Positions 1-64,000 of a stretch of DNA of 64,000 nt are shown here, piece after piece. Source of the stretch: Streptomyces venezuelae (GTDB taxonomy: Bacteria > Actinomycetota > Actinomycetes > Streptomycetales > Streptomycetaceae). The stretch is taken from positions 2,328,001 through 2,392,000 of the forward strand of contig NZ_CP029190.1 of assembly GCF_008642295.1 (NCBI RefSeq), in the 5' to 3' direction. The stretch's first letter is position 1. Each line of letters opens with the position of its first letter. The notes under the pieces were generated by a model that had not been told where the DNA came from, made no database searches, and worked only from the letters and a program-made list of their open reading frames with translations. Made by a program: the position numbers and the translations under genes.

Positions 1-1
1 G

Positions 2-715
2 GCGGTCGGCCCCGGTGTGACCCTGTACCGGGAGGGCGACGAGGTCTTCGGCATGCCGAGCTTCCCGCGGCAGGCGGGCGGTTACGCGGAGTACGTGACT
101 GCGACCGCGCGGCACTTCGCCCGTAAGCCGGCCTCCCTGACCCATGTGGAGGCCGCCGCCCTGCCGCTGGCGGCGCTGACCGCCTGGCAGGCCCTGGCGG
201 ACACGGCGGAGGTGCGGCCGGGCCAGCGGGTGCTGGTGCATGCCGCGGCGGGCGGCGTGGGGCACTTCGCGGTCCAGATCGCCAAGGCGCTCGGCGCGTA
301 TGTGATCGGTACGGCCAGCGCGCCCAAGCACGGGTTCCTGCGCTCGATCGGGGCCGACGAGGTGATCGACTACCGGAGCACGGACTTCGAGGACGCGGTC
401 GCCGAGGTGGACGTGGTGATCGACGCGATCGGCGGCGACTACGGGGCGCGCTCCCTGAAGGTGCTGCGCCCCGGCGGCCGGCTGATCACCCTGAACGGGC
501 CGGACGACGTGCCTGTCGGCGGCGGGGACCACCGGACGGGCTGGATGCTGGTCGAGCCGGACCTGGCGGGCCTGAACGCGATCGCGGCGCTGGTGGAGGA
601 GGGCAGGCTGCGGCCGGCGGTGGACACGGTGCTGCCGCTGGCGCAGGCGGCCAAGGCACACGAACTCGGCGAACAGGGCCGCACCACGGGCAAGATCGTC
701 TTGACCGTGGCCTGA
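2..715 (+). CDS. NADP-dependent MDR-family oxidoreductase (5' partial)
   Basis: Medium-chain dehydrogenase/reductase, quinone-oxidoreductase-like, probably reducing activated alkenes or quinones with NADPH in the cytoplasm. The reading frame is open to the left edge of the window, so the N-terminal part of the GroES-like domain is missing; the first internal start (17) is not the true start. Visible are the end of the catalytic domain (GYAEYV) and a complete Rossmann fold with the nucleotide-binding stretch HAAAGGVGHFAVQIAKALGA. No structural-zinc cysteine cluster is present, which fits the zinc-independent quinone-reductase branch. The substrate cannot be told from sequence. It converges on the NUDIX gene downstream. 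Confidence 0.85.
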   Translation, partial: AVGPGVTLYREGDEVFGMPSFPRQAGGYAEYVTATARHFARKPASLTHVEAAALPLAALTAWQALADTAEVRPGQRVLVHAAAGGVGHFAVQIAKALGAYVIGTASAPKHGFLRSIGADEVIDYRSTDFEDAVAEVDVVIDAIGGDYGARSLKVLRPGGRLITLNGPDDVPVGGGDHRTGWMLVEPDLAGLNAIAALVEEGRLRPAVDTVLPLAQAAKAHELGEQGRTTGKIVLTVA

Positions 716-769
716 GCGGCGGCGTGACCGGCCGCGGGCCACCGGCCGCAGGAAGGGGGCCCCGCGGCC

Positions 770-1237
770 TCAGCGCGGCGCTTCGAGGACGCCCGCGATC
801 AGGTCGTGGATCAGGGTCTGGGACGGGAGGACGTTTTCCTTCAGGCGGGGAAGGTCCGTGGGGCCGAACCAGTCGTAGGCCGTGTGCTTCGACCACTCCA
901 GGGCCGGCCGGGTCAGGTCGCCGTCGACCTCGACGAGGTAGTCCGCCTCGTGGCGCGGGCCGGCGCCGTCGTCGCCGGTCCAGGTGGTGACGCCGAGGAA
1001 CCGGCGGACCCGGCGGAGCCGCCAGCCGGTTTCCTCGCGGATCTCGCGCGCCAGCGCGTCCCGCAGGGACTCGCCCGGCTCGACATGCCCGCCGACGATG
1101 TCCCAGCAACCGGGGAACAGCCGCCGGTCCGGGCTGCGGCGCTGGGCGAAGGCGCGGCCGTCCTCGCCGAGGATGACCGCGCCGACCGTCCACAGCTCGC
1201 CCGGTGCCGGGACCGGCTCCGGGGCGGCGGCCTGCAC
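770..1237 (-). CDS. NUDIX hydrolase
   Basis: Small cytosolic NUDIX pyrophosphohydrolase of 155 residues. A full Nudix box is visible at about residues 48-70: GHVEPGESLRDALAREIREE followed by TGW, with the metal-binding REIREE core intact. The N-terminal half (TVGAVILGEDGRAFAQRR) and the WDIVGGHVEPGE context are like MutT/8-oxo-dGTP-type or general nucleoside-diphosphate-X hydrolases; the actual substrate is not predictable. The GTG start lies one base after the mnmA stop codon, so the gene is probably translated by coupling to mnmA in a two-gene unit. Confidence 0.85.
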   Translation of the reverse strand: MQAAAPEPVPAPGELWTVGAVILGEDGRAFAQRRSPDRRLFPGCWDIVGGHVEPGESLRDALAREIREETGWRLRRVRRFLGVTTWTGDDGAGPRHEADYLVEVDGDLTRPALEWSKHTAYDWFGPTDLPRLKENVLPSQTLIHDLIAGVLEAPR

Positions 1238-1238
1238 G

Positions 1239-2369
1239 CTAGAGCAGCGCCGTGGCGCGGGTGGTCGAGGCGATCGTGGCGGAGCCGACCACGCGGGTGC
1301 CGTCGTAGAGGACGATCGCCTGGCCGGGGGCGACCCCGCGGACCGGTTCGGTGAAGGTGACGCGGAGCTCGCCGTCCACCGGCTCGGCGAAGACCTCCGT
1401 CTCGCCGCCGTGGGCGCGCAGCTGCGCCGTGTACGTCGCCGGGCCGGCCGGCGGGTTGCCGCACCAGCGGGGGCGGATCGCGGTGAGGGCGGTGACGTCC
1501 AGGGACGCCGCCGGGCCGACCGTGACCGTGTTGTTCACCGGGGAGATGTCCAGCACATAGCGCGGCTTGCCGTCGGCCGCCGGGTGGCCGATCCGCAGGC
1601 CCTTGCGCTGGCCGATGGTGAAGCCGAAGGCGCCGTCGTGCGTGCCGATCTTCGCGCCGGACTCGTCGACGATGTCGCCCTCCGCCTTGCCCAGCCGCTT
1701 CGCCAGGAAGCCCTGGGTGTCGCCGTCGGCGATGAAGCAGATGTCGTGGCTGTCCGGCTTCTTCGCCACCGCCAGGCCCCGGCGCTCCGCCTCCGCGCGG
1801 ATCTCGTCCTTGGTGGTGACGGTGTCGCCGAGCGGGAAGAGCGCGTGGGCCAGCTGCTTCTCGTCCAGGACGCCCAGGACGTAGGACTGGTCCTTGGCCA
1901 TGTCGCTGGCGCGGTGCAGCTCGCGGGAGCCGTCCTCCCGCTCCACGACCGTGGCGTAGTGGCCGGTGCAGACCGCGTCGAAGCCGAGCGCGAGGGCCTT
2001 GTCCAGCAGTGCCGCGAACTTGATCTTCTCGTTGCAGCGCAGACAGGGGTTCGGGGTGCGGCCCGCCTCGTACTCGGCGATGAAGTCCTCCACCACGTCC
2101 TCGCGGAAGCGCTCGGCGAGGTCCCAGCAGTAGAAGGGGATGCCGATGACGTCCGCGGCGCGGCGGGCGTCCCGGGAGTCCTCGATCGTGCAGCAGCCGC
2201 GGGCGCCGGTGCGGAAGGACTGCGGGTTCGCGGAGAGCGCGAGGTGGACGCCGGTCACGTCGTGCCCGGCTTCGACCGCGCGGGCGGCGGCGACGGCGGA
2301 GTCCACGCCGCCGGACATGGCGGCCAGGACGCGAAGGGGGCGGGAGGTGCGCGGCAGGGTCTCAGTCAT
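1239..2369 (-). CDS. mnmA: tRNA-specific 2-thiouridylase MnmA
   Basis: Uses ATP and relayed persulfide sulfur to form the 2-thio group of wobble uridine 34 in tRNA-Lys, -Glu and -Gln. Residues 19-24 form the PP-loop SGGVDS; the two catalytic cysteines are in [12 protein letters not shown] and in [11 protein letters not shown]; the C-terminal beta-barrel follows. The chosen ATG gives 376 residues, normal for the family, and has a GGAAGG ribosome-binding site; the longer open frame upstream (to 2585) adds unrelated low-complexity sequence. A cysteine desulfurase, the likely sulfur source, lies close by at 3095-4258, and the NUDIX gene follows one base after the stop. Confidence 0.95.
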
Positions 2370-2436
2370 AGCGCCTTCCAGGGTACGGGGAACCGCGCGG
2401 AGGTCCAGCGCGTTGTTCCGTGATGGGGGGTGGCCT

Positions 2437-3102
2437 ATGACCGGCATGAAGCCGAAGAAGCCGAAGAAGACCCGGCGGGCGGTGCTGCTGGCGGGGCTCG
2501 GCCTGGTCACGGCGGGTGCGGTGGCGGGCCGGGAAGAGATCGAGCGCGGGTACTGGCTGCTGCCAGGGGTTTCCAAACCGCGCAAGGAGGGCGAGCTGGA
2601 CCACCCGGGGGCGCGGTGGACGGCCGCCTCTCCGGCGAACTGGCGGCTGGCCGACCGGCCCGACGACTACCGGGTGGACCGGATCGTCGTGCATGTCACC
2701 CAGGGCGGTTTCGCGTCCTCGGTGGACGCCTTCAAGAACCCCTGGCACAAGGCGTCCGCCCACTACATCGTGCGCGGGGACGGCCATATCGAGCAGATGG
2801 TCCGCGAGCTGGACGTGGCGTTCCACGCGGGCAACCGCTCGATGAACGAGCGCAGTGTGGGGATCGAGCACGTGGGGTTCGTGGACCGCCCCAAGGACTT
2901 CACCCCGGCGATGTACGAGGCCTCGGCGCAGCTGGCCGCGGCGATCTGCCGGAGGTACGGGATACCCGTCGACCGGGAGCACATACTGGGCCACTCCGAG
3001 GTGCCGGGTGCCGACCACACCGATCCGGGCCCGCACTGGGACTGGGACCGGTACCTCAAGCTGGTCCGGGAGCGGCTTGCGCAGCAGCCGGCGGCTAGCT
3101 GA
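2437..3102 (+). CDS. Peptidoglycan recognition (PGRP)-type N-acetylmuramoyl-L-alanine amidase
   Basis: Predicted secreted or membrane-tethered zinc amidase that cleaves the lactyl bond between MurNAc and the stem peptide. The N-terminus is very basic ([10 protein letters not shown]) followed by a hydrophobic stretch of about 15 residues, consistent with a Tat-type or non-cleaved signal anchor. The amidase_2 core carries the zinc-binding histidines in [10 protein letters not shown] and [14 protein letters not shown], plus the [14 protein letters not shown] region. ATG at 2437 is preceded by a GGGGGG purine tract; 221 residues. It is divergent from mnmA and its last 8 bp overlap the 3' end of the cysteine desulfurase. 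The placement between the two sulfur-transfer genes looks positional rather than functional. Confidence 0.88.
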
Positions 3103-4258
3103 GGCCGGCGGTACGGGCGCGCTCCACGGCCGGGCCGATGGCGGCGGCCAGTGCGGCCACGTCCTCCTTGGTGGAGGTGTGGCCCAGGGAGAAGCGGAGG
3201 GTGCCGCGGGCCAGGTCGGGGTCGGTGCCGGTGGCGAGCAGGACGTGGCTGGGCTGCGCGATGCCCGCGGTGCAGGCCGATCCGGTCGAGCAGGCGATGC
3301 CCTGGGCGTCGAGCAGCAGGAGCAGGGAGTCGCCCTCACAGCCGGGGAAGCTGAAGTGCGCGTTGGCGGGGAGCCGGTCCTGCGGGTCACCGCCGAGGAC
3401 GGCGTCGGGGACGGCCGCCAGGACGGCGGTGATCAGTTCGTCGCGCAGGGCGCCGATCTCGCGGGCGAAGGCCTCTCGGCGCTCGGCGGCGAGGGTGGCG
3501 GCGACCGCGAAGGCGGCGATGGCGGGGACGTCGAGGGTGCCGGAGCGGACGTGCCGCTCCTGGCCGCCGCCGTGCAGGACGGGGACGGGGGTCTGGTCGC
3601 GGCCGAGCAACAGCGCGCCGATGCCGTACGGTCCGCCGATCTTGTGGCTGCTGACGGTCATGGCGGCGAGACCGGATACCCCGAAGCGGACGTCGAGCTG
3701 GCCCACGGCCTGGACCGCGTCGGAGTGCAGCGGGATCTCGAACTCGCGGGCGATGGCGGCGAGTTCGGAGACGGGCTGGACGGTGCCGATCTCGTTGTTG
3801 GCCCACATGACGGTGGCGAGGGCGACATCGCCGGGGCTGCGCTCGATCGCGGCGCGGAAGCCCTCGGGCGCGACCCGCCCGTAGCGGTCCACGGGCAGGT
3901 AGTCGACGGTGGCGCCCTCGTGCTCGGCGAGCCAGTGCACGGCGTCGAGTACGGCGTGGTGCTCGACGGGGCTGGCGAGCACCCGGGTCCGGGCCGGGTC
4001 CGCGTCCCGGCGGGCCCAGTACAGGCCCTTGACGGCGAGGTTGTCGGCCTCGGTGCCGCCGGCGGTGAAGACCACCTCGCTGGGCCGGGCTCCGAGCGCC
4101 TCGGCGAGGGCCTCCCGGCCCTCTTCGACGGTGCGGCGGGCCCGGCGGCCGGCGGCGTGCAGGGCGGAGGCGTTGCCCGTGATGCCGAACTGCGCGGTCA
4201 TCGCGGCGGCTGCCTCCGGCAGCATGGGGGTGGTCGCGGCGTGGTCGAGGTAGGCCAT
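3095..4258 (-). CDS. Cysteine desulfurase (NifS/IscS family)
   Basis: PLP-dependent enzyme that removes sulfur from L-cysteine to leave an enzyme persulfide. The 387 residues start with the family-typical YLDHAATTP. The PLP-binding lysine is in SSHKIGGP at about residue 205, and the persulfide cysteine is in the [10 protein letters not shown] loop at about 325-330, followed by PSHVL. This short-loop arrangement is typical of NifS-like enzymes. mnmA is encoded on the same strand just beyond the convergent amidase, so sulfur transfer to MnmA for tRNA thiolation is the most likely job; iron-sulfur cluster supply is an alternative. Confidence 0.92.
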
Positions 4259-4371
4259 GATCCCCCGATTCTACGGTCGGCCCCGGCGGCCCGGAACGCG
4301 GCCGGTGGTTTCCGGCACCCGCCGGCGCCCGCCGGGGCGGACGCCGGGGGCGGACGCCGTACGGCCCGGGC

Positions 4372-5232
4372 TCAGGTGCGCGGGGCGCGGGCCAGTTGGC
4401 GGGACTGGGCGACCAGGTGACCCGCGGTGTCCCAGACCTCGGCGTCCTCCTCCAGGAAGCCCCCCGCGAGGTTGCGGGTGGTGATCGAGATGCGGAGCGG
4501 GCCGGGGGCGGGACGGCGGCGGACATGGGTGGTGAGTTCCACCGTCGGGGTCCAGCCGAGCAGTCCGAGGTCGAAGGAGGTGGGCGGCAGCGCGTCCACG
4601 GCGAGCAGCAGGGACATCGGGTCGGCGTCGCGGCCGTCGGCGAGTTCGAACCAGGCCCGCATCTCGCCCTTGCCGGAGGGGGCGCCGACGGCCCAGCCTG
4701 CGGTGGCCGGGTCCAGCCGGAGCCGGAGCCGGTCGACGATGGCCGAACTGCCGGGGATCGGGGCGGGTCCGGCCTCGGGGCCGAGGCAGTCCTCGTACGC
4801 GGGGATCACCGGGGGCACGGCGGTGGTGCGGACGTCGTCGGGCAGGGAGTCGAGGTCGCCGTAGGAGGCGAGGACCCGGATGCGCTCGACCTCGGCGCCG
4901 GTCTCGGGGTCGTACTGGAGGAGGGAGGCCTGGCCGGTGGAAAGGGTGCGGCCGGCCCGGACGACCTCGGTACGGATCACCGCAGGGCCGGGGGCGGAGG
5001 CGCTCAGGTAGTGCGCGGAGACGGTGAACGGGTCCGGGTGCGGCAGGGCGGCGGACAGGGCCCGGCCGACCAGGGCCAGCAGGTAGCCGCCGTTGACCGC
5101 GGTGATGATCGTCCAGCCGGCGGAGAGCTCCGCGTCGTACACCCCGGGCTCGCCCGCGCGGGGCGTGACGGTGGTGTCGCGGTCGAATTCGCTGTCGCCG
5201 ATGGATGCCTGGGCCGCTGCTGCGTGTGACAT
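4372..5232 (-). CDS. Thioesterase-family (acyl-CoA thioesterase II-like) protein
   Basis: Predicted double-hotdog thioesterase-superfamily protein of 286 residues. The N-terminal hotdog contains GWTIITAVNGGYLLALVGRA and DPFTVSAHYLSASAPGPA, the pattern of TesB-like proteins; the second hotdog contains SFDLGLLGWTPTVELTTHVR near the C-terminus. It probably hydrolyses an acyl-CoA in the cytosol, but the substrate is unknown. ATG at 5232 was chosen; a GTG at 5247 would add five residues (MYGRS). The ribosome-binding site is weak in either case. The gene follows a short gap after the TRIC-family gene on the same strand. Confidence 0.75.
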   Translation of the reverse strand: MSHAAAAQASIGDSEFDRDTTVTPRAGEPGVYDAELSAGWTIITAVNGGYLLALVGRALSAALPHPDPFTVSAHYLSASAPGPAVIRTEVVRAGRTLSTGQASLLQYDPETGAEVERIRVLASYGDLDSLPDDVRTTAVPPVIPAYEDCLGPEAGPAPIPGSSAIVDRLRLRLDPATAGWAVGAPSGKGEMRAWFELADGRDADPMSLLLAVDALPPTSFDLGLLGWTPTVELTTHVRRRPAPGPLRISITTRNLAGGFLEEDAEVWDTAGHLVAQSRQLARAPRT

Positions 5233-5280
5233 GGATCGACCGTACACCGGCAGGCTACTAAGCGGTAGCTTTTCTTTCGC

Positions 5281-5943
5281 TCAGGGGTTCTCCTCCTTGA
5301 CGGAGGAACGGCGGTTCCAGGCGAGCGGGGCGCGCCAGTGGTAGCGCATCGCCAGCAGGCGCAGCAGGAAGGTGGTGACCACGGCGATACCGCTGGTGAC
5401 GGCGTTGAGCATCTCGAAGGCGATGCAGAGGGCGACCATGGTCGCCCCCACCAGGGCGGGCACGGCATACATCTCGCGGTCCCGGAGCAGCGAGGGGACC
5501 TCGTTGACCAGGACGTCCCGCAGTACGCCGCCGCCGACGGCGGTGGCCACGCCGAGCGCGGCGGAGGCGGTGAGTCCGAGGCCGTACTCATAGGCCTTGG
5601 TCGTGCCGGTCACACAGAACAGGCCGAGGCCGGCCGCGTCGAAGACGTTGATGGCCCGGTTGATGCGCTGCACCTCGGGGTGCAGGAAGAAGACGATGCC
5701 GGCGGCGATCAGGGGGGTGACGAAGAAGCTGAGCTCCCCGAAGGCGGCGGGCGGCACCGCGCCGATGACCAGGTCCCGGAAGAGGCCACCGCCGAGGGCG
5801 GTGACCAGGGCGAGGACGGCGATGCCGAAGACGTCGAAGTTCTTGCGGACGGCGAGGAGCGCGCCGGCGGTGGCGAAGACGAAGATGCCCGCGAGGTCCA
5901 GGGCGTGCTGGACGCCGGGCGGGAAGAGATCGTGGAACAACAC
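5281..5943 (-). CDS. TRIC cation channel / UPF0126 family membrane protein
   Basis: Integral membrane protein of about 220 residues made of two homologous three-helix halves, each with the glycine-rich signature of the family: ALVTALGGGLFRDLVIG in the first half and ATAVGGGVLRDVLVNEVP in the second. Bacterial members form trimeric cation-permeable channels; E. coli YadS/YicG are relatives. The GTG at 5943 (VLFHDLFPPGVQ) was chosen because everything upstream in the open frame to 6201 is Pro/Gly/Arg low-complexity translation of a GC-rich intergenic stretch. No regulatory feature is obvious. Confidence 0.85.
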   Translation of the reverse strand: MLFHDLFPPGVQHALDLAGIFVFATAGALLAVRKNFDVFGIAVLALVTALGGGLFRDLVIGAVPPAAFGELSFFVTPLIAAGIVFFLHPEVQRINRAINVFDAAGLGLFCVTGTTKAYEYGLGLTASAALGVATAVGGGVLRDVLVNEVPSLLRDREMYAVPALVGATMVALCIAFEMLNAVTSGIAVVTTFLLRLLAMRYHWRAPLAWNRRSSVKEENP

Positions 5944-6390
5944 CGGCCCATTGTGCAGGCCGCCTGGCGGCGGGCCGGGCGACCCTCGGGGCCCGCGCCC
6001 GGGCGGCCCCTCCCCCGGGGCTCCGCCCCACGCCCCGGCCGCAGCCGGGCGGGCCGCTGCGCGGGGCTTTCCCCCACCCCGCCCCTCCCCGAAACCGGGG
6101 CCTGCGGCCCCGGGCCCCGCCGGGGTGCTCGGGCTCCGCCCGGCACCCGCTTTCCGGGGGCTCCGCCCCCCGACCCCCGGGGCTCCGCCCCCTGGCCCCA
6201 CGGGCGGCCCCGGCCCTCCGGCCCTGGGCGGGCCCGGCCCAGGCCCGCCCGAGGCAGGCCCCGGCCTTCCGACTCAGGGACGGACGGCCCCGGCGCGTCC
6301 GGGCCGGGCCCGGCCTCCGGCTCAGGAACGGCACCGGCCCCGGGCCGGGGGCAGCCGGGCCAGGGCCGGCCATGATCTGCCGGGTACCCC
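5944..6390. repeat. Non-coding GC-rich intergenic stretch with repeated GGGGCTCCGCCCC hairpin units
   Basis: About 450 bp of extremely GC-rich sequence between the TRIC-family gene and the oligopeptide ABC operon. The 13-mer GGGGCTCCGCCCC, which can itself fold as a small hairpin, occurs near 6017, 6157 and 6179, and a shorter variant GGGCTCCGCC near 6130. Long open frames cross the region on several strands but encode only Pro/Gly/Ala/Arg low complexity and are not believed. It may hold the 3' end signals of the ABC operon. Confidence 0.6.
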
Positions 6391-7491
6391 CTACGCCGAC
6401 GGCCCCGCAAGCGGCGGGTCCGAGGGGGACTGGTCCGGGCCGTTTTCCGGGTGGTGGCAGGCGACCTGGTGGCCCGGCTTCAGAGCCACCAGCGGCGGCT
6501 CCTGCGTGGCACACATCTGCGTCGCCTTCCAGCACCGCGTGTGGAACCGGCAGCCGCTCGGCGGAGCGATCGGGGACGGGACGTCTCCCTTGAGGAGGAT
6601 CCGGCCGCTCTTCGCCCCGCGCCTGCGCGGGTCCGGCACCGGCACCGCCGACAGCAGCGCCTTCGTGTACGGGTGCATCGGCGACTCGTACAGCGCCTTG
6701 CGGTCGGTCAGCTCGACGATCTTGCCGAGGTACATCACCGCGATCCGGTCCGAGACGTGCCGGATGACCGACAGGTCGTGCGCGATGATCACGTACGTGA
6801 GGCCGAGCTCGTCCTGGAGGTCGTCCAGCAGGTTGACCACCTGCGCCTGGATCGAGACGTCCAGCGCGGAAACCGGCTCGTCCGCCACCACCAGCTTCGG
6901 CTTCAGGGCCAGCGCCCGGGCGATGCCGATGCGCTGGCGCTGACCGCCCGAGAACTCGTGCGGGTAGCGGTTGTAGTGCTCGGGGTTGAGGCCCACCAGC
7001 GACAGCAGCCGCTGCACCTCCGCCTTGATCCCACCCTCCGGCGTGACCTTCTGGAGCTTGAACGGGGCGGAGACGATCGCGCCGACCGTATGGCGCGGGT
7101 TCAGCGAGCCGTACGGGTCCTGGAAGATCATCTGTACGTCGCGGCGCAGCGGCCTCATCCCGGCCACGCCGAGGTGGGTGATGTCCCGCCCCTCGAACTC
7201 CACCGTGCCGCTGGTGGGTTCCAGCAGCCGGGTGATCAGCCGGCCCATGGTCGACTTGCCGCAGCCGGACTCGCCGACCACGCCGAGGGTTTCACCGCGG
7301 CGCACGTCGAAGTCGATGCCGTCGACCGCCTTGACGGCGCCGGTCTGGCGGCGCATCAGCCCCTTGTGGATGGGGAAGTGCTTGACCAGGCCGGTCACCT
7401 TGAGCAGGGGTTCCGCGGAGGCCGGGGCGGTGGCTGAGGCTGCGGCCTGGGCGGGGAGCGTGGGCGCGGAGGCCTTTTCGTTGTCGGTCAC
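6391..7491 (-). CDS. Oligopeptide/dipeptide ABC transporter ATP-binding protein (DppF/OppF type)
   Basis: Second ATPase subunit of the peptide importer encoded by this five-gene operon. Visible are Walker A GESGCGKST, ABC signature FSGGQRQRIGIARAL, Walker B LVVADEPVSALD and the switch histidine in YVIIAHDLS. The C-terminal oligopeptide-transporter extension with cysteines (GCRFHTRCWKATQMC) is present; in relatives that region is associated with an iron-sulfur cluster or structural cysteines. An Ala/Pro-rich N-terminal leader of about 25 residues precedes the ATPase fold. Its GTG start overlaps the upstream ATPase gene by 4 bp (GTGA), so the pair is translationally coupled. Last gene of the operon. 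Confidence 0.93.
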   Translation of the reverse strand: MTDNEKASAPTLPAQAAASATAPASAEPLLKVTGLVKHFPIHKGLMRRQTGAVKAVDGIDFDVRRGETLGVVGESGCGKSTMGRLITRLLEPTSGTVEFEGRDITHLGVAGMRPLRRDVQMIFQDPYGSLNPRHTVGAIVSAPFKLQKVTPEGGIKAEVQRLLSLVGLNPEHYNRYPHEFSGGQRQRIGIARALALKPKLVVADEPVSALDVSIQAQVVNLLDDLQDELGLTYVIIAHDLSVIRHVSDRIAVMYLGKIVELTDRKALYESPMHPYTKALLSAVPVPDPRRRGAKSGRILLKGDVPSPIAPPSGCRFHTRCWKATQMCATQEPPLVALKPGHQVACHHPENGPDQSPSDPPLAGPSA

Positions 7492-8573
7492 AGCTTCGGC
7501 GCAATCTCTTCGGTCCAGATCCGGGTCCGCTCCTCCTGCGACATGTGGCAGGCGGACCAGTGCCGTTCACCGTCGGCGGTCACCAGCTCCGGACGGACGG
7601 TCCGGGTGAGGTTGTCCTTGGGCAGGTCGGCGTACGGGCAGCGCGGGTGGAAGGCGCAGCCGCTGGGGATGTTGATCAGACTGGGCGGGGAGCCCTTGAC
7701 CGGGATGAGGCGCTCGGTCTGGTCCCGGTCGATACGCGGCATCGAGCCGAGCAGGCCCCAGGTGTACGGGTGCCGGGGCTCGTAGAAGACCTTCTCGGCG
7801 GTGCCGCGCTCCACGCACCGGCCGCCGTACATCACCAGGATGTCGTCGGCCATCTCGGCGACCACGCCGAGATCGTGCGTGATCATGATGACGGCGGAGC
7901 CGAACTCCTTCTGCAGATCGCGGATCAGGTCCAGGATCTGCGCCTGGACGGTGACGTCCAGGGCGGTGGTCGGCTCGTCCGCGATGAGCAGCTCGGGGTT
8001 GTTGACCAGGGCCATCGCGATCATCGCGCGCTGGCGCATACCGCCGGAGAACTCGTGCGGGTAGGCGTCGACGCGCTTGCCCGGCTCGGGGATGCCGACG
8101 CGGTCGAGCATCTCGACCGCGCGCTTCTTCGCGGTCTTCTTGTCGACGTCGTGGTGCGTCCGGTACGCCTCGATGATCTGGTGCCCGACCGTGTAGTACG
8201 GGTGCATGGCGCTCAGCGGGTCCTGGAAGACCATGGCCATCTTGCGGCCCCGCAGCCGCCGCACCTCGTCGGCGTCGGCGCGCAGCAGCTCCTCGCCGTC
8301 CAGCCAGACCTCGCCCTGGATGGCGGGCCGGGAGCGGGAGTGCCCGGTGCGGTGCAGGCCCATGACAGCGAGCGAGGTCACCGACTTGCCGGAGCCGGAC
8401 TCGCCCACGATGCCGAGGGTCTTGCCGCGCTCCAGGTCGAAGGAGAGCCCGTCGACGGACTTGACCAGGCCGTCGTCGGTGGGGAAGTGCACCTTGAGGT
8501 CGCGGACCGAGAGGAATGCATCGGAACGGGGCCCCGACTGCTCGGGGACCAGGGGGGTGTGGTTCTCGGTCAC
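7488..8573 (-). CDS. Oligopeptide/dipeptide ABC transporter ATP-binding protein (DppD/OppD type)
   Basis: First ATPase subunit of the peptide importer, 361 residues. Motifs in order: Walker A GESGSGKSVTS, signature FSGGMRQRAMIAMAL, Walker B LLIADEPTTALD, switch histidine in VIMITHDLGV, and the C-terminal cysteine segment GCAFHPRCPYAD. The GTG start (VTENHTPLVPEQ) overlaps the permease stop by 4 bp (GTGA). A longer open frame runs upstream to 9290 but is the permease gene read out of frame. Works with its partner ATPase to energise peptide uptake at the cytoplasmic membrane. Confidence 0.93.
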   Translation of the reverse strand: MTENHTPLVPEQSGPRSDAFLSVRDLKVHFPTDDGLVKSVDGLSFDLERGKTLGIVGESGSGKSVTSLAVMGLHRTGHSRSRPAIQGEVWLDGEELLRADADEVRRLRGRKMAMVFQDPLSAMHPYYTVGHQIIEAYRTHHDVDKKTAKKRAVEMLDRVGIPEPGKRVDAYPHEFSGGMRQRAMIAMALVNNPELLIADEPTTALDVTVQAQILDLIRDLQKEFGSAVIMITHDLGVVAEMADDILVMYGGRCVERGTAEKVFYEPRHPYTWGLLGSMPRIDRDQTERLIPVKGSPPSLINIPSGCAFHPRCPYADLPKDNLTRTVRPELVTADGERHWSACHMSQEERTRIWTEEIAPKL

Positions 8574-9571
8574 GTCAGCCTCACGCGCGGGTCGATGACG
8601 GCGTACAGCATGTCCACGATCAGGTTCGCCATCACGACGAACAGCGCCGCGAGCAGGGTCACGCCCATGATCACGGGCAGGTCGCCGTCCCTGATCGCGC
8701 CGACGGCCGCCGTGCCCAGGCCCTGGAAGTTGAAGGTGGTCTCGGTGAGGACGGCGCCGCCGAGCAGACCTCCGAAGTCCAGGCCGAACATGGTGACCAG
8801 CGGGGTGAGGGTGGAGCGCAGGGCGTGCTTGCGGATGACCACCCGCTCGGTCAGGCCCTTGGCGCGTGCGGTGCGGATGTAGTCCTCGCCCATCACCTCG
8901 AGCATGGTGGCGCGGGTGATGCGGGCGTAGGTGGCGGCGAAGAGGAAGGCCAGCGTGATCCAGGGCAGGATCATGCTGTTCAGCCAGGCCCCCGGATCCT
9001 CGGTGAGAGGTTTGTAGTTGGAGGCGTCCAGCCAGCCGAGGCCGTAGACCAGGATCGCCGGGGCGAGCAGGCCGGTGAAGAAGATCGGCAGCGATACGCC
9101 GGCCAGGGCACCGACCATCACCGCGCGGTCGACCATGGTGCGGCGTTTGAGTGCCGAGACCACACCGGTCAGGACACCCGCGATGACCCAGATCACGGCC
9201 GCGCCGAGGGCCAGCGAGACGGTCACCGGCAGACGGTCGATCAGCGTGTCCCAGACGGGTGTCTCGCTCTTGAAGGAGTAGCCGAAGCACGGGGCCGGGC
9301 AGTGGGTCGTGTCCACGCCGTTGTCGTAGTCACGGCCGGCCACGATGCCCTTGAGAAAGAGCAGGTACTGCTCGGAGATCGGCTTGTCGAAGCCCATCTT
9401 CGCGCGGATGCCCGCCAGGGCGGTCTCATTGGTCTCGCGGCCGGCGTACATCAGCGCGGGATCGGACCCGGTGATCTTCGGCACCGCGAAGAAGATGCCG
9501 AAGGTGACCACGGAGACCACCAGCAGCGTGGAGACGACGTTGAACAGCCGCCGGATGAGGTAGACGAGCAC
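8570..9571 (-). CDS. Oligopeptide ABC transporter permease (DppB/OppB type)
   Basis: Six-helix inner-membrane permease of 333 residues. The N-terminus LVYLIRRLFNVVSTLLVVSVVTFGIFF in two parts is the classical first helix of DppB-type permeases. The large extracellular loop after it contains two cysteines (CPAPCFGY). The EAA-type cytoplasmic loop is visible as YIRTARAKGLTERVVIRKHA. It forms the translocation pore with the second permease encoded at 11501-12496. It is followed by the DppD-type ATPase with a 4-bp overlap. Confidence 0.92.
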   Translation of the reverse strand: MLVYLIRRLFNVVSTLLVVSVVTFGIFFAVPKITGSDPALMYAGRETNETALAGIRAKMGFDKPISEQYLLFLKGIVAGRDYDNGVDTTHCPAPCFGYSFKSETPVWDTLIDRLPVTVSLALGAAVIWVIAGVLTGVVSALKRRTMVDRAVMVGALAGVSLPIFFTGLLAPAILVYGLGWLDASNYKPLTEDPGAWLNSMILPWITLAFLFAATYARITRATMLEVMGEDYIRTARAKGLTERVVIRKHALRSTLTPLVTMFGLDFGGLLGGAVLTETTFNFQGLGTAAVGAIRDGDLPVIMGVTLLAALFVVMANLIVDMLYAVIDPRVRLT

Positions 9572-9688
9572 TGCAGTCGGCCGCCAGGGCCGGCGGCTGT
9601 CGCCCCTCGTGGGGACGACAGCCGCCGCCTGCGGCCTTCACCTGCCCTTCGGACTAGCGCATGTGCGGTGAAGGCACGTGCCTGACAG

Positions 9689-11458
9689 TTACTTGATGAC
9701 GCCCACCGTGGCGAGGTCGATCTTGCCCATGGAGTCGTTGAAGTAGACGTTCGTCAGCCGCGGGTTGTGGTAGACGAAGGCCTTGTCGAAGTTGATGGGC
9801 AGGTAGAGGGCCTTCTCCATGGTCTTCTTGTTGATCTGCGTGTAGAACGGCGCGGCCTCTTCCGGGGTCTTGGCGGCAGCAGCGTCGTCGAACAGCTTGT
9901 TGATCTCCGGGTCGTTGATCATGGAGTAGTTGTTGTTGCCGTTCTCCTTGATGAACGTGCCGTCCACCAGCGGCTGCAGGAAGCCCGCGCCGGAGTTGTA
10001 GTCGGCGCCCCAGCCCATGACGATGATGCCGTAGTTCTTCTTCTTCACGTTCTCGGGCGAGCCGATCGTGGAGGAGGTGAGCTTGCCGTCGTACTGGTCG
10101 ATCTTGGCGGTGATGCCGACCTTGGCCAGAGCGGCCTGGAGGGACTCGGCCGTCTTGATCTCGGCGGCGCGGTTGTTGCGGACCGCGATGGTGGTCTCGA
10201 AGCCGTTCGGCTTGCCACAGGCCTGGAGGGCGGCCTTGGCCTTGTCCTCCTGCGGCTTGCCGGCGGTCAGGCCGTACGGGTCGTAGGCCTTGTCGGAGCC
10301 GGGGATGCCGGGCGGCAGCATGTTCGCGCCGAGGTCACCGCTGGTCGGGCCGCCACGGGCGGTCTGCAGGGACTTCGGGTCGGCCGCGTAGATGACGGCC
10401 TTGCGGCACTCGATGTTGTCGAACGGCGCCACGGTCTGCGGGAAGACCATGTAGCGGATGTAGCCCGTGAACGGGTTGTCCGCGTTCTTCTTGAGGTTGT
10501 CGTCCTTGAGCACCTTGTTCTTCGCGGCCTGGAGCAGGCCGGTGCCGTCGACGGCGAGGTCGATGTCGCCGTTGAGCAGGCGCTGGTCCATGTCCTCGGC
10601 GTTGGTGGTCACCGTGAAGGTGACCTTGTCCGGCAGACCCTTGCGGATCGTGTCGGTCTTCGGGTCCCAGTGCTCGTTGCGGACGAAGGTGGCGCCCTTG
10701 TTCGCGGTGAAGCCCTCGACCTTGTACGGACCGGTGGACACCGGCTTGTTGGTGTACGTGGCGCCCGTGTCCTTGCCCGCCGGGACCGGCGAGGAGGTCG
10801 GCATGGCCATCAGGTAGCTGAAGTCCGAGTTCGCGGAGGCCAGGTTGAAGACGATGGTCTTGTCGTCCGGCGTCTGGACCGACTTCAGACCCATCTTGTT
10901 CGGGTCCGTGTCCTTGTACGGGCCGGGGTACTTCTGGCCCTGGTCGAGCAGGTCCATGAGGTAGGTCGGGCCACCGGAGAGCACGTCCTGCGCGAACGTC
11001 CGCTCGATGCCGTACTTGATGTCCTTCGAGGTGATCGGCGAACCGTCCTCGAACTTCACCCCGTCCTTGAGCTTGAACGTGTAGGTCTTGCCCTCGTTGC
11101 TGATCTCGGGGAGCGCCTCGGCGAGGTCCGGGACCAGCTTGGTGCCGTCCTTGCCCGGCTTCGCGTCGTACGCGAGCAGCTGGCGGACGTACAGGCGCTG
11201 CATGTTCCACACGAAGCCGTAGTAGGCACGCGCCGGGTCGAGGTAGTCGACGTCCTGGGGCGACCAGAGCTTGAGCTCCCCGCCCTTCTTGTCCGAGACG
11301 TTGACGAACCCCTTGGTGGCGGCGTCGAACCCGGCACCGCTGGCGGTGCCCCCCTTGCCGCCGTCCTTGTCGTCATCGCCGTTTCCGCCGCACGCGGCGG
11401 TCAGGGAGAGGGCGGCGATCACCGCGGTGATCGCGAGAGCCTGCTTTCTGCGGATCAC
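9689..11458 (-). CDS. Extracellular peptide-binding lipoprotein (DppA/OppA-type SBP)
   Basis: Substrate-binding lipoprotein, SBP family 5, about 589 residues, capturing peptides outside the membrane for the adjacent permeases. A signal peptide begins IRRKQALAITAVIAAL and ends in the lipobox LTAAC; a Gly/Asp/Lys-rich linker follows. The family core is seen in PDLAEALPEISNEGKTYTFK and KDIKYGIERTF. GTG at 11458 was chosen because a GGAGG lies 11 bases upstream of it; an ATG at 11476 would place that GGAGG inside the coding sequence and add six residues. The gene is second in the operon, an unusual position since the binding protein is often first. Confidence 0.9.
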   Translation of the reverse strand: MIRRKQALAITAVIAALSLTAACGGNGDDDKDGGKGGTASGAGFDAATKGFVNVSDKKGGELKLWSPQDVDYLDPARAYYGFVWNMQRLYVRQLLAYDAKPGKDGTKLVPDLAEALPEISNEGKTYTFKLKDGVKFEDGSPITSKDIKYGIERTFAQDVLSGGPTYLMDLLDQGQKYPGPYKDTDPNKMGLKSVQTPDDKTIVFNLASANSDFSYLMAMPTSSPVPAGKDTGATYTNKPVSTGPYKVEGFTANKGATFVRNEHWDPKTDTIRKGLPDKVTFTVTTNAEDMDQRLLNGDIDLAVDGTGLLQAAKNKVLKDDNLKKNADNPFTGYIRYMVFPQTVAPFDNIECRKAVIYAADPKSLQTARGGPTSGDLGANMLPPGIPGSDKAYDPYGLTAGKPQEDKAKAALQACGKPNGFETTIAVRNNRAAEIKTAESLQAALAKVGITAKIDQYDGKLTSSTIGSPENVKKKNYGIIVMGWGADYNSGAGFLQPLVDGTFIKENGNNNYSMINDPEINKLFDDAAAAKTPEEAAPFYTQINKKTMEKALYLPINFDKAFVYHNPRLTNVYFNDSMGKIDLATVGVIK

Positions 11459-11500
11459 GATGTGTCCAACCTCCATGAGTGGGTGAATCGTTGAAGCGGT

Positions 11501-12496
11501 TCAGCTGCCCTTGGGGTCGAGTGCGTCACGCAGCCCGTCCCCGAAGAGGTTGAACGCCAGGACAGTGATGAAGATCGCGAGACCGGGGACGACCATGAAC
11601 ATCGGTGCGTCCTGGTAGATGGGGACGGCGTCGGACAGCATCTTTCCCCAGGACGCCGTGGGCGGTTTGACGCCGGCGCCGAGGAAGCTGAGCGCCGCCT
11701 CCGTCAGGATGTTGGTCGGGATGATCAGGGTCGCGTAGACCAGGATCGGAGCGACCAGGTTGGGCAGCAGTTCCTTGATCAGGATGTACCCGCGGCCGGC
11801 GCCGAGGCTGCGTGCGGCCTCCACGTACTCGCGCTCGCGCATCGAGATCGTCTGGCCGCGGACGATGCGTCCGATGTACGGCCAGCCGAAGAAGCCGATG
11901 ACGATCACGAGGACGCCCATCCGGACGCCGGTGCCCTCGAAGCCCCAGACGGAGTTCGGGACCACCGAGACCAGGGCGATGGTGAAGAGCAGCTGCGGGA
12001 AGGCCAGCAGCAGGTCCATCAGGCGGCTGATCAGCGCGTCCACCCAGCCGCCGAGGAAGCCCGCGAGGGCGCCCAGCAGGCTGCCGATGATCACGGAGAC
12101 AAAGGCCGCCAGGAAGGCCACGGTCAGCGAGATGCGCGCGCCGTAGACGATCCGGCTGAAGATGTCGCGCCCGTTGGTGGGCTCGACACCCAGCAGGAAG
12201 TCCGAACTCATGCCGCCGAACGAGCCGACCGGCGTGCCGAGTTCCGGGTCGAGCAGATCCTCGTGGAACTCGTTGGGCGGGTGGCCCAGCAGGCTCACGA
12301 TCTGCGGCGCGAAGACCGCCACCAGGATCAGGAAGATCACAACGATGCCGCCGGTCAGTGCGATCTTGTCGCGCTTGAGCCGCATCCAGGCGATACGGCC
12401 CGGTGAGCGGCCTTCGATGGCCTGTGCAGGGACATCGGCTACGGCAACGGCCGCGGGGGCTTGTTCCGCGCTCGTGTCGTGCAGTGGTGCCGTCAT
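11501..12496 (-). CDS. Oligopeptide ABC transporter permease (DppC/OppC type)
   Basis: Second permease of the importer and first gene of the operon (minus strand). From ATG at 12496 it has 331 residues; an N-terminal cytoplasmic region with SPGRIAWMRLKRDKIALTGG leads into the first helix (IVVIFLILVAVFAPQIV). The EAA loop is REYVEAARSLGAGRGYILIK. The open frame continues upstream to 12871 but the extra N-terminus is Arg/Pro-rich and out of family. The gene order permease - binding protein - permease - ATPase - ATPase resembles peptide importers of streptomycetes that take up extracellular signalling or nutrient peptides. Confidence 0.92.
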   Translation of the reverse strand: MTAPLHDTSAEQAPAAVAVADVPAQAIEGRSPGRIAWMRLKRDKIALTGGIVVIFLILVAVFAPQIVSLLGHPPNEFHEDLLDPELGTPVGSFGGMSSDFLLGVEPTNGRDIFSRIVYGARISLTVAFLAAFVSVIIGSLLGALAGFLGGWVDALISRLMDLLLAFPQLLFTIALVSVVPNSVWGFEGTGVRMGVLVIVIGFFGWPYIGRIVRGQTISMREREYVEAARSLGAGRGYILIKELLPNLVAPILVYATLIIPTNILTEAALSFLGAGVKPPTASWGKMLSDAVPIYQDAPMFMVVPGLAIFITVLAFNLFGDGLRDALDPKGS

Positions 12497-12950
12497 CGTG
12501 GTGGGGACCCCTCTCGGCCGACGGGTGGGCCGGCCCATGCCCGCCGCTGTGGCGGCGTTGGTGCGGAGTGGCGCTTCGAAATGCGGGAGACAAGCCGGAG
12601 ATTGGGAGGACTGATCGGCTCTTGGTGGGGGAGTCTTCATCGGCCGCTCGACCAGCCGCCAGACCCGCAGATGAATGGATGCGCAACCGTGATCTGAGGG
12701 GCAGGTTCCCGTTATCCGGACTTGGCTGTCGTCTGAGCGGAGCAAGACCAGCCGTTCGGTGCGGAAGCGGACATCGCGCCCAACTGGCGGTTCCTGTGCG
12801 CTTTTTGGGGCCGAACGACCGGCCAAATCCGGACAGCAACCGGAACGGTCAGGGCAAGACAAAGGCCGCACGGAACGCTTCTCGTTCCATGCGGCCTGAT
12901 GCAGGTTCGGCCAGGGAGATACGCGAACGGGCGCCCCTGGTACGGGAGTC
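12497..12950. other. Intergenic region upstream of the peptide-importer operon
   Basis: About 450 bp between the first permease gene and the 3' end of an SseB-family gene, both on the minus strand. The part next to the permease should hold the operon promoter, but no convincing -35/-10 pair was recognised. The part next to the SseB gene holds a strong intrinsic terminator (12863-12897). Open frames crossing it encode Arg/Pro-rich noise. Confidence 0.6.
12863..12897 (-). terminator. Intrinsic terminator of the SseB-family gene
   Basis: A 15-bp stem with one mismatch: arms AGGCCGCACGGAACG and CGTTCCATGCGGCCT around the loop CTTCT. Read on the minus strand it is followed by a U-rich tract (TTTGTCTTG), so it terminates transcription leaving the gene at 12951-13691 and insulates the peptide-importer operon. 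Confidence 0.75.
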
Positions 12951-13691
12951 TCAGTAGCCGGACACGTGTGCCTCGCGGTCGTAGAACGGCCGGGCCTGGG
13001 CGCGCAGCCACATCGCGACCGGGTCGTGCTCGTCCGCGAGCGCGACCGTGCAGACCGGAACGCCCTCGGGGACCGCCCCGACCGACTGCCGCATCATCTC
13101 GCGCACCGACTCCAGCGCGGGCGCGGAGGCATCGTACAGGTCGAGCCCCACGGCCAGGTACGGGAGGCCGAGCGCGGGCTGCACCCAGGCGCGCCGGAGC
13201 GAGCGGACCGCGGGGGTCCGGTGCGCGTGCTGGGTGAGCAGTCCGTAGAACTGCGGGAGTTCCAGCGCGGGCTCGGACAGCCGCAGCGGCCCGGCCGGCA
13301 TCCGGTCCAGCCCGGTGGCCACCCGGCGCAGATCGGCCCAGGGAATGCCGAGGCCGCCCCCCGGATCGTGCGGATTCAGCCACAGCCCCCACCGGTCGGG
13401 GTAGAGGGCACGGGCGATGTCCCGTCCGGTCACCACCTCGAACCCGCGGTTCCAGCCGCTGGCCGCCAACTCCTGCGGGGAGGTCACGCACGGCGCATAG
13501 CCGAGCCCCTCCACCTCCATGCCGCCGTACTGGGCGTCCGGGGAACCCGGCTGCCCGTGCCAGAGCAGCATCCACAGCCGGCCCTCGCCGAGGGCGTGCA
13601 GGAATGTCTCGTATCCGTCATAGCGCCCGGGAGTCACCTGGCGCATCATGTGCTCGACCTGCCCGGCCGCGGCCGTGCCTGACGCACTCAC
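12951..13691 (-). CDS. SseB-family protein (enhanced serine sensitivity), copy 2
   Basis: Cytosolic protein of 246 residues with an N-terminal SseB fold and a C-terminal SseB_C-like half. Characteristic stretches are LWMLLWHGQPGSPDAQYGGM, YAPCVTSPQELAASGW and, near the C-terminus, VPVCTVALADEHDPVAMWL. E. coli SseB was named because its overproduction alters serine sensitivity; the biochemical role is unknown. It lies 62 bp downstream of a second, divergent paralogue (13753-14487) in the same orientation, and both sit beside the glycine-cleavage/serine-deaminase block, which fits a link to serine metabolism. GTG start at 13691 with AGAGG upstream. Confidence 0.75.
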   Translation of the reverse strand: MSASGTAAAGQVEHMMRQVTPGRYDGYETFLHALGEGRLWMLLWHGQPGSPDAQYGGMEVEGLGYAPCVTSPQELAASGWNRGFEVVTGRDIARALYPDRWGLWLNPHDPGGGLGIPWADLRRVATGLDRMPAGPLRLSEPALELPQFYGLLTQHAHRTPAVRSLRRAWVQPALGLPYLAVGLDLYDASAPALESVREMMRQSVGAVPEGVPVCTVALADEHDPVAMWLRAQARPFYDREAHVSGY

Positions 13692-13752
13692 CCCGGTACC
13701 CCTCTTCGTCCGCCCGTCGTCCAGCCCGGAAATGAAACCAGCTTACGGGCCC

Positions 13753-14487
13753 CTAGGGCAGGTAGAACGGGTGCACGCGCTCGCGGATGTGGTCGGCCAC
13801 CGGATCGTCGGTGACATCGAGCAGGATCAGGTGGACCGGCCAGGGCGGCTGGACCCGGTTCAGGGCCCGGGCCAGTGCGTCCATCGGAGCGTCCCGGAAC
13901 TCGGCCGGCTGTCCCAGCAGGCGGACGCCGATGTACAGCTCGGGGGCCTCGCCCTCGACGCTGGCCAGGCAGCGGTGGGCGGCGGCGACCACGCCGGTGG
14001 CGCGGAACTCCTCCGAGGCGGCGGACAGGAAGTCCACCGGCTCCTCCTGCCAGTCCGGCTCGAACAGCCGGACCCGGCCGCCGGTGCCGGGGCCGTCGAG
14101 CTCGGTCCGCCCGGCCCGGCACAGCTCGGCGACGGCCGGCGGGGGCAGCGGGACGCCGACCGCGCCCTCCGGGTTCACGGCGACGCCCAGCTGCGGGGGC
14201 AGGCCGCGGGCGAACTCCACGGCGGGGACCACGGCGAAGTCCATGGCGGGGCCGGCGCAGGCGAGGAACTGGTCATGGGAGCTGTAGACCGGGACGTAGG
14301 CGGCGCCGCCGATGTCCATGGTGGGAAGGCGCAGGGCGGCACTGTCCGGGCCGCCGCCGGCCGGCAACGGCACCCAGAGCTCGCTGCGGGCCAGCACCTC
14401 CAGAATGCGGGCCCCGGCGTGCGGGTTGCCGAGGGCTGCGCCGAGCACCTGCTCCAGCTCATTGGCGGGCCAGCCGTTGCCGTGCAT
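13753..14487 (-). CDS. SseB-family protein (enhanced serine sensitivity), copy 1
   Basis: Cytosolic protein of 244 residues. The N-terminal SseB domain is seen in NELEQVLGAALGNPHAGARI and SELWVPLP, then YVPVYSSHDQF; the C-terminal part ends in ILLDVTDDPVADHIRERVHP. Its C-terminus (residues VHPFYLP) aligns with the RPFYDREAHVSGY ending of its neighbour, supporting common descent, although overall similarity is modest. ATG at 14487. Transcribed ahead of the second copy, probably as one unit. Function not established; see the neighbour. Confidence 0.75.
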   Translation of the reverse strand: MHGNGWPANELEQVLGAALGNPHAGARILEVLARSELWVPLPAGGGPDSAALRLPTMDIGGAAYVPVYSSHDQFLACAGPAMDFAVVPAVEFARGLPPQLGVAVNPEGAVGVPLPPPAVAELCRAGRTELDGPGTGGRVRLFEPDWQEEPVDFLSAASEEFRATGVVAAAHRCLASVEGEAPELYIGVRLLGQPAEFRDAPMDALARALNRVQPPWPVHLILLDVTDDPVADHIRERVHPFYLP

Positions 14488-14584
14488 GTTCCTACGCCTT
14501 CCTGTGGTCCCACAGCCTTCGGGCCGAAGGGTACTGGCTCCCCCCGGCCGCGCTCCGGCCCGCCCCGGGCCGCACCGGACCCCC

Positions 14585-15268
14585 CTAGGGACTGCCGTCG
14601 AAGGCGATGTGGGTGACCCGGGTGGCCGCCGCTCGGTCCAGCAGGGTGGCCGAGGTGCAGCCGGCCGGAAGACGGCCGGATTCCGCCGCCCGGAGCAGCC
14701 GGGCCACCGCCCCGCGGTGCCGGGCGAAGGCGTACGCCGAGACGCCGCGGCCCCGGGCCGCCTGCCCGGACAGCGCCTCCGCCGGGCTCGCGTCCAGCAG
14801 CAGCAGGTGCAGTGCGCGACCGCGCCGCCGCGCGGTCCGGGCCAGCAGGCCGCGCACCCAGGCCTGGGTGCCGCAGTCGTGGACGACCACGGAGCGGCCC
14901 GAGCGCAGCGCGCGGGCGAGGCCTGCGTAGTGGGCGATCCGGACCAGCGGGCGGTAGAGGGCGTACGGCAGGCTCCCGGGCATCCGGTGCTCCCAGCGCT
15001 CGCGGACGTCCTGGGAGTCGATCCCGATGTCCCGGACGGCCCGCTTGATCAGCGTGCTCTTGCCGCCGCCGGGGAGCCCGGAGACCACCACGATGTCGCC
15101 CTCGGCGAAGCCGAGCCGGGCCGGGCCGCAGCTGCGCCCGCGCAGGTCGCGCACGGTCGCCGGCGCCGGCGCCGCCGCGGCCAGAGCCCCGGGGCCCAGC
15201 GGGCCCCGCTGCACCGGTACCGCCGCCACCACCGCCGTCAGTCCGTCCACTCCGTTGAGCCTCCGCAC
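14585..15268 (-). CDS. P-loop AAA-type ATPase / kinase-like protein
   Basis: ATP-binding protein of about 227 residues with a Walker A motif VVSGLPGGGKSTLIKR at about residues 53-68 and an apparent Walker-B-like strand (RSVVVHDCGTQAW; RALHLLLLDAS). The layout resembles zeta-toxin/nucleoside-kinase-like AAA ATPases that phosphorylate small molecules, but the target is unknown. GTG at 15268 was chosen because GGAGG lies 8 bases upstream; an ATG at 15289 would put that site inside the gene. The open frame further upstream overlaps the glycine riboswitch and is not coding. Divergent from gcvT. Confidence 0.7.
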   Translation of the reverse strand: MRRLNGVDGLTAVVAAVPVQRGPLGPGALAAAAPAPATVRDLRGRSCGPARLGFAEGDIVVVSGLPGGGKSTLIKRAVRDIGIDSQDVRERWEHRMPGSLPYALYRPLVRIAHYAGLARALRSGRSVVVHDCGTQAWVRGLLARTARRRGRALHLLLLDASPAEALSGQAARGRGVSAYAFARHRGAVARLLRAAESGRLPAGCTSATLLDRAAATRVTHIAFDGSP

Positions 15269-15472
15269 AGTGTTCGCCTCCCCCCGCATCGGGTCACGCG
15301 GACCCTTTCCCACTGAGTGTAAAGAGACGGTAATCCGGCAGGCATGGTTCCGGTACGGTCCGGGTTCCGGTCCCGGTCCGTACTCACTTTCGGGCCCGGA
15401 CCCCCATTCCCGACAGTCGCATGCAATGATGTGCGCCAACTGGACACCAACTGCATACCGGCCGCTTGAATC

Positions 15473-15705
15473 CGCGCGGGAGAGTCCCGGAAGCCGTCGC
15501 CGCACGGCGACCCGGGCGCCGAAGGAGCAAGAACCTCCCTTGAATCTCTCAGGCCCCGTACCGCGTGGATGAGGCAGATCTGAAAAGCGAGCCGCGCTGC
15601 CGCGGCTCCACCCAAGGTGCAAGCCGAGATCCGGATCCGTCGTGACGGATCCGTTGTGACAGAGACTCTCGGCGAACCTCTCAGGTTCCGATGACAGATG
15701 GGGAG
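15473..15705 (+). promoter_or_regulatory. Tandem glycine riboswitch
   Basis: Two successive glycine-binding aptamers upstream of gcvT. Aptamer 1 (about 15473-15588) shows GGGAGAGTCC, GGCGCCGAAGGAGCAA, AATCTCTCAGG and CAGATCTGAAA. Aptamer 2 (about 15589-15705) shows CCACCCAAGGTGCAAGCC, ACCTCTCAGG and CCGATGACAGATGGGGA. These are the conserved core elements of the gcvT RNA class. Glycine binding should turn on expression of gcvT-gcvH-glyA so that surplus glycine is cleaved or converted to serine. The expression platform lies between 15705 and the gcvT start at 15757. Confidence 0.93.
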
Positions 15706-15756
15706 GATCGTCCTCGTCATGTCTTGTCGATGCCCTGGGACCTGGGAGCCGTACCC

Positions 15757-16872
15757 ATGAGCAATGCCCCCCGTCTGACCGCCCTCGATGCGCTGCACCG
15801 CTCGCTCGGCGCCACCATGACCGACTTCGCGGGCTGGGACATGCCGCTGCGCTACGGCAGCGAGCGTGACGAGCACAACGCCGTACGGACCAGGGCCGGC
15901 CTGTTCGACCTGTCCCACATGGGCGAGATCACCCTGACCGGCCCGGAGGCCGTCAAGGTCCTCGACTACGCGCTGGTCGGCAACATCTCCACGGTGGGCG
16001 TCGGCCGCGCCCGTTACACCCACATCTGCCGTGAGGACGGCGGCATCCTCGACGACCTGATCGTCTACCGTCTCGGCGAGACCGAGTACATGGTGGTCGC
16101 GAACGCCTCCAACGCCCAGGTCGTCCTCGACGCCCTGACCGAGCGCGCCGCCGGCTTCGACGCCGAGGTCCGCGACGACCGCGACGCGTACGCGCTGATC
16201 GCCGTGCAGGGCCCGGAGTCCCCCGGCATCCTGAAGTCGCTCACCGACGCCGACCTGGACGGGCTGAAGTACTACGCCGGCCTGCCCGGCACCGTCGCGG
16301 GCGTGCCCGCGCTGATCGCCCGTACCGGCTACACCGGCGAGGACGGCTTCGAGCTGTTCGTCGACCCGAAGCACGCCGTGCAGCTGTGGGAGGCCCTGAC
16401 CGAGGCCGGTGCGGATGCCGGCCTGGTGCCCTGCGGCCTGTCCTGCCGGGACACCCTGCGCCTGGAGGCGGGCATGCCGCTGTACGGGCACGAGCTGACC
16501 ACCGACCTGACTCCCTTCGATGCGGGTCTGGGCCGGGTTGTGAAGTTCGAGAAGGAGGGCGACTTCGTGGGCCGCGCCGCCCTGGAGGCCGCCGCCGAGC
16601 GCGCCGAGAGCAAGGCCCCGCGCAAGCTGGTCGGCCTGATCGCCGAAGGCCGCCGGGTCCCGCGGGCCGGCTTCCCCGTGGTCGCCGAAGGCCGGGTCAT
16701 CGGTGAGATCACCTCGGGCGCCCCCTCCCCCACCCTGGGCAAGCCGATCGCCATGGCGTACGTCGACGCGTCGCACGCCGCGCCCGGCACCTCCGGCGTC
16801 GGCGTGGACATTCGCGGTACCCATGAGCCGTACGAGGTCGTCGCGCTGCCCTTCTACAAGCGGCAGAAGTGA
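15757..16872 (+). CDS. gcvT: Aminomethyltransferase, glycine cleavage T protein
   Basis: Transfers the methylene carbon from the aminomethyl-lipoyl arm of H protein to tetrahydrofolate and releases ammonia. 371 residues, the normal length. Family landmarks: [20 protein letters not shown] near the N-terminus, [14 protein letters not shown], the folate-binding [12 protein letters not shown] region and [23 protein letters not shown] at 15757 has GGGAG nine bases upstream; an earlier in-frame ATG at 15691 lies inside the riboswitch and is rejected. First gene of the riboswitch-controlled block; no P protein (gcvP) is present in the window. Confidence 0.96.
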
Positions 16873-16951
16873 CGCTCTCCCCCACCGGGACCCGTCTCAC
16901 CCTGCAAGACCACCGTTCATCAGCACTCCCCGCATCCAGGAGAATCAGGTC

Positions 16952-17329
16952 ATGAGCAACCCCACGCAGCTGCGTTACACCAAGGAACACGAGTGGGTCT
17001 CGGCGGTCGACGCGGACGGCGTCGCCACGGTCGGCATCACGGCGTTCGCGGCCAACGCCCTCGGCGATGTCGTCTACGCCCAGCTGCCCGAGGTGGGCGA
17101 CACCATCACCGCCGGCGAGACCTGTGGCGAGCTGGAGTCGACCAAGTCGGTCAGCGACCTGTTCGCTCCGGTGACCGGTGAGATCGTCGAGGCCAACCAG
17201 GACGTCGTGGACGACCCGTCGCTCGTGAACAGCGCCCCCTTCGAGGGCGGCTGGCTGTTCAAGGTCAAGATCGCGGGCGAGCCGGACGACCTGCTCACCG
17301 CTGCCGAGTACACCGACTTCGCGGGCTGA
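16952..17329 (+). CDS. gcvH: Glycine cleavage system H protein
   Basis: Lipoyl carrier protein of the glycine cleavage complex, 125 residues. The lipoylation lysine is in [20 protein letters not shown] at about residue 64, and the N-terminal YTKEHEW and C-terminal GGWLFKVKI stretches are diagnostic. The ATG at 16952 has AGGAG upstream; the frame is open further back but overlaps gcvT out of frame. Lies 79 bp after gcvT and 31 bp before glyA. Confidence 0.96.
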
Positions 17330-17360
17330 CACCGGCCGGGCACGAGACCTAGGGAACCTG

Positions 17361-18617
17361 ATGTCTGTACTGAACACCCCTCTCCACGAGCTTGACCCGG
17401 ACGTCGCCGCCGCCGTCGACGCCGAGCTCGTGCGCCAGCAGTCGACCCTGGAAATGATCGCCTCGGAGAACTTCGCTCCGGTGGCCGTCATGGAGGCCCA
17501 GGGCTCGGTCCTGACCAACAAGTACGCCGAGGGCTACCCGGGCCGCCGCTACTACGGTGGCTGCGAGCACGTGGACGTGGTCGAGCAGATCGCGATCGAC
17601 CGGATCAAGGCGCTGTTCGGCGCCGAGGCCGCCAACGTGCAGCCCCACTCGGGTGCCCAGGCCAACGCGGCGGCGATGTTCGCGCTGCTGAAGCCGGGCG
17701 ACACCATCATGGGCCTGAACCTGGCCCACGGCGGTCACCTGACCCACGGCATGAAGATCAACTTCTCCGGCAAGCTCTACAACGTGGTGCCCTACCACGT
17801 CGGCGAGGACGGCCAGGTGGACATGGCCGAGGTCGAGCGCCTCGCCAAGGAGTCCAAGCCGCAGCTGATCGTGGCCGGCTGGTCCGCGTACCCGCGCCAG
17901 CTGGACTTCGCCGCCTTCCGCCGGATCGCGGACGAGGTCGGCGCCTACCTCATGGTCGACATGGCGCACTTCGCCGGTCTGGTCGCCGCGGGCCTGCACC
18001 CGAACCCGGTGCCGCACGCCCACGTCGTCACCACCACCACGCACAAGACCCTCGGCGGTCCGCGCGGCGGTGTCATCCTGTCGACGCAGGAGCTGGCCAA
18101 GAAGATCAACTCTGCGGTCTTCCCCGGCCAGCAGGGCGGTCCGCTGGAGCACGTGATCGCCGCCAAGGCTGTCTCCTTCAAGGTCGCGGCCTCGCCCGAG
18201 TTCAAGGAGCGCCAGGAGCGCACCCTGGAGGGCGCGAAGATCCTCGCCGCCCGCCTGGTCCAGGACGACGTGAAGGCGGTGGGCGTGGACGTGCTCACCG
18301 GCGGCACCGACGTGCACCTGGTCCTGGTCGACCTGCGGAACTCCGAGCTGGACGGCCAGCAGGCCGAGGACCGCCTGCACGAGGTCGGCATCACGGTCAA
18401 CCGGAACGCCATCCCGAACGACCCGCGGCCCCCGATGGTCACCTCGGGTCTGCGGATCGGCACGCCGGCCCTGGCCACCCGCGGTTTCGGCGCCGAGGAC
18501 TTCACCGAGGTCGCCGAGATCATCGCGGAGACCCTGAAGCCGGCCTACGACGCGAAGGCGCTGCGGGCGCGCGTCGAGGCCCTCGCCGCGAAGCACCCGC
18601 TGTACCCGTCGCTCTAA
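17361..18617 (+). CDS. glyA: Serine hydroxymethyltransferase
   Basis: PLP enzyme interconverting serine and glycine with tetrahydrofolate. 418 residues. The PLP lysine is in [14 protein letters not shown] at about residue 230; LEMIASENF near residue 30 and [10 protein letters not shown] are typical. Co-transcribed with gcvT and gcvH, it would capture the methylene-THF released by glycine cleavage to make serine, which the adjacent serine ammonia-lyase can then drain to pyruvate. A GC-rich hairpin terminator follows the stop. Confidence 0.96.
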
Positions 18618-18623
18618 GCGGCG

Positions 18624-18660
18624 GAAGGGGGCCCGGCCGTGTCCGCACAGGCCGGGCCTT
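18624..18660 (+). terminator. Terminator after glyA
   Basis: Inverted repeat with arms GCCCGGCC (18631-18638) and GGCCGGGC (18650-18657), flanked by AAGGGG and CTTA, a few bases after the glyA stop. The T-tract is short, as is common in Streptomyces, so efficiency is uncertain and read-through into sdaA is possible. Confidence 0.6.
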
Positions 18661-18762
18661 ACCCATACCCCGGAGCCGCGGCCTCGACGTCGAGGCCGCG
18701 CAAGCCGCCGTACAAACCGGCGTAACCGGGCCGTGCACGAACTGACGTACGCTGATTAACCG

Positions 18763-18792
18763 GGCAAGGGCGCCCACGAGGTGCCCTTTGCC
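18763..18792 (+). promoter_or_regulatory. Leader hairpin of sdaA
   Basis: A 12-bp stem with one bulged T, arms GGCAAGGGCGCC and GGTGCCCTTTGCC around CACGA, about 110 bases before the sdaA start. No T-tract follows, so it is not a classical terminator. It does not match the glycine riboswitch core. It could be an RNA control element or a protein-binding site; no known class was recognised. Confidence 0.4.
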
Positions 18793-18900
18793 TGCAATCC
18801 CTGCAAAGTCCGCCCCTCCGTCGGCCGCCCCGCTAAGCTGCGAGAGCGACTGGACGGTTCCTTCCCCGCCACCGCGGGGGTGATCCGGGAGTCCGCCACC

Positions 18901-20283
<1,383 letters not shown>

Positions 20284-20427
20284 GCGCTTCAACGGCCTGA
20301 GAACTTCGGGTCGCAGGGCCTGACCGCTTCGGGACCTTCGGCCCCGGAGCGGGGGGTTCCGGTCGGGATAGCGTGCGGGTGCACGTTCTTTCGAACCTCC
20401 GGCGGAGGCTGACCGAGGGACCCCCGC

Positions 20428-20835
20428 ATGGCGACCACCGAACACTGTGTCATCCCGCTGCACCTGGAGACCGGGCCCGACCCGATCGAGCTCCGGGGCG
20501 TGTTCGGGTACCGCTCCGACCGGCCGTACGAGGTGTCCCTGGACTTCCACGGGGCCGGCATGATCCTGGCGCGCTGGGTCTTCGCCCGCGATCTGCTGCT
20601 CGACGGCCAGATCCGGGCGACCGGCCAGGGCGACATCCGGATCTGGCCGGCCTGGCGGGGGGTCGAGCCGCGGGTGCTGCTCGCCTTCTCGAACGGGCAC
20701 CAGGACGGTGTGGTGTCGGCCCGCGCCAAGGACGTACGCCGGCTGTGCCGCCGGATGACCACCCTGGTGCCGCGGGGGGCGGAGGGGCGGTACTACGACC
20801 TGGACGCCGAGCTGAACACATTGCTGTGGCGCTGA
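20428..20835 (+). CDS. SsgA-like protein (SALP), sporulation/cell-division regulator
   Basis: 135-residue member of the SsgA/SsgB family, found in sporulating actinomycetes, where members help place septa and control peptidoglycan processing during spore formation. Family features: PYEVSLDFH, the WVFARDLLLDGQ segment, GQGDIRIWPAW, and the C-terminal VPRGAEGRYYDLDAELNTLLW. It is clearly a paralogue rather than SsgB itself; which SALP subgroup it belongs to cannot be settled by eye. ATG with AGGGA upstream. Monocistronic by appearance. Confidence 0.85.
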   Translation: MATTEHCVIPLHLETGPDPIELRGVFGYRSDRPYEVSLDFHGAGMILARWVFARDLLLDGQIRATGQGDIRIWPAWRGVEPRVLLAFSNGHQDGVVSARAKDVRRLCRRMTTLVPRGAEGRYYDLDAELNTLLWR

Positions 20836-20910
20836 TGCAACCGTAGGCGGCCGGCGGGTGTCTCCATGGACGACAGCATTGTCCCCATATCCGGAGAATC
20901 GGGGGACGCC

Positions 20911-21441
20911 ATGAACCATCTGCGTCGTCAGCAGCTCGTGGCTCTCGCCACGGGCACCCTCCTCACCGCCGGTGTCGTGCTCGCCGCACCGGCCGCGGCC
21001 CAGCCCCGGGCCCAGCTCTCCCCCCGGGCCCAAGCCCAGACCCAGACCCCGCTGGTCGTCAACGCCCGCTGGGGCGGTCACTGCACGTATGACCGGCTCG
21101 TCATCGACATCGCGGGGTACGTCCCCGAGGTGACCGTCCGCAGGGCGGCCAAGCTCTACTACGACGGCTCCGGCAAGCCCGTACCGCTCGCGGGCAAGTA
21201 CTTCCTGGAGATCCGGCTGCACCCCGCCGCCGGGCACAACGACGCGGGCCAGTCCGTCTACAAGGGGCCCAAGCTCCTCAAGATCTGGCTGCCCAAGCTC
21301 AAGGGCATCGCGATGACCGGCGACTACGAGGGGTACGTGACCTTCGGCGCCGCCTTCAACACCAGGCCGGAGTACAAGACCTTCAAGCTGCACGGGCCGG
21401 AGCGGTTCGTGCTGGACGTCAAGCACGCCAACGTCTGCTGA
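20911..21441 (+). CDS. Secreted AMIN-like domain protein
   Basis: Exported protein of 176 residues. An N-terminal Sec signal peptide (basic NHLRRQQ, hydrophobic LVALATGTLLTAGVVLAAP, cleavage near AAAQP) is followed by a Gln/Ala/Pro linker and a compact domain with YDRLVIDIAGYVPEV, DGSGKPVPLAGKYFLEIRLH and a C-terminal PERFVLDVKHAN ending in Cys. This pattern matches the AMIN-like domain family of actinobacteria, whose relatives bind cell-wall material. Two cysteines (about residue 58 and the last residue) could pair. ATG at 20911 has GGGGGA upstream; an earlier ATG at 20866 would spoil the signal peptide. Confidence 0.75.
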   Translation: MNHLRRQQLVALATGTLLTAGVVLAAPAAAQPRAQLSPRAQAQTQTPLVVNARWGGHCTYDRLVIDIAGYVPEVTVRRAAKLYYDGSGKPVPLAGKYFLEIRLHPAAGHNDAGQSVYKGPKLLKIWLPKLKGIAMTGDYEGYVTFGAAFNTRPEYKTFKLHGPERFVLDVKHANVC

Positions 21442-21459
21442 CGCGACGGCGGGGTTCCC

Positions 21460-21481
21460 TGGTCCCGGACACCCGGGACCA
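21460..21481. terminator. Hairpin terminator after the AMIN-like gene
   Basis: Perfect 9-bp stem, arms TGGTCCCGG and CCGGGACCA with loop ACAC, 18 bases after the stop codon and followed by AAAGCCC. Confidence 0.6.
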
Positions 21482-21566
21482 AAGCCCTTGGACAAGGCGA
21501 TACCGGCCATTTACCTTGGAAAGGAAGGTGAAATAGACATAACTCCCCCGAAAGGATGAGATATCC

Positions 21567-23102
21567 GTGGCTCGAACCCTGAACCCCACGGGTGCCGCCA
21601 CGGAACCCCGACCGGCGTCCGGATCCGGACGCTGGGTCATGCTCGCCGTGCTGTGCGCCAGCCTGCTCCTGGTGGCCATGGACGCCACCATCCTGAACGT
21701 CGCGCTGCCCTCGCTCATCGACGACATGCAGCCCACCGCCCTGCAACAGCTGTGGATCATCGACGTCTACGGTCTGGTCCTCGGCGGCCTGCTCGTGACC
21801 ACCGGCGCGATCGGCGACCGGTACGGACGCAAGCGGCTCTTCCTGATCGGTTTCGTCCTGTTCGGCCTGGCCTCCGTGGTCGCCGCGACCGCCACCAGCC
21901 CGGCCGTGCTGATCGCCGGACGGGTCCTGCTCGGCCTCGGCGGCGCGATGGTGATGCCCTCGACCCTGTCGCTGATCCGGAACATCTTCACCGACCCGCG
22001 CGAGCGGACCGTCGCCATCGGCATCTGGGCCGCGGTCGCGGGTGCGGGTGCCGCCATCGGCCCGCTGATCGGCGGGCTGCTCGTCGAACAGTTCGGCTGG
22101 TCGGCGGCCTTCTGGGTCAACGTCCCCGTCGTCGTGGTGACCGTGGTGGCCGGCCTACGGCTGCTGCCCGAATACAAGGCGGCCGGCACCCACGCCCTGG
22201 ACTGGCCCAGCGCCGCGCTCTCCGTCGTCGGCATCGTTGCGCTCGCCTGGGGCATCAAGCACGTGGCCAAGGGCAGCCTCGCCCTCACCGACCTGGCCGT
22301 CCTGGCCGTCGGACTGCTGGTGCTCACCGCGTTCGCCCGCCGCCAGCTGAAGCTGCCGGACCCCCTGCTCGACGTACGGCTCTTCCTGAGCCGGCCGTTC
22401 ACCGCGGCGGCTCTCGTCACCCTCATGGCCATGATCGCGGCCGGCGCCGCCCTGTTCCTGCTCTCCCTCTGGTTCCAGTACGTACACGGCTACTCGCCGT
22501 TCCAGGCGGGTCTGCGCACCCTGCCGGTGGCCCTGGCCATGCTGATCGGTGCCCTGCTCGCCCCGCGCCTGATGCACCGCATCGGCGTCCGCGCGGTGCT
22601 GTGCATCGGACTGCTGGGACTCCTGACGGGTTTCCTTCTGCTGGCCCTGGCCCCCCAACCGACCTCGTACGCCTACGTCGCCGTCTTCCTCGCCCTGCTC
22701 GGCCTCGGTGACGGACTGGCCATCACCGCCAGCGCCGCCACCCTGGTGTCCGCGGTGCCGACGTCCCGGGCCGGTCAGGCCGGGGCCGTCTCGGAGACCG
22801 CCTACGAACTCGGGGTGGGCCTCGGGGTGGCGCTGCTCGGCTCGGTCCACGGCGCCCTCTACGCCGCCCGGATGCCGGACACCGCGCCCGCGCTCGCCCA
22901 CGAATCGATCGGCGGTGCGAAGGAGGCGGCCGAGGCACTGCCGGGACCGGCCGGCGAGCAGTTGTTCGACGCCGCCCGGTCCGCCTTCGACAGTGCGCTC
23001 ACCACCACCGCCTATGTGTCCGTCGGCATCGTGGCCGTCGTGGCCCTGCTGGTCCTGTGGATGGTGCCGGGCGGATTCAGGGCCGCCGGCAACGGCCACT
23101 GA
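21567..23102 (+). CDS. MFS transporter, DHA2 (14-helix) drug exporter family
   Basis: Proton-driven exporter of 511 residues with 14 predicted membrane helices. Motif C-like and motif A features are visible: LLVVAMDATILNVALPSLID in helix 1, GAIGDRYGRKRLF after helix 2, GAGAAIGPLIGGLL in helix 5. This is the QacA/EmrB group that exports lipophilic drugs or antibiotics. GTG at 21567 has AAAGGA nine bases before. No regulator is adjacent. It ends just before the cobalamin riboswitch. Confidence 0.9.
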   Translation: MARTLNPTGAATEPRPASGSGRWVMLAVLCASLLLVAMDATILNVALPSLIDDMQPTALQQLWIIDVYGLVLGGLLVTTGAIGDRYGRKRLFLIGFVLFGLASVVAATATSPAVLIAGRVLLGLGGAMVMPSTLSLIRNIFTDPRERTVAIGIWAAVAGAGAAIGPLIGGLLVEQFGWSAAFWVNVPVVVVTVVAGLRLLPEYKAAGTHALDWPSAALSVVGIVALAWGIKHVAKGSLALTDLAVLAVGLLVLTAFARRQLKLPDPLLDVRLFLSRPFTAAALVTLMAMIAAGAALFLLSLWFQYVHGYSPFQAGLRTLPVALAMLIGALLAPRLMHRIGVRAVLCIGLLGLLTGFLLLALAPQPTSYAYVAVFLALLGLGDGLAITASAATLVSAVPTSRAGQAGAVSETAYELGVGLGVALLGSVHGALYAARMPDTAPALAHESIGGAKEAAEALPGPAGEQLFDAARSAFDSALTTTAYVSVGIVAVVALLVLWMVPGGFRAAGNGH

Positions 23103-23227
23103 CCACGGCCTCGGAGTCCTCGAAGGCGGCGCTACCCGACTGCGTCGTCCCTGCCCCCGCAGCCGGCCGGCCAACCGGCCGCGGGGGCGGGTTGTGGCCG
23201 GTCACGGCGCCGACTAGGGTCATCGGG

Positions 23228-23393
23228 CCTTGGTGTTCGGGAAACCGGTGAAAAACCGGTGCGGCCCTCGCCACTGTGATCGGGAAGTCCGGCTCCAATC
23301 CTGCGGGAAGCCACTGGGCTGACGCGGGGAGTCCGCGCTGCCCGGGAAGGCGGAGCCAGGGCATCAGTACCCGTGAGCCAGGAGACCGGCCGA
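23228..23393 (+). promoter_or_regulatory. Cobalamin riboswitch
   Basis: Adenosylcobalamin-type riboswitch before cbiM. Conserved pieces in order: CCTTGGTGTTCGGGAAACCGG (read in two parts), GCCACTGTGATCGGGAAG, GGGAAGCCACTGGGCTGACG, and the B12 box AGCCAGGAGACCGGCC at 23376-23391. Just downstream the ribosome-binding site of cbiM, GGAGAGG, is followed directly by TCTCC (23427-23431), able to pair with GGAGA and hide it. High B12 should therefore shut off cobalt uptake at translation. Confidence 0.93.
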
Positions 23394-23437
23394 GGTGCGT
23401 TGTCCATCCACGAGGTGCTGGAGAGGTCTCCCCACTC

Positions 23438-24148
23438 ATGCATATAGCCGAGGGCTTCCTGCCCCCCTTGCACGCGGTCGCCTGGGGCGCCGCGTCCGCT
23501 CCCTTCGTCGTCCACGGAGTCCGCGCGCTGACCCGTGAGGTCAAGTCGAATCCGGAGAGCACCCTGCTCCTCGGCGCGTCCGGAGCGTTCACTTTCGTCC
23601 TGTCCGCCCTGAAGATCCCTTCGGTGACGGGCAGTTGTTCCCACCCCACCGGCACCGGGCTGGGTGCCATCCTGTTCCGGCCGCCGATCATGGCGGTGCT
23701 CGGCACCATCACCCTGCTCTTCCAGGCGCTGCTGCTGGCCCACGGCGGCCTGACCACCCTGGGCGCCAACGTCTTCTCGATGGCCATTGCGGGCCCCTGG
23801 GCGGGCTACGGGGTCTACCGGCTGCTGAAGCGGTTCGACGCACCGCTGATGGTGTCCGTCTTCTTCGGCGCCTTCTTCGCCGACCTGGTCACCTACTGCG
23901 TCACCAGCGTCCAGCTGGCGCTGGCCTTCCCGGACCCGGGCACCGGGTTCGCGGGCGCGCTCGGCAAGTTCGGCGGGATCTTCGCGGTCACCCAGATCCC
24001 GCTGGCGGTCAGCGAGGGCCTGCTGACGGTGCTGGTGATGCGGCTGCTGATGCAGTCGAGCACGTCGGACCTGGTCCGGCTGGGTGTCGCCAAGCTGACG
24101 GGTACGCAGGACAAGCAGCAGCAGAAGAAGCAGGAGGCGTCGGTCTGA
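23438..24148 (+). CDS. cbiM: Cobalt ECF transporter substrate-specific component CbiM
   Basis: Membrane S-component that binds Co(II); 236 residues with about six helices. The invariant N-terminus MHIAEGFLP supplies the N-terminal metal-binding amine and His2, and [20 protein letters not shown] carries further ligands. The C-terminus ends in a Lys/Gln-rich cytoplasmic tail. First gene of a four-gene cbiMNQO unit controlled by the upstream cobalamin riboswitch. Stop and next start overlap by one base (TGATG). Confidence 0.95.
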
Positions 24149-24519
24149 TGTCGAGGAACGCGAAGATCAACACTCTGCTGCTGCTGGTGGTGGCGGCCCT
24201 GGCGGTGCTGCCGCTCGCGCTGGGACTGGGCGACGGCAAGGAGGAGCCGTTCGCGGGCGCCGACGCGCAGGCGGAGGCGGCCATCACCGAGCTGAAGCCG
24301 GATTACGAGCCGTGGTTCTCCCCGCTGTACGAGCCCCCGTCGGGCGAGGTGGAGTCGGCCCTGTTCGCCCTCCAGGCGGCGCTGGGCGCGGGCGTGCTCG
24401 CGTACTACTTCGGCCTGCGCAAGGGGCGCCGCCAGGGCGCGGCCACCGCGACCGGCACCGCGACCGCCGAGCCGGCCGACGGGCCGGCGACGGCCGGCGC
24501 CGCACCGGCGAAGTCCTGA
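24148..24519 (+). CDS. cbiN: Cobalt transport accessory protein CbiN
   Basis: Small bitopic protein of 123 residues needed with CbiM for cobalt loading. N-terminal helix INTLLLLVVAALAVLPLALGL, a periplasm-side loop with GADAQAEAAITELKPDYEPW and FSPLYEPPSGEVESALFALQ, then a second helix and the FGLRKGR motif. The Ala/Thr/Pro-rich C-terminal tail of about 30 residues is longer than in enteric CbiN. Overlaps cbiM by one base. Confidence 0.93.
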   Translation: MSRNAKINTLLLLVVAALAVLPLALGLGDGKEEPFAGADAQAEAAITELKPDYEPWFSPLYEPPSGEVESALFALQAALGAGVLAYYFGLRKGRRQGAATATGTATAEPADGPATAGAAPAKS

Positions 24520-24523
24520 CCCG

Positions 24524-25273
24524 GTGCTGCCGATCGACGCGGCGGCCCACACCAGCCGCTGGCGGCACCGTCATCCCCTGGAGAAGGCCCTGCTGGGCCT
24601 GGGGCTGACGGCCGCCGCGGTGTGCCTGCCGCCCTGGCCCGGCGCGCCGCTGGTGGCCGCGGCCACCCTCGCCGTGCTGCTGGGCCCGGCCGGGGTGGCC
24701 GGGCGGCAGCTGTGGCGGGCCTTCCGGATCCCGCTGGGCTTCTGCGTCACCGGAGCCGTCCCGCTGCTGTTCGCGGTGGGCGGCCCGGCCGGCTGGGTCT
24801 CGCTGGCCCCGGACGGCCCCCGGCACGCGGCCGAGCTGCTGCTGCGGACCTCGGCCGCCTCGCTCGGGGTGCTGCTGTTCGCCTTCACCACCCCGGTCTC
24901 GGACGTCCTGCCCCGCCTGGTGCGGGCCGGGGTGCCGGCCCCGGTGGTGGATGTCGCGCTGGTCATGTACCGGATCGGGTTCCTGCTGCTGGACTCGCTC
25001 GCCCAGGTCCGGCGGGCCCAGGCGGCCCGGCTGGGGCACACCGGCCGGGCGGCGGCCTGGCGTTCGGTGGCCGGGCTGGCCGCGACCGCCTTCGTCCGGG
25101 CCTTCGACCGCGCGGGCCGGCTCCAGGCCGGCCTGGCGGGCCGCGGGTACGACGGCACCCTGCGGGTGCTGGTACCCGAGGCGGCCCTGTCGGCGCGGTT
25201 CCTGGCCGCATCGGCGGCCCTGCTGACGGTCGTGGTCGCCACGACCCTCGTACTGAAAGGACTCTGGCTTTGA
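24524..25273 (+). CDS. cbiQ: Cobalt ECF transporter T component CbiQ
   Basis: Transmembrane coupling protein of the ECF transporter, 249 residues. The family signature is in the cytoplasmic coupling region: VRRAQAARLGHTG-like sequence (QVRRAQAARLG) and FDRAGRLQAGLAGRGYDG, which contact the ATPase. GTG start 4 bases after cbiN. Its stop overlaps the TTG start of cbiO. Confidence 0.93.
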   Translation: MLPIDAAAHTSRWRHRHPLEKALLGLGLTAAAVCLPPWPGAPLVAAATLAVLLGPAGVAGRQLWRAFRIPLGFCVTGAVPLLFAVGGPAGWVSLAPDGPRHAAELLLRTSAASLGVLLFAFTTPVSDVLPRLVRAGVPAPVVDVALVMYRIGFLLLDSLAQVRRAQAARLGHTGRAAAWRSVAGLAATAFVRAFDRAGRLQAGLAGRGYDGTLRVLVPEAALSARFLAASAALLTVVVATTLVLKGLWL

Positions 25274-26085
25274 AGCCGTTGGTGGAACTGTCCGGTGCGG
25301 GCTATGCGTACGAGGACGGGCCCGCGGTGCTGACCGGGGTGGACTTCGCCATCGCCGAGGGGCGGGGGCTGGTCCTGCTGGGCCGCAACGGCAGCGGCAA
25401 GACCACGCTGATGCGGCTGCTGAGCGGCGGCCTGCGGCCGGGCTCGGGGCAGCTGCTGCTGGACGGCTCGCCGGTACGGTACGACCGCGCGGGCCTGACC
25501 CGGCTGCGGTCCTCGGTGCAGCTGGTGGTCCAGGACCCGGACGACCAGCTGTTCGCGGCCTCGGTGGAGCAGGACGTGTCCTTCGGCCCGCTGAACCAGG
25601 GTCTGGCCACGGCCGAGGTCCAAGGCCGGGTGGACGCCGCCCTGGCCGCCCTGGACATCACGCACCTGCGGGACCGGCCCACCCACCTGCTCTCCTACGG
25701 GCAGCGCAAACGGGCGGCGATCGCGGGGGCGGTGGCGATGGCCCCGCGGGTGCTGATCCTGGACGAGCCGACCGCCGGGCTGGACCCGGACGGCCAGGAA
25801 CGGCTGCTCGCCGTGCTCGCCGGACTGACCGGCACCACGGTGGTGATGGCCACCCACGATGTGGACCTCGCGGTCCGCTGGGCCGACGACGCGGCCGTCC
25901 TGACCCCGGACGGGATCCGGACCGGCCCGGCCGGCCCGCTGCTCTCCGATCCGGAACTGCTTTCCTCGGCGGGCCTGCGCCGGGCGTGGGCGCCCTCGGT
26001 GGCCGCGTTCCTGCGCGACCGCGGCCTCCTCGCGGCCGATGCCGCGGGCCCGCGCACCCCGGAGGCGCTGAGCTCCTGGCGGTGA
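25270..26085 (+). CDS. cbiO: Cobalt ECF transporter ATPase CbiO
   Basis: ATP-binding subunit, 271 residues. Walker A LGRNGSGKTTLM, Q-loop VVQDPDDQLFAASVEQDVSF (the EcfA-type DDQ), signature LLSYGQRKRAAIAGAV, Walker B VLILDEPTAGLD, switch VVMATHDVDLA. The start is taken as TTG at 25270 (TTGA overlap with cbiQ) because AAAGGA ends 8 bases before it; GTG at 25282 is the alternative. Completes a riboswitch-controlled cobalt importer feeding B12 synthesis. Confidence 0.93.
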   Translation: MKPLVELSGAGYAYEDGPAVLTGVDFAIAEGRGLVLLGRNGSGKTTLMRLLSGGLRPGSGQLLLDGSPVRYDRAGLTRLRSSVQLVVQDPDDQLFAASVEQDVSFGPLNQGLATAEVQGRVDAALAALDITHLRDRPTHLLSYGQRKRAAIAGAVAMAPRVLILDEPTAGLDPDGQERLLAVLAGLTGTTVVMATHDVDLAVRWADDAAVLTPDGIRTGPAGPLLSDPELLSSAGLRRAWAPSVAAFLRDRGLLAADAAGPRTPEALSSWR

Positions 26086-26107
26086 GCCGGATCCGGCAGG
26101 CCACACA

Positions 26108-26674
26108 ATGGACGGCATGTCGCTGCCGCACGCCATCCTCACCGCCCTGCTCGAGAAGCCCTCGTCGGGGCTGGAGCTGACCCGCCGGTTCGACAAGTCC
26201 ATCGGGTACTTCTGGTCGGCCACGCACCAGCAGATCTACCGGGAGCTGGGCCGGCTGGAGGAGGCCGGTCTGATCCGGGCGCTGCCCAGCGAACAGCCCG
26301 CGCGGGGGCAGAAGAAGGAGTTCGAGGTGCTGCCCGCCGGGTCGGCGGAGCTGGCCCGCTGGGTCGGCGAGAGCCAGGACCCGAAGCCGATCCGGGACCC
26401 GCTGCTGCTGCGGATGCGGGCGGCCGGCGTGGTGGGAACGGCCGGGCTCACGGCCGAGTTGCGCCGGCACCTGGAGCTGCACCGGCGGCAGTTGGCCGAG
26501 TACGAGGCCATCGAGGAGAAGGACTTCCCGCCCGAGCGGCGCAGCAGCGACGAGGACCGGCTGCGGCGGCTGGTGCTGCGCGGCGGGATCGGCCTGGAGA
26601 CGTTCTGGCTGGACTGGCTGACGGAAGCGATGGCCGAAGTCGCCCGCATGACACCCCCCGAACCGGAAGCCTGA
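26108..26674 (+). CDS. PadR-family transcriptional regulator
   Basis: Winged-helix repressor of about 188 residues. N-terminal DNA-binding domain: LPHAILTALLEKPSSGLELT, RFDKSIGYFWSATHQQIYRE and LGRLEEAGLIRALPSEQP; C-terminal dimerisation helices LTAELRRHLELHRRQLAEYE. PadR proteins usually sense phenolics or toxic compounds and repress nearby genes, but no clear target is adjacent. A second in-frame ATG at 26117 (MSLPHA) matches how many relatives begin; 26108 was kept because GGCAGG lies 8 bases upstream. Confidence 0.88.
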   Translation: MDGMSLPHAILTALLEKPSSGLELTRRFDKSIGYFWSATHQQIYRELGRLEEAGLIRALPSEQPARGQKKEFEVLPAGSAELARWVGESQDPKPIRDPLLLRMRAAGVVGTAGLTAELRRHLELHRRQLAEYEAIEEKDFPPERRSSDEDRLRRLVLRGGIGLETFWLDWLTEAMAEVARMTPPEPEA

Positions 26675-26812
26675 CCCCCGAGGCGGGGCCGCGCCCGGGT
26701 CCGGGCGGGGCCCGCCCGGACAGCGGCTCCGGCTCCGTCGGCCCCAAAGGCCGCGCCCGGGGCCGGGGTTCGGCCAGGCCGGGGCCGGACCGGGGCTGCC
26801 GGGCCGTGGGGG

Positions 26813-27022
26813 TTACTTGGCGCGCGAGGCCCAGAACTCCTCGAAGCTCATCCGGCCGTCGCCGTCGCTGTCCTTCGCGGCGATCACGGCCTGCGCACCC
26901 GGACCGGCGAACGCGTCGCCCATCGCGGCCATGGCGGCCTTGAACTCGTCGGCCGTGACGTAGCCGTCGCCGTCCACGTCGAACCGGTCGAAGGTCTCGC
27001 GCGCGCTCTCGATGTCCGCCAC
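26813..27022 (-). CDS. Small EF-hand calcium-binding protein
   Basis: 69-residue protein with two canonical EF-hand loops: DVDGDGYVTADEF at about residues 15-27 and DSDGDGRMSFEEF at about 51-63. All calcium-liganding positions are acidic or oxygen-bearing. Similar tiny EF-hand proteins (CabC-like group) in Streptomyces are linked with calcium-dependent differentiation. GTG start at 27022 with AAGGGG upstream. Converges on the PadR gene and diverges from the cyclodipeptide synthase. Confidence 0.88.
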   Translation of the reverse strand: MADIESARETFDRFDVDGDGYVTADEFKAAMAAMGDAFAGPGAQAVIAAKDSDGDGRMSFEEFWASRAK

Positions 27023-27203
27023 TTGGGATCCACCCCTTCTTGGTGCTTGTTGACCGGCTCAGGGTAGCGGCCCCGGGGGCGTCCCCGCCGCCGGGCCCCC
27101 GACCGGGCGGCCGACAGAAATTCAATTACCCTTCCGTAACGCGGAATCGGACCTTCTGGCGACAGCGGAAGCGATAATTCCAGCCAACAAATCCGAACCG
27201 GGC

Positions 27204-27233
27204 TTGTCACGCTCCGCCGTCGCCGCATAACGT
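27204..27233 (+). promoter_or_regulatory. Candidate promoter of the cyclodipeptide gene pair
   Basis: TTGTCA (27204-27209) and TAACGT (27228-27233) spaced 18 bp, resembling a principal-sigma promoter, 69 bp before the cyclodipeptide synthase start. The surrounding 280 bp are less GC-rich than the genes. Confidence 0.4.
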
Positions 27234-27302
27234 ACCGGCATTGCCGCCACACCAGGAGCGCAGGGCTCCCAGGGACAAGCGGCAACAAGGGCGATCACAC
27301 AG

Positions 27303-28019
27303 GTGACGATCACAGCTGACGCATCATTCGAAGTTCTGCCCTTCACCCGCACCTGCCGGCATATCTGGGAAGACGGCGACCATGTGCTCATCGGCGTGAG
27401 TCCGGGAAACAGCTACTTCAGCGCCGAGCGCATCGCCGGACTCGCCCGGTGGGCCGTACCCCGGTTCGCGCAGGTCGACTTCGTCTACGCAGACCTCCAC
27501 GTGGACCGCATGTTCGCCGCCTTCGGCTACACGCCGGAACACGCGGAGAAGCGCGCCGCCAAAGAGATCAAGGCGGTCCGGCGGCGGATACTCAAGGGCG
27601 TGGAGGAATCAGGACCCGAGCACGCCGAGATCCGGGTGAGGGCGCTCTCAGAGTTCCAGGACAATCCCGTTTACCAGTTGCTGCACCGGCGCGTGCTGCA
27701 TTTCCTGGAGACCGATGACGAGTTCCGCAAGGGCTGCGAGGAGATGGCCCTTCACTTCGTCGGATCGAAGTTGCCGGAAGGTGAATCCATCACCGACGGT
27801 CAGTTGCAGGTGTGTTTCGACTACATGGCAGCCGAGCTGCCCTTCTTCGTGGACACCCCCAGCATTCTCGACGTGCCGTCGTCCGTCGCCGCCTACCACG
27901 TCAGGATGCCGCTCACCGAGGTGCTCTTCGCCCGCGGCGGCGGCCTCCGCGCCACCCGCAACCAGGCCTACGCCGTCGTACGGCCCGAAAGGAACGTCGT
28001 TGACCACCGTGCAGCTTGA
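27303..28019 (+). CDS. tRNA-dependent cyclodipeptide synthase (NYH subfamily, cyclo(Tyr-Tyr)-like)
   Basis: Makes a cyclodipeptide from two aminoacyl-tRNAs by a ping-pong mechanism on a class-Ic aaRS-like fold. 238 residues. All catalytic positions of the family are seen: nucleophile Ser33 and Asn36 in IGVSPGNSYFS, Tyr174 and Glu178 in DYMAAELPFF, Tyr198-His199 in SSVAAYHVRMPL. Their spacing equals that of AlbC (S37, N40, Y178, E182, Y202, H203), placing it in the NYH subfamily. It looks close to M. tuberculosis Rv2275, a cyclo(L-Tyr-L-Tyr) synthase (GVSPGNSYFS, SEFQ and GLRA.RNQ segments are shared), but lacks that protein's long N-terminal extension. Its end overlaps the P450 start by 20 bp. 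Confidence 0.93.
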   Translation: MTITADASFEVLPFTRTCRHIWEDGDHVLIGVSPGNSYFSAERIAGLARWAVPRFAQVDFVYADLHVDRMFAAFGYTPEHAEKRAAKEIKAVRRRILKGVEESGPEHAEIRVRALSEFQDNPVYQLLHRRVLHFLETDDEFRKGCEEMALHFVGSKLPEGESITDGQLQVCFDYMAAELPFFVDTPSILDVPSSVAAYHVRMPLTEVLFARGGGLRATRNQAYAVVRPERNVVDHRAA

Positions 28020-29202
28020 CTTCCCCCTCTCCCGGCGGGGGGACGTCCTCCCCGAGGAGTGCTCCTGGCTGCGCGAGAAGGCCCCGGTGGCGAGGGTCCG
28101 TACGCTCACCGGCGACCACGCCTGGCTGGTGAGCAGCCACGCGCTGGCCAGGCAGGTGCTGGAGGACGAGCGGTTCAGCCTCAAGGACACGGCGAACGCC
28201 GGTGTGCCGCGCCAGTACGCGCTGACGATCCCGCCCGAGGTCGTCAACAACATGGGCAACATCAACAGCGCCGGGCTGCGCACTGCCGTGATGAAGTCGC
28301 TCAACCCGCGGCAGCAGGGCCTGCAGGAGTTCCTGCGCGCCACCGCCCACGAGCTGATCGACGCGATGGCGGCGGAAGGCGGACCGGCCGATCTCCGGGG
28401 CGGCTTCGCCGACCCCTTCTCGGCCGCACTGCACTGCCGGGTGCTGGGCGTGCCGGTCACGGACAGGCGGCGGCTGATGTCGGGGCTGGACGTGGCGTTC
28501 ATGACCGCGCGGGAGCCCTTCGCCGACTCGGCCCTCAACTGGTACAAGGACGTCGGGTACTTCGCCGGGCAGCTCGACGCCCAGCTCGCGCGGGAGGCCC
28601 AGGAGCGTACGGGGCTCCTGGGCAGGTTCGCCGGGCTGAAGGAGGCCGACCCGGAGTCGGCCCACCTGACCGACGAGATGTTCGCCACCGTCGCGGTCTC
28701 GCTGTTCGGGGCCGGCGCCGTGTCCACCTCCGCGTTCCTGGTGCTGGCCGTACTGGCCCTGCTCCAGCGGCCGGAGCTGATCGGCTACCTACACGCCCAT
28801 CCCGACCGGATGGCCGGGGCGGTCGACGAACTGCTGCGCTGGAACCTGTCGGTCGGGGACGGTCTGCCGCGGATCGCGCTCGCCGACGTCCGTCTCGGGG
28901 ACGTGCTGGTGAAGGAGGGCGAGCTGGTCCTGGTGCTGATCGAGGGTGCCAACTTCGATCCGGCGGTGTTCGAGAACCCCGAGGAGCTGGACCTGGAGCG
29001 GGCGGACAACCCCCATCTCGCCTTCGGGGGCGGCCGGCACTTCTGCCCGGCTTCCGCCCTGGGCCGGGCCCACGCCGAGATCGCGCTGGAGGTGCTGGTG
29101 GAGCGGCTTCCCGGGCTCCGGCTGGCGGTCCCCGCCGAGAACCTGGTCTGGCGTACGGGCTTCATCAAGCGACTGCCGGAGCGGCTCCCGGTCGCCTGGT
29201 GA
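28000..29202 (+). CDS. Cytochrome P450, CYP121-like (mycocyclosin synthase type)
   Basis: Haem monooxygenase-fold enzyme of 400 residues, predicted to act on the cyclodipeptide made by the gene it overlaps. Haem ligand Cys349 is in LAFGGGRHFCPASALGR. The I helix reads FGAGAVSTSAF: the usual acid-alcohol pair is absent, as in CYP121, and the Ser matching CYP121 Ser237 is kept (Ser242). Recalled CYP121 segments VVNNMGNI, LRxAVMK, DGLPR, VLVxEGANFDP-like and VWRT are shared, and the distance from haem Cys to C-terminus (52 residues) is identical. CYP121 Arg386, which contacts substrate, is Lys390 here. TTG at 28000 has AAAGGA six bases upstream; GTG at 28009 is the alternative start. Confidence 0.92.
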   Translation: MTTVQLDFPLSRRGDVLPEECSWLREKAPVARVRTLTGDHAWLVSSHALARQVLEDERFSLKDTANAGVPRQYALTIPPEVVNNMGNINSAGLRTAVMKSLNPRQQGLQEFLRATAHELIDAMAAEGGPADLRGGFADPFSAALHCRVLGVPVTDRRRLMSGLDVAFMTAREPFADSALNWYKDVGYFAGQLDAQLAREAQERTGLLGRFAGLKEADPESAHLTDEMFATVAVSLFGAGAVSTSAFLVLAVLALLQRPELIGYLHAHPDRMAGAVDELLRWNLSVGDGLPRIALADVRLGDVLVKEGELVLVLIEGANFDPAVFENPEELDLERADNPHLAFGGGRHFCPASALGRAHAEIALEVLVERLPGLRLAVPAENLVWRTGFIKRLPERLPVAW

Positions 29203-29210
29203 ACACAGGG

Positions 29211-29242
29211 CGGTGCCCCGGGAGCGGTGTCCCGGGGCACCG
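29211..29242. terminator. Bidirectional terminator between P450 and beta-propeller genes
   Basis: Perfect 13-bp stem: arms CGGTGCCCCGGGA and TCCCGGGGCACCG with loop GCGGTG, lying in the 56-bp gap between two convergent genes. Confidence 0.7.
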
Positions 29243-29258
29243 TCGTACCCCGGGGCTC

Positions 29259-30446
29259 CTAGCGGAAGATGCCGGTGTGGCCGAGGGAGTAGCGGCCGGG
29301 CTGGGGGTAGACCGCGAGGCCGTGCGGGCCGGCGCCCACCGGGATGCGGGCCAGCTGCTTGCCGGTCGCGGTGTCGAGGGCGTACACCTCGCCGTCGTAC
29401 CGGCCCGACAGCCACAGCACCTTGCCGTCGGCCGAGACCCCGCCCATGTCGGGGCTGCCGCCGTCGGGCAGGGCCCACTTCTTGGTGAGCCGGTTCTGCG
29501 GGAAGTCGAAGACGGAGACGGTGCCCTCGCCGCGGTTGGAGATGTACATCTCGCGGGAGTCCCGGCTGACGTACAGGCCGTGGCAGCCCTTGCCGGTGGG
29601 CAGCAGCTTGGGGGTGGTGAACTTCTCGCCGTCCAGCACCCACATGCCGTGGGCCATCATGTCGGCGATGTAGAAGGTCTTCCCGTCCGGGGAGATCTTC
29701 ACGTCCTGCGGCATCGCGCCCTCGAAGGGGATCTTCTGCTGGCCGATGACCTCCATCTTCTCGGTGTCGACCTTCAGGAGTTCGCCGGAGAACTCGCAGG
29801 AGACGATGAAGTACCGGCCGTCCGCCGAGAAGTCCGCGTGGTTGACCCCGTAGCAGCTGACGGGCACGGTCTTCACCCGGTCCATGGTGTGCGGGTGCCG
29901 GAACACCAGCTCCCGGTCCATCGAGGCCATGACCACGGCGTACTTGCCGTTGGGCGTGAAGTACAGGTTGTACGGGTCGTGCACCTCGACCGGCTTGCCC
30001 GCCTCCCCGGTGGCCGGGTTGATGGGGGTGAGCGTGTGCCCGCGGTTGTTGTTGACCCACAGGGTCTTCAGGTCCCAGGAGGGCACCACGTGCTGCGGCT
30101 GGATGCCGACCGGGATGGTGTCGATCACCTTGTAGGTGGCCGGGTCGATCACCGAGACCGTGTTGGAGGAGGTGTTCGGTACGTAGACCCGGGACGGGAA
30201 GTCCTTGACCACCGGGGAGAGCCGGTTCGGCCGGTCCGCCGCGTACACGTCCTTCGGGTCCAGCAGCGGGGGCATCCCGGGCAGTCCCGGCGGGGCGACG
30301 GGCACCGCCTTGGCGGGCCGGCCCACCCCCTTGGTGCCGAGCGCCTCGGGCCTGCCCTCGTCGGTGGATCCGCAGCCGGCCAGGGCGGCGAGGACCAGTC
30401 CGGCGAGCAGCACGGTGGCCTTCCGGGGAAGGCGGGGGGTCGTCAT
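29259..30446 (-). CDS. YncE-like YVTN beta-propeller lipoprotein
   Basis: Exported lipoprotein of 395 residues. Signal peptide KATVLLAGLVLAALAGC with lipobox LAGC, then a seven-bladed propeller built of YVTN-type repeats, e.g. RVYVPNTSSNTVSVIDPATY, KTLWVNNNRGHTLTPINPAT, KTFYIADMMAHGMWVLDGE, REMYISNRGEGTVSVFDFP and GEVYALDTATGKQLARIPVG. Such propellers bind partners or DNA/surface ligands; no enzyme motif is visible. It is translated downstream of a NodB-fold lipoprotein with a 4-bp overlap, so the two probably work together outside the membrane. Confidence 0.85.
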   Translation of the reverse strand: MTTPRLPRKATVLLAGLVLAALAGCGSTDEGRPEALGTKGVGRPAKAVPVAPPGLPGMPPLLDPKDVYAADRPNRLSPVVKDFPSRVYVPNTSSNTVSVIDPATYKVIDTIPVGIQPQHVVPSWDLKTLWVNNNRGHTLTPINPATGEAGKPVEVHDPYNLYFTPNGKYAVVMASMDRELVFRHPHTMDRVKTVPVSCYGVNHADFSADGRYFIVSCEFSGELLKVDTEKMEVIGQQKIPFEGAMPQDVKISPDGKTFYIADMMAHGMWVLDGEKFTTPKLLPTGKGCHGLYVSRDSREMYISNRGEGTVSVFDFPQNRLTKKWALPDGGSPDMGGVSADGKVLWLSGRYDGEVYALDTATGKQLARIPVGAGPHGLAVYPQPGRYSLGHTGIFR

Positions 30447-31225
30447 GGGGTCAGCAGCTCCGTGGTGGTCACCGCGCGCAGTCCACGGCGCGCGAGTTCT
30501 TCGAGGAGGGGCGGCATCGCGTCGACCGTGTCCGCGTAGCCGAAGTGCAGGCTCACCACCGATCCGGCGCGGATCGTCCCGGTGACGTTGCGGAGTACGG
30601 CCGCGGCACCGGGCGAGGTGAAGTCGAGGGAGTCCACGTCGTACGAGAGGACGTGCGGGTAGCCGGCCCGGGCGGCCAGCTTCCGGACCAGCGGGCTGGC
30701 GTACTGCGTCCTGGACGGCCGGAACCAGCTGCCGATGGAGCCGGTGAGCCGCTTGAGCCGTTGGGCGCAGCCGGTGATCTCGGCGTACGCCTCGGCCTCC
30801 GCCATGGTGTTGATGTCGAGGTGGCGCTGGGTGTGGTTGCCGAGCTCATGGCCGCCGGCAAGGACCCGGCGGGCGAGGTCGGGGTGTGCGTCGAGCCATT
30901 CGCCGACGGCCAGTACGGTCAGCCGCGCGCCGGCCTTCTCGGCCTGGGCGAGCACGGAGCGGGCAGTGGCGGGATCGCCGTTGCCGTGGAAGGTGAGGGC
31001 GACCTGGTTGCGGTCGCGGGGGCCGTGGCCGATCTCGGCGGGCTGCCCGGGGAAGGCGCGCGGGGCCGGAGCCGCGGCGGCGGCCGGGCGGGCCGGCGCG
31101 GCGGATCCGGCCGGGGGCGCCGGGGCGGGGCTGCGGGAGGGCTGCCCGCAGGAGGCGGCGAAGGCTCCGGCGGCGACCGCGGCTCCGGCGCGGAGGGCGG
31201 TGCGGCGGTCCGGGTAACTGGGCAC
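30443..31225 (-). CDS. Polysaccharide deacetylase (NodB fold) lipoprotein with altered motif 1
   Basis: 260-residue exported protein with twin-arginine-type signal (DRRTALRAGAAVAAGAFAAS) and Cys that could be lipidated (FAASC), an Ala/Pro linker, then a NodB fold. Motif 2 is intact (HELGNHTQRHLD supplies H-x3-H), and WFRPSRTQYAS sits where motif 3 (RxPY) is expected. Motif 1, normally TFDDGP with catalytic and metal Asp, reads ALTFHGNGD, so the catalytic base Asp is replaced. It may be a divergent deacetylase or a non-catalytic carbohydrate binder. The 3' end overlaps the beta-propeller gene by 4 bp. Confidence 0.82.
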   Translation of the reverse strand: MPSYPDRRTALRAGAAVAAGAFAASCGQPSRSPAPAPPAGSAAPARPAAAAAPAPRAFPGQPAEIGHGPRDRNQVALTFHGNGDPATARSVLAQAEKAGARLTVLAVGEWLDAHPDLARRVLAGGHELGNHTQRHLDINTMAEAEAYAEITGCAQRLKRLTGSIGSWFRPSRTQYASPLVRKLAARAGYPHVLSYDVDSLDFTSPGAAAVLRNVTGTIRAGSVVSLHFGYADTVDAMPPLLEELARRGLRAVTTTELLTP

Positions 31226-31598
31226 TCGCCCATTTAAGAGCCGGATGCCCCGGAAGGTAATGATTGACCCAATTCAGGACGCTCGCGGAGTCGACCCATC
31301 CGGAGGCGCGTCCACCATTTGATCAACGAATTACACGTGGTAGTCGATATTTATTCACCGAAAGCGAGGCGAGTGGCCCATCTCACCTACGATTTAGCTA
31401 GAAACTCTCACTATTTGCACACTTATGTCCGTCTTGGGACTTTTGGCATTTGGGCCACTGTCTGCCATAGTCGGAATCGCGCCTTCCCCATTGACCCGAG
31501 CGAAGACGCTACGCCGAGGATCACACCCCCTTCGATCCTCGGCGGATCCATGAAGCCCCCGCGGTGCCCGATCTCGGTGCCAGGGGGCTTCAGGTGTT
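31226..31598. other. Lower-GC intergenic island upstream of the deacetylase/propeller pair
   Basis: About 370 bp, markedly more AT-rich than its surroundings between 31310 and 31480. It probably contains the promoter for the deacetylase gene (minus strand) and ends with terminator hairpins of the anti-sigma gene. A 9-bp inverted repeat, AGTGGCCCA (31372-31380) and TGGGCCACT (31451-31459), brackets the AT-rich core. No convincing gene. Confidence 0.5.
31513..31591 (-). terminator. Terminator hairpins downstream of the ATP-binding regulator
   Basis: Two successive inverted repeats just after the stop of the gene at 31599-32102 (minus strand): GAAGCCCCC/GGGGGCTTC (31552-31560 and 31583-31591) and, further on, a perfect 10-bp stem GCCGAGGATC/GATCCTCGGC (31513-31522 and 31534-31543). 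Confidence 0.55.
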
Positions 31599-32102
31599 TC
31601 AGCGGTCGGCGACCCTCATCTCGAACCAGGTGGTCTTGCCGCGCGGCAGCAGGTCCGCACCCCAGCGGTCGGAGAGCTTGTCGACCAGGAACAGCCCGCG
31701 GCCGGTGGTGTCCAGTTCGTGTACGGGCATCAGGCAGGGCAGTCCGCGCGAGGGGTCGCGCACTTCGACACGGATCCAGCCCCGCCTGCGGAGTAACCGC
31801 AGCCCGAAGGAGCGGGCACCGGTGTGCCGGACCGCGTTGCCGACCAACTCTGAGACCAGCAGGACCACATGCTCGGCGATCTGCGGGGACATCCCCCACA
31901 TCCGGACCACCGTGTACTGGGTGAGCCGGCGGGCGATCCCCGCCGATTCGGGGAGTGAGGGCAGGGTCACTTCCCCCTCGGCCGGGTTCCCGTACAACTC
32001 CAGGGCCCTCAGGCCCTGTTCGTCCTCGAGAGCCGCCGTCAGCCGTACGCCGGACGCGCTGCTGCGCTGCCGCGGTTGTTCCACACCCTCCAGGCCCGCC
32101 AT
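31599..32102 (-). CDS. ATP-binding protein, anti-sigma-factor-type serine kinase (RsbW-like)
   Basis: Soluble HATPase_c protein of about 167 residues. The GHKL ATP-binding elements are the N box LLVSELVGNAVRHTG, DPSRGLPCLM (G1-like) and the G2 box TGRGLFLVDKLSDRWG. This compact form without a histidine-phosphotransfer domain is typical of the many anti-sigma/switch kinases of Streptomyces that phosphorylate anti-anti-sigma factors. No sigma factor or antagonist is adjacent, so it acts in trans if functional. ATG at 32102 chosen; the open frame runs back to 32246. Confidence 0.82.
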   Translation of the reverse strand: MAGLEGVEQPRQRSSASGVRLTAALEDEQGLRALELYGNPAEGEVTLPSLPESAGIARRLTQYTVVRMWGMSPQIAEHVVLLVSELVGNAVRHTGARSFGLRLLRRRGWIRVEVRDPSRGLPCLMPVHELDTTGRGLFLVDKLSDRWGADLLPRGKTTWFEMRVADR

Positions 32103-32351
32103 GCACCCATCATGGACGGCCAAGGGGCCCGTCCGGGCCGTTCCGCAGGAAAACACCCCCCGGAACAGTGGGCTCCCAGGGGTGTTCTGACATATGCCGT
32201 CGGCATCGAGAGGCCGCCCAACCCGCTTCGACCTGCGATGACTCACTGATCAGCGATCATCACGCTGAGTGGATCAGCCGAGGCCCTTAAGGTCGCCTTA
32301 AGGCCTGGCTAATCCACCCTCAGGGGCGATCCGGCGGGACTCAGCCGGGAC

Positions 32352-33119
32352 TCAGAGGAATTTCGCCTTGCCCGGGCCCTCGGTGACGAAGCTGCTCATC
32401 CCGCGCTCCCGGTCCTCGGTCGCGAACAGCCCGGCGAACCAGCTGCGTTCGATGGCCAGGCCGGTGTCGATGTCCGCCTCCAGGCCGCCGTCCACGCACT
32501 CCTTCGCGGCGCGCAGGGCGATGGCCGGCCCCTGGGCCAGCTTCGCCGCCCAGGCGTGCGCCTGCTCGTACACCTCGGCGGCCGGCACCACCCGGTCGAC
32601 CAGGCCGAGGGCCAGGGCCTCGTCCGCCTTGACCATCCGGCCGGTGAAGATGAGGTCCTTGGCCCGGGACGGCCCGATCAGCCGGGACAGCCGCTGGGTG
32701 CCGCCGGCCCCCGGGATCAGGCCGAGGAGGATCTCCGGCTGGCCGAGCTTGGCGTCCTCGGCGGCGATCCGGTAGTCCGCGCAGAGCGCCAGCTCGCAAC
32801 CGCCGCCCAGGGCGTAGCCGGTGACGGCGGCGACCACGGGCTTGGGGATCCGGGCCACGGCGGTGAAGGAGTCCTGCAGGGCCCGGGACCGCGCGACCAT
32901 CGCCGCGTGGTCCATGGCCTGCATCTCCTTGATGTCCGCGCCGGCCGCGAACACCTTCTCGCCGCCGTACAGGATCACCGCGCGGACGTCGGTGCGCTCG
33001 GCGGCCTCCGTCGCCAGCTCGCGCAGCCGGTCCTGGGTGGCGATGTCCAGGGCGTTCATGGGCGGCCGGTCCAGCCGGATGGTGCCGACGCCTTCGGAGA
33101 CTTCGAGAGTGAGGGTCAT
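32352..33119 (-). CDS. Enoyl-CoA hydratase/isomerase family protein
   Basis: Crotonase-fold enzyme, 255 residues. The oxyanion-hole residues are in GGEKVFAAGADIKEM and GYALGGGCELALCADYRI; the second catalytic Glu position is in KLGQPEILLGLIPGAGGTQR. Both glutamates of true hydratases (in CELALCAD and QPEI) are present, so it can be expected to hydrate 2-enoyl-CoA in beta-oxidation or a related degradation route. ATG at 33119. It stands alone, with no other fatty-acid gene nearby. Confidence 0.9.
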   Translation of the reverse strand: MTLTLEVSEGVGTIRLDRPPMNALDIATQDRLRELATEAAERTDVRAVILYGGEKVFAAGADIKEMQAMDHAAMVARSRALQDSFTAVARIPKPVVAAVTGYALGGGCELALCADYRIAAEDAKLGQPEILLGLIPGAGGTQRLSRLIGPSRAKDLIFTGRMVKADEALALGLVDRVVPAAEVYEQAHAWAAKLAQGPAIALRAAKECVDGGLEADIDTGLAIERSWFAGLFATEDRERGMSSFVTEGPGKAKFL

Positions 33120-33161
33120 ACGGGCACGTTAGTACCCGTTAACGACCCTGCGGCAGTGGGG

Positions 33162-34376
33162 CTACTTGATCCACTCCGCCCAGGACATGTTCCAGCCGTT
33201 CAGGCCGTTGTCCGGGGCGATCTGCTTGTCCTTGGAGTTCTTCACGATCACCACGTCGCCGATGATCGAGTTGTCGTAGAACCAGGCCGCCGGGGCGTTG
33301 GGGTCCCCTGCGCCGCGCACGTCGCGCAGGCCCACGCAGCCGTGGCTGACGTTCTCCGAGCCGAAGGTGGACGCGGCGGCCCAGTAGTTGCCGTGGACGA
33401 AGGTGCCGGAGGTGGACAGGCGCATCGCGTGCGGCACGTCCTTGATGTCGTACTCGCCGCCGAACCCGACGGTCGCGCCGTTCATCCGGGTCACCTTGTA
33501 CTTCTCGCTGATGACCATCTGCCCGTTGTACGTGGTGGTCGACGGTGCGCCGGCGGTGATCGGAACGTTCTTGAGCACCTGCCCGTCCCGGACCACCTCC
33601 ATCTGGTGGGTGCTCGCGTCCACGGTGGTGACCTGGGAGCGGTCGATGCTGAAGGTGACGGTGCGGGTCTGCTTGCCGTAGACCCCGGGGCGGCCTTCCA
33701 CCCCGTCCAGGTTCAGCTTGACGGTGACCTTGGTGCCGGGCGCCCAGTACTTCTCCGGGCGGAAGTCGAGCCGGTCGTTGCCGAACCAGTGGCCCTCGAC
33801 GGGCACGGCGGGCTCGGCGGTGACGGTGATGGCCTTCTCGACGGCCTCCGGGTTGGTGATGCCCCGGGTGAAGTTGATCGAGACCGGCATGCCGACGCCG
33901 ACCTTCGCACCGTCCTCGGGGGTGTAGTGCCCGATGAAGGTGTTCTTCGGGGTGAGGGTGGTGAAGGTGATGTCCTTGGCGGACTCCCGGCCCGCCGGGT
34001 CCTTGGCGACCGCGTGCACCTTGTACTCGGTGGCCGAGCCCAGGTGCCGGGAGGGCTCCCAGCTGGTGCCGTCGGCGGCCAGCTTGCCCTCCACCTGGTT
34101 GCCCTTGGTGTCGGCGACGGTGACGGTGGCCAGCTTGCCGCCGGCCGCGGTTATCTTCAGGACGCCGCTGGTCGCGACCTCCTTGGCACCGTCGTCCGGC
34201 TTGATGGTGACAACCGCCTGGGACGCCTCGGTACCGGTCTTGCCGCTGCCGCCGCCCTTGTTGGTGTCGCCGCCGCTGCCGGTGCCGTTGCTGTTGCCGC
34301 CGCTGCACGCCGAGGTGAGCAGCAGGGCCGCCCCCAGCAGCAGGGCCGACAGGGCACGTGTCGGCTGGACGTTCAC
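33162..34376 (-). CDS. L,D-transpeptidase lipoprotein (Ig-like domains plus YkuD)
   Basis: Makes 3-3 cross-links between peptidoglycan stems, or attaches proteins to them. About 404 residues: signal peptide TRALSALLLGAALLLTSAC with lipobox, Gly/Ser/Asn linker, two Ig-like domains of the LdtMt2/LppS kind (ITAAGGKLATVTVADTKG; TFTTLTPKNTFIGHYTPEDG), then the YkuD domain ending in HGNYWAAASTFGSENVSHGC with the catalytic SHGC. GTG at 34376 has GGGGAG seven bases upstream; ATG at 34391 would swallow that site. It is paralogous to the enzyme at 37892-39139, and the large SpaA-repeat protein lies between them. Confidence 0.92.
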   Translation of the reverse strand: MNVQPTRALSALLLGAALLLTSACSGGNSNGTGSGGDTNKGGGSGKTGTEASQAVVTIKPDDGAKEVATSGVLKITAAGGKLATVTVADTKGNQVEGKLAADGTSWEPSRHLGSATEYKVHAVAKDPAGRESAKDITFTTLTPKNTFIGHYTPEDGAKVGVGMPVSINFTRGITNPEAVEKAITVTAEPAVPVEGHWFGNDRLDFRPEKYWAPGTKVTVKLNLDGVEGRPGVYGKQTRTVTFSIDRSQVTTVDASTHQMEVVRDGQVLKNVPITAGAPSTTTYNGQMVISEKYKVTRMNGATVGFGGEYDIKDVPHAMRLSTSGTFVHGNYWAAASTFGSENVSHGCVGLRDVRGAGDPNAPAAWFYDNSIIGDVVIVKNSKDKQIAPDNGLNGWNMSWAEWIK

Positions 34377-34510
34377 TGTTCTTCTCCCCATGTCCCCCGC
34401 GCGCAGGCAGTCGCGCGCGCTGTCGACAGGTAACCACATGGGGGTATGACGAAGAGCTACGGACGTGTCACCGTTCCGTCCCAACTGATGCAGAGGCCAC
34501 GTGAACGCGC

Positions 34511-34542
34511 GCCGGCCCGGAACCTGAAGGTTCCGGGCCGGC
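34511..34542 (-). terminator. Terminator of the SpaA-repeat gene
   Basis: Perfect 15-bp stem with arms GCCGGCCCGGAACCT and AGGTTCCGGGCCGGC and a two-base loop centre, 15 bp past the stop codon of the surface-protein gene. Confidence 0.7.
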
Positions 34543-34556
34543 GGTGGTGCGGGTGG

Positions 34557-37500
34557 TCAGTGGGCCTTGGGCTTGGCCTTGGCGTGGGCCTTGGCGTTGG
34601 CCTTCGGCTTGGGCTTGGCCTTGGGGTGACCCTTGCCGTGGCCGTTGCCGCCGGTGCCGTTCCCGCCGGTGCCCTGGGACCGGACGTTCTTCACCTTGAC
34701 CAGGAGGCTGTGCCCCGAGGTGCGGGTGTTGCCGCCCAGCTGGAGCGGGCCGGTCACCGGGTAACGGGGCTTCACGTAGCCGCGGGGCGGGGCGGTCTCC
34801 CGTACGTAGTACGCGCCCTCGGCCAGGCCGTCCCAGGCGCAGGCGCCCTGCCGGTCCGTCTGGCAGCTACGGGCGGCCTTGCGGTCGGGGTTGCGGCCCT
34901 GCGTCTGCAGGCCGCGGACGCCGTTGGTCTCCCGCCACAGTTCGAACACCGCGCCGGCCAGCGGCCTGCCGGTCTGGGCGTCCTTCTTGAGCACCCGGAT
35001 CGAACCGCGGAACGGCGGCTTGTGCTTCTTGTTGACCGCCACGGCGGTGACGCCGGTCTCCAGGTTCTCGTCGGTCAGCTCCAGCGGACCGAACACCGGG
35101 TCCTTCGGGAGCAGGTAGCCGTCCGGGGCCTGGGTCTCCCGCCAGTAGTAGATGCCCTTCTCCACGTCACGGGCGCAGACGCCGTCCTTCGCCGTGGTGC
35201 AGTCCGCCACCTTGGAGTCGGGGTTGTTGCCGGTGGTCTGGAGGCCCTCCACCCCATTGGACTCGCGCCACAGCTCGAACTGGGCGCCGGCCAGCGGCTT
35301 GTCCTTCGGGTCGGTCTTGGTGACGGAGACCCGGCCGCGCGGCGGCGTGACATTGGTGACCCGCTCGGTGACGCCCAGCTCGGCGTTCTCCGCGGTGAGC
35401 TCCAGCGGCCCGAAGACCGGGTTCGCCGGGAACTCGAAGCCGGGCGGGGCCTGGATCTCCACCCAGTAGTACGTCCCGGTGGGGACGGTCCGGGTGCAGG
35501 TGCCGTTCGCCGGGGTGGTGCAGGGCGAGCCGACCCGGGTGTCGGGGTTGGCGTCGTCCTCCCGCTGGAGGCCTTCCTGTCCGTTGGTCTCCCGCCACAG
35601 CTCGAAGACCGCGCCCGCCAGCGGGGTGCCGCCGGAGTTGGTCTTGATCACGGTCACGGGGCCGGTGATCCGCGGGTCGTCGGCCAGGACCCGTACGCCG
35701 GTCCGGGCGTTGCCCTGGGTCAGCAGCACCGGGCCGAAGACCGTGTCCTCCGGGAGCCGGTAGCCGGGCGGGGCCTGGATCTCCTCCCAGAAGTAGCGGC
35801 CGATCGGCGCGTTGACCACACAGGTGCCGTTCGCCCCCGTGGTGCAGACGAGCCCGACCCGGGTGTCCGGGTTGAAGCCGGTGGTCTGGAGGCCGGGAAT
35901 ACCGTTGCTGTCCCGCCACAGCTGGAACTGGGCACCGGCGAGCACCGCTCCGCTCGCCGCGTCCCGCTTGACGAGCGAGACGGGGCCGGTGATGGGCGGC
36001 TCCCGCGGGTCGTCCAGGGTGACGGTCGCGTGGTTGTTGGGGGTCTGTGCGTTCAGGACCACGGTGACGACCGGGTTGGCCGGCGTCAGGTGTCCGTCGG
36101 CCGGCTGGATCTCGCGCCAGTAATAGGTGCCGAACTCGACCGTGCGGGTGCAGATGCCGTTGGCGGGCGTCACACACTCACTGATCCTGCGGTCGACCAT
36201 GGGATCGAAGCCGGAGCCGCTCACTTCCCGCCACAGCTCGAAGGTGGCACCGGAGAGCGGCTCCTGGTTCTCCGCATCCCGCTTCAGGACCGAGACCCTG
36301 CCCAGCGGCGCTTCGTTCCGGCGGTCCAGAACGTTCGCCGAGGTTCCGCCCTGGGGGTTGCTGGCGACCAGCGGGGTCAACGGGTTCACCGGAAGGTTGT
36401 AGCCGGGCGGGGCCTGGACCTCAAGCCAGTAGTAGGGGTCGGGCTGGATGGGCACGGTGCGCGTGCAGCGGCCGTCGGGGCCGGTCAGGCAGTCGCCGTC
36501 CCACTTGGTGTCCCCACCGGGGCCCGTCTGGAGGCCCATCACGCCGTTCGACTCGCGCCACAGCTCGAACCTGGCGTCCGCGAGCAGTGCCTGGGTGACG
36601 CCGTCCCGCTTGAAGACGGTCACCTGGCTGACCTGCGGGGGCTGCGCGCAGTCGTCGGGCAGGTTTCCGGTGAACGGGTAGGAGTGGATTTCCTGGCCCG
36701 AGCCGCGGTCCGCCGAGCCGTGCGTCAGCGAGCCCGCCGTGTAGACCCGGCCGCTGAGGCCGGTCGTGGTCACGGTGGTCAGCGAGCTGTACTGGCCCAT
36801 CAGGTGGGTGCCCTGGAACTCGGCATCGCCGCGCAGGTTGAGCGTGGTGGCGTCCGGATAGTTCCACAGCAGCCTCGGCCGCAGCCGGTTGAAGGGGTCG
36901 TTCTCGTCGTAGCTGCCGCTGAAGCTGTCGACGTACCGGGTGGTCCCGTGCACGTTCACCAGGACGGTCGCGCCGTCCGGGATGCCACTGAACTGGAAGG
37001 CCGCCGATCCGCCGCCGGGGAGGGCGGTCAGGTTCTGGTCGATGTTGAAGACCTGGAGCTGCGAGCTGCCGTCACCGGAGAAGAGGACCGTCCCGCCGAT
37101 GACCGTCACGCTGCCGGTCGCCGTGCGCACCACCCCGCCCGGCCGGGCCAGGCACTGGCTGGTCGCGCTGAGGCTGTTGCGGAACGCCGCGTACGGGGCG
37201 ACCGCGTTCGCGTCCTGCACGGTGGTGCCGCTGACGCTGCCGGTCAGGGTGCCCGCGTACCGGACGATGCCCGTGTCGGCGTGCAGGTCCTGGCCGGCGG
37301 CCACGGTGACGTTGCCGCCGGCGACGAGGAAGTCGGTGCCGGCGGGCGGCGGGACCCGGGAGCCGACGGGGGCGACGCCGACGAAGTAGCCGTCGCTGCC
37401 GACCGCGGTCTTGTTCTGGTCGAAGTCCCCGAGGGTGACCACCTTGCCCTCGGTGGCCGCCGCCGTGCCGCGGACCCGGAAGTCGTCGCCGACGAAGGCG

Positions 37501-37748
37501 TTGATGTTGCGGTCGCGGCCCGCGAACGGCCCGTCGTTGATGCCCGGGTAGACGGCGGGACACTCCGGGCCGAGGCACGGTCCCAGCTGGTTCGGCAACG
37601 GGATCGCCGCCCGGGCGGCGGGTCGTGGCGCGGGTTTCGCCCCCGAGCCCGGGGCGGCCACGGCCGGCATCGCGCCGACGAGCAGGGCGCCCAGCGCCAT
37701 GCCCGCGACCCACGACCGTCTCGCACGCCGGGAAGACCTTGCTGTCAT
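34557..37748 (-). CDS. Choice-of-anchor-A surface protein with six SpaA/CnaB-like repeats and Lys-rich tail
   Basis: Exported protein of 1063 residues. A long signal peptide (SSRRARRSWVAGMALGALLV ending near AVAAP) leads to a choice-of-anchor-A domain (about 60-370; NAFVGDDFRVRGTAAATEG). Six prealbumin/SpaA-like repeats of about 107 residues start near 376, 483, 589, 697, 806 and 915; each has a (V/I)xxxK start, a FELWRE-type strand, a Cys pair CxTxxxGxC and mostly a YYWxExQAPxGY end. The last 28 residues contain nine Lys and four His (KAKPKPKANAKAHAKAKPKA). There is no LPxTG motif or C-terminal membrane helix, so sortase cannot anchor it. ATG with GGAG five bases before. Flanked on both sides by L,D-transpeptidase genes on the same strand. 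Predicted adhesin or wall fibre. Confidence 0.85.
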   Translation of the reverse strand: MTARSSRRARRSWVAGMALGALLVGAMPAVAAPGSGAKPAPRPAARAAIPLPNQLGPCLGPECPAVYPGINDGPFAGRDRNINAFVGDDFRVRGTAAATEGKVVTLGDFDQNKTAVGSDGYFVGVAPVGSRVPPPAGTDFLVAGGNVTVAAGQDLHADTGIVRYAGTLTGSVSGTTVQDANAVAPYAAFRNSLSATSQCLARPGGVVRTATGSVTVIGGTVLFSGDGSSQLQVFNIDQNLTALPGGGSAAFQFSGIPDGATVLVNVHGTTRYVDSFSGSYDENDPFNRLRPRLLWNYPDATTLNLRGDAEFQGTHLMGQYSSLTTVTTTGLSGRVYTAGSLTHGSADRGSGQEIHSYPFTGNLPDDCAQPPQVSQVTVFKRDGVTQALLADARFELWRESNGVMGLQTGPGGDTKWDGDCLTGPDGRCTRTVPIQPDPYYWLEVQAPPGYNLPVNPLTPLVASNPQGGTSANVLDRRNEAPLGRVSVLKRDAENQEPLSGATFELWREVSGSGFDPMVDRRISECVTPANGICTRTVEFGTYYWREIQPADGHLTPANPVVTVVLNAQTPNNHATVTLDDPREPPITGPVSLVKRDAASGAVLAGAQFQLWRDSNGIPGLQTTGFNPDTRVGLVCTTGANGTCVVNAPIGRYFWEEIQAPPGYRLPEDTVFGPVLLTQGNARTGVRVLADDPRITGPVTVIKTNSGGTPLAGAVFELWRETNGQEGLQREDDANPDTRVGSPCTTPANGTCTRTVPTGTYYWVEIQAPPGFEFPANPVFGPLELTAENAELGVTERVTNVTPPRGRVSVTKTDPKDKPLAGAQFELWRESNGVEGLQTTGNNPDSKVADCTTAKDGVCARDVEKGIYYWRETQAPDGYLLPKDPVFGPLELTDENLETGVTAVAVNKKHKPPFRGSIRVLKKDAQTGRPLAGAVFELWRETNGVRGLQTQGRNPDRKAARSCQTDRQGACAWDGLAEGAYYVRETAPPRGYVKPRYPVTGPLQLGGNTRTSGHSLLVKVKNVRSQGTGGNGTGGNGHGKGHPKAKPKPKANAKAHAKAKPKAH

Positions 37749-37891
37749 GGCGCTCCATCTAATCGTTTGGATTGCCTGGACAGACTGGTCGGGCGGGGGC
37801 GGCGGGCGGGGGCAACACCCGGGGGGTGCGGCCGGGCGGGTGCACGAGATCACCCGCGTAGCTGCGCCCGCCCGGGTCGGGCCACTGCGGG

Positions 37892-39139
37892 TCAGGTGAT
37901 CGCGGAGCCGGCGATCCAGTCCACCCAGGAGAGGTTCCAGCCGCCCAGGCCGTTGTCCGCGGCGACCGTCTTGTCCTGGGAGTTGACGACCTCCACGATG
38001 TCCCCGATCAGGGTGCGGTCGAAGAACCAGCCGGCCGGGGTGTCCGAGCCGCCGCCCTTGTTGTCGCGCAGGCCCACACAGCCGTGGCTGGTGTTGGTGG
38101 ACCCGAAGGTGTCGGGGTGGGCCCAGTAGTTCCCGTGCAGGAAGGTGCCGGAGCCGGTGAGCCGCATGGCGTGCGGGACGTCCGGGATGTCGTACTCGCC
38201 CTTGCCGTCCTCGCTGGTGAAGCCGACGGTGGCGCCGTTCATCCGGGTGACGTCGAACATCTCCATCACCACCATCTTGCCGTTGTACGTGGTGGTCTTG
38301 GGCGCGCCGGCGGTGACCGGGACGGTGGAGAGGACCTCGCCGTCGCGCCGGACCGTCATGGTGTGCTCGGCGGCGTCCACGGTGGAGATCTGGTGGCGGC
38401 CGACGGTGAAGCGGACGGTCTTGCTCTGGATGCCGTACGAGCCGCGGGCGCCCTCGACGTCGCGGAGCCGCATGTCGATGGTGACCTCGGTGCCCGGCTT
38501 CCAGTACTGCCGGGGGCGGAAGTCGAGGCGGTCGCGCCCGAACCAGTGGCCGACGACCTCGACGGCGGGCTTGGCGGTGATCCTGATGGCCCGTTCGACC
38601 TCGGCGCGGTTCTCGATGGACCGGTTGAACCGGAACGAGACGATCATGCCGGTGCCGACGGTGGAGCGGTTCTCGGGCTTGAAGTAGCCGATGAACCGCT
38701 CCTCGGGGACATAGGTGGTGAAGGTGGTGTGCCGGGCCTGGCGGCGGTCGTGGCCGTCGACGGCCACCGCGTCCACGGTGTACTTGGCGGCCAGGGCGAG
38801 CTTCCCGTAGTCCGGGTCGGGGCTCCAGCTGAGCCCGTCGGCGGCGATGGCCCCGGGCACCCGCTCCTGCTGGGCGTCCTCCACCTTGGTCACCACCACC
38901 CGCTCCAGCCGGCCCTCGGGCACGCTCACGGTCAGCGGCCCGTCGGCCGGCACGGCCCTGGCATTGTCCTCCGGGGTGATCCGGATGGCCTCCTCCGGCG
39001 AGCGGGGCTTGCCGGGCAGTTGGACCTCGATGGGGGATCCGCCGTCGGGGGTGCAGCCGGCCAGGCCGCCCAGCAGCCCCGCCCATGCCACCACGGCGGC
39101 CACGCCCGCCACTGCCCGCATCGCCCGCTTGGACGTCAC
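37892..39139 (-). CDS. L,D-transpeptidase lipoprotein, second paralogue
   Basis: 415-residue paralogue of the enzyme at 33162-34376 with the same plan: signal peptide AVAGVAAVVAWAGLLGGLAGC with lipobox LAGC, Ig-like domains (VPEGRLERVVVTKVED; TTFTTYVPEERFIGYFKPEN), and YkuD domain with HGNYWAHPDTFGSTNTSHGC catalytic region. The C-terminal NGLGGWNLSWVDWI ending matches NGLNGWNMSWAEWI of the first copy. The start is uncertain: GTG 39139 (MTSKRAMRAV) is used, GTG 39148 and ATG 39121 are alternatives, none with a strong ribosome-binding site. It is 143 bp upstream of the SpaA-repeat gene and could be co-transcribed with it. Confidence 0.9.
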   Translation of the reverse strand: MTSKRAMRAVAGVAAVVAWAGLLGGLAGCTPDGGSPIEVQLPGKPRSPEEAIRITPEDNARAVPADGPLTVSVPEGRLERVVVTKVEDAQQERVPGAIAADGLSWSPDPDYGKLALAAKYTVDAVAVDGHDRRQARHTTFTTYVPEERFIGYFKPENRSTVGTGMIVSFRFNRSIENRAEVERAIRITAKPAVEVVGHWFGRDRLDFRPRQYWKPGTEVTIDMRLRDVEGARGSYGIQSKTVRFTVGRHQISTVDAAEHTMTVRRDGEVLSTVPVTAGAPKTTTYNGKMVVMEMFDVTRMNGATVGFTSEDGKGEYDIPDVPHAMRLTGSGTFLHGNYWAHPDTFGSTNTSHGCVGLRDNKGGGSDTPAGWFFDRTLIGDIVEVVNSQDKTVAADNGLGGWNLSWVDWIAGSAIT

Positions 39140-39323
39140 AAGTCTCACGGTCGGTCCAACGACGGGGGCCTTCCGGGGAAACGTGAGTACGGCCCCCACG
39201 TTGCCCGGCCGAGCAGCCCGGGCAGAACAGTGGGAAGGACCAGACGGGGGCGGGCCCTGGCCGGGACGCCGGAGCCGCATTCGTTCCCCCGCCGTGGCCT
39301 TGGAAAGCCGTGGAGGCGGGCAG

Positions 39324-41576
39324 GTGTCGAGCGCAGCCGAGCAAGAGGTGGTCGAGGGCGGTACGGCAGGTCCCGCCCCCCGGTCGAACGGAGTCGTACG
39401 GGCGGCCACGCGCCGCCCGGGGCCACCGGTGTGGCCCGGGTCCTCCCATCCGCTGGGGGCCCGTTACCGGGCCGGCCCGGACGGGGTGGCGGGGACCAAT
39501 TTCGCATTGTGGGCGCAGGGCGCGGAGGCGGTGGAACTGTGTCTCTTCGATGCGGAGGGCGGGGAGACGCGCTGTGCGCTGACCGAGCTGACGCACGAGA
39601 TCTGGCACGGGTTCGTGCCGGGGGTGCGGCCGGGGCAGCGGTACGGGTTCCGGGTGCACGGCCGCTGGGACCCCTGGACCGGCGCCCGGTTCAACCCGGC
39701 GAAGCTGCTGCTGGACCCGTACGCACGGGCCGTGGACGGGGACTTCACCCTGCCGCCGGAGGTGTACGGACACGTCCGGGACTGGCCGCAGCAGTACATC
39801 GCGGACACGGTGCGGGACGACCGGGACTCGGCGCCGTTCGTGCCGAAGGGGGTCGTGGTCCACGACGTGGACGACTGGTCGGACGACGTCCGGCCGAAGA
39901 CCCCGTGGGCGGATTCCGTCATCTACGAGCTGCATGTGCGCGGGTTCACCATGCGGCATCCGGGCGTTCCGGAGCACCTGCGCGGCACCTACGCGGGGCT
40001 GGCCCATCCGGCGGCCGTCGAGCACCTGCAACAGCTCGGGGTGACGGCGGTGGAGCTGCTGCCGGTGCACCAGTTCGCGCACGAGGACCATCTGCTGCGG
40101 CGGGGGCTGCGCAACCACTGGGGCTACAACTCCATCGGCTACTTCGCCCCGCACGCCGGCTACTCCTCCTCGGGGACGGCCGGGCAGCAGGTGGGCGAGT
40201 TCAAGCGGATGGTGCGGGCGCTGCACGCGGCCGGGATCGAGGTGATCCTGGACGTGGTCTACAACCACACGGCGGAGGCGGGCGAACTGGGGCCGACGCT
40301 GTCGCTGCGCGGGGTCGACAACCGGGGCTACTACCGCCTCCAGTCCGACCAGCGGCGGTATGCGGACTACACCGGCTGCGGGAACACCCTGCACGCCGGG
40401 CGCCCGCACGTGCTGCGGCTGATCACCGATTCGCTGCGGTACTGGGTCACCGAGATGGGGGTGGACGGGTTCCGCTTCGATCTGGCGGCGGCCCTGGCCC
40501 GGTCGATGCACGATGTGGACATGCTGTCGCCGTTCCTGGCGGTGATCGCCCAGGACCCGGTGCTGCGCCGGGTGAAGCTGATCGCGGAGCCCTGGGACGT
40601 GGGCTCGGGCGGCTACCAGGTGGGGGCCTTCCCGCCGCTGTGGACGGAGTGGAACGACCGCTACCGGGACGCGGTCCGGGATTTCTGGCGGGGCGCGCTG
40701 CCCGACGTACGGGATCTGGGGTACCGGCTCTCCGGGTCGAGCGATCTGTACGCCTGGGGCGGGCGGCGTCCGTACGCCTCGGTCAACTTCGTCACCGCGC
40801 ACGACGGTTTCACCCTGCGGGACCTGGTCAGTTACGAGCGCAAGCACAACGAGGCGAACGGGGAGGACAACCGGGACGGCACCAACGACAACCGGTCGTG
40901 GAACTGCGGGGTGGAGGGCGATCCGCCGGAGGGGGTGGATCCGCGGATCGCGGCGCTGCGCCGCCGTCAGCTCCGGAACCTGCTGACCACGCTGCTGCTG
41001 TCGACCGGGGTGCCGATGCTGGTGGCGGGGGACGAGTTCGGGCGCACCCAGGGCGGCAACAACAACGCGTACTGCCAGGACAACGAGACGGGCTGGGTGG
41101 ACTGGTCGCTGCTGTCGGATCCGGGGTGGCAGAACCTGTTCGCGCTGACCAGGCGGCTGCTCGCGCTGCGCCGGAGCCATCCGGTGCTGCGGCGGCGGGC
41201 GTTCTTCTCCGGCCGGCCGCAGGGCGCGGACGGGCTGCGGGACCTGGCCTGGTTCACCCCGGAGGGCACGGAGATGACCGAGCGGGACTGGTACGCGCCG
41301 GCCTCGGCGGTGGGCCTGTACCTGTCGGGGCGGGACATCCCGGGCCGGGACGAGCGGGGGCGGCAGGTGACGGACGACAGTTTCCTGGCCCTGCTGCACG
41401 CCGGGGACCGGCCGGTGTCGTGGATTCCGCCGGGTCCGCCGTGGGCCTCGTCCTACGAGGTGGTGCTGGACACCTCGCGGGAGGACCAGTCGGTGGTGCC
41501 GGGGCAGCTCTGCCGGGGCGGGCTGCCGCTCACGGTGCCGGCCCGCTCGGTGCTGCTGCTGCGGGTGGCCGACTGA
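39324..41576 (+). CDS. glgX: Glycogen debranching enzyme GlgX
   Basis: GH13 isoamylase-type enzyme removing short alpha-1,6 branches from phosphorylase-limited glycogen. 750 residues: an N-terminal CBM48-like domain (YRAGPDGVAGTNFALWAQGA), the catalytic barrel with DVVYNHTAE, GVDGFRFDLAAAL (nucleophile Asp), LIAEPWDVG (acid Glu), FVTAHDGFTLRDL (third Asp), and the GlgX-specific NGEDNRDGTNDNRSWNCG. GTG at 39324 has GGAGG seven bases before; the open frame runs further upstream across the divergent transpeptidase gene but is not family-like. Stands between unrelated genes. Confidence 0.93.
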   Translation: MSSAAEQEVVEGGTAGPAPRSNGVVRAATRRPGPPVWPGSSHPLGARYRAGPDGVAGTNFALWAQGAEAVELCLFDAEGGETRCALTELTHEIWHGFVPGVRPGQRYGFRVHGRWDPWTGARFNPAKLLLDPYARAVDGDFTLPPEVYGHVRDWPQQYIADTVRDDRDSAPFVPKGVVVHDVDDWSDDVRPKTPWADSVIYELHVRGFTMRHPGVPEHLRGTYAGLAHPAAVEHLQQLGVTAVELLPVHQFAHEDHLLRRGLRNHWGYNSIGYFAPHAGYSSSGTAGQQVGEFKRMVRALHAAGIEVILDVVYNHTAEAGELGPTLSLRGVDNRGYYRLQSDQRRYADYTGCGNTLHAGRPHVLRLITDSLRYWVTEMGVDGFRFDLAAALARSMHDVDMLSPFLAVIAQDPVLRRVKLIAEPWDVGSGGYQVGAFPPLWTEWNDRYRDAVRDFWRGALPDVRDLGYRLSGSSDLYAWGGRRPYASVNFVTAHDGFTLRDLVSYERKHNEANGEDNRDGTNDNRSWNCGVEGDPPEGVDPRIAALRRRQLRNLLTTLLLSTGVPMLVAGDEFGRTQGGNNNAYCQDNETGWVDWSLLSDPGWQNLFALTRRLLALRRSHPVLRRRAFFSGRPQGADGLRDLAWFTPEGTEMTERDWYAPASAVGLYLSGRDIPGRDERGRQVTDDSFLALLHAGDRPVSWIPPGPPWASSYEVVLDTSREDQSVVPGQLCRGGLPLTVPARSVLLLRVAD

Positions 41577-41603
41577 TCCTCCCGGGCGGCGGGCCGGTGG
41601 CCG

Positions 41604-42149
41604 TCAGCGGGTTTCGACGTGCAGGAGCATGCGTTTGAGGAGGGCGGAGAGGGCGGCCCGCTCGGCCGGTTCGAAGGGTTCGAGCATCGCCGTCTCCGCC
41701 TCGCCCCGCAGCCGCATGGCGGCGGTCCAGCGGGCGTGGCCCTCCTCGGTGAGTTCCACGTCGACCCGGCGGCGGTCCGCGGCGGCCCGCAGCCGGCGGA
41801 CCAGTCCGGCCTCCTCCAGGGTGGCGAGCCGGCCGGTCATGCCGGCCGGGGAGAGCAGGAGTTCGGCGGCGAGTTCGGAGGGGGTGGCCCGCCAGGGGCG
41901 GCCCCGGGAGGCCAGCCGGTGCAGGGTCTCGAACTCGAAGACCTGCAGACCGGTTTCGGCCAGGGCCCGGTCCTTGACCTGTTTGATGTGCCGGGTCAGG
42001 AGTTGGATGCGGGTGATGACCTCTTCGGTCGGCACGTCGAAGGGCGCCTTGCCGCGCCACCGCGCGATGTGCCGGTCGACAGAATCCTCGACGACCGCGC
42101 CGGTCACGCCGGCCGCGTCGGCCGCTCCGGCAGCTCCCTGTTCGCTCAT
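41604..42149 (-). CDS. MarR-family transcriptional regulator
   Basis: 181-residue winged-helix regulator. DNA-binding region: ATPSELAAELLLSPAGMTGR (recognition helix) and LRAAADRRRVDVELTEEGH (wing). About 40 N-terminal residues precede the fold. It is divergent from an MFS exporter gene; the 70 bp between them hold a large palindrome (42176-42208), so it most likely represses both itself and the exporter until an effector binds. Confidence 0.9.
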   Translation of the reverse strand: MSEQGAAGAADAAGVTGAVVEDSVDRHIARWRGKAPFDVPTEEVITRIQLLTRHIKQVKDRALAETGLQVFEFETLHRLASRGRPWRATPSELAAELLLSPAGMTGRLATLEEAGLVRRLRAAADRRRVDVELTEEGHARWTAAMRLRGEAETAMLEPFEPAERAALSALLKRMLLHVETR

Positions 42150-42175
42150 TCCGGCATTATGGCCGGTGAACGCGT

Positions 42176-42208
42176 TATTTCGTTGACGAACGATTCGTCA
42201 GCGAAATA
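42176..42208. promoter_or_regulatory. Palindromic operator between marR and MFS genes
   Basis: 15-bp arms TATTTCGTTGACGAA and TTCGTCAGCGAAATA with spacer CGA; 14 of 15 positions pair. It lies 27 bp before the MarR-type start and 12 bp before the exporter start, overlapping where both promoters must be. Confidence 0.75.
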
Positions 42209-42219
42209 CTTTGCCGGGC

Positions 42220-43419
42220 ATGACCCCGATGATCTGGCGCCTGCTGGCCGGCCGCACCTTTGCCGCCTTCGCCACCGCGCTCATCCCCACCACCCTCACC
42301 CTGGCGGTGGTCCGCACCGGTTCGGCCGAAGACCTCGGCCTGGTGCTCGCCTGTGAAATGGTCCCGATGCTGCTCCTGCTGCCGGTGGCCGGCGTGGCCG
42401 CCGACCGGTTCCCCGCCCGCCGGGTGGTGCTCGCCGCCGATCTGGTCCGGTCGGCCGCCCAGCTCGCCATCGGGGCCCTGCTGCTCGCCGGGCCGGTACG
42501 GGTGCCCGAACTGGCCGCCCTTTCGGCGGTGACCGGAGCCGCGGTGGCCTTCGGCACCCCCTCCGCCCGGACCCTGGTGGCCGCGGTGGTGGACGGACCC
42601 CACCGGCTGCGGGTCAACTCCCGGCTGATGGTGGCCCAGGGACTCGCCTCGGTGGCCGGGCCGGGCGCCGCCGGCGCCCTGATGCTGGCGGTCGGCCCGG
42701 GCTGGTCCTCGCTGCTGACCGGAGGGCTGTTCGCGGTGTCCGCGGTCACCCTGGGCGGACTGCGCACCCCGGCCAAGGCCGTCCCCGCCGAACGCCCCGG
42801 ATTCCTGGCCGAGCTCCGCGAAGGCTGGGCCGAAACCCGGCGCCACCCGTGGTTTCTCGCCAATGTGCTCGGGCACGGCGTCTGGCATCTGGCCGCCGGC
42901 CTGCTGCTCGCCCTCGGCCCGCTGATCGCCGTGGAGTCCCTGGGAGGCGAGGCCGCCTGGGTGGCCATCGCCCAGTCCGGTACGGCCGGAATGCTCGTCG
43001 GGGCCTGGGCGGCGGGCCGGCTGCCGGTACGGCGCCCGCTGGTCTGGGTCGCCGTCGCCTCGGCCGCCTTCGCCCTGGCACTGGCCGCGCTCGGGCTGCG
43101 GCTGCCGGTGCCGGTGGTTGCCGGCGCGTACTTCCTGGGCCTGGGCGGGGTCGGCCTGCTCAGCCCGCTGTGGGAGACGGTCATCCAGCAGCGGGTCCCG
43201 GCCGAGGCACTGGGCCGGGTCGGCTCCTTCGACACCCTGATCTCCTTCGCCGCCCGGCCGCTGGGCCTGGCGGTGGCCGCCCCGCTCGCCACGGCCGCCG
43301 GGACCACCGGCCCGCTGCTGGTGGGCGCCGCCCTGGTGGCCGGCGCCAACCTGGCCGTACTGCTGGTGCCGGACGTGCGGGAACATCCCGAACGGGAGCA
43401 CGCATTCGCCCTGCGATGA
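42220..43419 (+). CDS. MFS transporter (12-helix)
   Basis: Exporter-type permease of 399 residues with about 12 helices; motif A is degenerate (GVAADRFPARRVVLAADLVR). Similar to multidrug/macrolide-type efflux proteins (MefA-like, DHA3 group). ATG 42220 chosen; TTG 42211 is possible. Controlled in all likelihood by the divergent MarR regulator. Substrate unknown. Confidence 0.85.
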   Translation: MTPMIWRLLAGRTFAAFATALIPTTLTLAVVRTGSAEDLGLVLACEMVPMLLLLPVAGVAADRFPARRVVLAADLVRSAAQLAIGALLLAGPVRVPELAALSAVTGAAVAFGTPSARTLVAAVVDGPHRLRVNSRLMVAQGLASVAGPGAAGALMLAVGPGWSSLLTGGLFAVSAVTLGGLRTPAKAVPAERPGFLAELREGWAETRRHPWFLANVLGHGVWHLAAGLLLALGPLIAVESLGGEAAWVAIAQSGTAGMLVGAWAAGRLPVRRPLVWVAVASAAFALALAALGLRLPVPVVAGAYFLGLGGVGLLSPLWETVIQQRVPAEALGRVGSFDTLISFAARPLGLAVAAPLATAAGTTGPLLVGAALVAGANLAVLLVPDVREHPEREHAFALR

Positions 43420-43464
43420 TGTGTGCGATCCGGGGACATCGTGGGGACGAGGGGTGTGTGAAAC

Positions 43465-44187
43465 ATGGCGAGTGTGGGAACCGCGCTGCAGGAACTGCGC
43501 GGGGCGCAGAAGTCGGCGAAGGGTGTGTCGCTGTACTCGCGCTTCGTGAACCGGCCGGCCGGCCGCTATCTGGCCGCCGTCGGGCATGCGCTGGGGCTCA
43601 CCCCGAACCAGGTCACGCTGATCAGCGCCGTGTTCAGCTTCGCCGCCGTCGCCGCGGTCGCACTGAGCGCCCCCTCCTGGGGGCTGGGCATCGCGGTGTG
43701 GGCGGCCCTCGCGGTCGGCTTCGCCTTCGACTCGGCGGACGGGCAGCTGGCCCGGCTGCGCGGGGGCGGCAGCGCCGCCGGTGAGTGGCTCGACCACGTG
43801 GTGGACTGCGCCAAGCTCACCGCCCTGCACACCTGTGTGCTGATCGCCTTCTACCGGTTCCCCGAGGAGTACGGGACCTCCGGCGACGGCTGGCTGCTGG
43901 TGCCGCTCGGCTTCCAGTTCGCGGCCGTCGTCACCTTCTTCGGCGGCCTGCTGACCGAGAAGCTGAAGCCGAAGCCGGCCGCGACCGACCCCGCCGCCGC
44001 CCCGTCGACCGTGCGCGCCGTGGCGCTGCTGCCGGTCGACTACGGGGTGTTCTGCCTGGTGTTCCTGCTGCTCGGCGGCGGCGAGCTGTTCCGGTACGCG
44101 TACGCGGCACTGGGCGTGGCCGCCGCCCTGTTCCTGCTGGCCTTCCTCACCAAGTGGTTCCGGGAGCTCAGCGCAGTTCGGCGGTGA
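43465..44187 (+). CDS. CDP-alcohol phosphatidyltransferase family membrane protein
   Basis: Membrane enzyme of 240 residues that moves a phosphoalcohol from a CDP-activated donor. The complete active-site motif is visible: DSADGQLARLRGGG followed by SAAGEWLDHVVD, i.e. DxxDGxxAR-x8-GxxxDxxxD. Several hydrophobic helices flank it. A TagD-like nucleotidyltransferase gene converges on it with a 20-bp overlap, and a polysaccharide gene set follows, so it may put a phosphopolyol on lipid or glycan rather than act in bulk phospholipid synthesis. ATG with AGGGG upstream. Confidence 0.87.
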   Translation: MASVGTALQELRGAQKSAKGVSLYSRFVNRPAGRYLAAVGHALGLTPNQVTLISAVFSFAAVAAVALSAPSWGLGIAVWAALAVGFAFDSADGQLARLRGGGSAAGEWLDHVVDCAKLTALHTCVLIAFYRFPEEYGTSGDGWLLVPLGFQFAAVVTFFGGLLTEKLKPKPAATDPAAAPSTVRAVALLPVDYGVFCLVFLLLGGGELFRYAYAALGVAAALFLLAFLTKWFRELSAVRR

Positions 44188-44653
44188 GCGGCTCCGCGAG
44201 CGCGTCCAGTGCCCGGCGCAGCTGGGTGCTGGACGTGTGCACGGTGTACGGGAAGTAGACGACGTCCACGCCGACCGCGGCGAAGTCGGACTCCAGCTTG
44301 TCGCCCTTGGGGGTGCCCCGCCAGTCGTCGCCCTTGAAGATCACGTCGAACCGGACCTGCTTCCAGGTCTCGACCTTGTCCGGGACGGTCTCGACGAAGG
44401 CCGCGTCCACGTACTTGACGCTGCGCACGATCTCGAGCCGCTCGACCAGCGGGATCATCGGGCGGCGCCCCTTGGCGAGTTCGGCCATCTCGTCGGAGAC
44501 CACTCCGGCCACCAGGTAGTCGCACTGACTGCGGGCGTGCCGAAGGATATTGAGATGTCCGATATGGAACAGATCGTATGCACCCGGCGCGTAGCCCACC
44601 TTGTAGGGCCTCCGCGCGGGCACGCCAAACTCGGACATGTCCTGCTCCGTCAT
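44168..44653 (-). CDS. Cytidylyltransferase-family protein (TagD/glycerol-3-phosphate cytidylyltransferase-like)
   Basis: 161-residue nucleotidyltransferase. The HxGH motif is in GAYDLFHIGHLNILRHAR, the KGDDW of the family in DVIFKGDDWRGTPKG, and the C-terminal RTxGVSTT-like segment is replaced by YTVHTSSTQLRRAL. Predicted to activate a phosphorylated polyol or sugar with CTP (or ATP). The convergent CDP-alcohol phosphatidyltransferase next door is the obvious user of a CDP-polyol. ATG 44653 has GGGGGG six bases upstream; 44638 is an alternative. Confidence 0.85.
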   Translation of the reverse strand: MTEQDMSEFGVPARRPYKVGYAPGAYDLFHIGHLNILRHARSQCDYLVAGVVSDEMAELAKGRRPMIPLVERLEIVRSVKYVDAAFVETVPDKVETWKQVRFDVIFKGDDWRGTPKGDKLESDFAAVGVDVVYFPYTVHTSSTQLRRALDALAEPLTAELR

Positions 44654-44790
44654 CTGTTACCCCCCAGCGACCGCACCCCCCGGTGCGGTGGATTAGCAGA
44701 CAATAGCGTGCACGTTCCGCGCCGTGCGGGTGAACGATTAGGGTGGCGTGCGCATCGATCAGGGGAGATCGGGAAAGAAGGGGACGTTCA

Positions 44791-46026
44791 GTGTCCACAT
44801 CCGGTCACCGGCGCCTGCTGCTGGTTTCCACCAATTACGCTCCCGAGCACGCGGGAATCGGGCCGTACGCCACACAAATAGCTGAACACTGGGCGAATTC
44901 CGGTCATGAGGCCCATGTCTTCACCGGCATGCCGCACTACCCGGCGTGGTCGCTCGAGCCGGAGTACCGGGGGGCGCTCCGGCGCACGGAACAGCGCGCG
45001 GGGGTCACCGTGCACCGGCGCGCGCACACCGTCCCGGCCCGCCAGACCGCCGTGAAGCGGGCCCTGTTCGAGGGATCGATTCTGCTGCACGGTGCGGTGG
45101 CCCCGCCCCGCATGCCCAAGCCGGATGCGATCCTCGCGCAGATGCCGAGCCTGGCCGGCGGGGTGCTGGCGGCCCGGCTGGCCGCTCGCTGGAAGGTCCC
45201 CTACGTCCCGGTGGTCCAGGACCTCATGGGGGCCGCCGCCGCGCAGAGCGGGATCAGCGGGGGCGACAAGGCCGCGGCGATCGCCGGGCGGGCCGAGGCC
45301 TACGCGCTGAAGCGGGCCACCCTGGTCGGCGTGATCCACGAGACCTTCGTGGACCGGGTCCTCGCCATGGGCGTGGACGAGAAGAAGATCCGCCTCGTGC
45401 CCAACTGGTCCCATGTGCCCTCCCCCACCAAGCCGCGCGGCGAGACCCGCAGGCACCTGGGCTGGGCCCCGGGCCAACCGGTCGTCCTGCACTCCGGGAA
45501 CATGGGTCTCAAGCAGGGCCTGGAGGTCCTGGTCGGGGCGGCCCGGCTGGATCCGGACGTGCGTTTTGTCCTGATGGGTGACGGCAGCCAGCGGACGGCC
45601 CTCGCCGAGATGTCCGCTGACGTACCGAATCTGGACATCATCCCCCCTGCCGCCGACGGCGAGTTCCCGGATATCCTCGCGGCGGCGGACGTGCTCGCGG
45701 TCACGCAGCACGCGGCTGTGCTGGACATGAGCGTGCCGTCGAAACTCACTTCCTACTTCGCGGCCGGCCGGCCCGTCGTCGCCTCCGTGGCGGCTGCGGG
45801 GGGCACCGCCCAGGAGGTGGCACGTTCGGGCGCCGGGGTGCTCGTACCGCCGGAGGACCCGCAGGCCCTGCTGAAGGCCGTACGGTCGCTGGCCGAGGAC
45901 CCGGAGGGCGCGGACACGCTGGGCGCGGCCGGGCCCCGCCATGTGGCGGCGCACCTGAGCCGTGAGGCGGGCCTGGCCCGTATCGACGCACTGATGGACG
46001 AAGCACTTGGGGGAACCCGGCCGTGA
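44791..46026 (+). CDS. Glycosyltransferase family 4 (WcaI-like)
   Basis: GT-B retaining glycosyltransferase of 411 residues working on the cytoplasmic side in surface-polysaccharide assembly. N-terminal acceptor domain: LLVSTNYAPEHAGIGPYATQ and HVFTGMPHYPAWSLEPEYRG, as in colanic-acid WcaI; C-terminal nucleotide-sugar domain: VLHSGNMGLKQGLEVLVGAA and DMSVPSKLTSYFAAGRPVVA. GTG 44791 has AAGGGG upstream. Overlaps the Wzz-like gene by 4 bp (GTGA), beginning a coupled operon of glycan genes. Confidence 0.9.
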   Translation: MSTSGHRRLLLVSTNYAPEHAGIGPYATQIAEHWANSGHEAHVFTGMPHYPAWSLEPEYRGALRRTEQRAGVTVHRRAHTVPARQTAVKRALFEGSILLHGAVAPPRMPKPDAILAQMPSLAGGVLAARLAARWKVPYVPVVQDLMGAAAAQSGISGGDKAAAIAGRAEAYALKRATLVGVIHETFVDRVLAMGVDEKKIRLVPNWSHVPSPTKPRGETRRHLGWAPGQPVVLHSGNMGLKQGLEVLVGAARLDPDVRFVLMGDGSQRTALAEMSADVPNLDIIPPAADGEFPDILAAADVLAVTQHAAVLDMSVPSKLTSYFAAGRPVVASVAAAGGTAQEVARSGAGVLVPPEDPQALLKAVRSLAEDPEGADTLGAAGPRHVAAHLSREAGLARIDALMDEALGGTRP

Positions 46027-47756
46027 CCGAGACGCACCGCCCGGCGGCGATACCGGCCGAGGACGAACCCGATCTCCTCAGGGACCAGTTCCGGCAGCTC
46101 ACCCGCTACCGCAAGCTCATCGGAGCGGGTATCGGCATCGGTCTGCTGGGCGGCGTCTACCTCGGCATATCCACCGCGGACACCTACGTGGCCACCGCCG
46201 ACGTGGTGCTCCGCACCCCGACCGACGACCCGTTCAACCCGAGCATCGCCGCGGACAAGACGGTCAACATCGGTTCCGAACGGCAGACGGCGCTCTCCAG
46301 CTCCATCGCCGCGGAGGCGGCGAAGAAGCTGGGCCTGCCCGACACCGGCCTCGGCGCGCTGCGCCGCGGCCTGCAGGTGACCAACCCGCCGCAGTCCATG
46401 GTGCTGAAGTTCACCTACACCGCCGCGGACCCGAAGGAAGCGGCCCGGCGGGCCAACGCCCTGACCGAGGCGTACCTGGCGAAGCGCCAGGAAGCCCTCG
46501 ACGTCACCCGCGACAAGATGGTCAAGAGCTACAAGGACCAGCGGGACCCGGTCGCCAAGCAGCTCGACGACCTCACCAAGGACATCGCCCGGATGCCGGC
46601 CGGCACGGCCCGGGACGCGGCGCTCTCCCAGAAGACCGACCTGCAGAGCAAGGTCGGTCAGTTCAACGGCCAGATCTCCAAGCTGGACGCCCTGGACATG
46701 ACCCCCGGCCGGATCACCACCAAGGCCACCCCGCCGTCCTCGCCCGACGGCCCCGGCCTGCCCATGTCGCTGGCGCTCGGCGCGGCCGTGGGCCTGGCCC
46801 TGGGCCTCCTCGCCGCCTGGGTACGGCTGGTGTTCGACCCGGCCCCGCGCTCCGACGGTGACGTCTCGCGGGCCCTGCGGGCGCCCGTGCTGGGTTCCCT
46901 GCCGCGGGACAAGAGCGCCGGCGGACCGCTGCTGGCGGCCGGCGAGGAGGACCCGCGGCTGGCGGAGGAGTTCCGCTCGGTCGCCTTCCGGCTCGCCTAC
47001 GACTCGCGGTTCGCCGACCGGCGCCGGCTGCTGGTGGTGGCCCCGCGCGGCAGCAGTGAGATCGCCGCCGCGGTGGCCGTGAACCTGGCCGCCTCCTTCG
47101 CGGAGACCGGCAAGGACGTCCTGCTGATCGAGGCGGACCTGCGTACGCCGGTACTGGCCAGCCAGCTGCCGACGGACGCGGGCGGCCGGCCCCGGTGGAG
47201 CCAGATGCCGGGCGGGCCCGGCCAGCAGCCGGGCGGACACAGCGAGTCCGACTGGCCGGACGGGCGGCAGCTCGCCGTGGACGCCGGCGAGTCCGGCTCC
47301 TTCGACCTGATCCCCGGCGAGCGGGTCCGCAACGTGGCCCGCGCACTGACCTCGCAGCGGGCCAGCCGGCTCGTCTCCGAGGCGGACTCCCCCAACTCGA
47401 CGGTGGTCGTGCTCGCCCCGCCGGTGCTCTCGTACGCGGATGCGCTGGCGCTGGTCGACCGGGTCGACGGCGTCCTGGTGGTCTGCGACCCGCGGGCGGT
47501 GCACCGCACCGACCTGACCCGGATCCGCGAGCTGATCAGCGGGGCCGGCGGCACGGTGCTGGGTGCGGTGCTGCACGGGCCGCTGCCCGGTGAGAAGCGC
47601 GGCAACGGCCGCCGCCGAGTGCCCGTCCCGACCGCCCCGGCGCCGGCCGCCGGCCCCACCGCCGCCGCCGCGCGCCCGCTCCCGCCGGAGCAGCACATCC
47701 CTGGCGACGGCACGGACACGGTCGCGCTGCGGACGGTCCGCACCGGGCAGCGGTGA
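46023..47756 (+). CDS. Polysaccharide co-polymerase (Wzz/CapA) fused to degenerate BY-kinase-like domain
   Basis: 577 residues. N-terminal half is a chain-length regulator: first helix about 33-52 (LIGAGIGIGLLGGVYLGIS), an extracytoplasmic region with coiled-coil character (EAYLAKRQEALDVTRDKMVK), second helix about 240-262. The cytoplasmic half has the BY-kinase/ParA-like fold (VVLAPPVLSYADALALVDRV; GGTVLGAVLHG), but the Walker A position reads APRGSSEIAAAVAVNLA, without the GKS/T lysine, the Walker A' Asp is altered (LLIEADLRTP), and no C-terminal Tyr cluster is present. Hence a probable pseudokinase scaffold. Overlaps both neighbours by 4 bp. Confidence 0.85.
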   Translation: MTETHRPAAIPAEDEPDLLRDQFRQLTRYRKLIGAGIGIGLLGGVYLGISTADTYVATADVVLRTPTDDPFNPSIAADKTVNIGSERQTALSSSIAAEAAKKLGLPDTGLGALRRGLQVTNPPQSMVLKFTYTAADPKEAARRANALTEAYLAKRQEALDVTRDKMVKSYKDQRDPVAKQLDDLTKDIARMPAGTARDAALSQKTDLQSKVGQFNGQISKLDALDMTPGRITTKATPPSSPDGPGLPMSLALGAAVGLALGLLAAWVRLVFDPAPRSDGDVSRALRAPVLGSLPRDKSAGGPLLAAGEEDPRLAEEFRSVAFRLAYDSRFADRRRLLVVAPRGSSEIAAAVAVNLAASFAETGKDVLLIEADLRTPVLASQLPTDAGGRPRWSQMPGGPGQQPGGHSESDWPDGRQLAVDAGESGSFDLIPGERVRNVARALTSQRASRLVSEADSPNSTVVVLAPPVLSYADALALVDRVDGVLVVCDPRAVHRTDLTRIRELISGAGGTVLGAVLHGPLPGEKRGNGRRRVPVPTAPAPAAGPTAAAARPLPPEQHIPGDGTDTVALRTVRTGQR

Positions 47757-48979
47757 GCCGGCGCGGTCTCGCCGCGGTCGCCTCCGTCCTGGACCAGGCG
47801 GCCTCCAGCGCCACCAACATCCTGGTGCTGGTCCTGGCCGCCCGGCTGTCCTCGGTCTCCGGTTTCGCCGCGTTCTCGATGGTCTACGTGGCCTTCAGCG
47901 TGCTGCTGGGGCTGAACATGGCCTACGTCGGCCAGACCGTGGTGCTGGAAAAGACAGCAGAACGCCTGGGCCCGGTGTGCCGGTCGGCGGCGGCCTTCAC
48001 CGGCGCCGCCTCGGCGGCGGCGGGCCTGGTGCTGGCGGCGGCGGGGGCCCTGCTGCCCGGCGCCGTGGGGACGGCATTCCTCGCGCTGGGCTGCGTACTC
48101 CCCCTGGTACTGCTCCAGGACGGCCTGCGCTACTGCTTCTCGGCGCTCCGGACGCCCCAGCGGGCCCTGGCGGCGGACACCCTGCGGCTGGTGTGCGTGG
48201 TGGCGGCGCTGGCGGTGCAGCCGGCCGGGGCCTCGGCGGCCCGGCTGGTGCTGGTGTGGGGCCTCTCGGCGCTGCCGGCCCTGCTGCTCGGGCTGTGGCT
48301 GCTGCGCCCGTACGTCCGGGGGGCCCGGGCGGACCTGCGGCCCTACCTCCGCCGGGGGCACCTCGGGCAGCGGTTCGTGGTGGAGTTCGCGGTGGGCAAC
48401 GGCTCCAGCCAGCTGGCCGTCCTCGGACTGGGCACCTTCGCGACCCCGCTCGCGGTGGGCGCGCTGCGCGGTGCGACCACCCTCTTCGGCCCGCTGAACG
48501 TCCTGTTCAACTCGGCGAGCGCGTTCGCCCCGCCGGTGCTGGGCCGGCTGCCGGGCAAGCGCGCGGTGGTCCGGGCGACCCTGGTGCTGGGCCTGGTCCT
48601 CGGCGCCCTCGGCGCGGGCGTCGCCGCCGCCCTGTACGCACTGCCGGACCGCTGGGGCCGGCAACTCCTGGGCGACACCTGGCCGGCGGCCTCCGCCGTG
48701 CTGCCGGCGACGGGCGCCCAGTACGCGGTGATGGGCCTGGGCACCTGCGCCCTGCTGACCCTGCGCGTGCTGGCCCCGAAGGCCACCCTCTCCCTCCAGG
48801 TGGTCTTCTCGCTGCTCTCGGTGGCCTTCCTGCTGGCCGGTTACGCGGCCTGGGGGGTGACGGGCGCGGCCTGGGGCCTGGTCCTGGGCTCCGCCCTCAA
48901 GGCCACGGCGGCCTGGTGGCGGGTCCACCGGCTGCCGGCGGCGGGCCCCGTATGCGGAGCGGCGCGTCCGGTGGAATAG
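47753..48979 (+). CDS. Wzx-like polysaccharide flippase (MOP superfamily)
   Basis: Integral membrane protein of 408 residues with about 11-12 helices, most alike to lipid-linked oligosaccharide flippases: N-terminal LDQAASSATNILVLVLAARL, central LRRGHLGQRFVVEFAVGNGS and C-terminal AWGVTGAAWGLVLGSALKAT. It should translocate the polyprenyl-linked repeat unit outward. Overlaps the Wzz-like gene by 4 bp and is followed by a small secreted protein gene, then the convergent Wzy-like gene. Confidence 0.85.
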   Translation: MSRRGLAAVASVLDQAASSATNILVLVLAARLSSVSGFAAFSMVYVAFSVLLGLNMAYVGQTVVLEKTAERLGPVCRSAAAFTGAASAAAGLVLAAAGALLPGAVGTAFLALGCVLPLVLLQDGLRYCFSALRTPQRALAADTLRLVCVVAALAVQPAGASAARLVLVWGLSALPALLLGLWLLRPYVRGARADLRPYLRRGHLGQRFVVEFAVGNGSSQLAVLGLGTFATPLAVGALRGATTLFGPLNVLFNSASAFAPPVLGRLPGKRAVVRATLVLGLVLGALGAGVAAALYALPDRWGRQLLGDTWPAASAVLPATGAQYAVMGLGTCALLTLRVLAPKATLSLQVVFSLLSVAFLLAGYAAWGVTGAAWGLVLGSALKATAAWWRVHRLPAAGPVCGAARPVE

Positions 48980-49039
48980 TGGTGACCGGGTGCGGGAATC
49001 CTCGGGGGTCTGAACGAAACCAGACACTGAGGAGAAGTC

Positions 49040-49567
49040 ATGCAACGCATGAACCGGCTCACCCTCATCGCCACTCCCGCCGTTCTCGGTCTGCTCGCCT
49101 CCGGCGCGGCCTCGGCCGCGCCGGCGGATGTCAGTCCCCAGTCCGGCCGTCTCCCTGCCGACCCGAGCTGCACGATGGTCGTCGACGAGGAGAACTCGAA
49201 GCCCGGTGCACCCAAGTTCGCCATCAAGGGCACGGAGTTCACCGCCGGGGCCGGCTACTCGGTCATCGGGATCAAGCAGGGGGGTGGCGGCGGACCGGTG
49301 TCACCGCAGGGAACCATCAACTTCGGTGACCTGGAGCCCGGCAACTACGGCGTCCAGACCAAGGAGGACGGCGTGGTGCTCTGCGGCCACACGCCGAAGC
49401 CGGCGAGCAAGGACTGGCGGTACAAGCAGGGCTACAACCTGGCGTTCCAGCGGATTTCGCGCAACTGTGACGCCATGCCGCCCGGAAACCTGCAGAACAA
49501 GCACGCGAACTGGCAGGCCGGATACAAGGACGGGGTCGTGGACGCGAAAGCCAAGTTCTGCGACTGA
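49040..49567 (+). CDS. Secreted protein of unknown function
   Basis: 175 residues with a Sec signal peptide (MNRLTLIATPAVLGLLASGA, cleavage near ASAAP). The mature part has three or four cysteines (PSCTMVVDE, VVLCGHTPK, SRNCDAMPP, KAKFCD) that could form disulfides, and a Gly-rich loop (KQGGGGGPVSPQ). No known domain was recognised. ATG at 49040 with GGAG upstream (GAGGAGAAGTC). It lies inside the glycan locus directly after the Wzx gene and may belong to the same transcript. Confidence 0.75.
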   Translation: MQRMNRLTLIATPAVLGLLASGAASAAPADVSPQSGRLPADPSCTMVVDEENSKPGAPKFAIKGTEFTAGAGYSVIGIKQGGGGGPVSPQGTINFGDLEPGNYGVQTKEDGVVLCGHTPKPASKDWRYKQGYNLAFQRISRNCDAMPPGNLQNKHANWQAGYKDGVVDAKAKFCD

Positions 49568-49585
49568 GACCGGCGAGCGCCCGGC

Positions 49586-51094
49586 TCAGCGCAGGGTGGT
49601 GGACTTGTCCGTGCGGTAGGTGGCCACCATGGCCAGGCAGAGGGCGGCGATCGCGACGCGGCCCGAGGCCTGGAGGAGCGGGCCGCGCAGCAGGATGAAG
49701 GAGTAGCCCGCGACCAGCGGGACCACCACGGAGATCAGCGAGCCCGGCGGGGAGCGCCGGGTGGCGCGCTTGGCGTAGCGGCGGTCGACGCGGGCCGAGG
49801 CGTAGCCCATCGCCATCAGGCCGCCGCCCATGCCGACCGCGCCGAAGTCGATCCAGAGCTCGGCCCAGATCGGCGAGGACAGGTTGGTGTTGACCGTGCC
49901 CATCCACTGGCCGACCATCACGCCGGTGTCCCGCGGCTTGCCCGGCCACACCGAGCGGGGTACCGCGAAGAACACCGAGCCGGCCAGCTGGCGGCCGTAG
50001 AAGTGGCCGGGGCCGGATTCCGCGAAGGTGATGGTGTTCGCGAACATCCCCACCTGGTCGTAGTCCTTCAGCGCCATCGGCTCCAGGAAGGACGTGGTCT
50101 CCACCGGCTTGTAGTTCTTCTCGTCGTACCGGAAGCGGTCCGCGAACGGGAACACCAGCAGGGCCACGACCACGGCCATCGACAGCGCCACCCGGTACAT
50201 CGCCGCGCTCACCGGGAAGACGGTGAACAGCAGCGCGAACAGGACGGTCAGGAACCAGTAGCGCGGGTTCGAGATGGGGTTGTTGACCACCAGGTTGAGC
50301 CCGGCCAGGGCCGCCCAGGTGGCGATCACCATCGGCTTGCGGCGGGCGTACGTCGAGGTGACCAGCCACCGCGTGTACAGCAGCAGCGCCAGCAGCGCCG
50401 GCACCGTGCCGAAGCCGCGCAGGAAGGCCTGCCCGGCCTGGCTGTCGCCGTTGGAGACACCGGCCTCCTCGATGCCGGCGATGATCTCCTGCCGGCTGCT
50501 GAAGAACACCGCCGGTCCGCCCAGCTTCATGACGAAGGCCGCGCTGCACAGGAACGCGAACACGGTCAGCAGCTGGAGCCGCCGCCGGTGCGCCATCACC
50601 GGGCGGGGTTCCTTCTGTGAGCCGCCGGCCCGGCCGGACGGCCGGTGCCGGGCCAGCAGGACGCCGACGTCGAAGGCGATGCAGCCGACCAGGATCAGCG
50701 CGATCGCCCAGGTGAGGTCGGAGCGCGGGCCGACCACCGGGGTGGGCACCTGGCCGAGGACGGCCTGGGCGAGCGGGGCCACGCCCATCGCCATGTAGAC
50801 GAACAGCCAGAACGAGCCCTGGAGCAGTTTGCGGCGGCTGGTCAGCACCATCGCGGAGAGCCGCGCGCCCGCGTACATGGTGAGTGCCAGCTGGAGCCAG
50901 AAGGCGGCGTCGCGCACGCCCGCGCCGGACTGTACGGCCACGAACAGCGGCAGGAAGACGGTGAACCCGAGGGCCAGCGGTACGGACAGGGCCCGGGAGA
51001 GCAGGGTGCGCGGGGTGGTGACCCGCCCCCACTGGCTCTCGTCCTCCTGGGGGACCGGTGGCGTGCTCAGCGGCTTGCGTATGTCCGTTGCCAC
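49586..51094 (-). CDS. O-antigen/exopolysaccharide polymerase (Wzy-like)
   Basis: Membrane protein of 502 residues with about 12 helices and one large outer loop (about 290-380) containing RFRYDEKNYKPVETTSFLEP, GHFYGRQLAGSVFFAVPRSV and WPGKPRDTGVMVGQWMG, the layout of oligosaccharide-repeat polymerases (oligo_rpt/Wzy). It would join flipped repeat units outside the membrane. GTG 51094. It is on the opposite strand from the flippase but divergent from the acyltransferase/glycosyltransferase pair, all within one locus. Confidence 0.85.
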   Translation of the reverse strand: MATDIRKPLSTPPVPQEDESQWGRVTTPRTLLSRALSVPLALGFTVFLPLFVAVQSGAGVRDAAFWLQLALTMYAGARLSAMVLTSRRKLLQGSFWLFVYMAMGVAPLAQAVLGQVPTPVVGPRSDLTWAIALILVGCIAFDVGVLLARHRPSGRAGGSQKEPRPVMAHRRRLQLLTVFAFLCSAAFVMKLGGPAVFFSSRQEIIAGIEEAGVSNGDSQAGQAFLRGFGTVPALLALLLYTRWLVTSTYARRKPMVIATWAALAGLNLVVNNPISNPRYWFLTVLFALLFTVFPVSAAMYRVALSMAVVVALLVFPFADRFRYDEKNYKPVETTSFLEPMALKDYDQVGMFANTITFAESGPGHFYGRQLAGSVFFAVPRSVWPGKPRDTGVMVGQWMGTVNTNLSSPIWAELWIDFGAVGMGGGLMAMGYASARVDRRYAKRATRRSPPGSLISVVVPLVAGYSFILLRGPLLQASGRVAIAALCLAMVATYRTDKSTTLR

Positions 51095-51192
51095 TGTGCC
51101 CCCACCCGCCCCTGTGCGTATTCCGCGCGCAGTCTAGTCTGAGCGCGCGGCACCTGGGGAGGCGCCGGCGGGGGCGACCGGATGGGGGGTAC

Positions 51193-51735
51193 ATGGCACG
51201 TGATCTCCCGGCCTTCACGCTGGCCGGATACGACAAGGGGCGCGGGTTCCTGACGCAGGCGCTGTGGTTCGCCGTGATGAACACGGTGTTCATGGCCTGG
51301 TTCTGTCCGGCCCGGCTGCGGGTGGCCCTGCTGCGTGCCTTCGGCGCGAAGATCGGCGAGGGCGTGTTCATCCGCCACAAGGTCCGGATCCTGTGGCCGT
51401 GGAAGCTGAGCATCGGCGACCACAGCTGGATCGGCGAGGGCGCCTGGCTGCTGAACCTGGAGCCGGTGGCCATCGGTTCGCACGTGTGCATCTCGCAGGA
51501 GGCGATGCTCTGCACCGGCTCGCACGACCACCGGGCCGCCGACTTCCGGTACCGCAATGCGCCCATCGTGGTCGAGGACGGTGCCTGGGTGGCGGTACGG
51601 GCGACCGTGCTGGCCGGGGTGACGGTGGGCCGGCACGCGGTGGCCGGGGCCGGCGCCGTGGTGCACCGGGACCTGCCCGAGCTGACCCTGCAGACGGTGG
51701 ACGGCGGGCGCCGCCCGGTGGAGGAGCCGAAGTGA
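51193..51735 (+). CDS. LbetaH acyltransferase (WcaF/colanic-acid acetyltransferase-like)
   Basis: 180-residue hexapeptide-repeat transferase. After a WcaF-like N-terminus (FLTQALWFAVMNTVFMAWFC; LRVALLRAFGAKIGEGVFIR) the left-handed beta-helix repeats contain the catalytic His in CTGSHDHRAADFRY and end with VTVGRHAVAGAGAVVHRDLP. Predicted to acetylate a sugar of the repeat unit or its lipid intermediate. ATG 51193 has GGGGGG just before. Overlaps the next glycosyltransferase by 4 bp. Confidence 0.9.
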   Translation: MARDLPAFTLAGYDKGRGFLTQALWFAVMNTVFMAWFCPARLRVALLRAFGAKIGEGVFIRHKVRILWPWKLSIGDHSWIGEGAWLLNLEPVAIGSHVCISQEAMLCTGSHDHRAADFRYRNAPIVVEDGAWVAVRATVLAGVTVGRHAVAGAGAVVHRDLPELTLQTVDGGRRPVEEPK

Positions 51736-52853
51736 GAGTCCTGCACGCGGTCACCCTGCACTCCCCGCGCAATGCCTTCGGCGGCCCGGTCCGGGTGGCC
51801 CTGAACCTGGCCGCCGGACTGCGGGCCCGCGGTCACGAGGCCCGGCTGCTGGCCCTCGGCGAGGAGTTCGACCCCTGGCCCACCGAGGTCGAGGGGATTC
51901 CGGCGACGCTGTATCCGGCCCGCCGGCTGCTGCCGCTGGGCTTCAGCGGGATGACCTCGCCGGCCCTGCTGGCCGCGGCGGGCCGGCTGGTCCGGGAGGC
52001 GGACCTGGTCCACGTCCACCTGGCCCGCGATCTGGTGACCCTGCCGGTGGCGCTGGCGGCGCTGCGGGCCGGCCGGCCGCTGGTGCTGCAGACCCACGGC
52101 ATGGTGGACCCGAGCGGCAAGGCCCTCGCCAAGGTGCTGGACGCCCTTGCGGTGCGGCGGCTGCTGCACCGGGCCGGGGCGGTGCTGTACCTCACCCCGC
52201 ACGAGCGGAACGGGCTGGACGCGGTGGCCGGTTCCGCGCTGGGCAACACCGTACGGCTGGTGAACGGGGTCCCGGCCCAGGAGGAGCGGCCGGCCCTGTC
52301 CGGTCCGCCGCGGATCCTGTATTCGGCGCGTCTGCAGTCCCGCAAGCGGCCGGTGGACTTCGTGGACGCGGCGCCGGCGGTCCTCGCCGTGCACCCGGAC
52401 GCGGAGTTCGTGGTGGCCGGGCCGGACGAGGGCGAACTTCCGGCGGTACGGGCCCGGATCGCGGCCCTGGGCCTCGGCGACCGGTTCACCGTCACCGGCG
52501 GTCTGACCGGCCCGGAGGTGCTGGCGGAGCTCCGGCGCGCCGGGGTCTACGTACTGCCCTCGGTGGACGAGCCGTTCCCGATGTCGGTCCTGGAGGCCCT
52601 GGCGGTGGGGGTGCCGTCGGTGGTGACCCGTTCCAACGGGCTGGCCAAGGACATCGCGGCGGCGGGTGCGGGGCGGGTGGTCGAACCGGGTCCGGAGGGG
52701 GTGGCCGCCGCGGTGCTGGAGCTGCTGGCGCCGGAGGCGAACCGGGCCGCGTCCCTGGCGGCCCGCAAGCTGGCCGTGGACGCCTTCTCCATGGACGCGG
52801 TCCTGGACACCCTGCTGTCGGTGTACGAGGGGATCGGGCTCAGGCCCGCTTAG
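51732..52853 (+). CDS. Glycosyltransferase family 4
   Basis: GT-B glycosyltransferase, 373 residues. N-terminal Rossmann: HAVTLHSPRNAFGGPVRVAL; interdomain LVHVHLARDLVTLP and LVLQTHGMVDPSGK; C-terminal donor domain with ILYSARLQSRKRPVDFVDAA and the E-x7-E motif in PFPMSVLEALAVGVPSVVT. Starts GTGAGAGTC in a 4-bp overlap with the acyltransferase, so the two are coupled. Sugar specificity is unknown; a GDP-sugar is plausible given gmd/fcl nearby. Confidence 0.9.
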   Translation: MRVLHAVTLHSPRNAFGGPVRVALNLAAGLRARGHEARLLALGEEFDPWPTEVEGIPATLYPARRLLPLGFSGMTSPALLAAAGRLVREADLVHVHLARDLVTLPVALAALRAGRPLVLQTHGMVDPSGKALAKVLDALAVRRLLHRAGAVLYLTPHERNGLDAVAGSALGNTVRLVNGVPAQEERPALSGPPRILYSARLQSRKRPVDFVDAAPAVLAVHPDAEFVVAGPDEGELPAVRARIAALGLGDRFTVTGGLTGPEVLAELRRAGVYVLPSVDEPFPMSVLEALAVGVPSVVTRSNGLAKDIAAAGAGRVVEPGPEGVAAAVLELLAPEANRAASLAARKLAVDAFSMDAVLDTLLSVYEGIGLRPA

Positions 52854-52950
52854 CCCCGCGGTTGAACGCGGACCGGGCCCAGAGGCAGCCGACCAGGGTG
52901 AGCCCGGCGGACCAGGCGAGGGCGGCGGGCCCGCCGTCCCGGTCCGGGTC
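52840..52950 (-). pseudogene. Relic of an ABC-2 type permease C-terminus
   Basis: Immediately after the DUF4097 stop, the minus strand in another frame reads DPDRDGGPAALAWSAGLTLV then GCLWARSAFNRGAKRA and stops at 52840-52842. A hydrophobic helix followed by WAR.xFNR is how DrrB-type ABC-2 permeases typically end. Similar ribbon-helix-helix/DUF4097 operons of streptomycetes usually continue with an ABC ATPase and such a permease. There is no start or other domain, so this looks like the remainder after a deletion. It overlaps the glycosyltransferase 3' end by 14 bp. Confidence 0.45.
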
Positions 52951-53785
52951 AGGCGCGGTGGATCACGATGTCGCCGTAGCCGCTGCGGGCCCGCACCTCG
53001 ACGGTCTCGTCGGTGGCGGTCGGACCGTCGACGCAGCCGAGGTGGTTCTGGACGGAGCCCAGGTCGGTGTGGACGTCCAGCCAGGCGGCGGTGGCCCGGC
53101 GGATGCCGACCTCGACCTCGCCGACGGCGGTCTCGAGCACCACCCGGCCGCGCACCACCTCGCCGATCCGGATGGGGCCGTTGGAGGAGCGGGCGTCCAC
53201 GCCGGCGTGTGCGGCGCCGACGGTGATCGAACCGTTGGATACCTTCGCGCGCAGGTCGCCCGCGACCGTGCCGAGGATCGTCTCGCCGTTGGCGTTGCCG
53301 AGGACGGCGCGGCCGTCGATCCGGCCGATCTCGGCCCGGCCGGAGACGGTGATGTCGGCGTCGCCGGTGATCTCCTCCACGTGGACCCCGCCGTGGTCGT
53401 TCTTGAGGTGCACGGTGGTGGCCCGGTCGATCCGGAGTTCGCCCATCGCGGTCTTCAGCCGGCAGTCGGCGAAGGCGCCGACCAGGTCGATGTCCCCGAC
53501 CACGGTGCCGGCGCGGACCTCGGAGCCGGTGGGCAGTTCGATGCTGACCTCGACGGTGGGGGTGCGGCCGAACAGCCCGCTCTTCTTGGGGCCCTTGACC
53601 GTGAGGGTGTTGCCGGAGCAGCTGACCTTGGTCGCCTCGGCGGCCCGTACGTCACCGTCGTGCCCGGGGTTGCCGGGCAGCACCTCGACGAGGGTGTCGG
53701 TGCGCTTGCTCGCGGTGATCCGGATCGATCCGACCTCGATCTCGACGATGGCGCTGATGGCTTCGGTGGTCTCGAAAGCAGGCAT
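52949..53785 (-). CDS. DUF4097 beta-strand-repeat protein
   Basis: 278 residues folding as a repetitive right-handed beta-structure of about 20-residue turns (GDIDLVGAFADCRLKTAMGE, GGVHVEEITGDADITVSGRA, GSITVGAAHAGVDARSSNGP). DUF4097 proteins are thought to be putative adhesin/bactofilin-like scaffolds; enzymatic function is not expected. It has no signal peptide. The preceding ribbon-helix-helix gene ends 64 bp upstream on the same strand, so the two form an operon likely autoregulated by that protein. Confidence 0.85.
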   Translation of the reverse strand: MPAFETTEAISAIVEIEVGSIRITASKRTDTLVEVLPGNPGHDGDVRAAEATKVSCSGNTLTVKGPKKSGLFGRTPTVEVSIELPTGSEVRAGTVVGDIDLVGAFADCRLKTAMGELRIDRATTVHLKNDHGGVHVEEITGDADITVSGRAEIGRIDGRAVLGNANGETILGTVAGDLRAKVSNGSITVGAAHAGVDARSSNGPIRIGEVVRGRVVLETAVGEVEVGIRRATAAWLDVHTDLGSVQNHLGCVDGPTATDETVEVRARSGYGDIVIHRA

Positions 53786-53849
53786 GGCTGTGCCGTCCTC
53801 TTGGCTCGTTGGTTCGGTGAAGGTGGGTACGGGCGCGGGCGCGGGAAGG

Positions 53850-54374
53850 TCAGCGGACCCAGCCGGTGAACCCCTGGTCGCCCCGGTACCGGCTGCTGCT
53901 CCGCCCCGGAGCGGCCGGCTCCAGGGCGGCGGTCGCGGCCCGGACCAGCCAGGCGTTGACCGACAGACCCTCGGCCGCGGCGGCGTCCTCGACCCGGCTC
54001 TTGAGGTGGGCGGGGAGCCGGAAGTTGATCCGGGCGGTGTCGCCGTCGGCCACGGGTGCGGCCGGGGGCTGGGGCGCGGGCGCCTGCTGTGCGGCGGGGC
54101 CGGGGCCCGGCCCGCCCTCGGGCAGCCCGGCAGGCGGCGCGGTCACCACGAACTCGGGGTCCAGTCCGCGCAGCCGTACGTCGACCGAGCCCGGCGCCAG
54201 CTCCCGGGTGACCTCACCCATGGCGGCGGACAGTGCGTTGAGCAGGGTGAGCCGTGCGGCCGACTCGAGCGGCGCGGTGAGCCGTTCGGCGAGGGCGCGG
54301 GCTTCGTCGCCGCCGGCGCCGGCGGCGACGGCCAGCTCGTGGCGGAGGTGATCCACATAGGGCGTGAGGTCCAT
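53850..54374 (-). CDS. Ribbon-helix-helix (HicB-like) DNA-binding regulator
   Basis: 174 residues. The C-terminal ribbon-helix-helix is clear: ARINFRLPAHLKSRVEDAAA and EGLSVNAWLVRAATAAL, as in HicB/Arc-type antitoxins and repressors. The N-terminal 100 residues form a separate helical/beta domain (DLTPYVDHLRHELAVAAGAG; ESAARLTLLNALSAAMGEV) joined by a Pro/Ala/Gln linker. No HicA-type toxin is adjacent, so it is better seen as the regulator of the DUF4097 operon. The upstream region has multiple TGGCGCCA sites with helical spacing, the expected operator. Confidence 0.82.
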   Translation of the reverse strand: MDLTPYVDHLRHELAVAAGAGGDEARALAERLTAPLESAARLTLLNALSAAMGEVTRELAPGSVDVRLRGLDPEFVVTAPPAGLPEGGPGPGPAAQQAPAPQPPAAPVADGDTARINFRLPAHLKSRVEDAAAAEGLSVNAWLVRAATAALEPAAPGRSSSRYRGDQGFTGWVR

Positions 54375-54384
54375 GCCGCCATCA

Positions 54385-54528
54385 TGGCACGCCCATGGCG
54401 CCATGTCCACCCTCAATGGCGCCACTATGGCGCCACATGGCGCCGGGCTACCGGCCCGCCGCGGTCCCCGGCCCCACCGGGCCGGCCCGGGTGGCGTCAT
54501 CGTGGCGCCACGCAGTGGGGTGGCACGC
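54385..54528. promoter_or_regulatory. Array of helically phased TGGCGCCA operator sites
   Basis: Palindromic TGGCGCCA or one-mismatch variants start at 54396, 54417, 54428, 54438 (TGGCGCCG), 54492 (TGGCGTCA) and 54503, with half-sites TGGCACGC at 54385 and 54521. Intervals are 11, 21, 11, 10, then 54 and 11 bp, close to whole turns of B-DNA. The array begins 11 bp before the ribbon-helix-helix start codon. Confidence 0.7.
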
Positions 54529-54604
54529 AAAAGCCCCCCGGCCGATGGCGGATTCTAGGGATCGTCGCAACACGTGATCACTGGCGTGTCTGGGCAGCAG
54601 TGTA

Positions 54605-54644
54605 AGCAGTGGCTCGGCTGGGAACTCCCAGCCGAGCCACTGCT
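54605..54644. repeat. 40-bp near-perfect palindrome
   Basis: 19-bp arms AGCAGTGGCTCGGCTGGGA and TCCCAGCCGAGCCACTGCT, fully complementary, separated by AC. It is 32 bp inside the left end of the IS30-type element and 108 bp before the passenger gene start. It could be a terminator/insulator or a site for a dimeric protein. Confidence 0.85.
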
Positions 54645-54751
54645 GCGTTGTCGGCGGGAATGTGCTGCCCGTTCCGGCGAGCTGGGGGTTGAGTGGCTCA
54701 CAGAGTTCCCGCCTGGCCCCCACTCCTCAGCCCTCCACGGGCAGGAACAGA

Positions 54752-55129
54752 ATGAGCCTCATGAATGACGGATCGGACTGGCCGACGGACAAACTGACCG
54801 CGCTCCGACTCGGTAGGAGGCTGGTTGCGGAAGTCCCGGCATCGCGGCCAGATCGCCGCGCATTCGTGGACATCCGCCCCGCGCGGAGCGAGCCTGATGT
54901 CCAGGCTCGGGACGAGGGATGGGTTCGCAGCGACGTTGAACGTAGCTTTCGGCTGGAGCATTGGGAGTACGACCGCGAGCACATGGATGGCTTCGACTAC
55001 GACATCGGCTCAGCGCTCATCGGGTCCGCCGACGCCCCGGACGAGTCTGAGCTGAACACCGTGCTCAACGCATGGGGCGTCCAGCCCGACCTCTTCGTCT
55101 ATCCCTGGGAAAGCGACGATCCCAGGTAG
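54752..55129 (+). CDS. Hypothetical protein, passenger gene in the IS30-type element
   Basis: 125 residues, acidic, soluble, no signal peptide or membrane helix. Recognisable stretches: WPTDKLTALRLGRRLVAEVP, RAFVDIRPARSEPDVQARDE, HWEYDREHMDGFDYDIG and a C-terminal NAWGVQPDLFVYPWESDDPR. No family was recognised; size and acidity would suit an immunity or accessory protein but that is a guess. ATG at 54752 has AGGAA just upstream; ATG 54761 is an alternative. Third-position GC looks lower than in neighbouring genes. It converges on the transposase, ending 7 bp from it. Confidence 0.6.
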   Translation: MSLMNDGSDWPTDKLTALRLGRRLVAEVPASRPDRRAFVDIRPARSEPDVQARDEGWVRSDVERSFRLEHWEYDREHMDGFDYDIGSALIGSADAPDESELNTVLNAWGVQPDLFVYPWESDDPR

Positions 55130-55136
55130 GCGAAGA

Positions 55137-56390
55137 TCAGTTCAGCGGAGCTGTCAGCTCACGCAGACGCCCGGCTGGGGTTTGCCAGCCGAGCGTCTTG
55201 CGTGGGCGGCTGTTCAGTTCGGCGGCGACGGCTGCCAGGTCCTCGGGGGTGTGGACCGTCAGGTCGGTGCCCTTGGGGAAGTACTGCCGCAGCAGGCCGT
55301 TCGTGTTCTCGTTCGAGCCGCGTTGCCAGGGGCTGGCTGGGTCGCAGAAGTAGACCGGGATGTCGGTGGCCACCGTGAATGCCCGGTGGGCGGCCATCTC
55401 CGAGCCCTGGTCCCAGGTCAGCGGCCACAGATGCCGCGGAAGCGTTTCCACGGTGGCGGCGAGAGCGCTGCGGGTGGCCTGCGCATTGTGACCGTGGGGC
55501 AGGTGGACGAGCATGACGTAGCGGGTGGCGCGCTCGACCAGGGTTCCGATGGCGGAGCGGCCGTCCTTGCCGATGATGAGGTCGCCTTCCCAGTGGCCCG
55601 GGACCGCTCGGTCGGCTGCCTCGGCGGGACGCTCGCTGATCATGACCATGTTCTTGACCGGGCGGCTGATGCGCTTGGCGGCGTGACGGTGCGGCCGGCG
55701 GTATGCCCGTCCGGTGCGAAGAGCCCGTGTCAGTTCACGGCGCAGTTCCCCTCGGCCCTGGACGTAGAGGGCCTGGTAGATCGTCTCGTGGGTCACGTGC
55801 ATCTCCGGCCGGTCGGGGAAGCGTGTGCGCAGGACCCGGCAGATCTGTTCCGGGCTCCACCTCAGGGTCAGGTGGTCCTGTATGAAGTCGCGCAGCTCAA
55901 GGTTCTGCCCGATCTTCCCGGTCTTGGGCCGGGCGCGTCGCCGTTCGGCCCGGCGGTGGGCGTGGAACGGCTGGTAGGCGAAGCCGCCGTTGGGCATGGG
56001 CCGCCGGTTACGCCGGACCTCCCGGCTGATGGTGGAAGGACTGCGTCCCAGCTCGCACGCGATGCGCCGGATCGACGCCTTCTCCCGCAGCCGGTCGGCG
56101 ATGTGAATCCGCTCGGACTCGGTCAGGAACCGGGATGTTCCAGGGCTGTCAGCGGCCTCAGGCGACGCGGCAGCCGGCCCCGTCCCGTAGATGGGAGGGA
56201 CCGGCTTCTGACCGTGCGGCGGTGAGTGCCAGCCGTTACGCCACCGCTTGCCGGTGCGCAGGTTGATCCCGACGATCCGCGCCGCATCCCTCGTGCTGTA
56301 GCCCTGCTCCATGAGCTCGAAGTATGCGGCGCGTTCCCGCACCAGCCTCCCTCCGCCCGGCCTCCGGTTCTCCCGGATCTCGAAGTCCAT
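55137..56390 (-). CDS. IS30-family transposase
   Basis: DDE transposase of 417 residues, apparently intact. N-terminal helix-turn-helix regions (YSTRDAARIVGINLRTGKRW; SIRRIACELGRSPSTISREV) bind the ends; the catalytic core shows the three acids in VPGHWEGDLIIGKDG, WPLTWDQGSEMA and GSNENTNGLLRQYFPKGTD. No frameshift is seen, so the element may be active. Starts 19 bp inside the right inverted repeat. Confidence 0.95.
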   Translation of the reverse strand: MDFEIRENRRPGGGRLVRERAAYFELMEQGYSTRDAARIVGINLRTGKRWRNGWHSPPHGQKPVPPIYGTGPAAASPEAADSPGTSRFLTESERIHIADRLREKASIRRIACELGRSPSTISREVRRNRRPMPNGGFAYQPFHAHRRAERRRARPKTGKIGQNLELRDFIQDHLTLRWSPEQICRVLRTRFPDRPEMHVTHETIYQALYVQGRGELRRELTRALRTGRAYRRPHRHAAKRISRPVKNMVMISERPAEAADRAVPGHWEGDLIIGKDGRSAIGTLVERATRYVMLVHLPHGHNAQATRSALAATVETLPRHLWPLTWDQGSEMAAHRAFTVATDIPVYFCDPASPWQRGSNENTNGLLRQYFPKGTDLTVHTPEDLAAVAAELNSRPRKTLGWQTPAGRLRELTAPLN

Positions 56391-56469
56391 CGCATCCCCT
56401 GAGCTGGGGTGTTGCGACGACCACTAGAACCCAAGGATGCCGGGGGGCTGGGGGGTTTGCGCGGAGGTA

Positions 56470-57159
56470 CTACGCCGGGACCCAGGCGAAGCAGCCCGCC
56501 GAGACGAGCTCGGCCGTGCCCGCCGGGATCTTGGCGGTGATGCGCTCGCCGGGCTTGGCGCCCAGCTCGGGGCCCGAGGCCAGGACGGCACCGTCCTTGC
56601 CCTTGGCCTGCCAGGTGCAGGCCGGGCTCGGGTTGATGGCGCGGAAGGTGCCGGCCTGCGGCGCCTTCCGGGTGCCGTCGCCGAAGCCCTTCTCGGCCGC
56701 CGCCAGCACCGGCTTCTGCTCCGGGCAGAGCAGCGTGATCGCGTCCTTGGCGTTCGGGATCTCGCCCGCGATGACCGATGCGGTCGCCGCGTCCTTGTCC
56801 CGCTTGGCGGTGCGCGCCACCCGCTGGCAGGACTCCTGCCCGGACTGCAGGACGGCCGCCGGGTCCGTCTTCTCCGGCACCCGCCCGCGCAGGTACGTCT
56901 TCTCGTTCTCCTTGAAGCTGCCCGTCGCCGGGGTCAGCTTCGCGTCCGGCAGCACCGGCCCGGTGGGCTTGGCGTCCGGCGAGGGCGCGGCGGGCGGCGC
57001 CGTGGTGGCGTCCGCCGGATCGGGGACCGAGGAGGCGGCCGGCGGCTTGGCCTTGACCTCGGCGTCGGGCTTGTCCCCGTCCGAGCTGCAGCCGGTCAGG
57101 GTCAGGGTCAGGGCGGTGGCCAGCAGGACGGCAGCCGCTGCCGGGCGTCGGTACTTCAC
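56470..57159 (-). CDS. Secreted lipoprotein of unknown function
   Basis: 229-residue lipoprotein. Signal peptide AAAAVLLATALTLTLTGC with lipobox LTGC, a Pro/Ala/Thr-rich linker of about 70 residues, then a globular part with four cysteines (GQESCQRVART; TLLCPEQKP; SPACTWQAKGKDG; SAGCFAWVPA). The repeating CxW pattern and length suggest a small beta-domain attached to the membrane by a flexible stalk. No named family recognised. GTG with AGGAG upstream. Immediately outside the right end of the IS30-type element, whose insertion did not interrupt it. Confidence 0.75.
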   Translation of the reverse strand: MKYRRPAAAAVLLATALTLTLTGCSSDGDKPDAEVKAKPPAASSVPDPADATTAPPAAPSPDAKPTGPVLPDAKLTPATGSFKENEKTYLRGRVPEKTDPAAVLQSGQESCQRVARTAKRDKDAATASVIAGEIPNAKDAITLLCPEQKPVLAAAEKGFGDGTRKAPQAGTFRAINPSPACTWQAKGKDGAVLASGPELGAKPGERITAKIPAGTAELVSAGCFAWVPA

Positions 57160-57245
57160 AGGGGCTCCTGGTGGTGCGGTGCTGGTGCCGGGTCGGCTGC
57201 GGGGCCCGGCCCGAAGGCCGGACCGGGCCCCGCAGCAGGCCGTCG

Positions 57246-60026
57246 TTACTTCGGGCCGAAGGTGAGGATCAGCTGCGGAGTGCCCTCCGCCGCCGTCGCC
57301 TCGGAGGACCAGATCCACAGCGGGTCGGTGCCCGCGCTGGTCAGGGCCATGTCGTAGCTGGTACCCAGCACCGCGGAGACCGCAGCCGTGTCCAGGTCCA
57401 CGTTGTGGATGGCCGAACCGTCCGCGATGCCCGTGATCGAGCCCAGCGGGGTGGTGCCCAGGGTCGGCTTGGTGTTGAACGTGGTGCCCGCACCGCTCCA
57501 GGTACCGGTGACCGGAACCACCGAGACCTTGTCGGGCGTACCGGCGCCCGCCTGCGTGGTGGTCTTGATCTGCAACGAGGCGGACTTCAGCACCTGCCCG
57601 GCGGGGGCCGCCGGCAGGGTGAAGCGCAGGTACGTCTCGTACGCCGCGGTGCCGCGCACCGCGAGCGAGGTGGACGTGCCGTACGCGGTGCTCGGGGCGC
57701 CCTGGTTGATGTAGGTGTCCTCGGTCGCGGAGACCTCGGTGACCGTGTCGGTCGGCGCCTTGGCCAGGTCGTAGTGGTTCTTGACCTGCGCCTGGGTCAG
57801 CACGCTCGGGTAGACGGCCGTCTCGTCGATCTGCCCGGCGAAGAAGTTGCTCGTCGGACGGTTCGGCCAGCTGGCCAGGTTGTCGCCGCCGACGTGCCAG
57901 TAGCCCGCGTAGTCGGTGTGGGTGGTGGCGTTGAGCGTGCCCTTGTTCTGGCCGTCCACGTACAGGGCCATGCCGGCCGGACCCTGGGTGGCGACCACGT
58001 GGTGCCACTTGTTGTCGTTGTACGTGTCGAACAGGCCCGTGGTGATGGTGCGGGTGGACCCGTTGTACACACCGAACGCGAGGCGGCCGGTGTTCGTCAT
58101 GTAGATCTGCTTGTCGTACGTGCCGCTGTTGCGGGTGGTGTTGTTGCCGAACCCGATCAGCTTGCCGCCGCGCGAGGTCCCGGTCTTGAACCAGGTCTCC
58201 AGGGTGTACGTGGCGCCCACCGTCTGGCGGCGGTCGCTGTGCACCTGCTGGCTGGTGCCGTTGAAGCCCATCGCGGTGCTGGAGCCGGTGACGGCGCCGG
58301 GCGTCTGCCGCAGGGCCGGGGCGTTGACCTGGACACCGCTGGTGTTGCCGGAGACCGAGGAGTCGGCGACGTACGGGCTGACCGTGTCGTCGTAGCGCCA
58401 GTAGAGGCTGGCACCGTCGGCACGGACCTGGTTCGGGTAGGACTGGACCGTGGCCGGGACGGTCACCGAGGCGGTGGCCGACAGGGCGCTGGTGTTGCCC
58501 GCCGCGTCGGTGGCGGTCACCCGGTAGCTGTAGGACTGGCCGGCCTTGACCGTGGTGTCGGTCCAGGAGGCCTGCGGGCGCTCCCACTCCAGCGAGTTCG
58601 CGGCGACCGTGGCGATCGGGGTGCCCGAGCCGTTGCGGTAGATGCGGTAGGTCAGCTTGCTGTCGTCCGCGTCGTAGCTGGTGCGCCAGCGGACCTGGGC
58701 CTCGCCGGGCTTGACGCTGGACGCGCTGGCCACCGGGGTGGTCGGGGCGCCGACGTCACCGGTGGAGGCGAACCGGGTCAGACCCTGCTGCTCCACGCCG
58801 TTGATGAGGGTGAACTCACCGCCGACCCACATGTACTTGACGTCGTTCTTCTCCGCCACCGCCATCACGCGCGGGCCGATGCCCTCGCCGATGCCGTCGT
58901 TGGCGGTGGGGTGCCAGCCGAGCTTGCCCGGGCCGCGCACGAAACCGTTCACGGGCGCGGGGGCGGCGCCGGCGTGGTCGGTGGGCTGGGCCAGCAGGAA
59001 GTGGCGCTTGCCGTCGGGGAACTCCAGCTCGGTGGAGCAGTCGTGGGCGTGCGAGGAGCTGTACAGCACCCCGTCGTACGGCAGCACGAACTGGGTGGCA
59101 CCGAGGCAGCGGTCCCGCCACTTCTCGCTGAAGTCGGTCAGGTTGAGGCCGATGCGGCCGTCGAACACGCCGCCGCCGGAGCCCTCGTTGCCGGTGTAGA
59201 AGCCGGTCTCGTCGGTGGAGATGTCCTTGACGACCGAGTTGCTCGGGATGTTGTCGTACGTCTTCTTCACCGCGCCGGAGGCGGCGTCGACCACGGCCAG
59301 GGCGTGGGTGTTGGAGCCGTTGACGCTGAAGAAGTCGCCGCCGATCAGCACGTGCTTGCCGTCCGGGGTGACCTCGATGGCGCGGCCCGGCTCGTCGGCG
59401 TTGGCGGTGAACGGCTTCAGGGCACCGGAGGCGGCGTCGACCGCGGCGAACCGCTCGCGGGTCTGGCCCTCGACGGTGCCGAAGTCGCCGGCCGCGTACA
59501 GGGTGTCGTCGGTGACCGCGAGCGCGCGCACGGTGGCGGGGAAGCTCGGGTGGAAGGACGCCTTGGGCGCGCAGGAGGCGATGTCGATCGCGGCGACGCT
59601 GCTCACCGGGGTGCCGTTGACGGCGCCGAAGTAGCCGCCCGCGTACAGGGTCTTCTTGTCCTTCGAGACGACCAGGGACCGCACGGTGGCAATGCCGTCA
59701 CCGATGGTGAAGGAGAGCTTGCACGAGGTGGGGGCCCCGGTCGCGGCGTCCAGCGCCACGAAGTTCACGGCGTCCTGCTCGGTGCCGCTGCCCGCGTTCT
59801 CGGGCGGGCGGACGGCGGAGAAGGTACCGCCGGCGAAGACGGTGCCGTTGGCCTCGGCCATCGCGAAAACAATGCCGTTGGGCTGCCAGGTGGGCAGCGC
59901 GTCGGCCGTGAACGCCACCGGCTGGGTGATGGCGGACGCCTGAGGCATCAACACCAGGCCAAGACCGGTTCCGGCACCGGCCAGTGACAGGACGAGGGCA
60001 GCAGTCAGCCCTCTGGATCTACGCAT
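57246..60026 (-). CDS. Large secreted beta-propeller / FN3 / LamG protein
   Basis: 926-residue exported protein. Signal peptide RGLTAALVLSLAGAGTGLGL ending near ASAIT; about 40-420 a propeller with repeats such as TVFAGGTFSAV, TLYAGGYFGAVNGTPVSSVA and HVLIGGDFFSVNGSNTHALA; about 425-515 a fibronectin type III domain (TTPVASASSVKPGEAQVRWR); about 532-745 a LamG/concanavalin-like jelly roll (YTLETWFKTGTSRGGKLIGF; KWHHVVATQGPAGMALYVDG); about 760-926 a DNRLRE/CBM96-like beta domain (SATEDTYINQGAPSTAYGTS). Likely glycan-binding surface or secreted protein. ATG 60026 with GGGGGG three bases upstream. Lies between the IS and gmd. Confidence 0.88.
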   Translation of the reverse strand: MRRSRGLTAALVLSLAGAGTGLGLVLMPQASAITQPVAFTADALPTWQPNGIVFAMAEANGTVFAGGTFSAVRPPENAGSGTEQDAVNFVALDAATGAPTSCKLSFTIGDGIATVRSLVVSKDKKTLYAGGYFGAVNGTPVSSVAAIDIASCAPKASFHPSFPATVRALAVTDDTLYAAGDFGTVEGQTRERFAAVDAASGALKPFTANADEPGRAIEVTPDGKHVLIGGDFFSVNGSNTHALAVVDAASGAVKKTYDNIPSNSVVKDISTDETGFYTGNEGSGGGVFDGRIGLNLTDFSEKWRDRCLGATQFVLPYDGVLYSSSHAHDCSTELEFPDGKRHFLLAQPTDHAGAAPAPVNGFVRGPGKLGWHPTANDGIGEGIGPRVMAVAEKNDVKYMWVGGEFTLINGVEQQGLTRFASTGDVGAPTTPVASASSVKPGEAQVRWRTSYDADDSKLTYRIYRNGSGTPIATVAANSLEWERPQASWTDTTVKAGQSYSYRVTATDAAGNTSALSATASVTVPATVQSYPNQVRADGASLYWRYDDTVSPYVADSSVSGNTSGVQVNAPALRQTPGAVTGSSTAMGFNGTSQQVHSDRRQTVGATYTLETWFKTGTSRGGKLIGFGNNTTRNSGTYDKQIYMTNTGRLAFGVYNGSTRTITTGLFDTYNDNKWHHVVATQGPAGMALYVDGQNKGTLNATTHTDYAGYWHVGGDNLASWPNRPTSNFFAGQIDETAVYPSVLTQAQVKNHYDLAKAPTDTVTEVSATEDTYINQGAPSTAYGTSTSLAVRGTAAYETYLRFTLPAAPAGQVLKSASLQIKTTTQAGAGTPDKVSVVPVTGTWSGAGTTFNTKPTLGTTPLGSITGIADGSAIHNVDLDTAAVSAVLGTSYDMALTSAGTDPLWIWSSEATAAEGTPQLILTFGPK

Positions 60027-60200
60027 GAGCCCCCCAGGGCGTCGCCCGGTTGAATGGCTGGAACTATACGAACAGCCATATGTACTGGCGCACACTAGGG
60101 CCCCTGCGAGGGCTCGGTCACCTCACTTGACCCATTGCATACCAACTTGGAATCAACGGGTTCCGAACTGGTGGGTGTGCTGCGGACATACGGCGGAATT

Positions 60201-60234
60201 TGTCCTGGTCATCCCCTGGGGTTTGACCAGGACA
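60201..60234 (-). terminator. Hairpin downstream of gmd
   Basis: Perfect 11-bp inverted repeat TGTCCTGGTCA / TGACCAGGACA with an inner CCCC-T-GGGG that can extend the stem, about 60 bp past the gmd stop. In the surrounding 267-bp gap the other half should hold the promoter of the propeller/LamG gene. Confidence 0.55.
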
Positions 60235-60293
60235 GGTAAATCGTAAGGTAACCGCAAGTACGCGCGGACCGCGGCGGCCCTCGGCAGCCCGCC

Positions 60294-61307
60294 TCAGCGG
60301 TCGATGCGGACGGTCACTCCGGCGAGCTGGTCCTCGACCTGGCGGATGTCGGCGTCGACCATGATCCGGGCCAGTTCCTCGACCAGGACCGTCGGCTTCC
60401 AGCCAAGCAGCGCATGCGCCTTGCTCGCGTCGCCGATCAGGGCGTCGACCTCGCTGGGGCGCTCGTACTTGGCGTCGTAGGCCACGTACTCCTGCCAGTC
60501 GAGGCCGGCGTGCGCGAAGGAGGCCTGGACGAACTCGCGGACGGTCGCGGCGACGCCGGTGGCGACCACGTAGTCGGTGGGCTCGTCCTGCTGGAGCATC
60601 CGCCACATGGCGTCCACGTACTCGGGGGCGTAGCCCCAGTCGCGGACGGCGTCGAGGTTGCCGAGGTAGAGCTTGTCCTGGAGGCCGGCCTTGATGCGGG
60701 CCACCGCGCGGGTGATCTTGCGGGTCACGAAGGTCTCGCCGCGGCGCGGGGACTCGTGGTTGAACAGGATGCCGTTGACCGCGAACATGTCGTAGGCCTC
60801 GCGGTAGTTCACCGTGGTCCAGTACGCGAAGACCTTCGCGGCGCCGTACGGGCTGCGCGGGTGGAACGGGGTCTGCTCGTTCTGCGGCGGCGGGGTGGCG
60901 CCGAACATCTCGGAGGACGAGGCCTGGTAGATCCGGGTGTCCACGCCGCTGGCCCGGATGGCCTCGAGCAGCCGGAGGGCGCCGAGTCCGGTGACATCAC
61001 CGGTGTAGAGGGGCGCGTCGAAGGAGACGCGGACGTGCGACTGGGCGCCGAGGTTGTAGACCTCGTCGGGCCGTATGTCGCGGAGCAGGTTCACCAGGGC
61101 CACGCCGTCGGACAGGTCCGCGTGGTGCAGCACGAAGGAGCGGTTGGCCGTCTGCGGGTCCTGGTAGATGTGGTCGATCCGCTCCGTGTTGAAGCTGGAC
61201 GAGCGCCGCACGAGGCCGTGCACCGTGTAGCCCTTGGAGAGCAGCAGCTCGGCCAGGTACGAGCCGTCCTGGCCGGTGACTCCGGTGATCAGCGCGGTCT
61301 TGCTCAT
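60294..61307 (-). CDS. gmd: GDP-mannose 4,6-dehydratase
   Basis: Short-chain dehydrogenase making GDP-4-keto-6-deoxymannose from GDP-mannose. 337 residues. NADP-binding [20 protein letters not shown] at the N-terminus, [31 protein letters not shown], the catalytic SSSEMFG and [12 protein letters not shown] (YxxxK), [20 protein letters not shown], all diagnostic for Gmd. ATG 61307 with GGGGGG upstream. Divergent from the GDP-fucose synthase gene across a 782-bp repeat-filled gap; together they supply GDP-L-fucose (or GDP-rhamnose-type sugar) to the glycan locus. Confidence 0.96.
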
Positions 61308-62089
61308 GCGGGTTCCCCCCGGGGGTTGTCGTCGTGGTTCGTGATGTGTTCCGAGGCAATGCCTCGACTGTGCTGCGGCGGGTCCCCGCATGGTACGCAC
61401 TCCCCGCCACCGCCCTGGCCGGGCACTGCCCCTGGCAAAGCCGGCGGCGGCCCGGCCGGGGCGACGCCCCGGGCAGGGTCCCGCCCTGCGGGCACCGGGC
61501 CCGCCATGGTCCCGTCCCTGCGGGCGCCCGTGCCGGGGCACCGGGCCCACCCGCCGGTGGCGGAAAGCGGTGCCACGGCGCTCGGCGCCCGGAGTTGCCC
61601 GGGGCCGCGCCCCGGCAAGGCTTCGCCCCGCGGGCAGCGGGTCGGCCGGGGCCGCGCCCCGCCATGGTCCCGCCCTGCGGGCGCCCGTGCCGGGCACGGG
61701 GCCCGCCCGCCGGTGGCGGGCGGCGGTGCCACGGCGCACCGCGCCCGGAGTTGCCCGATGCGAAGCCCCGGCGGGAACCCGTACCGGGGACTGCGTCCGG
61801 GGCCTTGCGGAGCCCCGGTCCGCCGGTGGCGGGAGGTGCCGAGGCGCTCCGCGCCCAGAGCCGGCCGGCCGGGGCGGAGCCCCGGCGAGGTCCAGCGCTG
61901 CGGGCAGCGGGTCGGCCGGGGCCGCGCCCTGCCCGGACCCCGCCCTGCGGGCGCCCGCGCCAGCACGGGGCCCGGCTGGGGCGGCCCGGCAGGGGACCGC
62001 CTCGCGCGCAGCGGGCCGGTCGGGGCGGAGGCCCGGCCGAGGCGGGTGGGGCGCAACCGGGGGCGGGAGCCAATGGCATTATCGGCGGT
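61308..62089. repeat. GC-rich intergenic region with degenerate tandem repeats
   Basis: 782 bp between divergent gmd and fcl. Blocks recur about every 160-265 bp: CATGGTCCCG with CCTGCGGGCGCCCGTGCC near 61504 and 61663; CCGCCGGTGGCGG near 61551, 61709 and 61808; CGGAGTTGCCCG near 61591 and 61744; an exact 30-bp match (starting GCGGGCAGCGGGTCGG) near 61630 and 61900. GGGGCGGAGCCCC, the reverse complement of the unit seen near 6017, occurs near 61872. Long frames here encode only Arg/Pro/Ala low complexity. Promoters for both genes must lie at its ends. Confidence 0.6.
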
Positions 62090-63049
62090 ATGACAACTCC
62101 GCAGTCGTACCTGCCCCCGCACGCCCGCATCTTCGTCGCGGGCCACCGTGGTCTCGTCGGGTCCGCGGTCGTCCGGCGGCTCACCGCCGACGGCCACGAG
62201 GTGATCACCCGCAGCCGCGCGGAGCTCGATCTGCGGGACGCCGCCGCGACCGGCGCGTTCCTGAAGGAGGTCCGCCCGGACGCCGTCGTGCTGGCCGCCG
62301 CCAAGGTCGGCGGGATCATGGCCAACAGCACCTACCCGGTCCAGTTCCTGGAGGAGAACCTGCAGATCCAGCTCAGCGTGATCGGCGGCGCCCACGCCGC
62401 CGGCGTGGGCCGGCTGCTGTTCCTCGGTTCCTCCTGCATCTACCCCAAGCTGGCCCCGCAGCCCATCCGCGAGGACGCCCTGCTGACCGGCCCGCTGGAG
62501 CCGACCAACGAGGCGTACGCGCTCGCGAAGATCGCCGGCATCGTGCAGGTCCAGTCGTACCGCAAGCAGTACGGCGCCTCCTACATCTCGGCCATGCCGA
62601 CCAATCTCTACGGTCCGGGCGACAACTTCGACCTCGAGACCTCGCACGTGCTGCCCGCGCTGATCCGCCGTTTCCACGAGGCCGCAGCCGCGGACCGCGA
62701 GGAGGTCATGCTGTGGGGCTCCGGCACCCCGCGTCGGGAGTTCCTGCACGTGGACGACCTGGCCGCGGCCTGTGCCGTGTTGCTGCGGGACTACGACGGT
62801 GACGAGCCCGTCAACATCGGCTGTGGCGAGGACCTGACCATCCGGGAACTCGCCGAGACCGTCGCCGAGGTGACCGGCTTCCGCGGCCGGCTGGCCTGGG
62901 ACACCTCCAAGCCGGACGGCACCCCGCGCAAGCTGCTGGACGTCAGCCGGCTGAGCTCCCTCGGCTGGAAGCCGGGCATCCCGCTGCGGGACGGCATCGC
63001 CTCCACCTACCGCTGGTGGCTCGACGCCGAGCGCACCGCCCAGAAGTGA
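62090..63049 (+). CDS. fcl: GDP-L-fucose synthase (GDP-4-keto-6-deoxymannose epimerase/reductase)
   Basis: Extended SDR enzyme, 319 residues, that epimerises at C3/C5 and reduces at C4 the product of Gmd. NADP-binding [32 protein letters not shown], the catalytic [14 protein letters not shown] and the YALAK of the YxxxK pair, then [20 protein letters not shown] and the C-terminal [16 protein letters not shown]. All family residues are present. ATG 62090; the frame is open far upstream through the repeat region, which is not coding. Confidence 0.96.
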
Positions 63050-63066
63050 TCTCTGCATGAATCGGC

Positions 63067-64000
63067 TCAGTACGCTCCGCGTCCGTCCACCACGGCGCGG
63101 AACGTACGGCCCATGACGTCGACATCGCTGGTGAACGACCAGTTGTCCACGTACTGCAAATCAAGCTGAATCGTTTCATCCCAGGACAGGTCGGACCGTC
63201 CGCTGATCTGCCACAGTCCGGTCATCCCGGGCCGCACCGCCAGCCGCCGCAGCTCGACCTCGTCGTACTGAGCCACTTCCTCGGGCAGCGGCGGCCTGGG
63301 GCCGACCAACGACATGTGCCCGGTCAGTACGTTCAGCAGCTGCGGCAGCTCGTCCAGCGAGGTGCGGCGCAGCAGCCGGCCCACCCGGGTCACCCGGGGG
63401 TCGCGGCGCATCTTGAACATCAGGCCGTCGTTCTCGTTGGCACCCGCCAGCTCCGCCTTGCGCCGGTCCGCATCGACCACCATCGTGCGGAACTTCCACA
63501 TCACGAACGGGACTCCGTCCCGCCCGATGCGCCGCTGCCGGTAGAACGCCGGACCCCTGCTGCCGAACCGGATCGCGGCCACGATGCCCAGGAAGACCGG
63601 GGCCAGGAGCAGCAGCCCCAGACCCGCGCCGGCCCGGTCGAAGACCGACTTGAGCACCGGCTGCACCCCGCCCCGGACCGGCGGCGCCACCCGCAGCACG
63701 GCGAGCCCGCCCGCCGAGAGGGTCTCCAGGCGCTTGACCGAGACCTCCACCAGCCCGGGGAACACCGCCAGTTCCAGCCCCGCATCGTGCAGCGCCCAGG
63801 CCACCCGGCGCAGCCGCTCCCCGGAGATCCGGCTGCCGGGTACGACCAGGACCAGGTCGGCGTGGTGGCTCTGGACCGCGGCCATGACCTCGTCGGCGTC
63901 GCCGGCCGGGGTCTCGGACATCTCCTCGCCGAGCCGGGCGGCGACCGGTATGCCCCCGGTGAGGGCACCGTCGCCGACCGGGACCACGCCCACCACCACG
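63067..64000 (-). CDS. Polyprenyl-phosphate sugar-1-phosphate transferase (WbaP/WcaJ-like), 5' partial
   Basis: Initiating enzyme that loads the first sugar phosphate onto undecaprenyl phosphate. The C-terminal catalytic domain is complete: membrane hairpin KSVFDRAGAGLGLLLLAPVF, then FYRQRRIGRDGVPFVMWKFR, RLLRRTSLDELPQLLNVL and SLVGPRPPLPEEVAQYD, VRPGMTGLWQISGRSDLSWD, LDLQYVDNWSF. Ahead of it is part of a CoA-binding/NAD-like domain. The frame continues past the right edge, so the N-terminal membrane helices lie outside the window. With gmd, fcl, Wzx and Wzy it predicts a Wzx/Wzy-type polysaccharide. Confidence 0.92.
   Translation of the reverse strand, partial: VVVGVVPVGDGALTGGIPVAARLGEEMSETPAGDADEVMAAVQSHHADLVLVVPGSRISGERLRRVAWALHDAGLELAVFPGLVEVSVKRLETLSAGGLAVLRVAPPVRGGVQPVLKSVFDRAGAGLGLLLLAPVFLGIVAAIRFGSRGPAFYRQRRIGRDGVPFVMWKFRTMVVDADRRKAELAGANENDGLMFKMRRDPRVTRVGRLLRRTSLDELPQLLNVLTGHMSLVGPRPPLPEEVAQYDEVELRRLAVRPGMTGLWQISGRSDLSWDETIQLDLQYVDNWSFTSDVDVMGRTFRAVVDGRGAY

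Follow-up and report, generated by a model that had tools for sequence, protein, structure and literature searches.

Lysine-tailed SpaA surface proteins of Streptomyces and one clade of L,D-transpeptidases: a possible sortase-independent wall anchor

The locus and its surface protein

The window, by which we mean the whole 64-kb stretch of Streptomyces venezuelae DNA analysed here, carries three minus-strand genes in a row that encode an L,D-transpeptidase (LDT), a surface protein and a second LDT, an arrangement proposed in the original prediction and confirmed by open reading frame coordinates and Pfam domains. The upstream enzyme, LDT_up (37892..39139, minus strand), and the downstream one, LDT_down (33162..34391, minus strand), both combine Big_10 and YkuD domains, the latter scoring 53.9 and 53.3 bits against a cut-off of 23.4, with the catalytic His and Cys motif present in each (HGNYWAHPDTFGSTNTSHGCVGL in LDT_up and HGNYWAAASTFGSENVSHGCVGL in LDT_down). 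Both were judged by eye to be lipoproteins: LDT_up, with lipobox LAGC, is read from a GTG start, as originally proposed, other starts being possible, and LDT_down, with lipobox TSAC, is read from an ATG, a TTG at 34484 also being in frame. Synteny sets the edges of a conserved block around these genes, downstream at the echA-like gene 32352..33119 (minus strand) and upstream at the divergent glgX-like gene 39440..41576 (plus strand, start approximate).

The surface protein gene (34557..37748, minus strand; ATG at 37748, stop at 34557) encodes 1063 amino acids, beginning with the expected signal peptide, again judged by eye. A choice-of-anchor A domain at residues 81-361 (36666..37508, minus strand) scores 166.9 bits with TIGR04215, against an NCBIfam cut-off of 29, and is matched in Pfam by pAdhesive_15 (PF20597). 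It is followed by six SpaA (prealbumin-like) repeats at residues about 376-1023 (34680..36623, minus strand), recognised as six stretches of PF17802, the number originally counted. The protein is a fibrillar adhesin, in which an N-terminal ice-binding-like adhesive domain is carried on a six-SpaA stalk. By pattern, the strand Lys occurs in four repeats (380, 489, 702 and 811) and the Glu in all six (443, 546, 656, 764, 871 and 984), and we infer putative internal isopeptide bonds in this stalk. In the AlphaFold model the mean pLDDT is 74.4, with the tail, residues 1026-1063, under 50.

The tail (34560..34691, minus strand), encoded by an imperfect 6/18/24-bp tandem repeat, is rich in Lys, Ala, Pro, His and Gly and reads NVRSQGTGGNGTGGNGHGKGHPKAKPKPKANAKAHAKAKPKAH, ending in AKPKAH. 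The earlier count of nine Lys among the last 28 residues holds; the final residue is His, not the C-terminal Lys of Braun-type substrates. The motif N-x-R-G-E-P-x-K described below is absent from the protein (pattern N-x-[RP]-[GD]-[EDGH]-x-x-K, C-terminal to the SpaA stalk). As had been noted, LPxTG plus a hydrophobic helix is lacking, and the protein does not show the sortase combination of LPxTG or LAxTG, hydrophobic helix and basic end; nor was a C-terminal helix found in any of 119 homologues among the matches listed. The look-alike YPVTG is part of the last SpaA repeat.

Just 3' of the surface gene lies a perfect 15-bp hairpin (34510..34543, minus strand), terminator-like although it has no T-run, within a 72-nt region whose fold has a z-score of -5.43, none of 200 shuffles being equally stable. 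The hairpin was not detected by a scan for T-run terminators, and a promoter and terminator scan gave no more matches than its own shuffles. Since the hairpin stands between the surface gene and LDT_down, a shared transcript is unlikely, which suggests, but does not prove, that the two genes are transcribed separately.

A third L,D-transpeptidase and a motif in the Lys tails

The survey covered relatives of the surface protein among the matches listed, leaving out G139 and G027 and taking in L090 and L091, from genomes of other genera, and L096, which is biased because it was retrieved through its own LDT. From 92 table rows 82 loci were kept; L001, two fragments and seven loci whose ends were truncated, broken or hard to read (L078, L085, L114, L117, L121, L123 and L136) were set aside. 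The pairing result described next was unchanged when all seven were added back, L117 being counted as Lys-tailed without an LDT. A scan of genome contigs for relatives yielded a single one, the sortase-type protein L001 of Glycomyces. LDT matches weaker than about 1e-69 mostly stayed unclassified.

Of the 43 loci among the matches listed whose SpaA protein is Lys-tailed and has no sorting signal, 28 carry a third, secreted LDT within 1 kb and 32 within 4 kb (L098 being counted in the latter class). Within 1 kb, the same enzyme accompanies none of the ten acidic or Gly-Tyr-tailed SpaA proteins and none of the 29 proteins with a sorting signal or C-terminal helix among those matches (Fisher test, 28/43 versus 0/39, 2.3e-11; among sorting-signal-free proteins, 28/43 versus 0/10, 1.7e-4). 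These partner LDTs form one clade of 36 members in the tree, and the genome of every one of the 36 also contains a Lys-tailed SpaA gene, which lies within 1 kb of the LDT in 28 cases, within 4 kb in another four, at 13 kb in one and elsewhere in three. The family's Lys-tailed members show an association with this single clade of secreted YkuD enzymes. An AU test rejects a clade made up solely of the LDTs that lie within 1 kb of a SpaA gene (p 1.4e-44), because more distant clade members are nested among them. The catalytic His, Ser, Gly and Cys are invariant in 20 clade LDTs.

The pairs are found at several chromosomal locations, the LDT lying mostly downstream, with convergent genes in L073, L074 and L100 and the LDT upstream in L088. 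In three genomes (G021, G047 and G002, the LDT of the last being at a contig edge) the two genes co-occur without being adjacent, and the SpaA proteins at L093-L096 have no choice-of-anchor A domain.

No partner LDT lies in the stretch at ten of the 43 Lys-tailed loci among the matches listed, and the window is one of these ten. Four partnerless genomes (G000, G039, G168 and G108) yielded no clade LDT, the matches weaker than about 1e-69 in G039 and G108 being unclassified; the window's own genome has two weaker partner-LDT matches, one of which, L110, is a core enzyme in the tree. Co-occurrence of the tail type with an adjacent YkuD gene, the check originally proposed, is borne out for the family, but with a third LDT that the locus in the window does not have. 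Homologues lacking neighbouring transpeptidases, which were named beforehand as evidence against such a link, are found for the flanking type of enzyme and for the acidic or Gly-Tyr and sortase or helix classes.

Where a sortase signal would stand, nearly all SpaA-bearing Streptomyces family members examined among the matches listed carry a hydrophilic tail. Beyond the last SpaA repeat, the motif N-x-R-G-E-P-x-K is present at 39 of 43 Lys-tailed loci, at none of the ten acidic ones and in 52 of 119 homologues, with no occurrence in the preceding residues (all among the matches listed); it was set, like the Lys-tail rule, after the first sample, and both it and the Lys enrichment are partly circular with the Lys-tailed class. 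K/(K+R) is 0.75 in these tails, 0.34 in the repeats of the same proteins and 0.02 in sortase-type ends, a comparison that is partly circular because the class is defined by Lys. Tails differ in length and composition, some being His-rich, and many, of which RGEPCKGKDC is an example, have no more than two or three Lys, set among acidic residues. A C-terminal Lys, present in 11 of 43 Lys-tailed loci and 12 of 119 homologues (both among the matches listed), was rejected as the conserved acceptor, and the last residue is not conserved. A DNA pattern for G-E-P-x-K-G-K matched in 32 of 199 genomes, a good part of the matches being SpaA gene ends by their coordinates, but it serves as a pointer only, because the other matches are scattered and a reversed control also matches.

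Hold-out and shared descent

Fifteen new LDT matches from the same genus, the only hold-out, were used with a prediction fixed before their loci were retrieved. A sorting-signal-free SpaA gene lay within 4 kb of 13 of the 15 LDTs, and 12 of those 13 genes encode Lys-tailed proteins; L165 has Arg at the motif's Lys position and fails the Lys-tail rule. No SpaA gene was found near L169 and L178. Placed in the tree afterwards, 14 of the 15 fell inside the clade, the outsider being L178, one of the two failures. As a control, core LDT paralogues with wide flanks had a SpaA gene in none of six stretches.

Shared descent weakens the pairing statistics. Tail-type and LDT labels are both strongly clustered on the trees; tree-independent contrasts numbered two on well supported branches and seven on the best tree, with a median sign-test p of 0.5, and the correlation of tail and LDT is not significant after phylogeny because of these few independent contrasts.

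Possible modes of attachment

We favour, at a probability of roughly 0.45, an LDT-dependent, sortase-independent anchor in Streptomyces; the window's copy would belong to this family but have diverged from it, with charge probably keeping it at the wall. In its specific form, which we put forward a shade more tentatively from these sequence comparisons, a dedicated secreted LDT would join the short Lys-bearing signal N-x-R-G-E-P-x-K-G-K after the SpaA stalk to LL-diaminopimelate peptidoglycan, replacing sortase in a Streptomyces sorting system. The partner LDT would accept a donor stem peptide at LL-diaminopimelate, join it to a putative acceptor Lys side chain in the tail and thereby fix the stalk base to peptidoglycan without sortase. 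In the window's species no partner would be left and the tail would have drifted into a long Lys-rich repeat; charge would most likely bind the protein to anionic polymers of the wall, and a possible but unsupported stand-in for the missing partner would be LDT_up, LDT_down or a core LDT.

Retention could instead be purely electrostatic throughout: the basic tails would bind anionic polymers of the wall, teichoic acids or others, and the partner LDT would have some different task. The disordered, low-complexity tail of the window's protein is in line with this, as are the variable, partly His-rich tails without a conserved last residue, and such retention fits the window's copy best because no partner enzyme is present there. 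It nevertheless leaves the partner clade unexplained, and it sits poorly with tails that use Lys rather than the commoner Arg (a partly circular point) or that carry two or three Lys amid acidic residues; we consider it rather unlikely.

Alternatively, the partner LDT might remodel or strengthen the wall where a large adhesin crosses it, the protein itself not being linked. A PG_binding_1 match in two of six partner LDTs checked, one over the cut-off, would suit such a role, and the nearest solved structures, such as 5bmq, are ordinary actinobacterial LDTs. Acidic-tailed SpaA proteins of similar size, however, lack the enzyme (0/10), as do proteins with a sorting signal or helix (0/29), among the matches listed, and we regard remodelling as improbable.

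That LDT_up, LDT_down or both attach the Lys tail of the window's protein, as first proposed, is not supported, because the glgX-LDT-LDT-echA tandem is complete, with no surface gene separating the LDTs, in all nine loci chosen to test this, which led us to reject a dedicated role for the two enzymes. LDT_up is 80-85% identical to the window's in three of those nine (L037, L038 and L044), and every one of 199 genomes from the genus has a relative of it (E 1e-60). The surface gene does adjoin the flanking enzymes, both here and in 11 further first-sample genomes among those fetched, and the two slot loci without a partner LDT (the window and L039) have long Lys-rich tails, but the third LDT is present too in ten of the 11 other slot loci, the hairpin precedes LDT_down and the terminal residue is His, which makes this proposal very unlikely. 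Least likely of all is that common descent alone accounts for LDT and adhesin genes lying side by side, for although contrasts are few, labels clustered and hold-out genomes from the same genus, the varied gene orders, strands and locations, the SpaA proteins at L093-L096 that lack the choice-of-anchor A domain, the non-adjacent co-occurrences and the hold-out outcome (13/15) all speak against it.

Comparison with known systems

LPxTG-type signals are the common Gram-positive anchor. To our knowledge no LDT-based sorting route has been known for Gram-positive surface adhesins, and no report of LDT-linked SpaA adhesins was found among the matches listed from the open-access literature. If the proposed linkage is true, LDT-based protein anchoring would extend to Gram-positive adhesins; the specific pairing between a tail motif and one LDT clade offers a directly testable answer to the question of unknown anchors, and also a way to predict the substrates of LDTs that look interchangeable.

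Like other fibrillar adhesins with SpaA or Cna_B stalks, the window's protein consists of an adhesive domain plus a stalk. A large survey of such proteins could assign an anchor to no more than about half of its positive training set, and suspects that further, unknown types of anchor exist (PMC9210967). The sortase-type choice-of-anchor A proteins of Streptomyces have the N-terminal domain in common with the window's protein but differ in carrying an LPDTG-like or LAxTG-like signal or a C-terminal helix with an Arg end, and in lacking SpaA repeats; no LDT lies in any stretch fetched for them, among the matches listed. The nearest solved structure to the partner LDT is that of a Stackebrandtia nassauensis LDT (PDB 5bmq).

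A December 2025 review describes LDT-based protein anchoring for Gram-negative bacteria (PMC12729407), where the enzymes use Lys side chains, one internal Lys included (PMC12274547; PMC12729407). LimB of Coxiella burnetii, an unrelated outer-membrane lipoprotein, is attached via an internal Lys (PMC12274547). The actinobacterial PorH and ProtX of corynebacteria are judged likely to be covalently wall-linked; they differ in being mycomembrane proteins, and the linking enzyme is not named in the portion of the source seen (PMC12632848). Braun's lipoprotein, with LdtA, LdtB and LdtC in E. coli, and OutB of Dickeya, with two LDTs, have YkuD enzymes in common with the Streptomyces family, and by analogy the Lys acceptor near the C-terminus of both may have its counterpart there. 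Both are Gram-negative and use a C-terminal acceptor Lys (PMC12274547), whereas the Streptomyces family would be a Gram-positive adhesin linked, as proposed here, mostly through an internal Lys.

The window locus and its flanking L,D-transpeptidases

The surface-protein gene of the window (34557..37748, minus strand) lies, as had been noted from the sequence, in a row between two L,D-transpeptidase (LDT) genes on the same strand, LDT_up (37892..39139) and LDT_down (33162..34391), each of whose products has two domains, Big_10 and YkuD, together with a lipobox visible by eye. The surface protein combines a choice-of-anchor A/pAdhesive_15 domain with six SpaA repeats, and its Lys-rich tail was confirmed (nine Lys among 28 residues); the tail, whose coding DNA is an imperfect tandem repeat, ends in His and is predicted to be disordered. 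A perfect 15-bp hairpin lies 3' of the gene, and the genome (7.5 Mb, one contig) has nine YkuD and seven sortase matches.

The flanking LDTs had been proposed as the enzymes serving the surface protein. Nine loci (L037, L038, L044, L047-L052) were chosen for holding LDT_up without an adjoining surface gene; in all nine the order glgX-LDT_up-LDT_down-echA was unbroken, which speaks against that role. At E 1e-60, all 199 genomes contained relatives of LDT_up, and a SpaA gene sits between both LDTs, as in the window, in 11 other loci (L033-L036, L039-L043, L045, L046). We infer that the surface gene was inserted into an older LDT pair not dedicated to it. The window protein (34557-37748) shares its slot with the surface proteins of 11 other fetched genomes, yet is not their close kin; replacement and rapid divergence are both possible readings. 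It forms a long separate branch in the N-domain tree, its closest relatives among the matches listed being P0005 (84% identity) and P0016 (73%).

C-terminal classes of choice-of-anchor A proteins

Matches to the surface protein occurred in 67 of 199 genomes, and the loci surveyed were drawn from among the matches listed, with two from other genera and L096, which was reached via its LDT. Choice-of-anchor A proteins without SpaA repeats end in a sortase-type signal or a C-terminal helix with an Arg-containing end, the exceptions (L085, L123, L136) all having broken or cut frames. SpaA-bearing proteins have neither signal nor helix, except L103, L119, L120 and, from another genus, L090; a C-terminal helix was found in none of 119 homologues among the matches listed (of 313), the window's own left out. 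The signal-free SpaA proteins fall into two classes, Lys-tailed (n = 43) and acidic or Gly-Tyr (n = 10). Six SpaA proteins (L054, L062, L067, L069, L075, L092) end in Gly-Tyr-rich acidic tails with GYGD-type repeats, a further terminus type; they lack a sorting signal, and their stretches contain no LDT. CPPKPCPP-rich tails replace the Lys motifs in P0022, P0028, P0043 and other Kitasatospora and Streptomyces homologues.

Of the 43 Lys-tailed proteins, 39 carry the motif N-x-[RP]-[GD]-[EDGH]-x-x-K, often as NKRGEPCK, immediately behind the final SpaA strand; the motif is found in none of the 10 acidic-tailed proteins. The Lys-class tails contain 230 Lys against 75 Arg, although this enrichment, like the motif count, is partly circular because the class is defined by Lys. 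Among the matches listed, 52 of 119 homologues have the motif, with no match in the preceding 165 residues used as control. It is missing from the window protein, L039 (which retains a Lys at the same spacing), L060 and L099. K/(K+R) is 0.34 in the repeats of the same Lys-tailed proteins, 0.33 in acidic tails and 0.02 over the 12 C-terminal residues of sortase-type proteins. This preference for Lys over Arg leans towards amine chemistry rather than charge, short of proof. In L053 and L058, very long His/Cys/Asp-rich tails, possibly metal-binding extensions, continue beyond an RGEPCKGKDC motif.

A partner L,D-transpeptidase beside Lys-tailed SpaA genes

A YkuD-motif gene of a third type, e.g. 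HGHPGDLYDGGGSAGCVN, adjoins many signal-free SpaA genes. Pfam YkuD was matched in six of six partner LDTs checked and PG_binding_1 in two of the six (one above the cut-off); the catalytic residues are invariant across 20 aligned sequences, and the predicted structure, which is of good quality (pLDDT 84.8), is closest to 5bmq, an actinobacterial LDT. The expected co-occurrence of Lys tail and neighbouring YkuD gene was borne out with this third enzyme, which lies within 1 kb of the SpaA gene in 28 of 43 Lys-tailed loci, versus none of the 10 acidic/Gly-Tyr loci and none of the 29 loci with a sorting signal or helix. Four more Lys-tailed loci (L093, L094, L096, L098) have it within 4 kb and one at 13 kb, and 10 of the 43 have none in the stretch. 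It is mostly on the same strand and directly downstream (three convergent, one upstream). At L093-L096, L098, L166, L170 and L177 it is 3.2-3.6 kb off (L095: 13 kb), and in L094-L096 the gene after the SpaA gene looks like one for a small membrane protein. In L104 a broken-looking remnant of the partner LDT (about 8253-9191) lies directly 3' of a SpaA gene with an RGEPCKGKKC tail, with a Big_10/YkuD-type LDT 2.75 kb beyond.

Relatives of the partner LDT occur in 194 of 199 genomes, and a tree of 62 LDTs separated 36 SpaA-linked members (SH-aLRT 99) from 26 core paralogues, the latter including all 20 LDTs fetched to challenge the split. A clade of adjacent partner LDTs alone was rejected (AU p 1.4e-44), members farther from a SpaA gene being nested among them. 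The 36 members come from 34 genomes, all of which also have a Lys-tailed SpaA gene. In three of them, G002 (clade LDT at a contig edge), G021 and G047, no SpaA gene was seen beside the clade LDT and no LDT beside the SpaA gene. By our count, Lys-tailed SpaA genes occur in 38 genomes, in four of which no clade member was found among the matches classified: G000 (the window's), G168, and G039 and G108, which both have further weak matches; in G108 an LDT remnant adjoins the SpaA gene. No SpaA gene lay in the stretches around six core paralogues taken with wide flanks.

For a hold-out, with the prediction recorded beforehand, 392 genomes were searched, giving 15 close LDT matches outside the first sample. 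For thirteen of them a SpaA gene lay no more than 4 kb away. None of these 13 SpaA proteins showed a sorting signal or helix; 12 satisfied the Lys-tail rule and 11 the strict motif. The failures were L165 (motif Lys replaced by Arg), L172 (Lys kept, strict motif missed), L169, where the LDT's neighbour is a choice-of-anchor A frame that looks broken and has no SpaA, and L178, with no SpaA gene within the stretch. At L169 (8458-10442) the partner-type LDT is upstream of that frame. When the 15 LDTs were afterwards placed in the tree, 14 joined the SpaA-linked clade, whereas L178 grouped with the core paralogues (support 99).

Proposed anchoring of the Lys-tailed family

Lys-tailed SpaA adhesins without a sorting signal are specifically paired with one LDT clade. 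Much of this clustering reflects shared descent, since there are few tree-independent contrasts of tail and LDT: the best tree gives seven, but well-supported branches carry only two, and the sign test has a median p of 0.5. Those contrasts that differ point the same way. The window protein is a divergent member of the family, with neither partner enzyme nor motif, and is most likely held by charge. The original prediction noticed a real feature, but its reasoning from the flanking LDTs fails at the window locus. As a mechanism for the Lys-tailed family we favour an LDT-dependent anchor, a putative linkage to which we give somewhat less than even odds (about 0.4 to 0.45). Streptomyces peptidoglycan contains LL-DAP. 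Corynebacterial proteins are described as likely wall-linked, the linking enzyme being unnamed in the part of that report drawn on here (PMC12632848). In Gram-negatives, according to the sections consulted of two further reports, proteins are attached by LDTs via Lys, internal Lys included (PMC12274547, PMC12729407).
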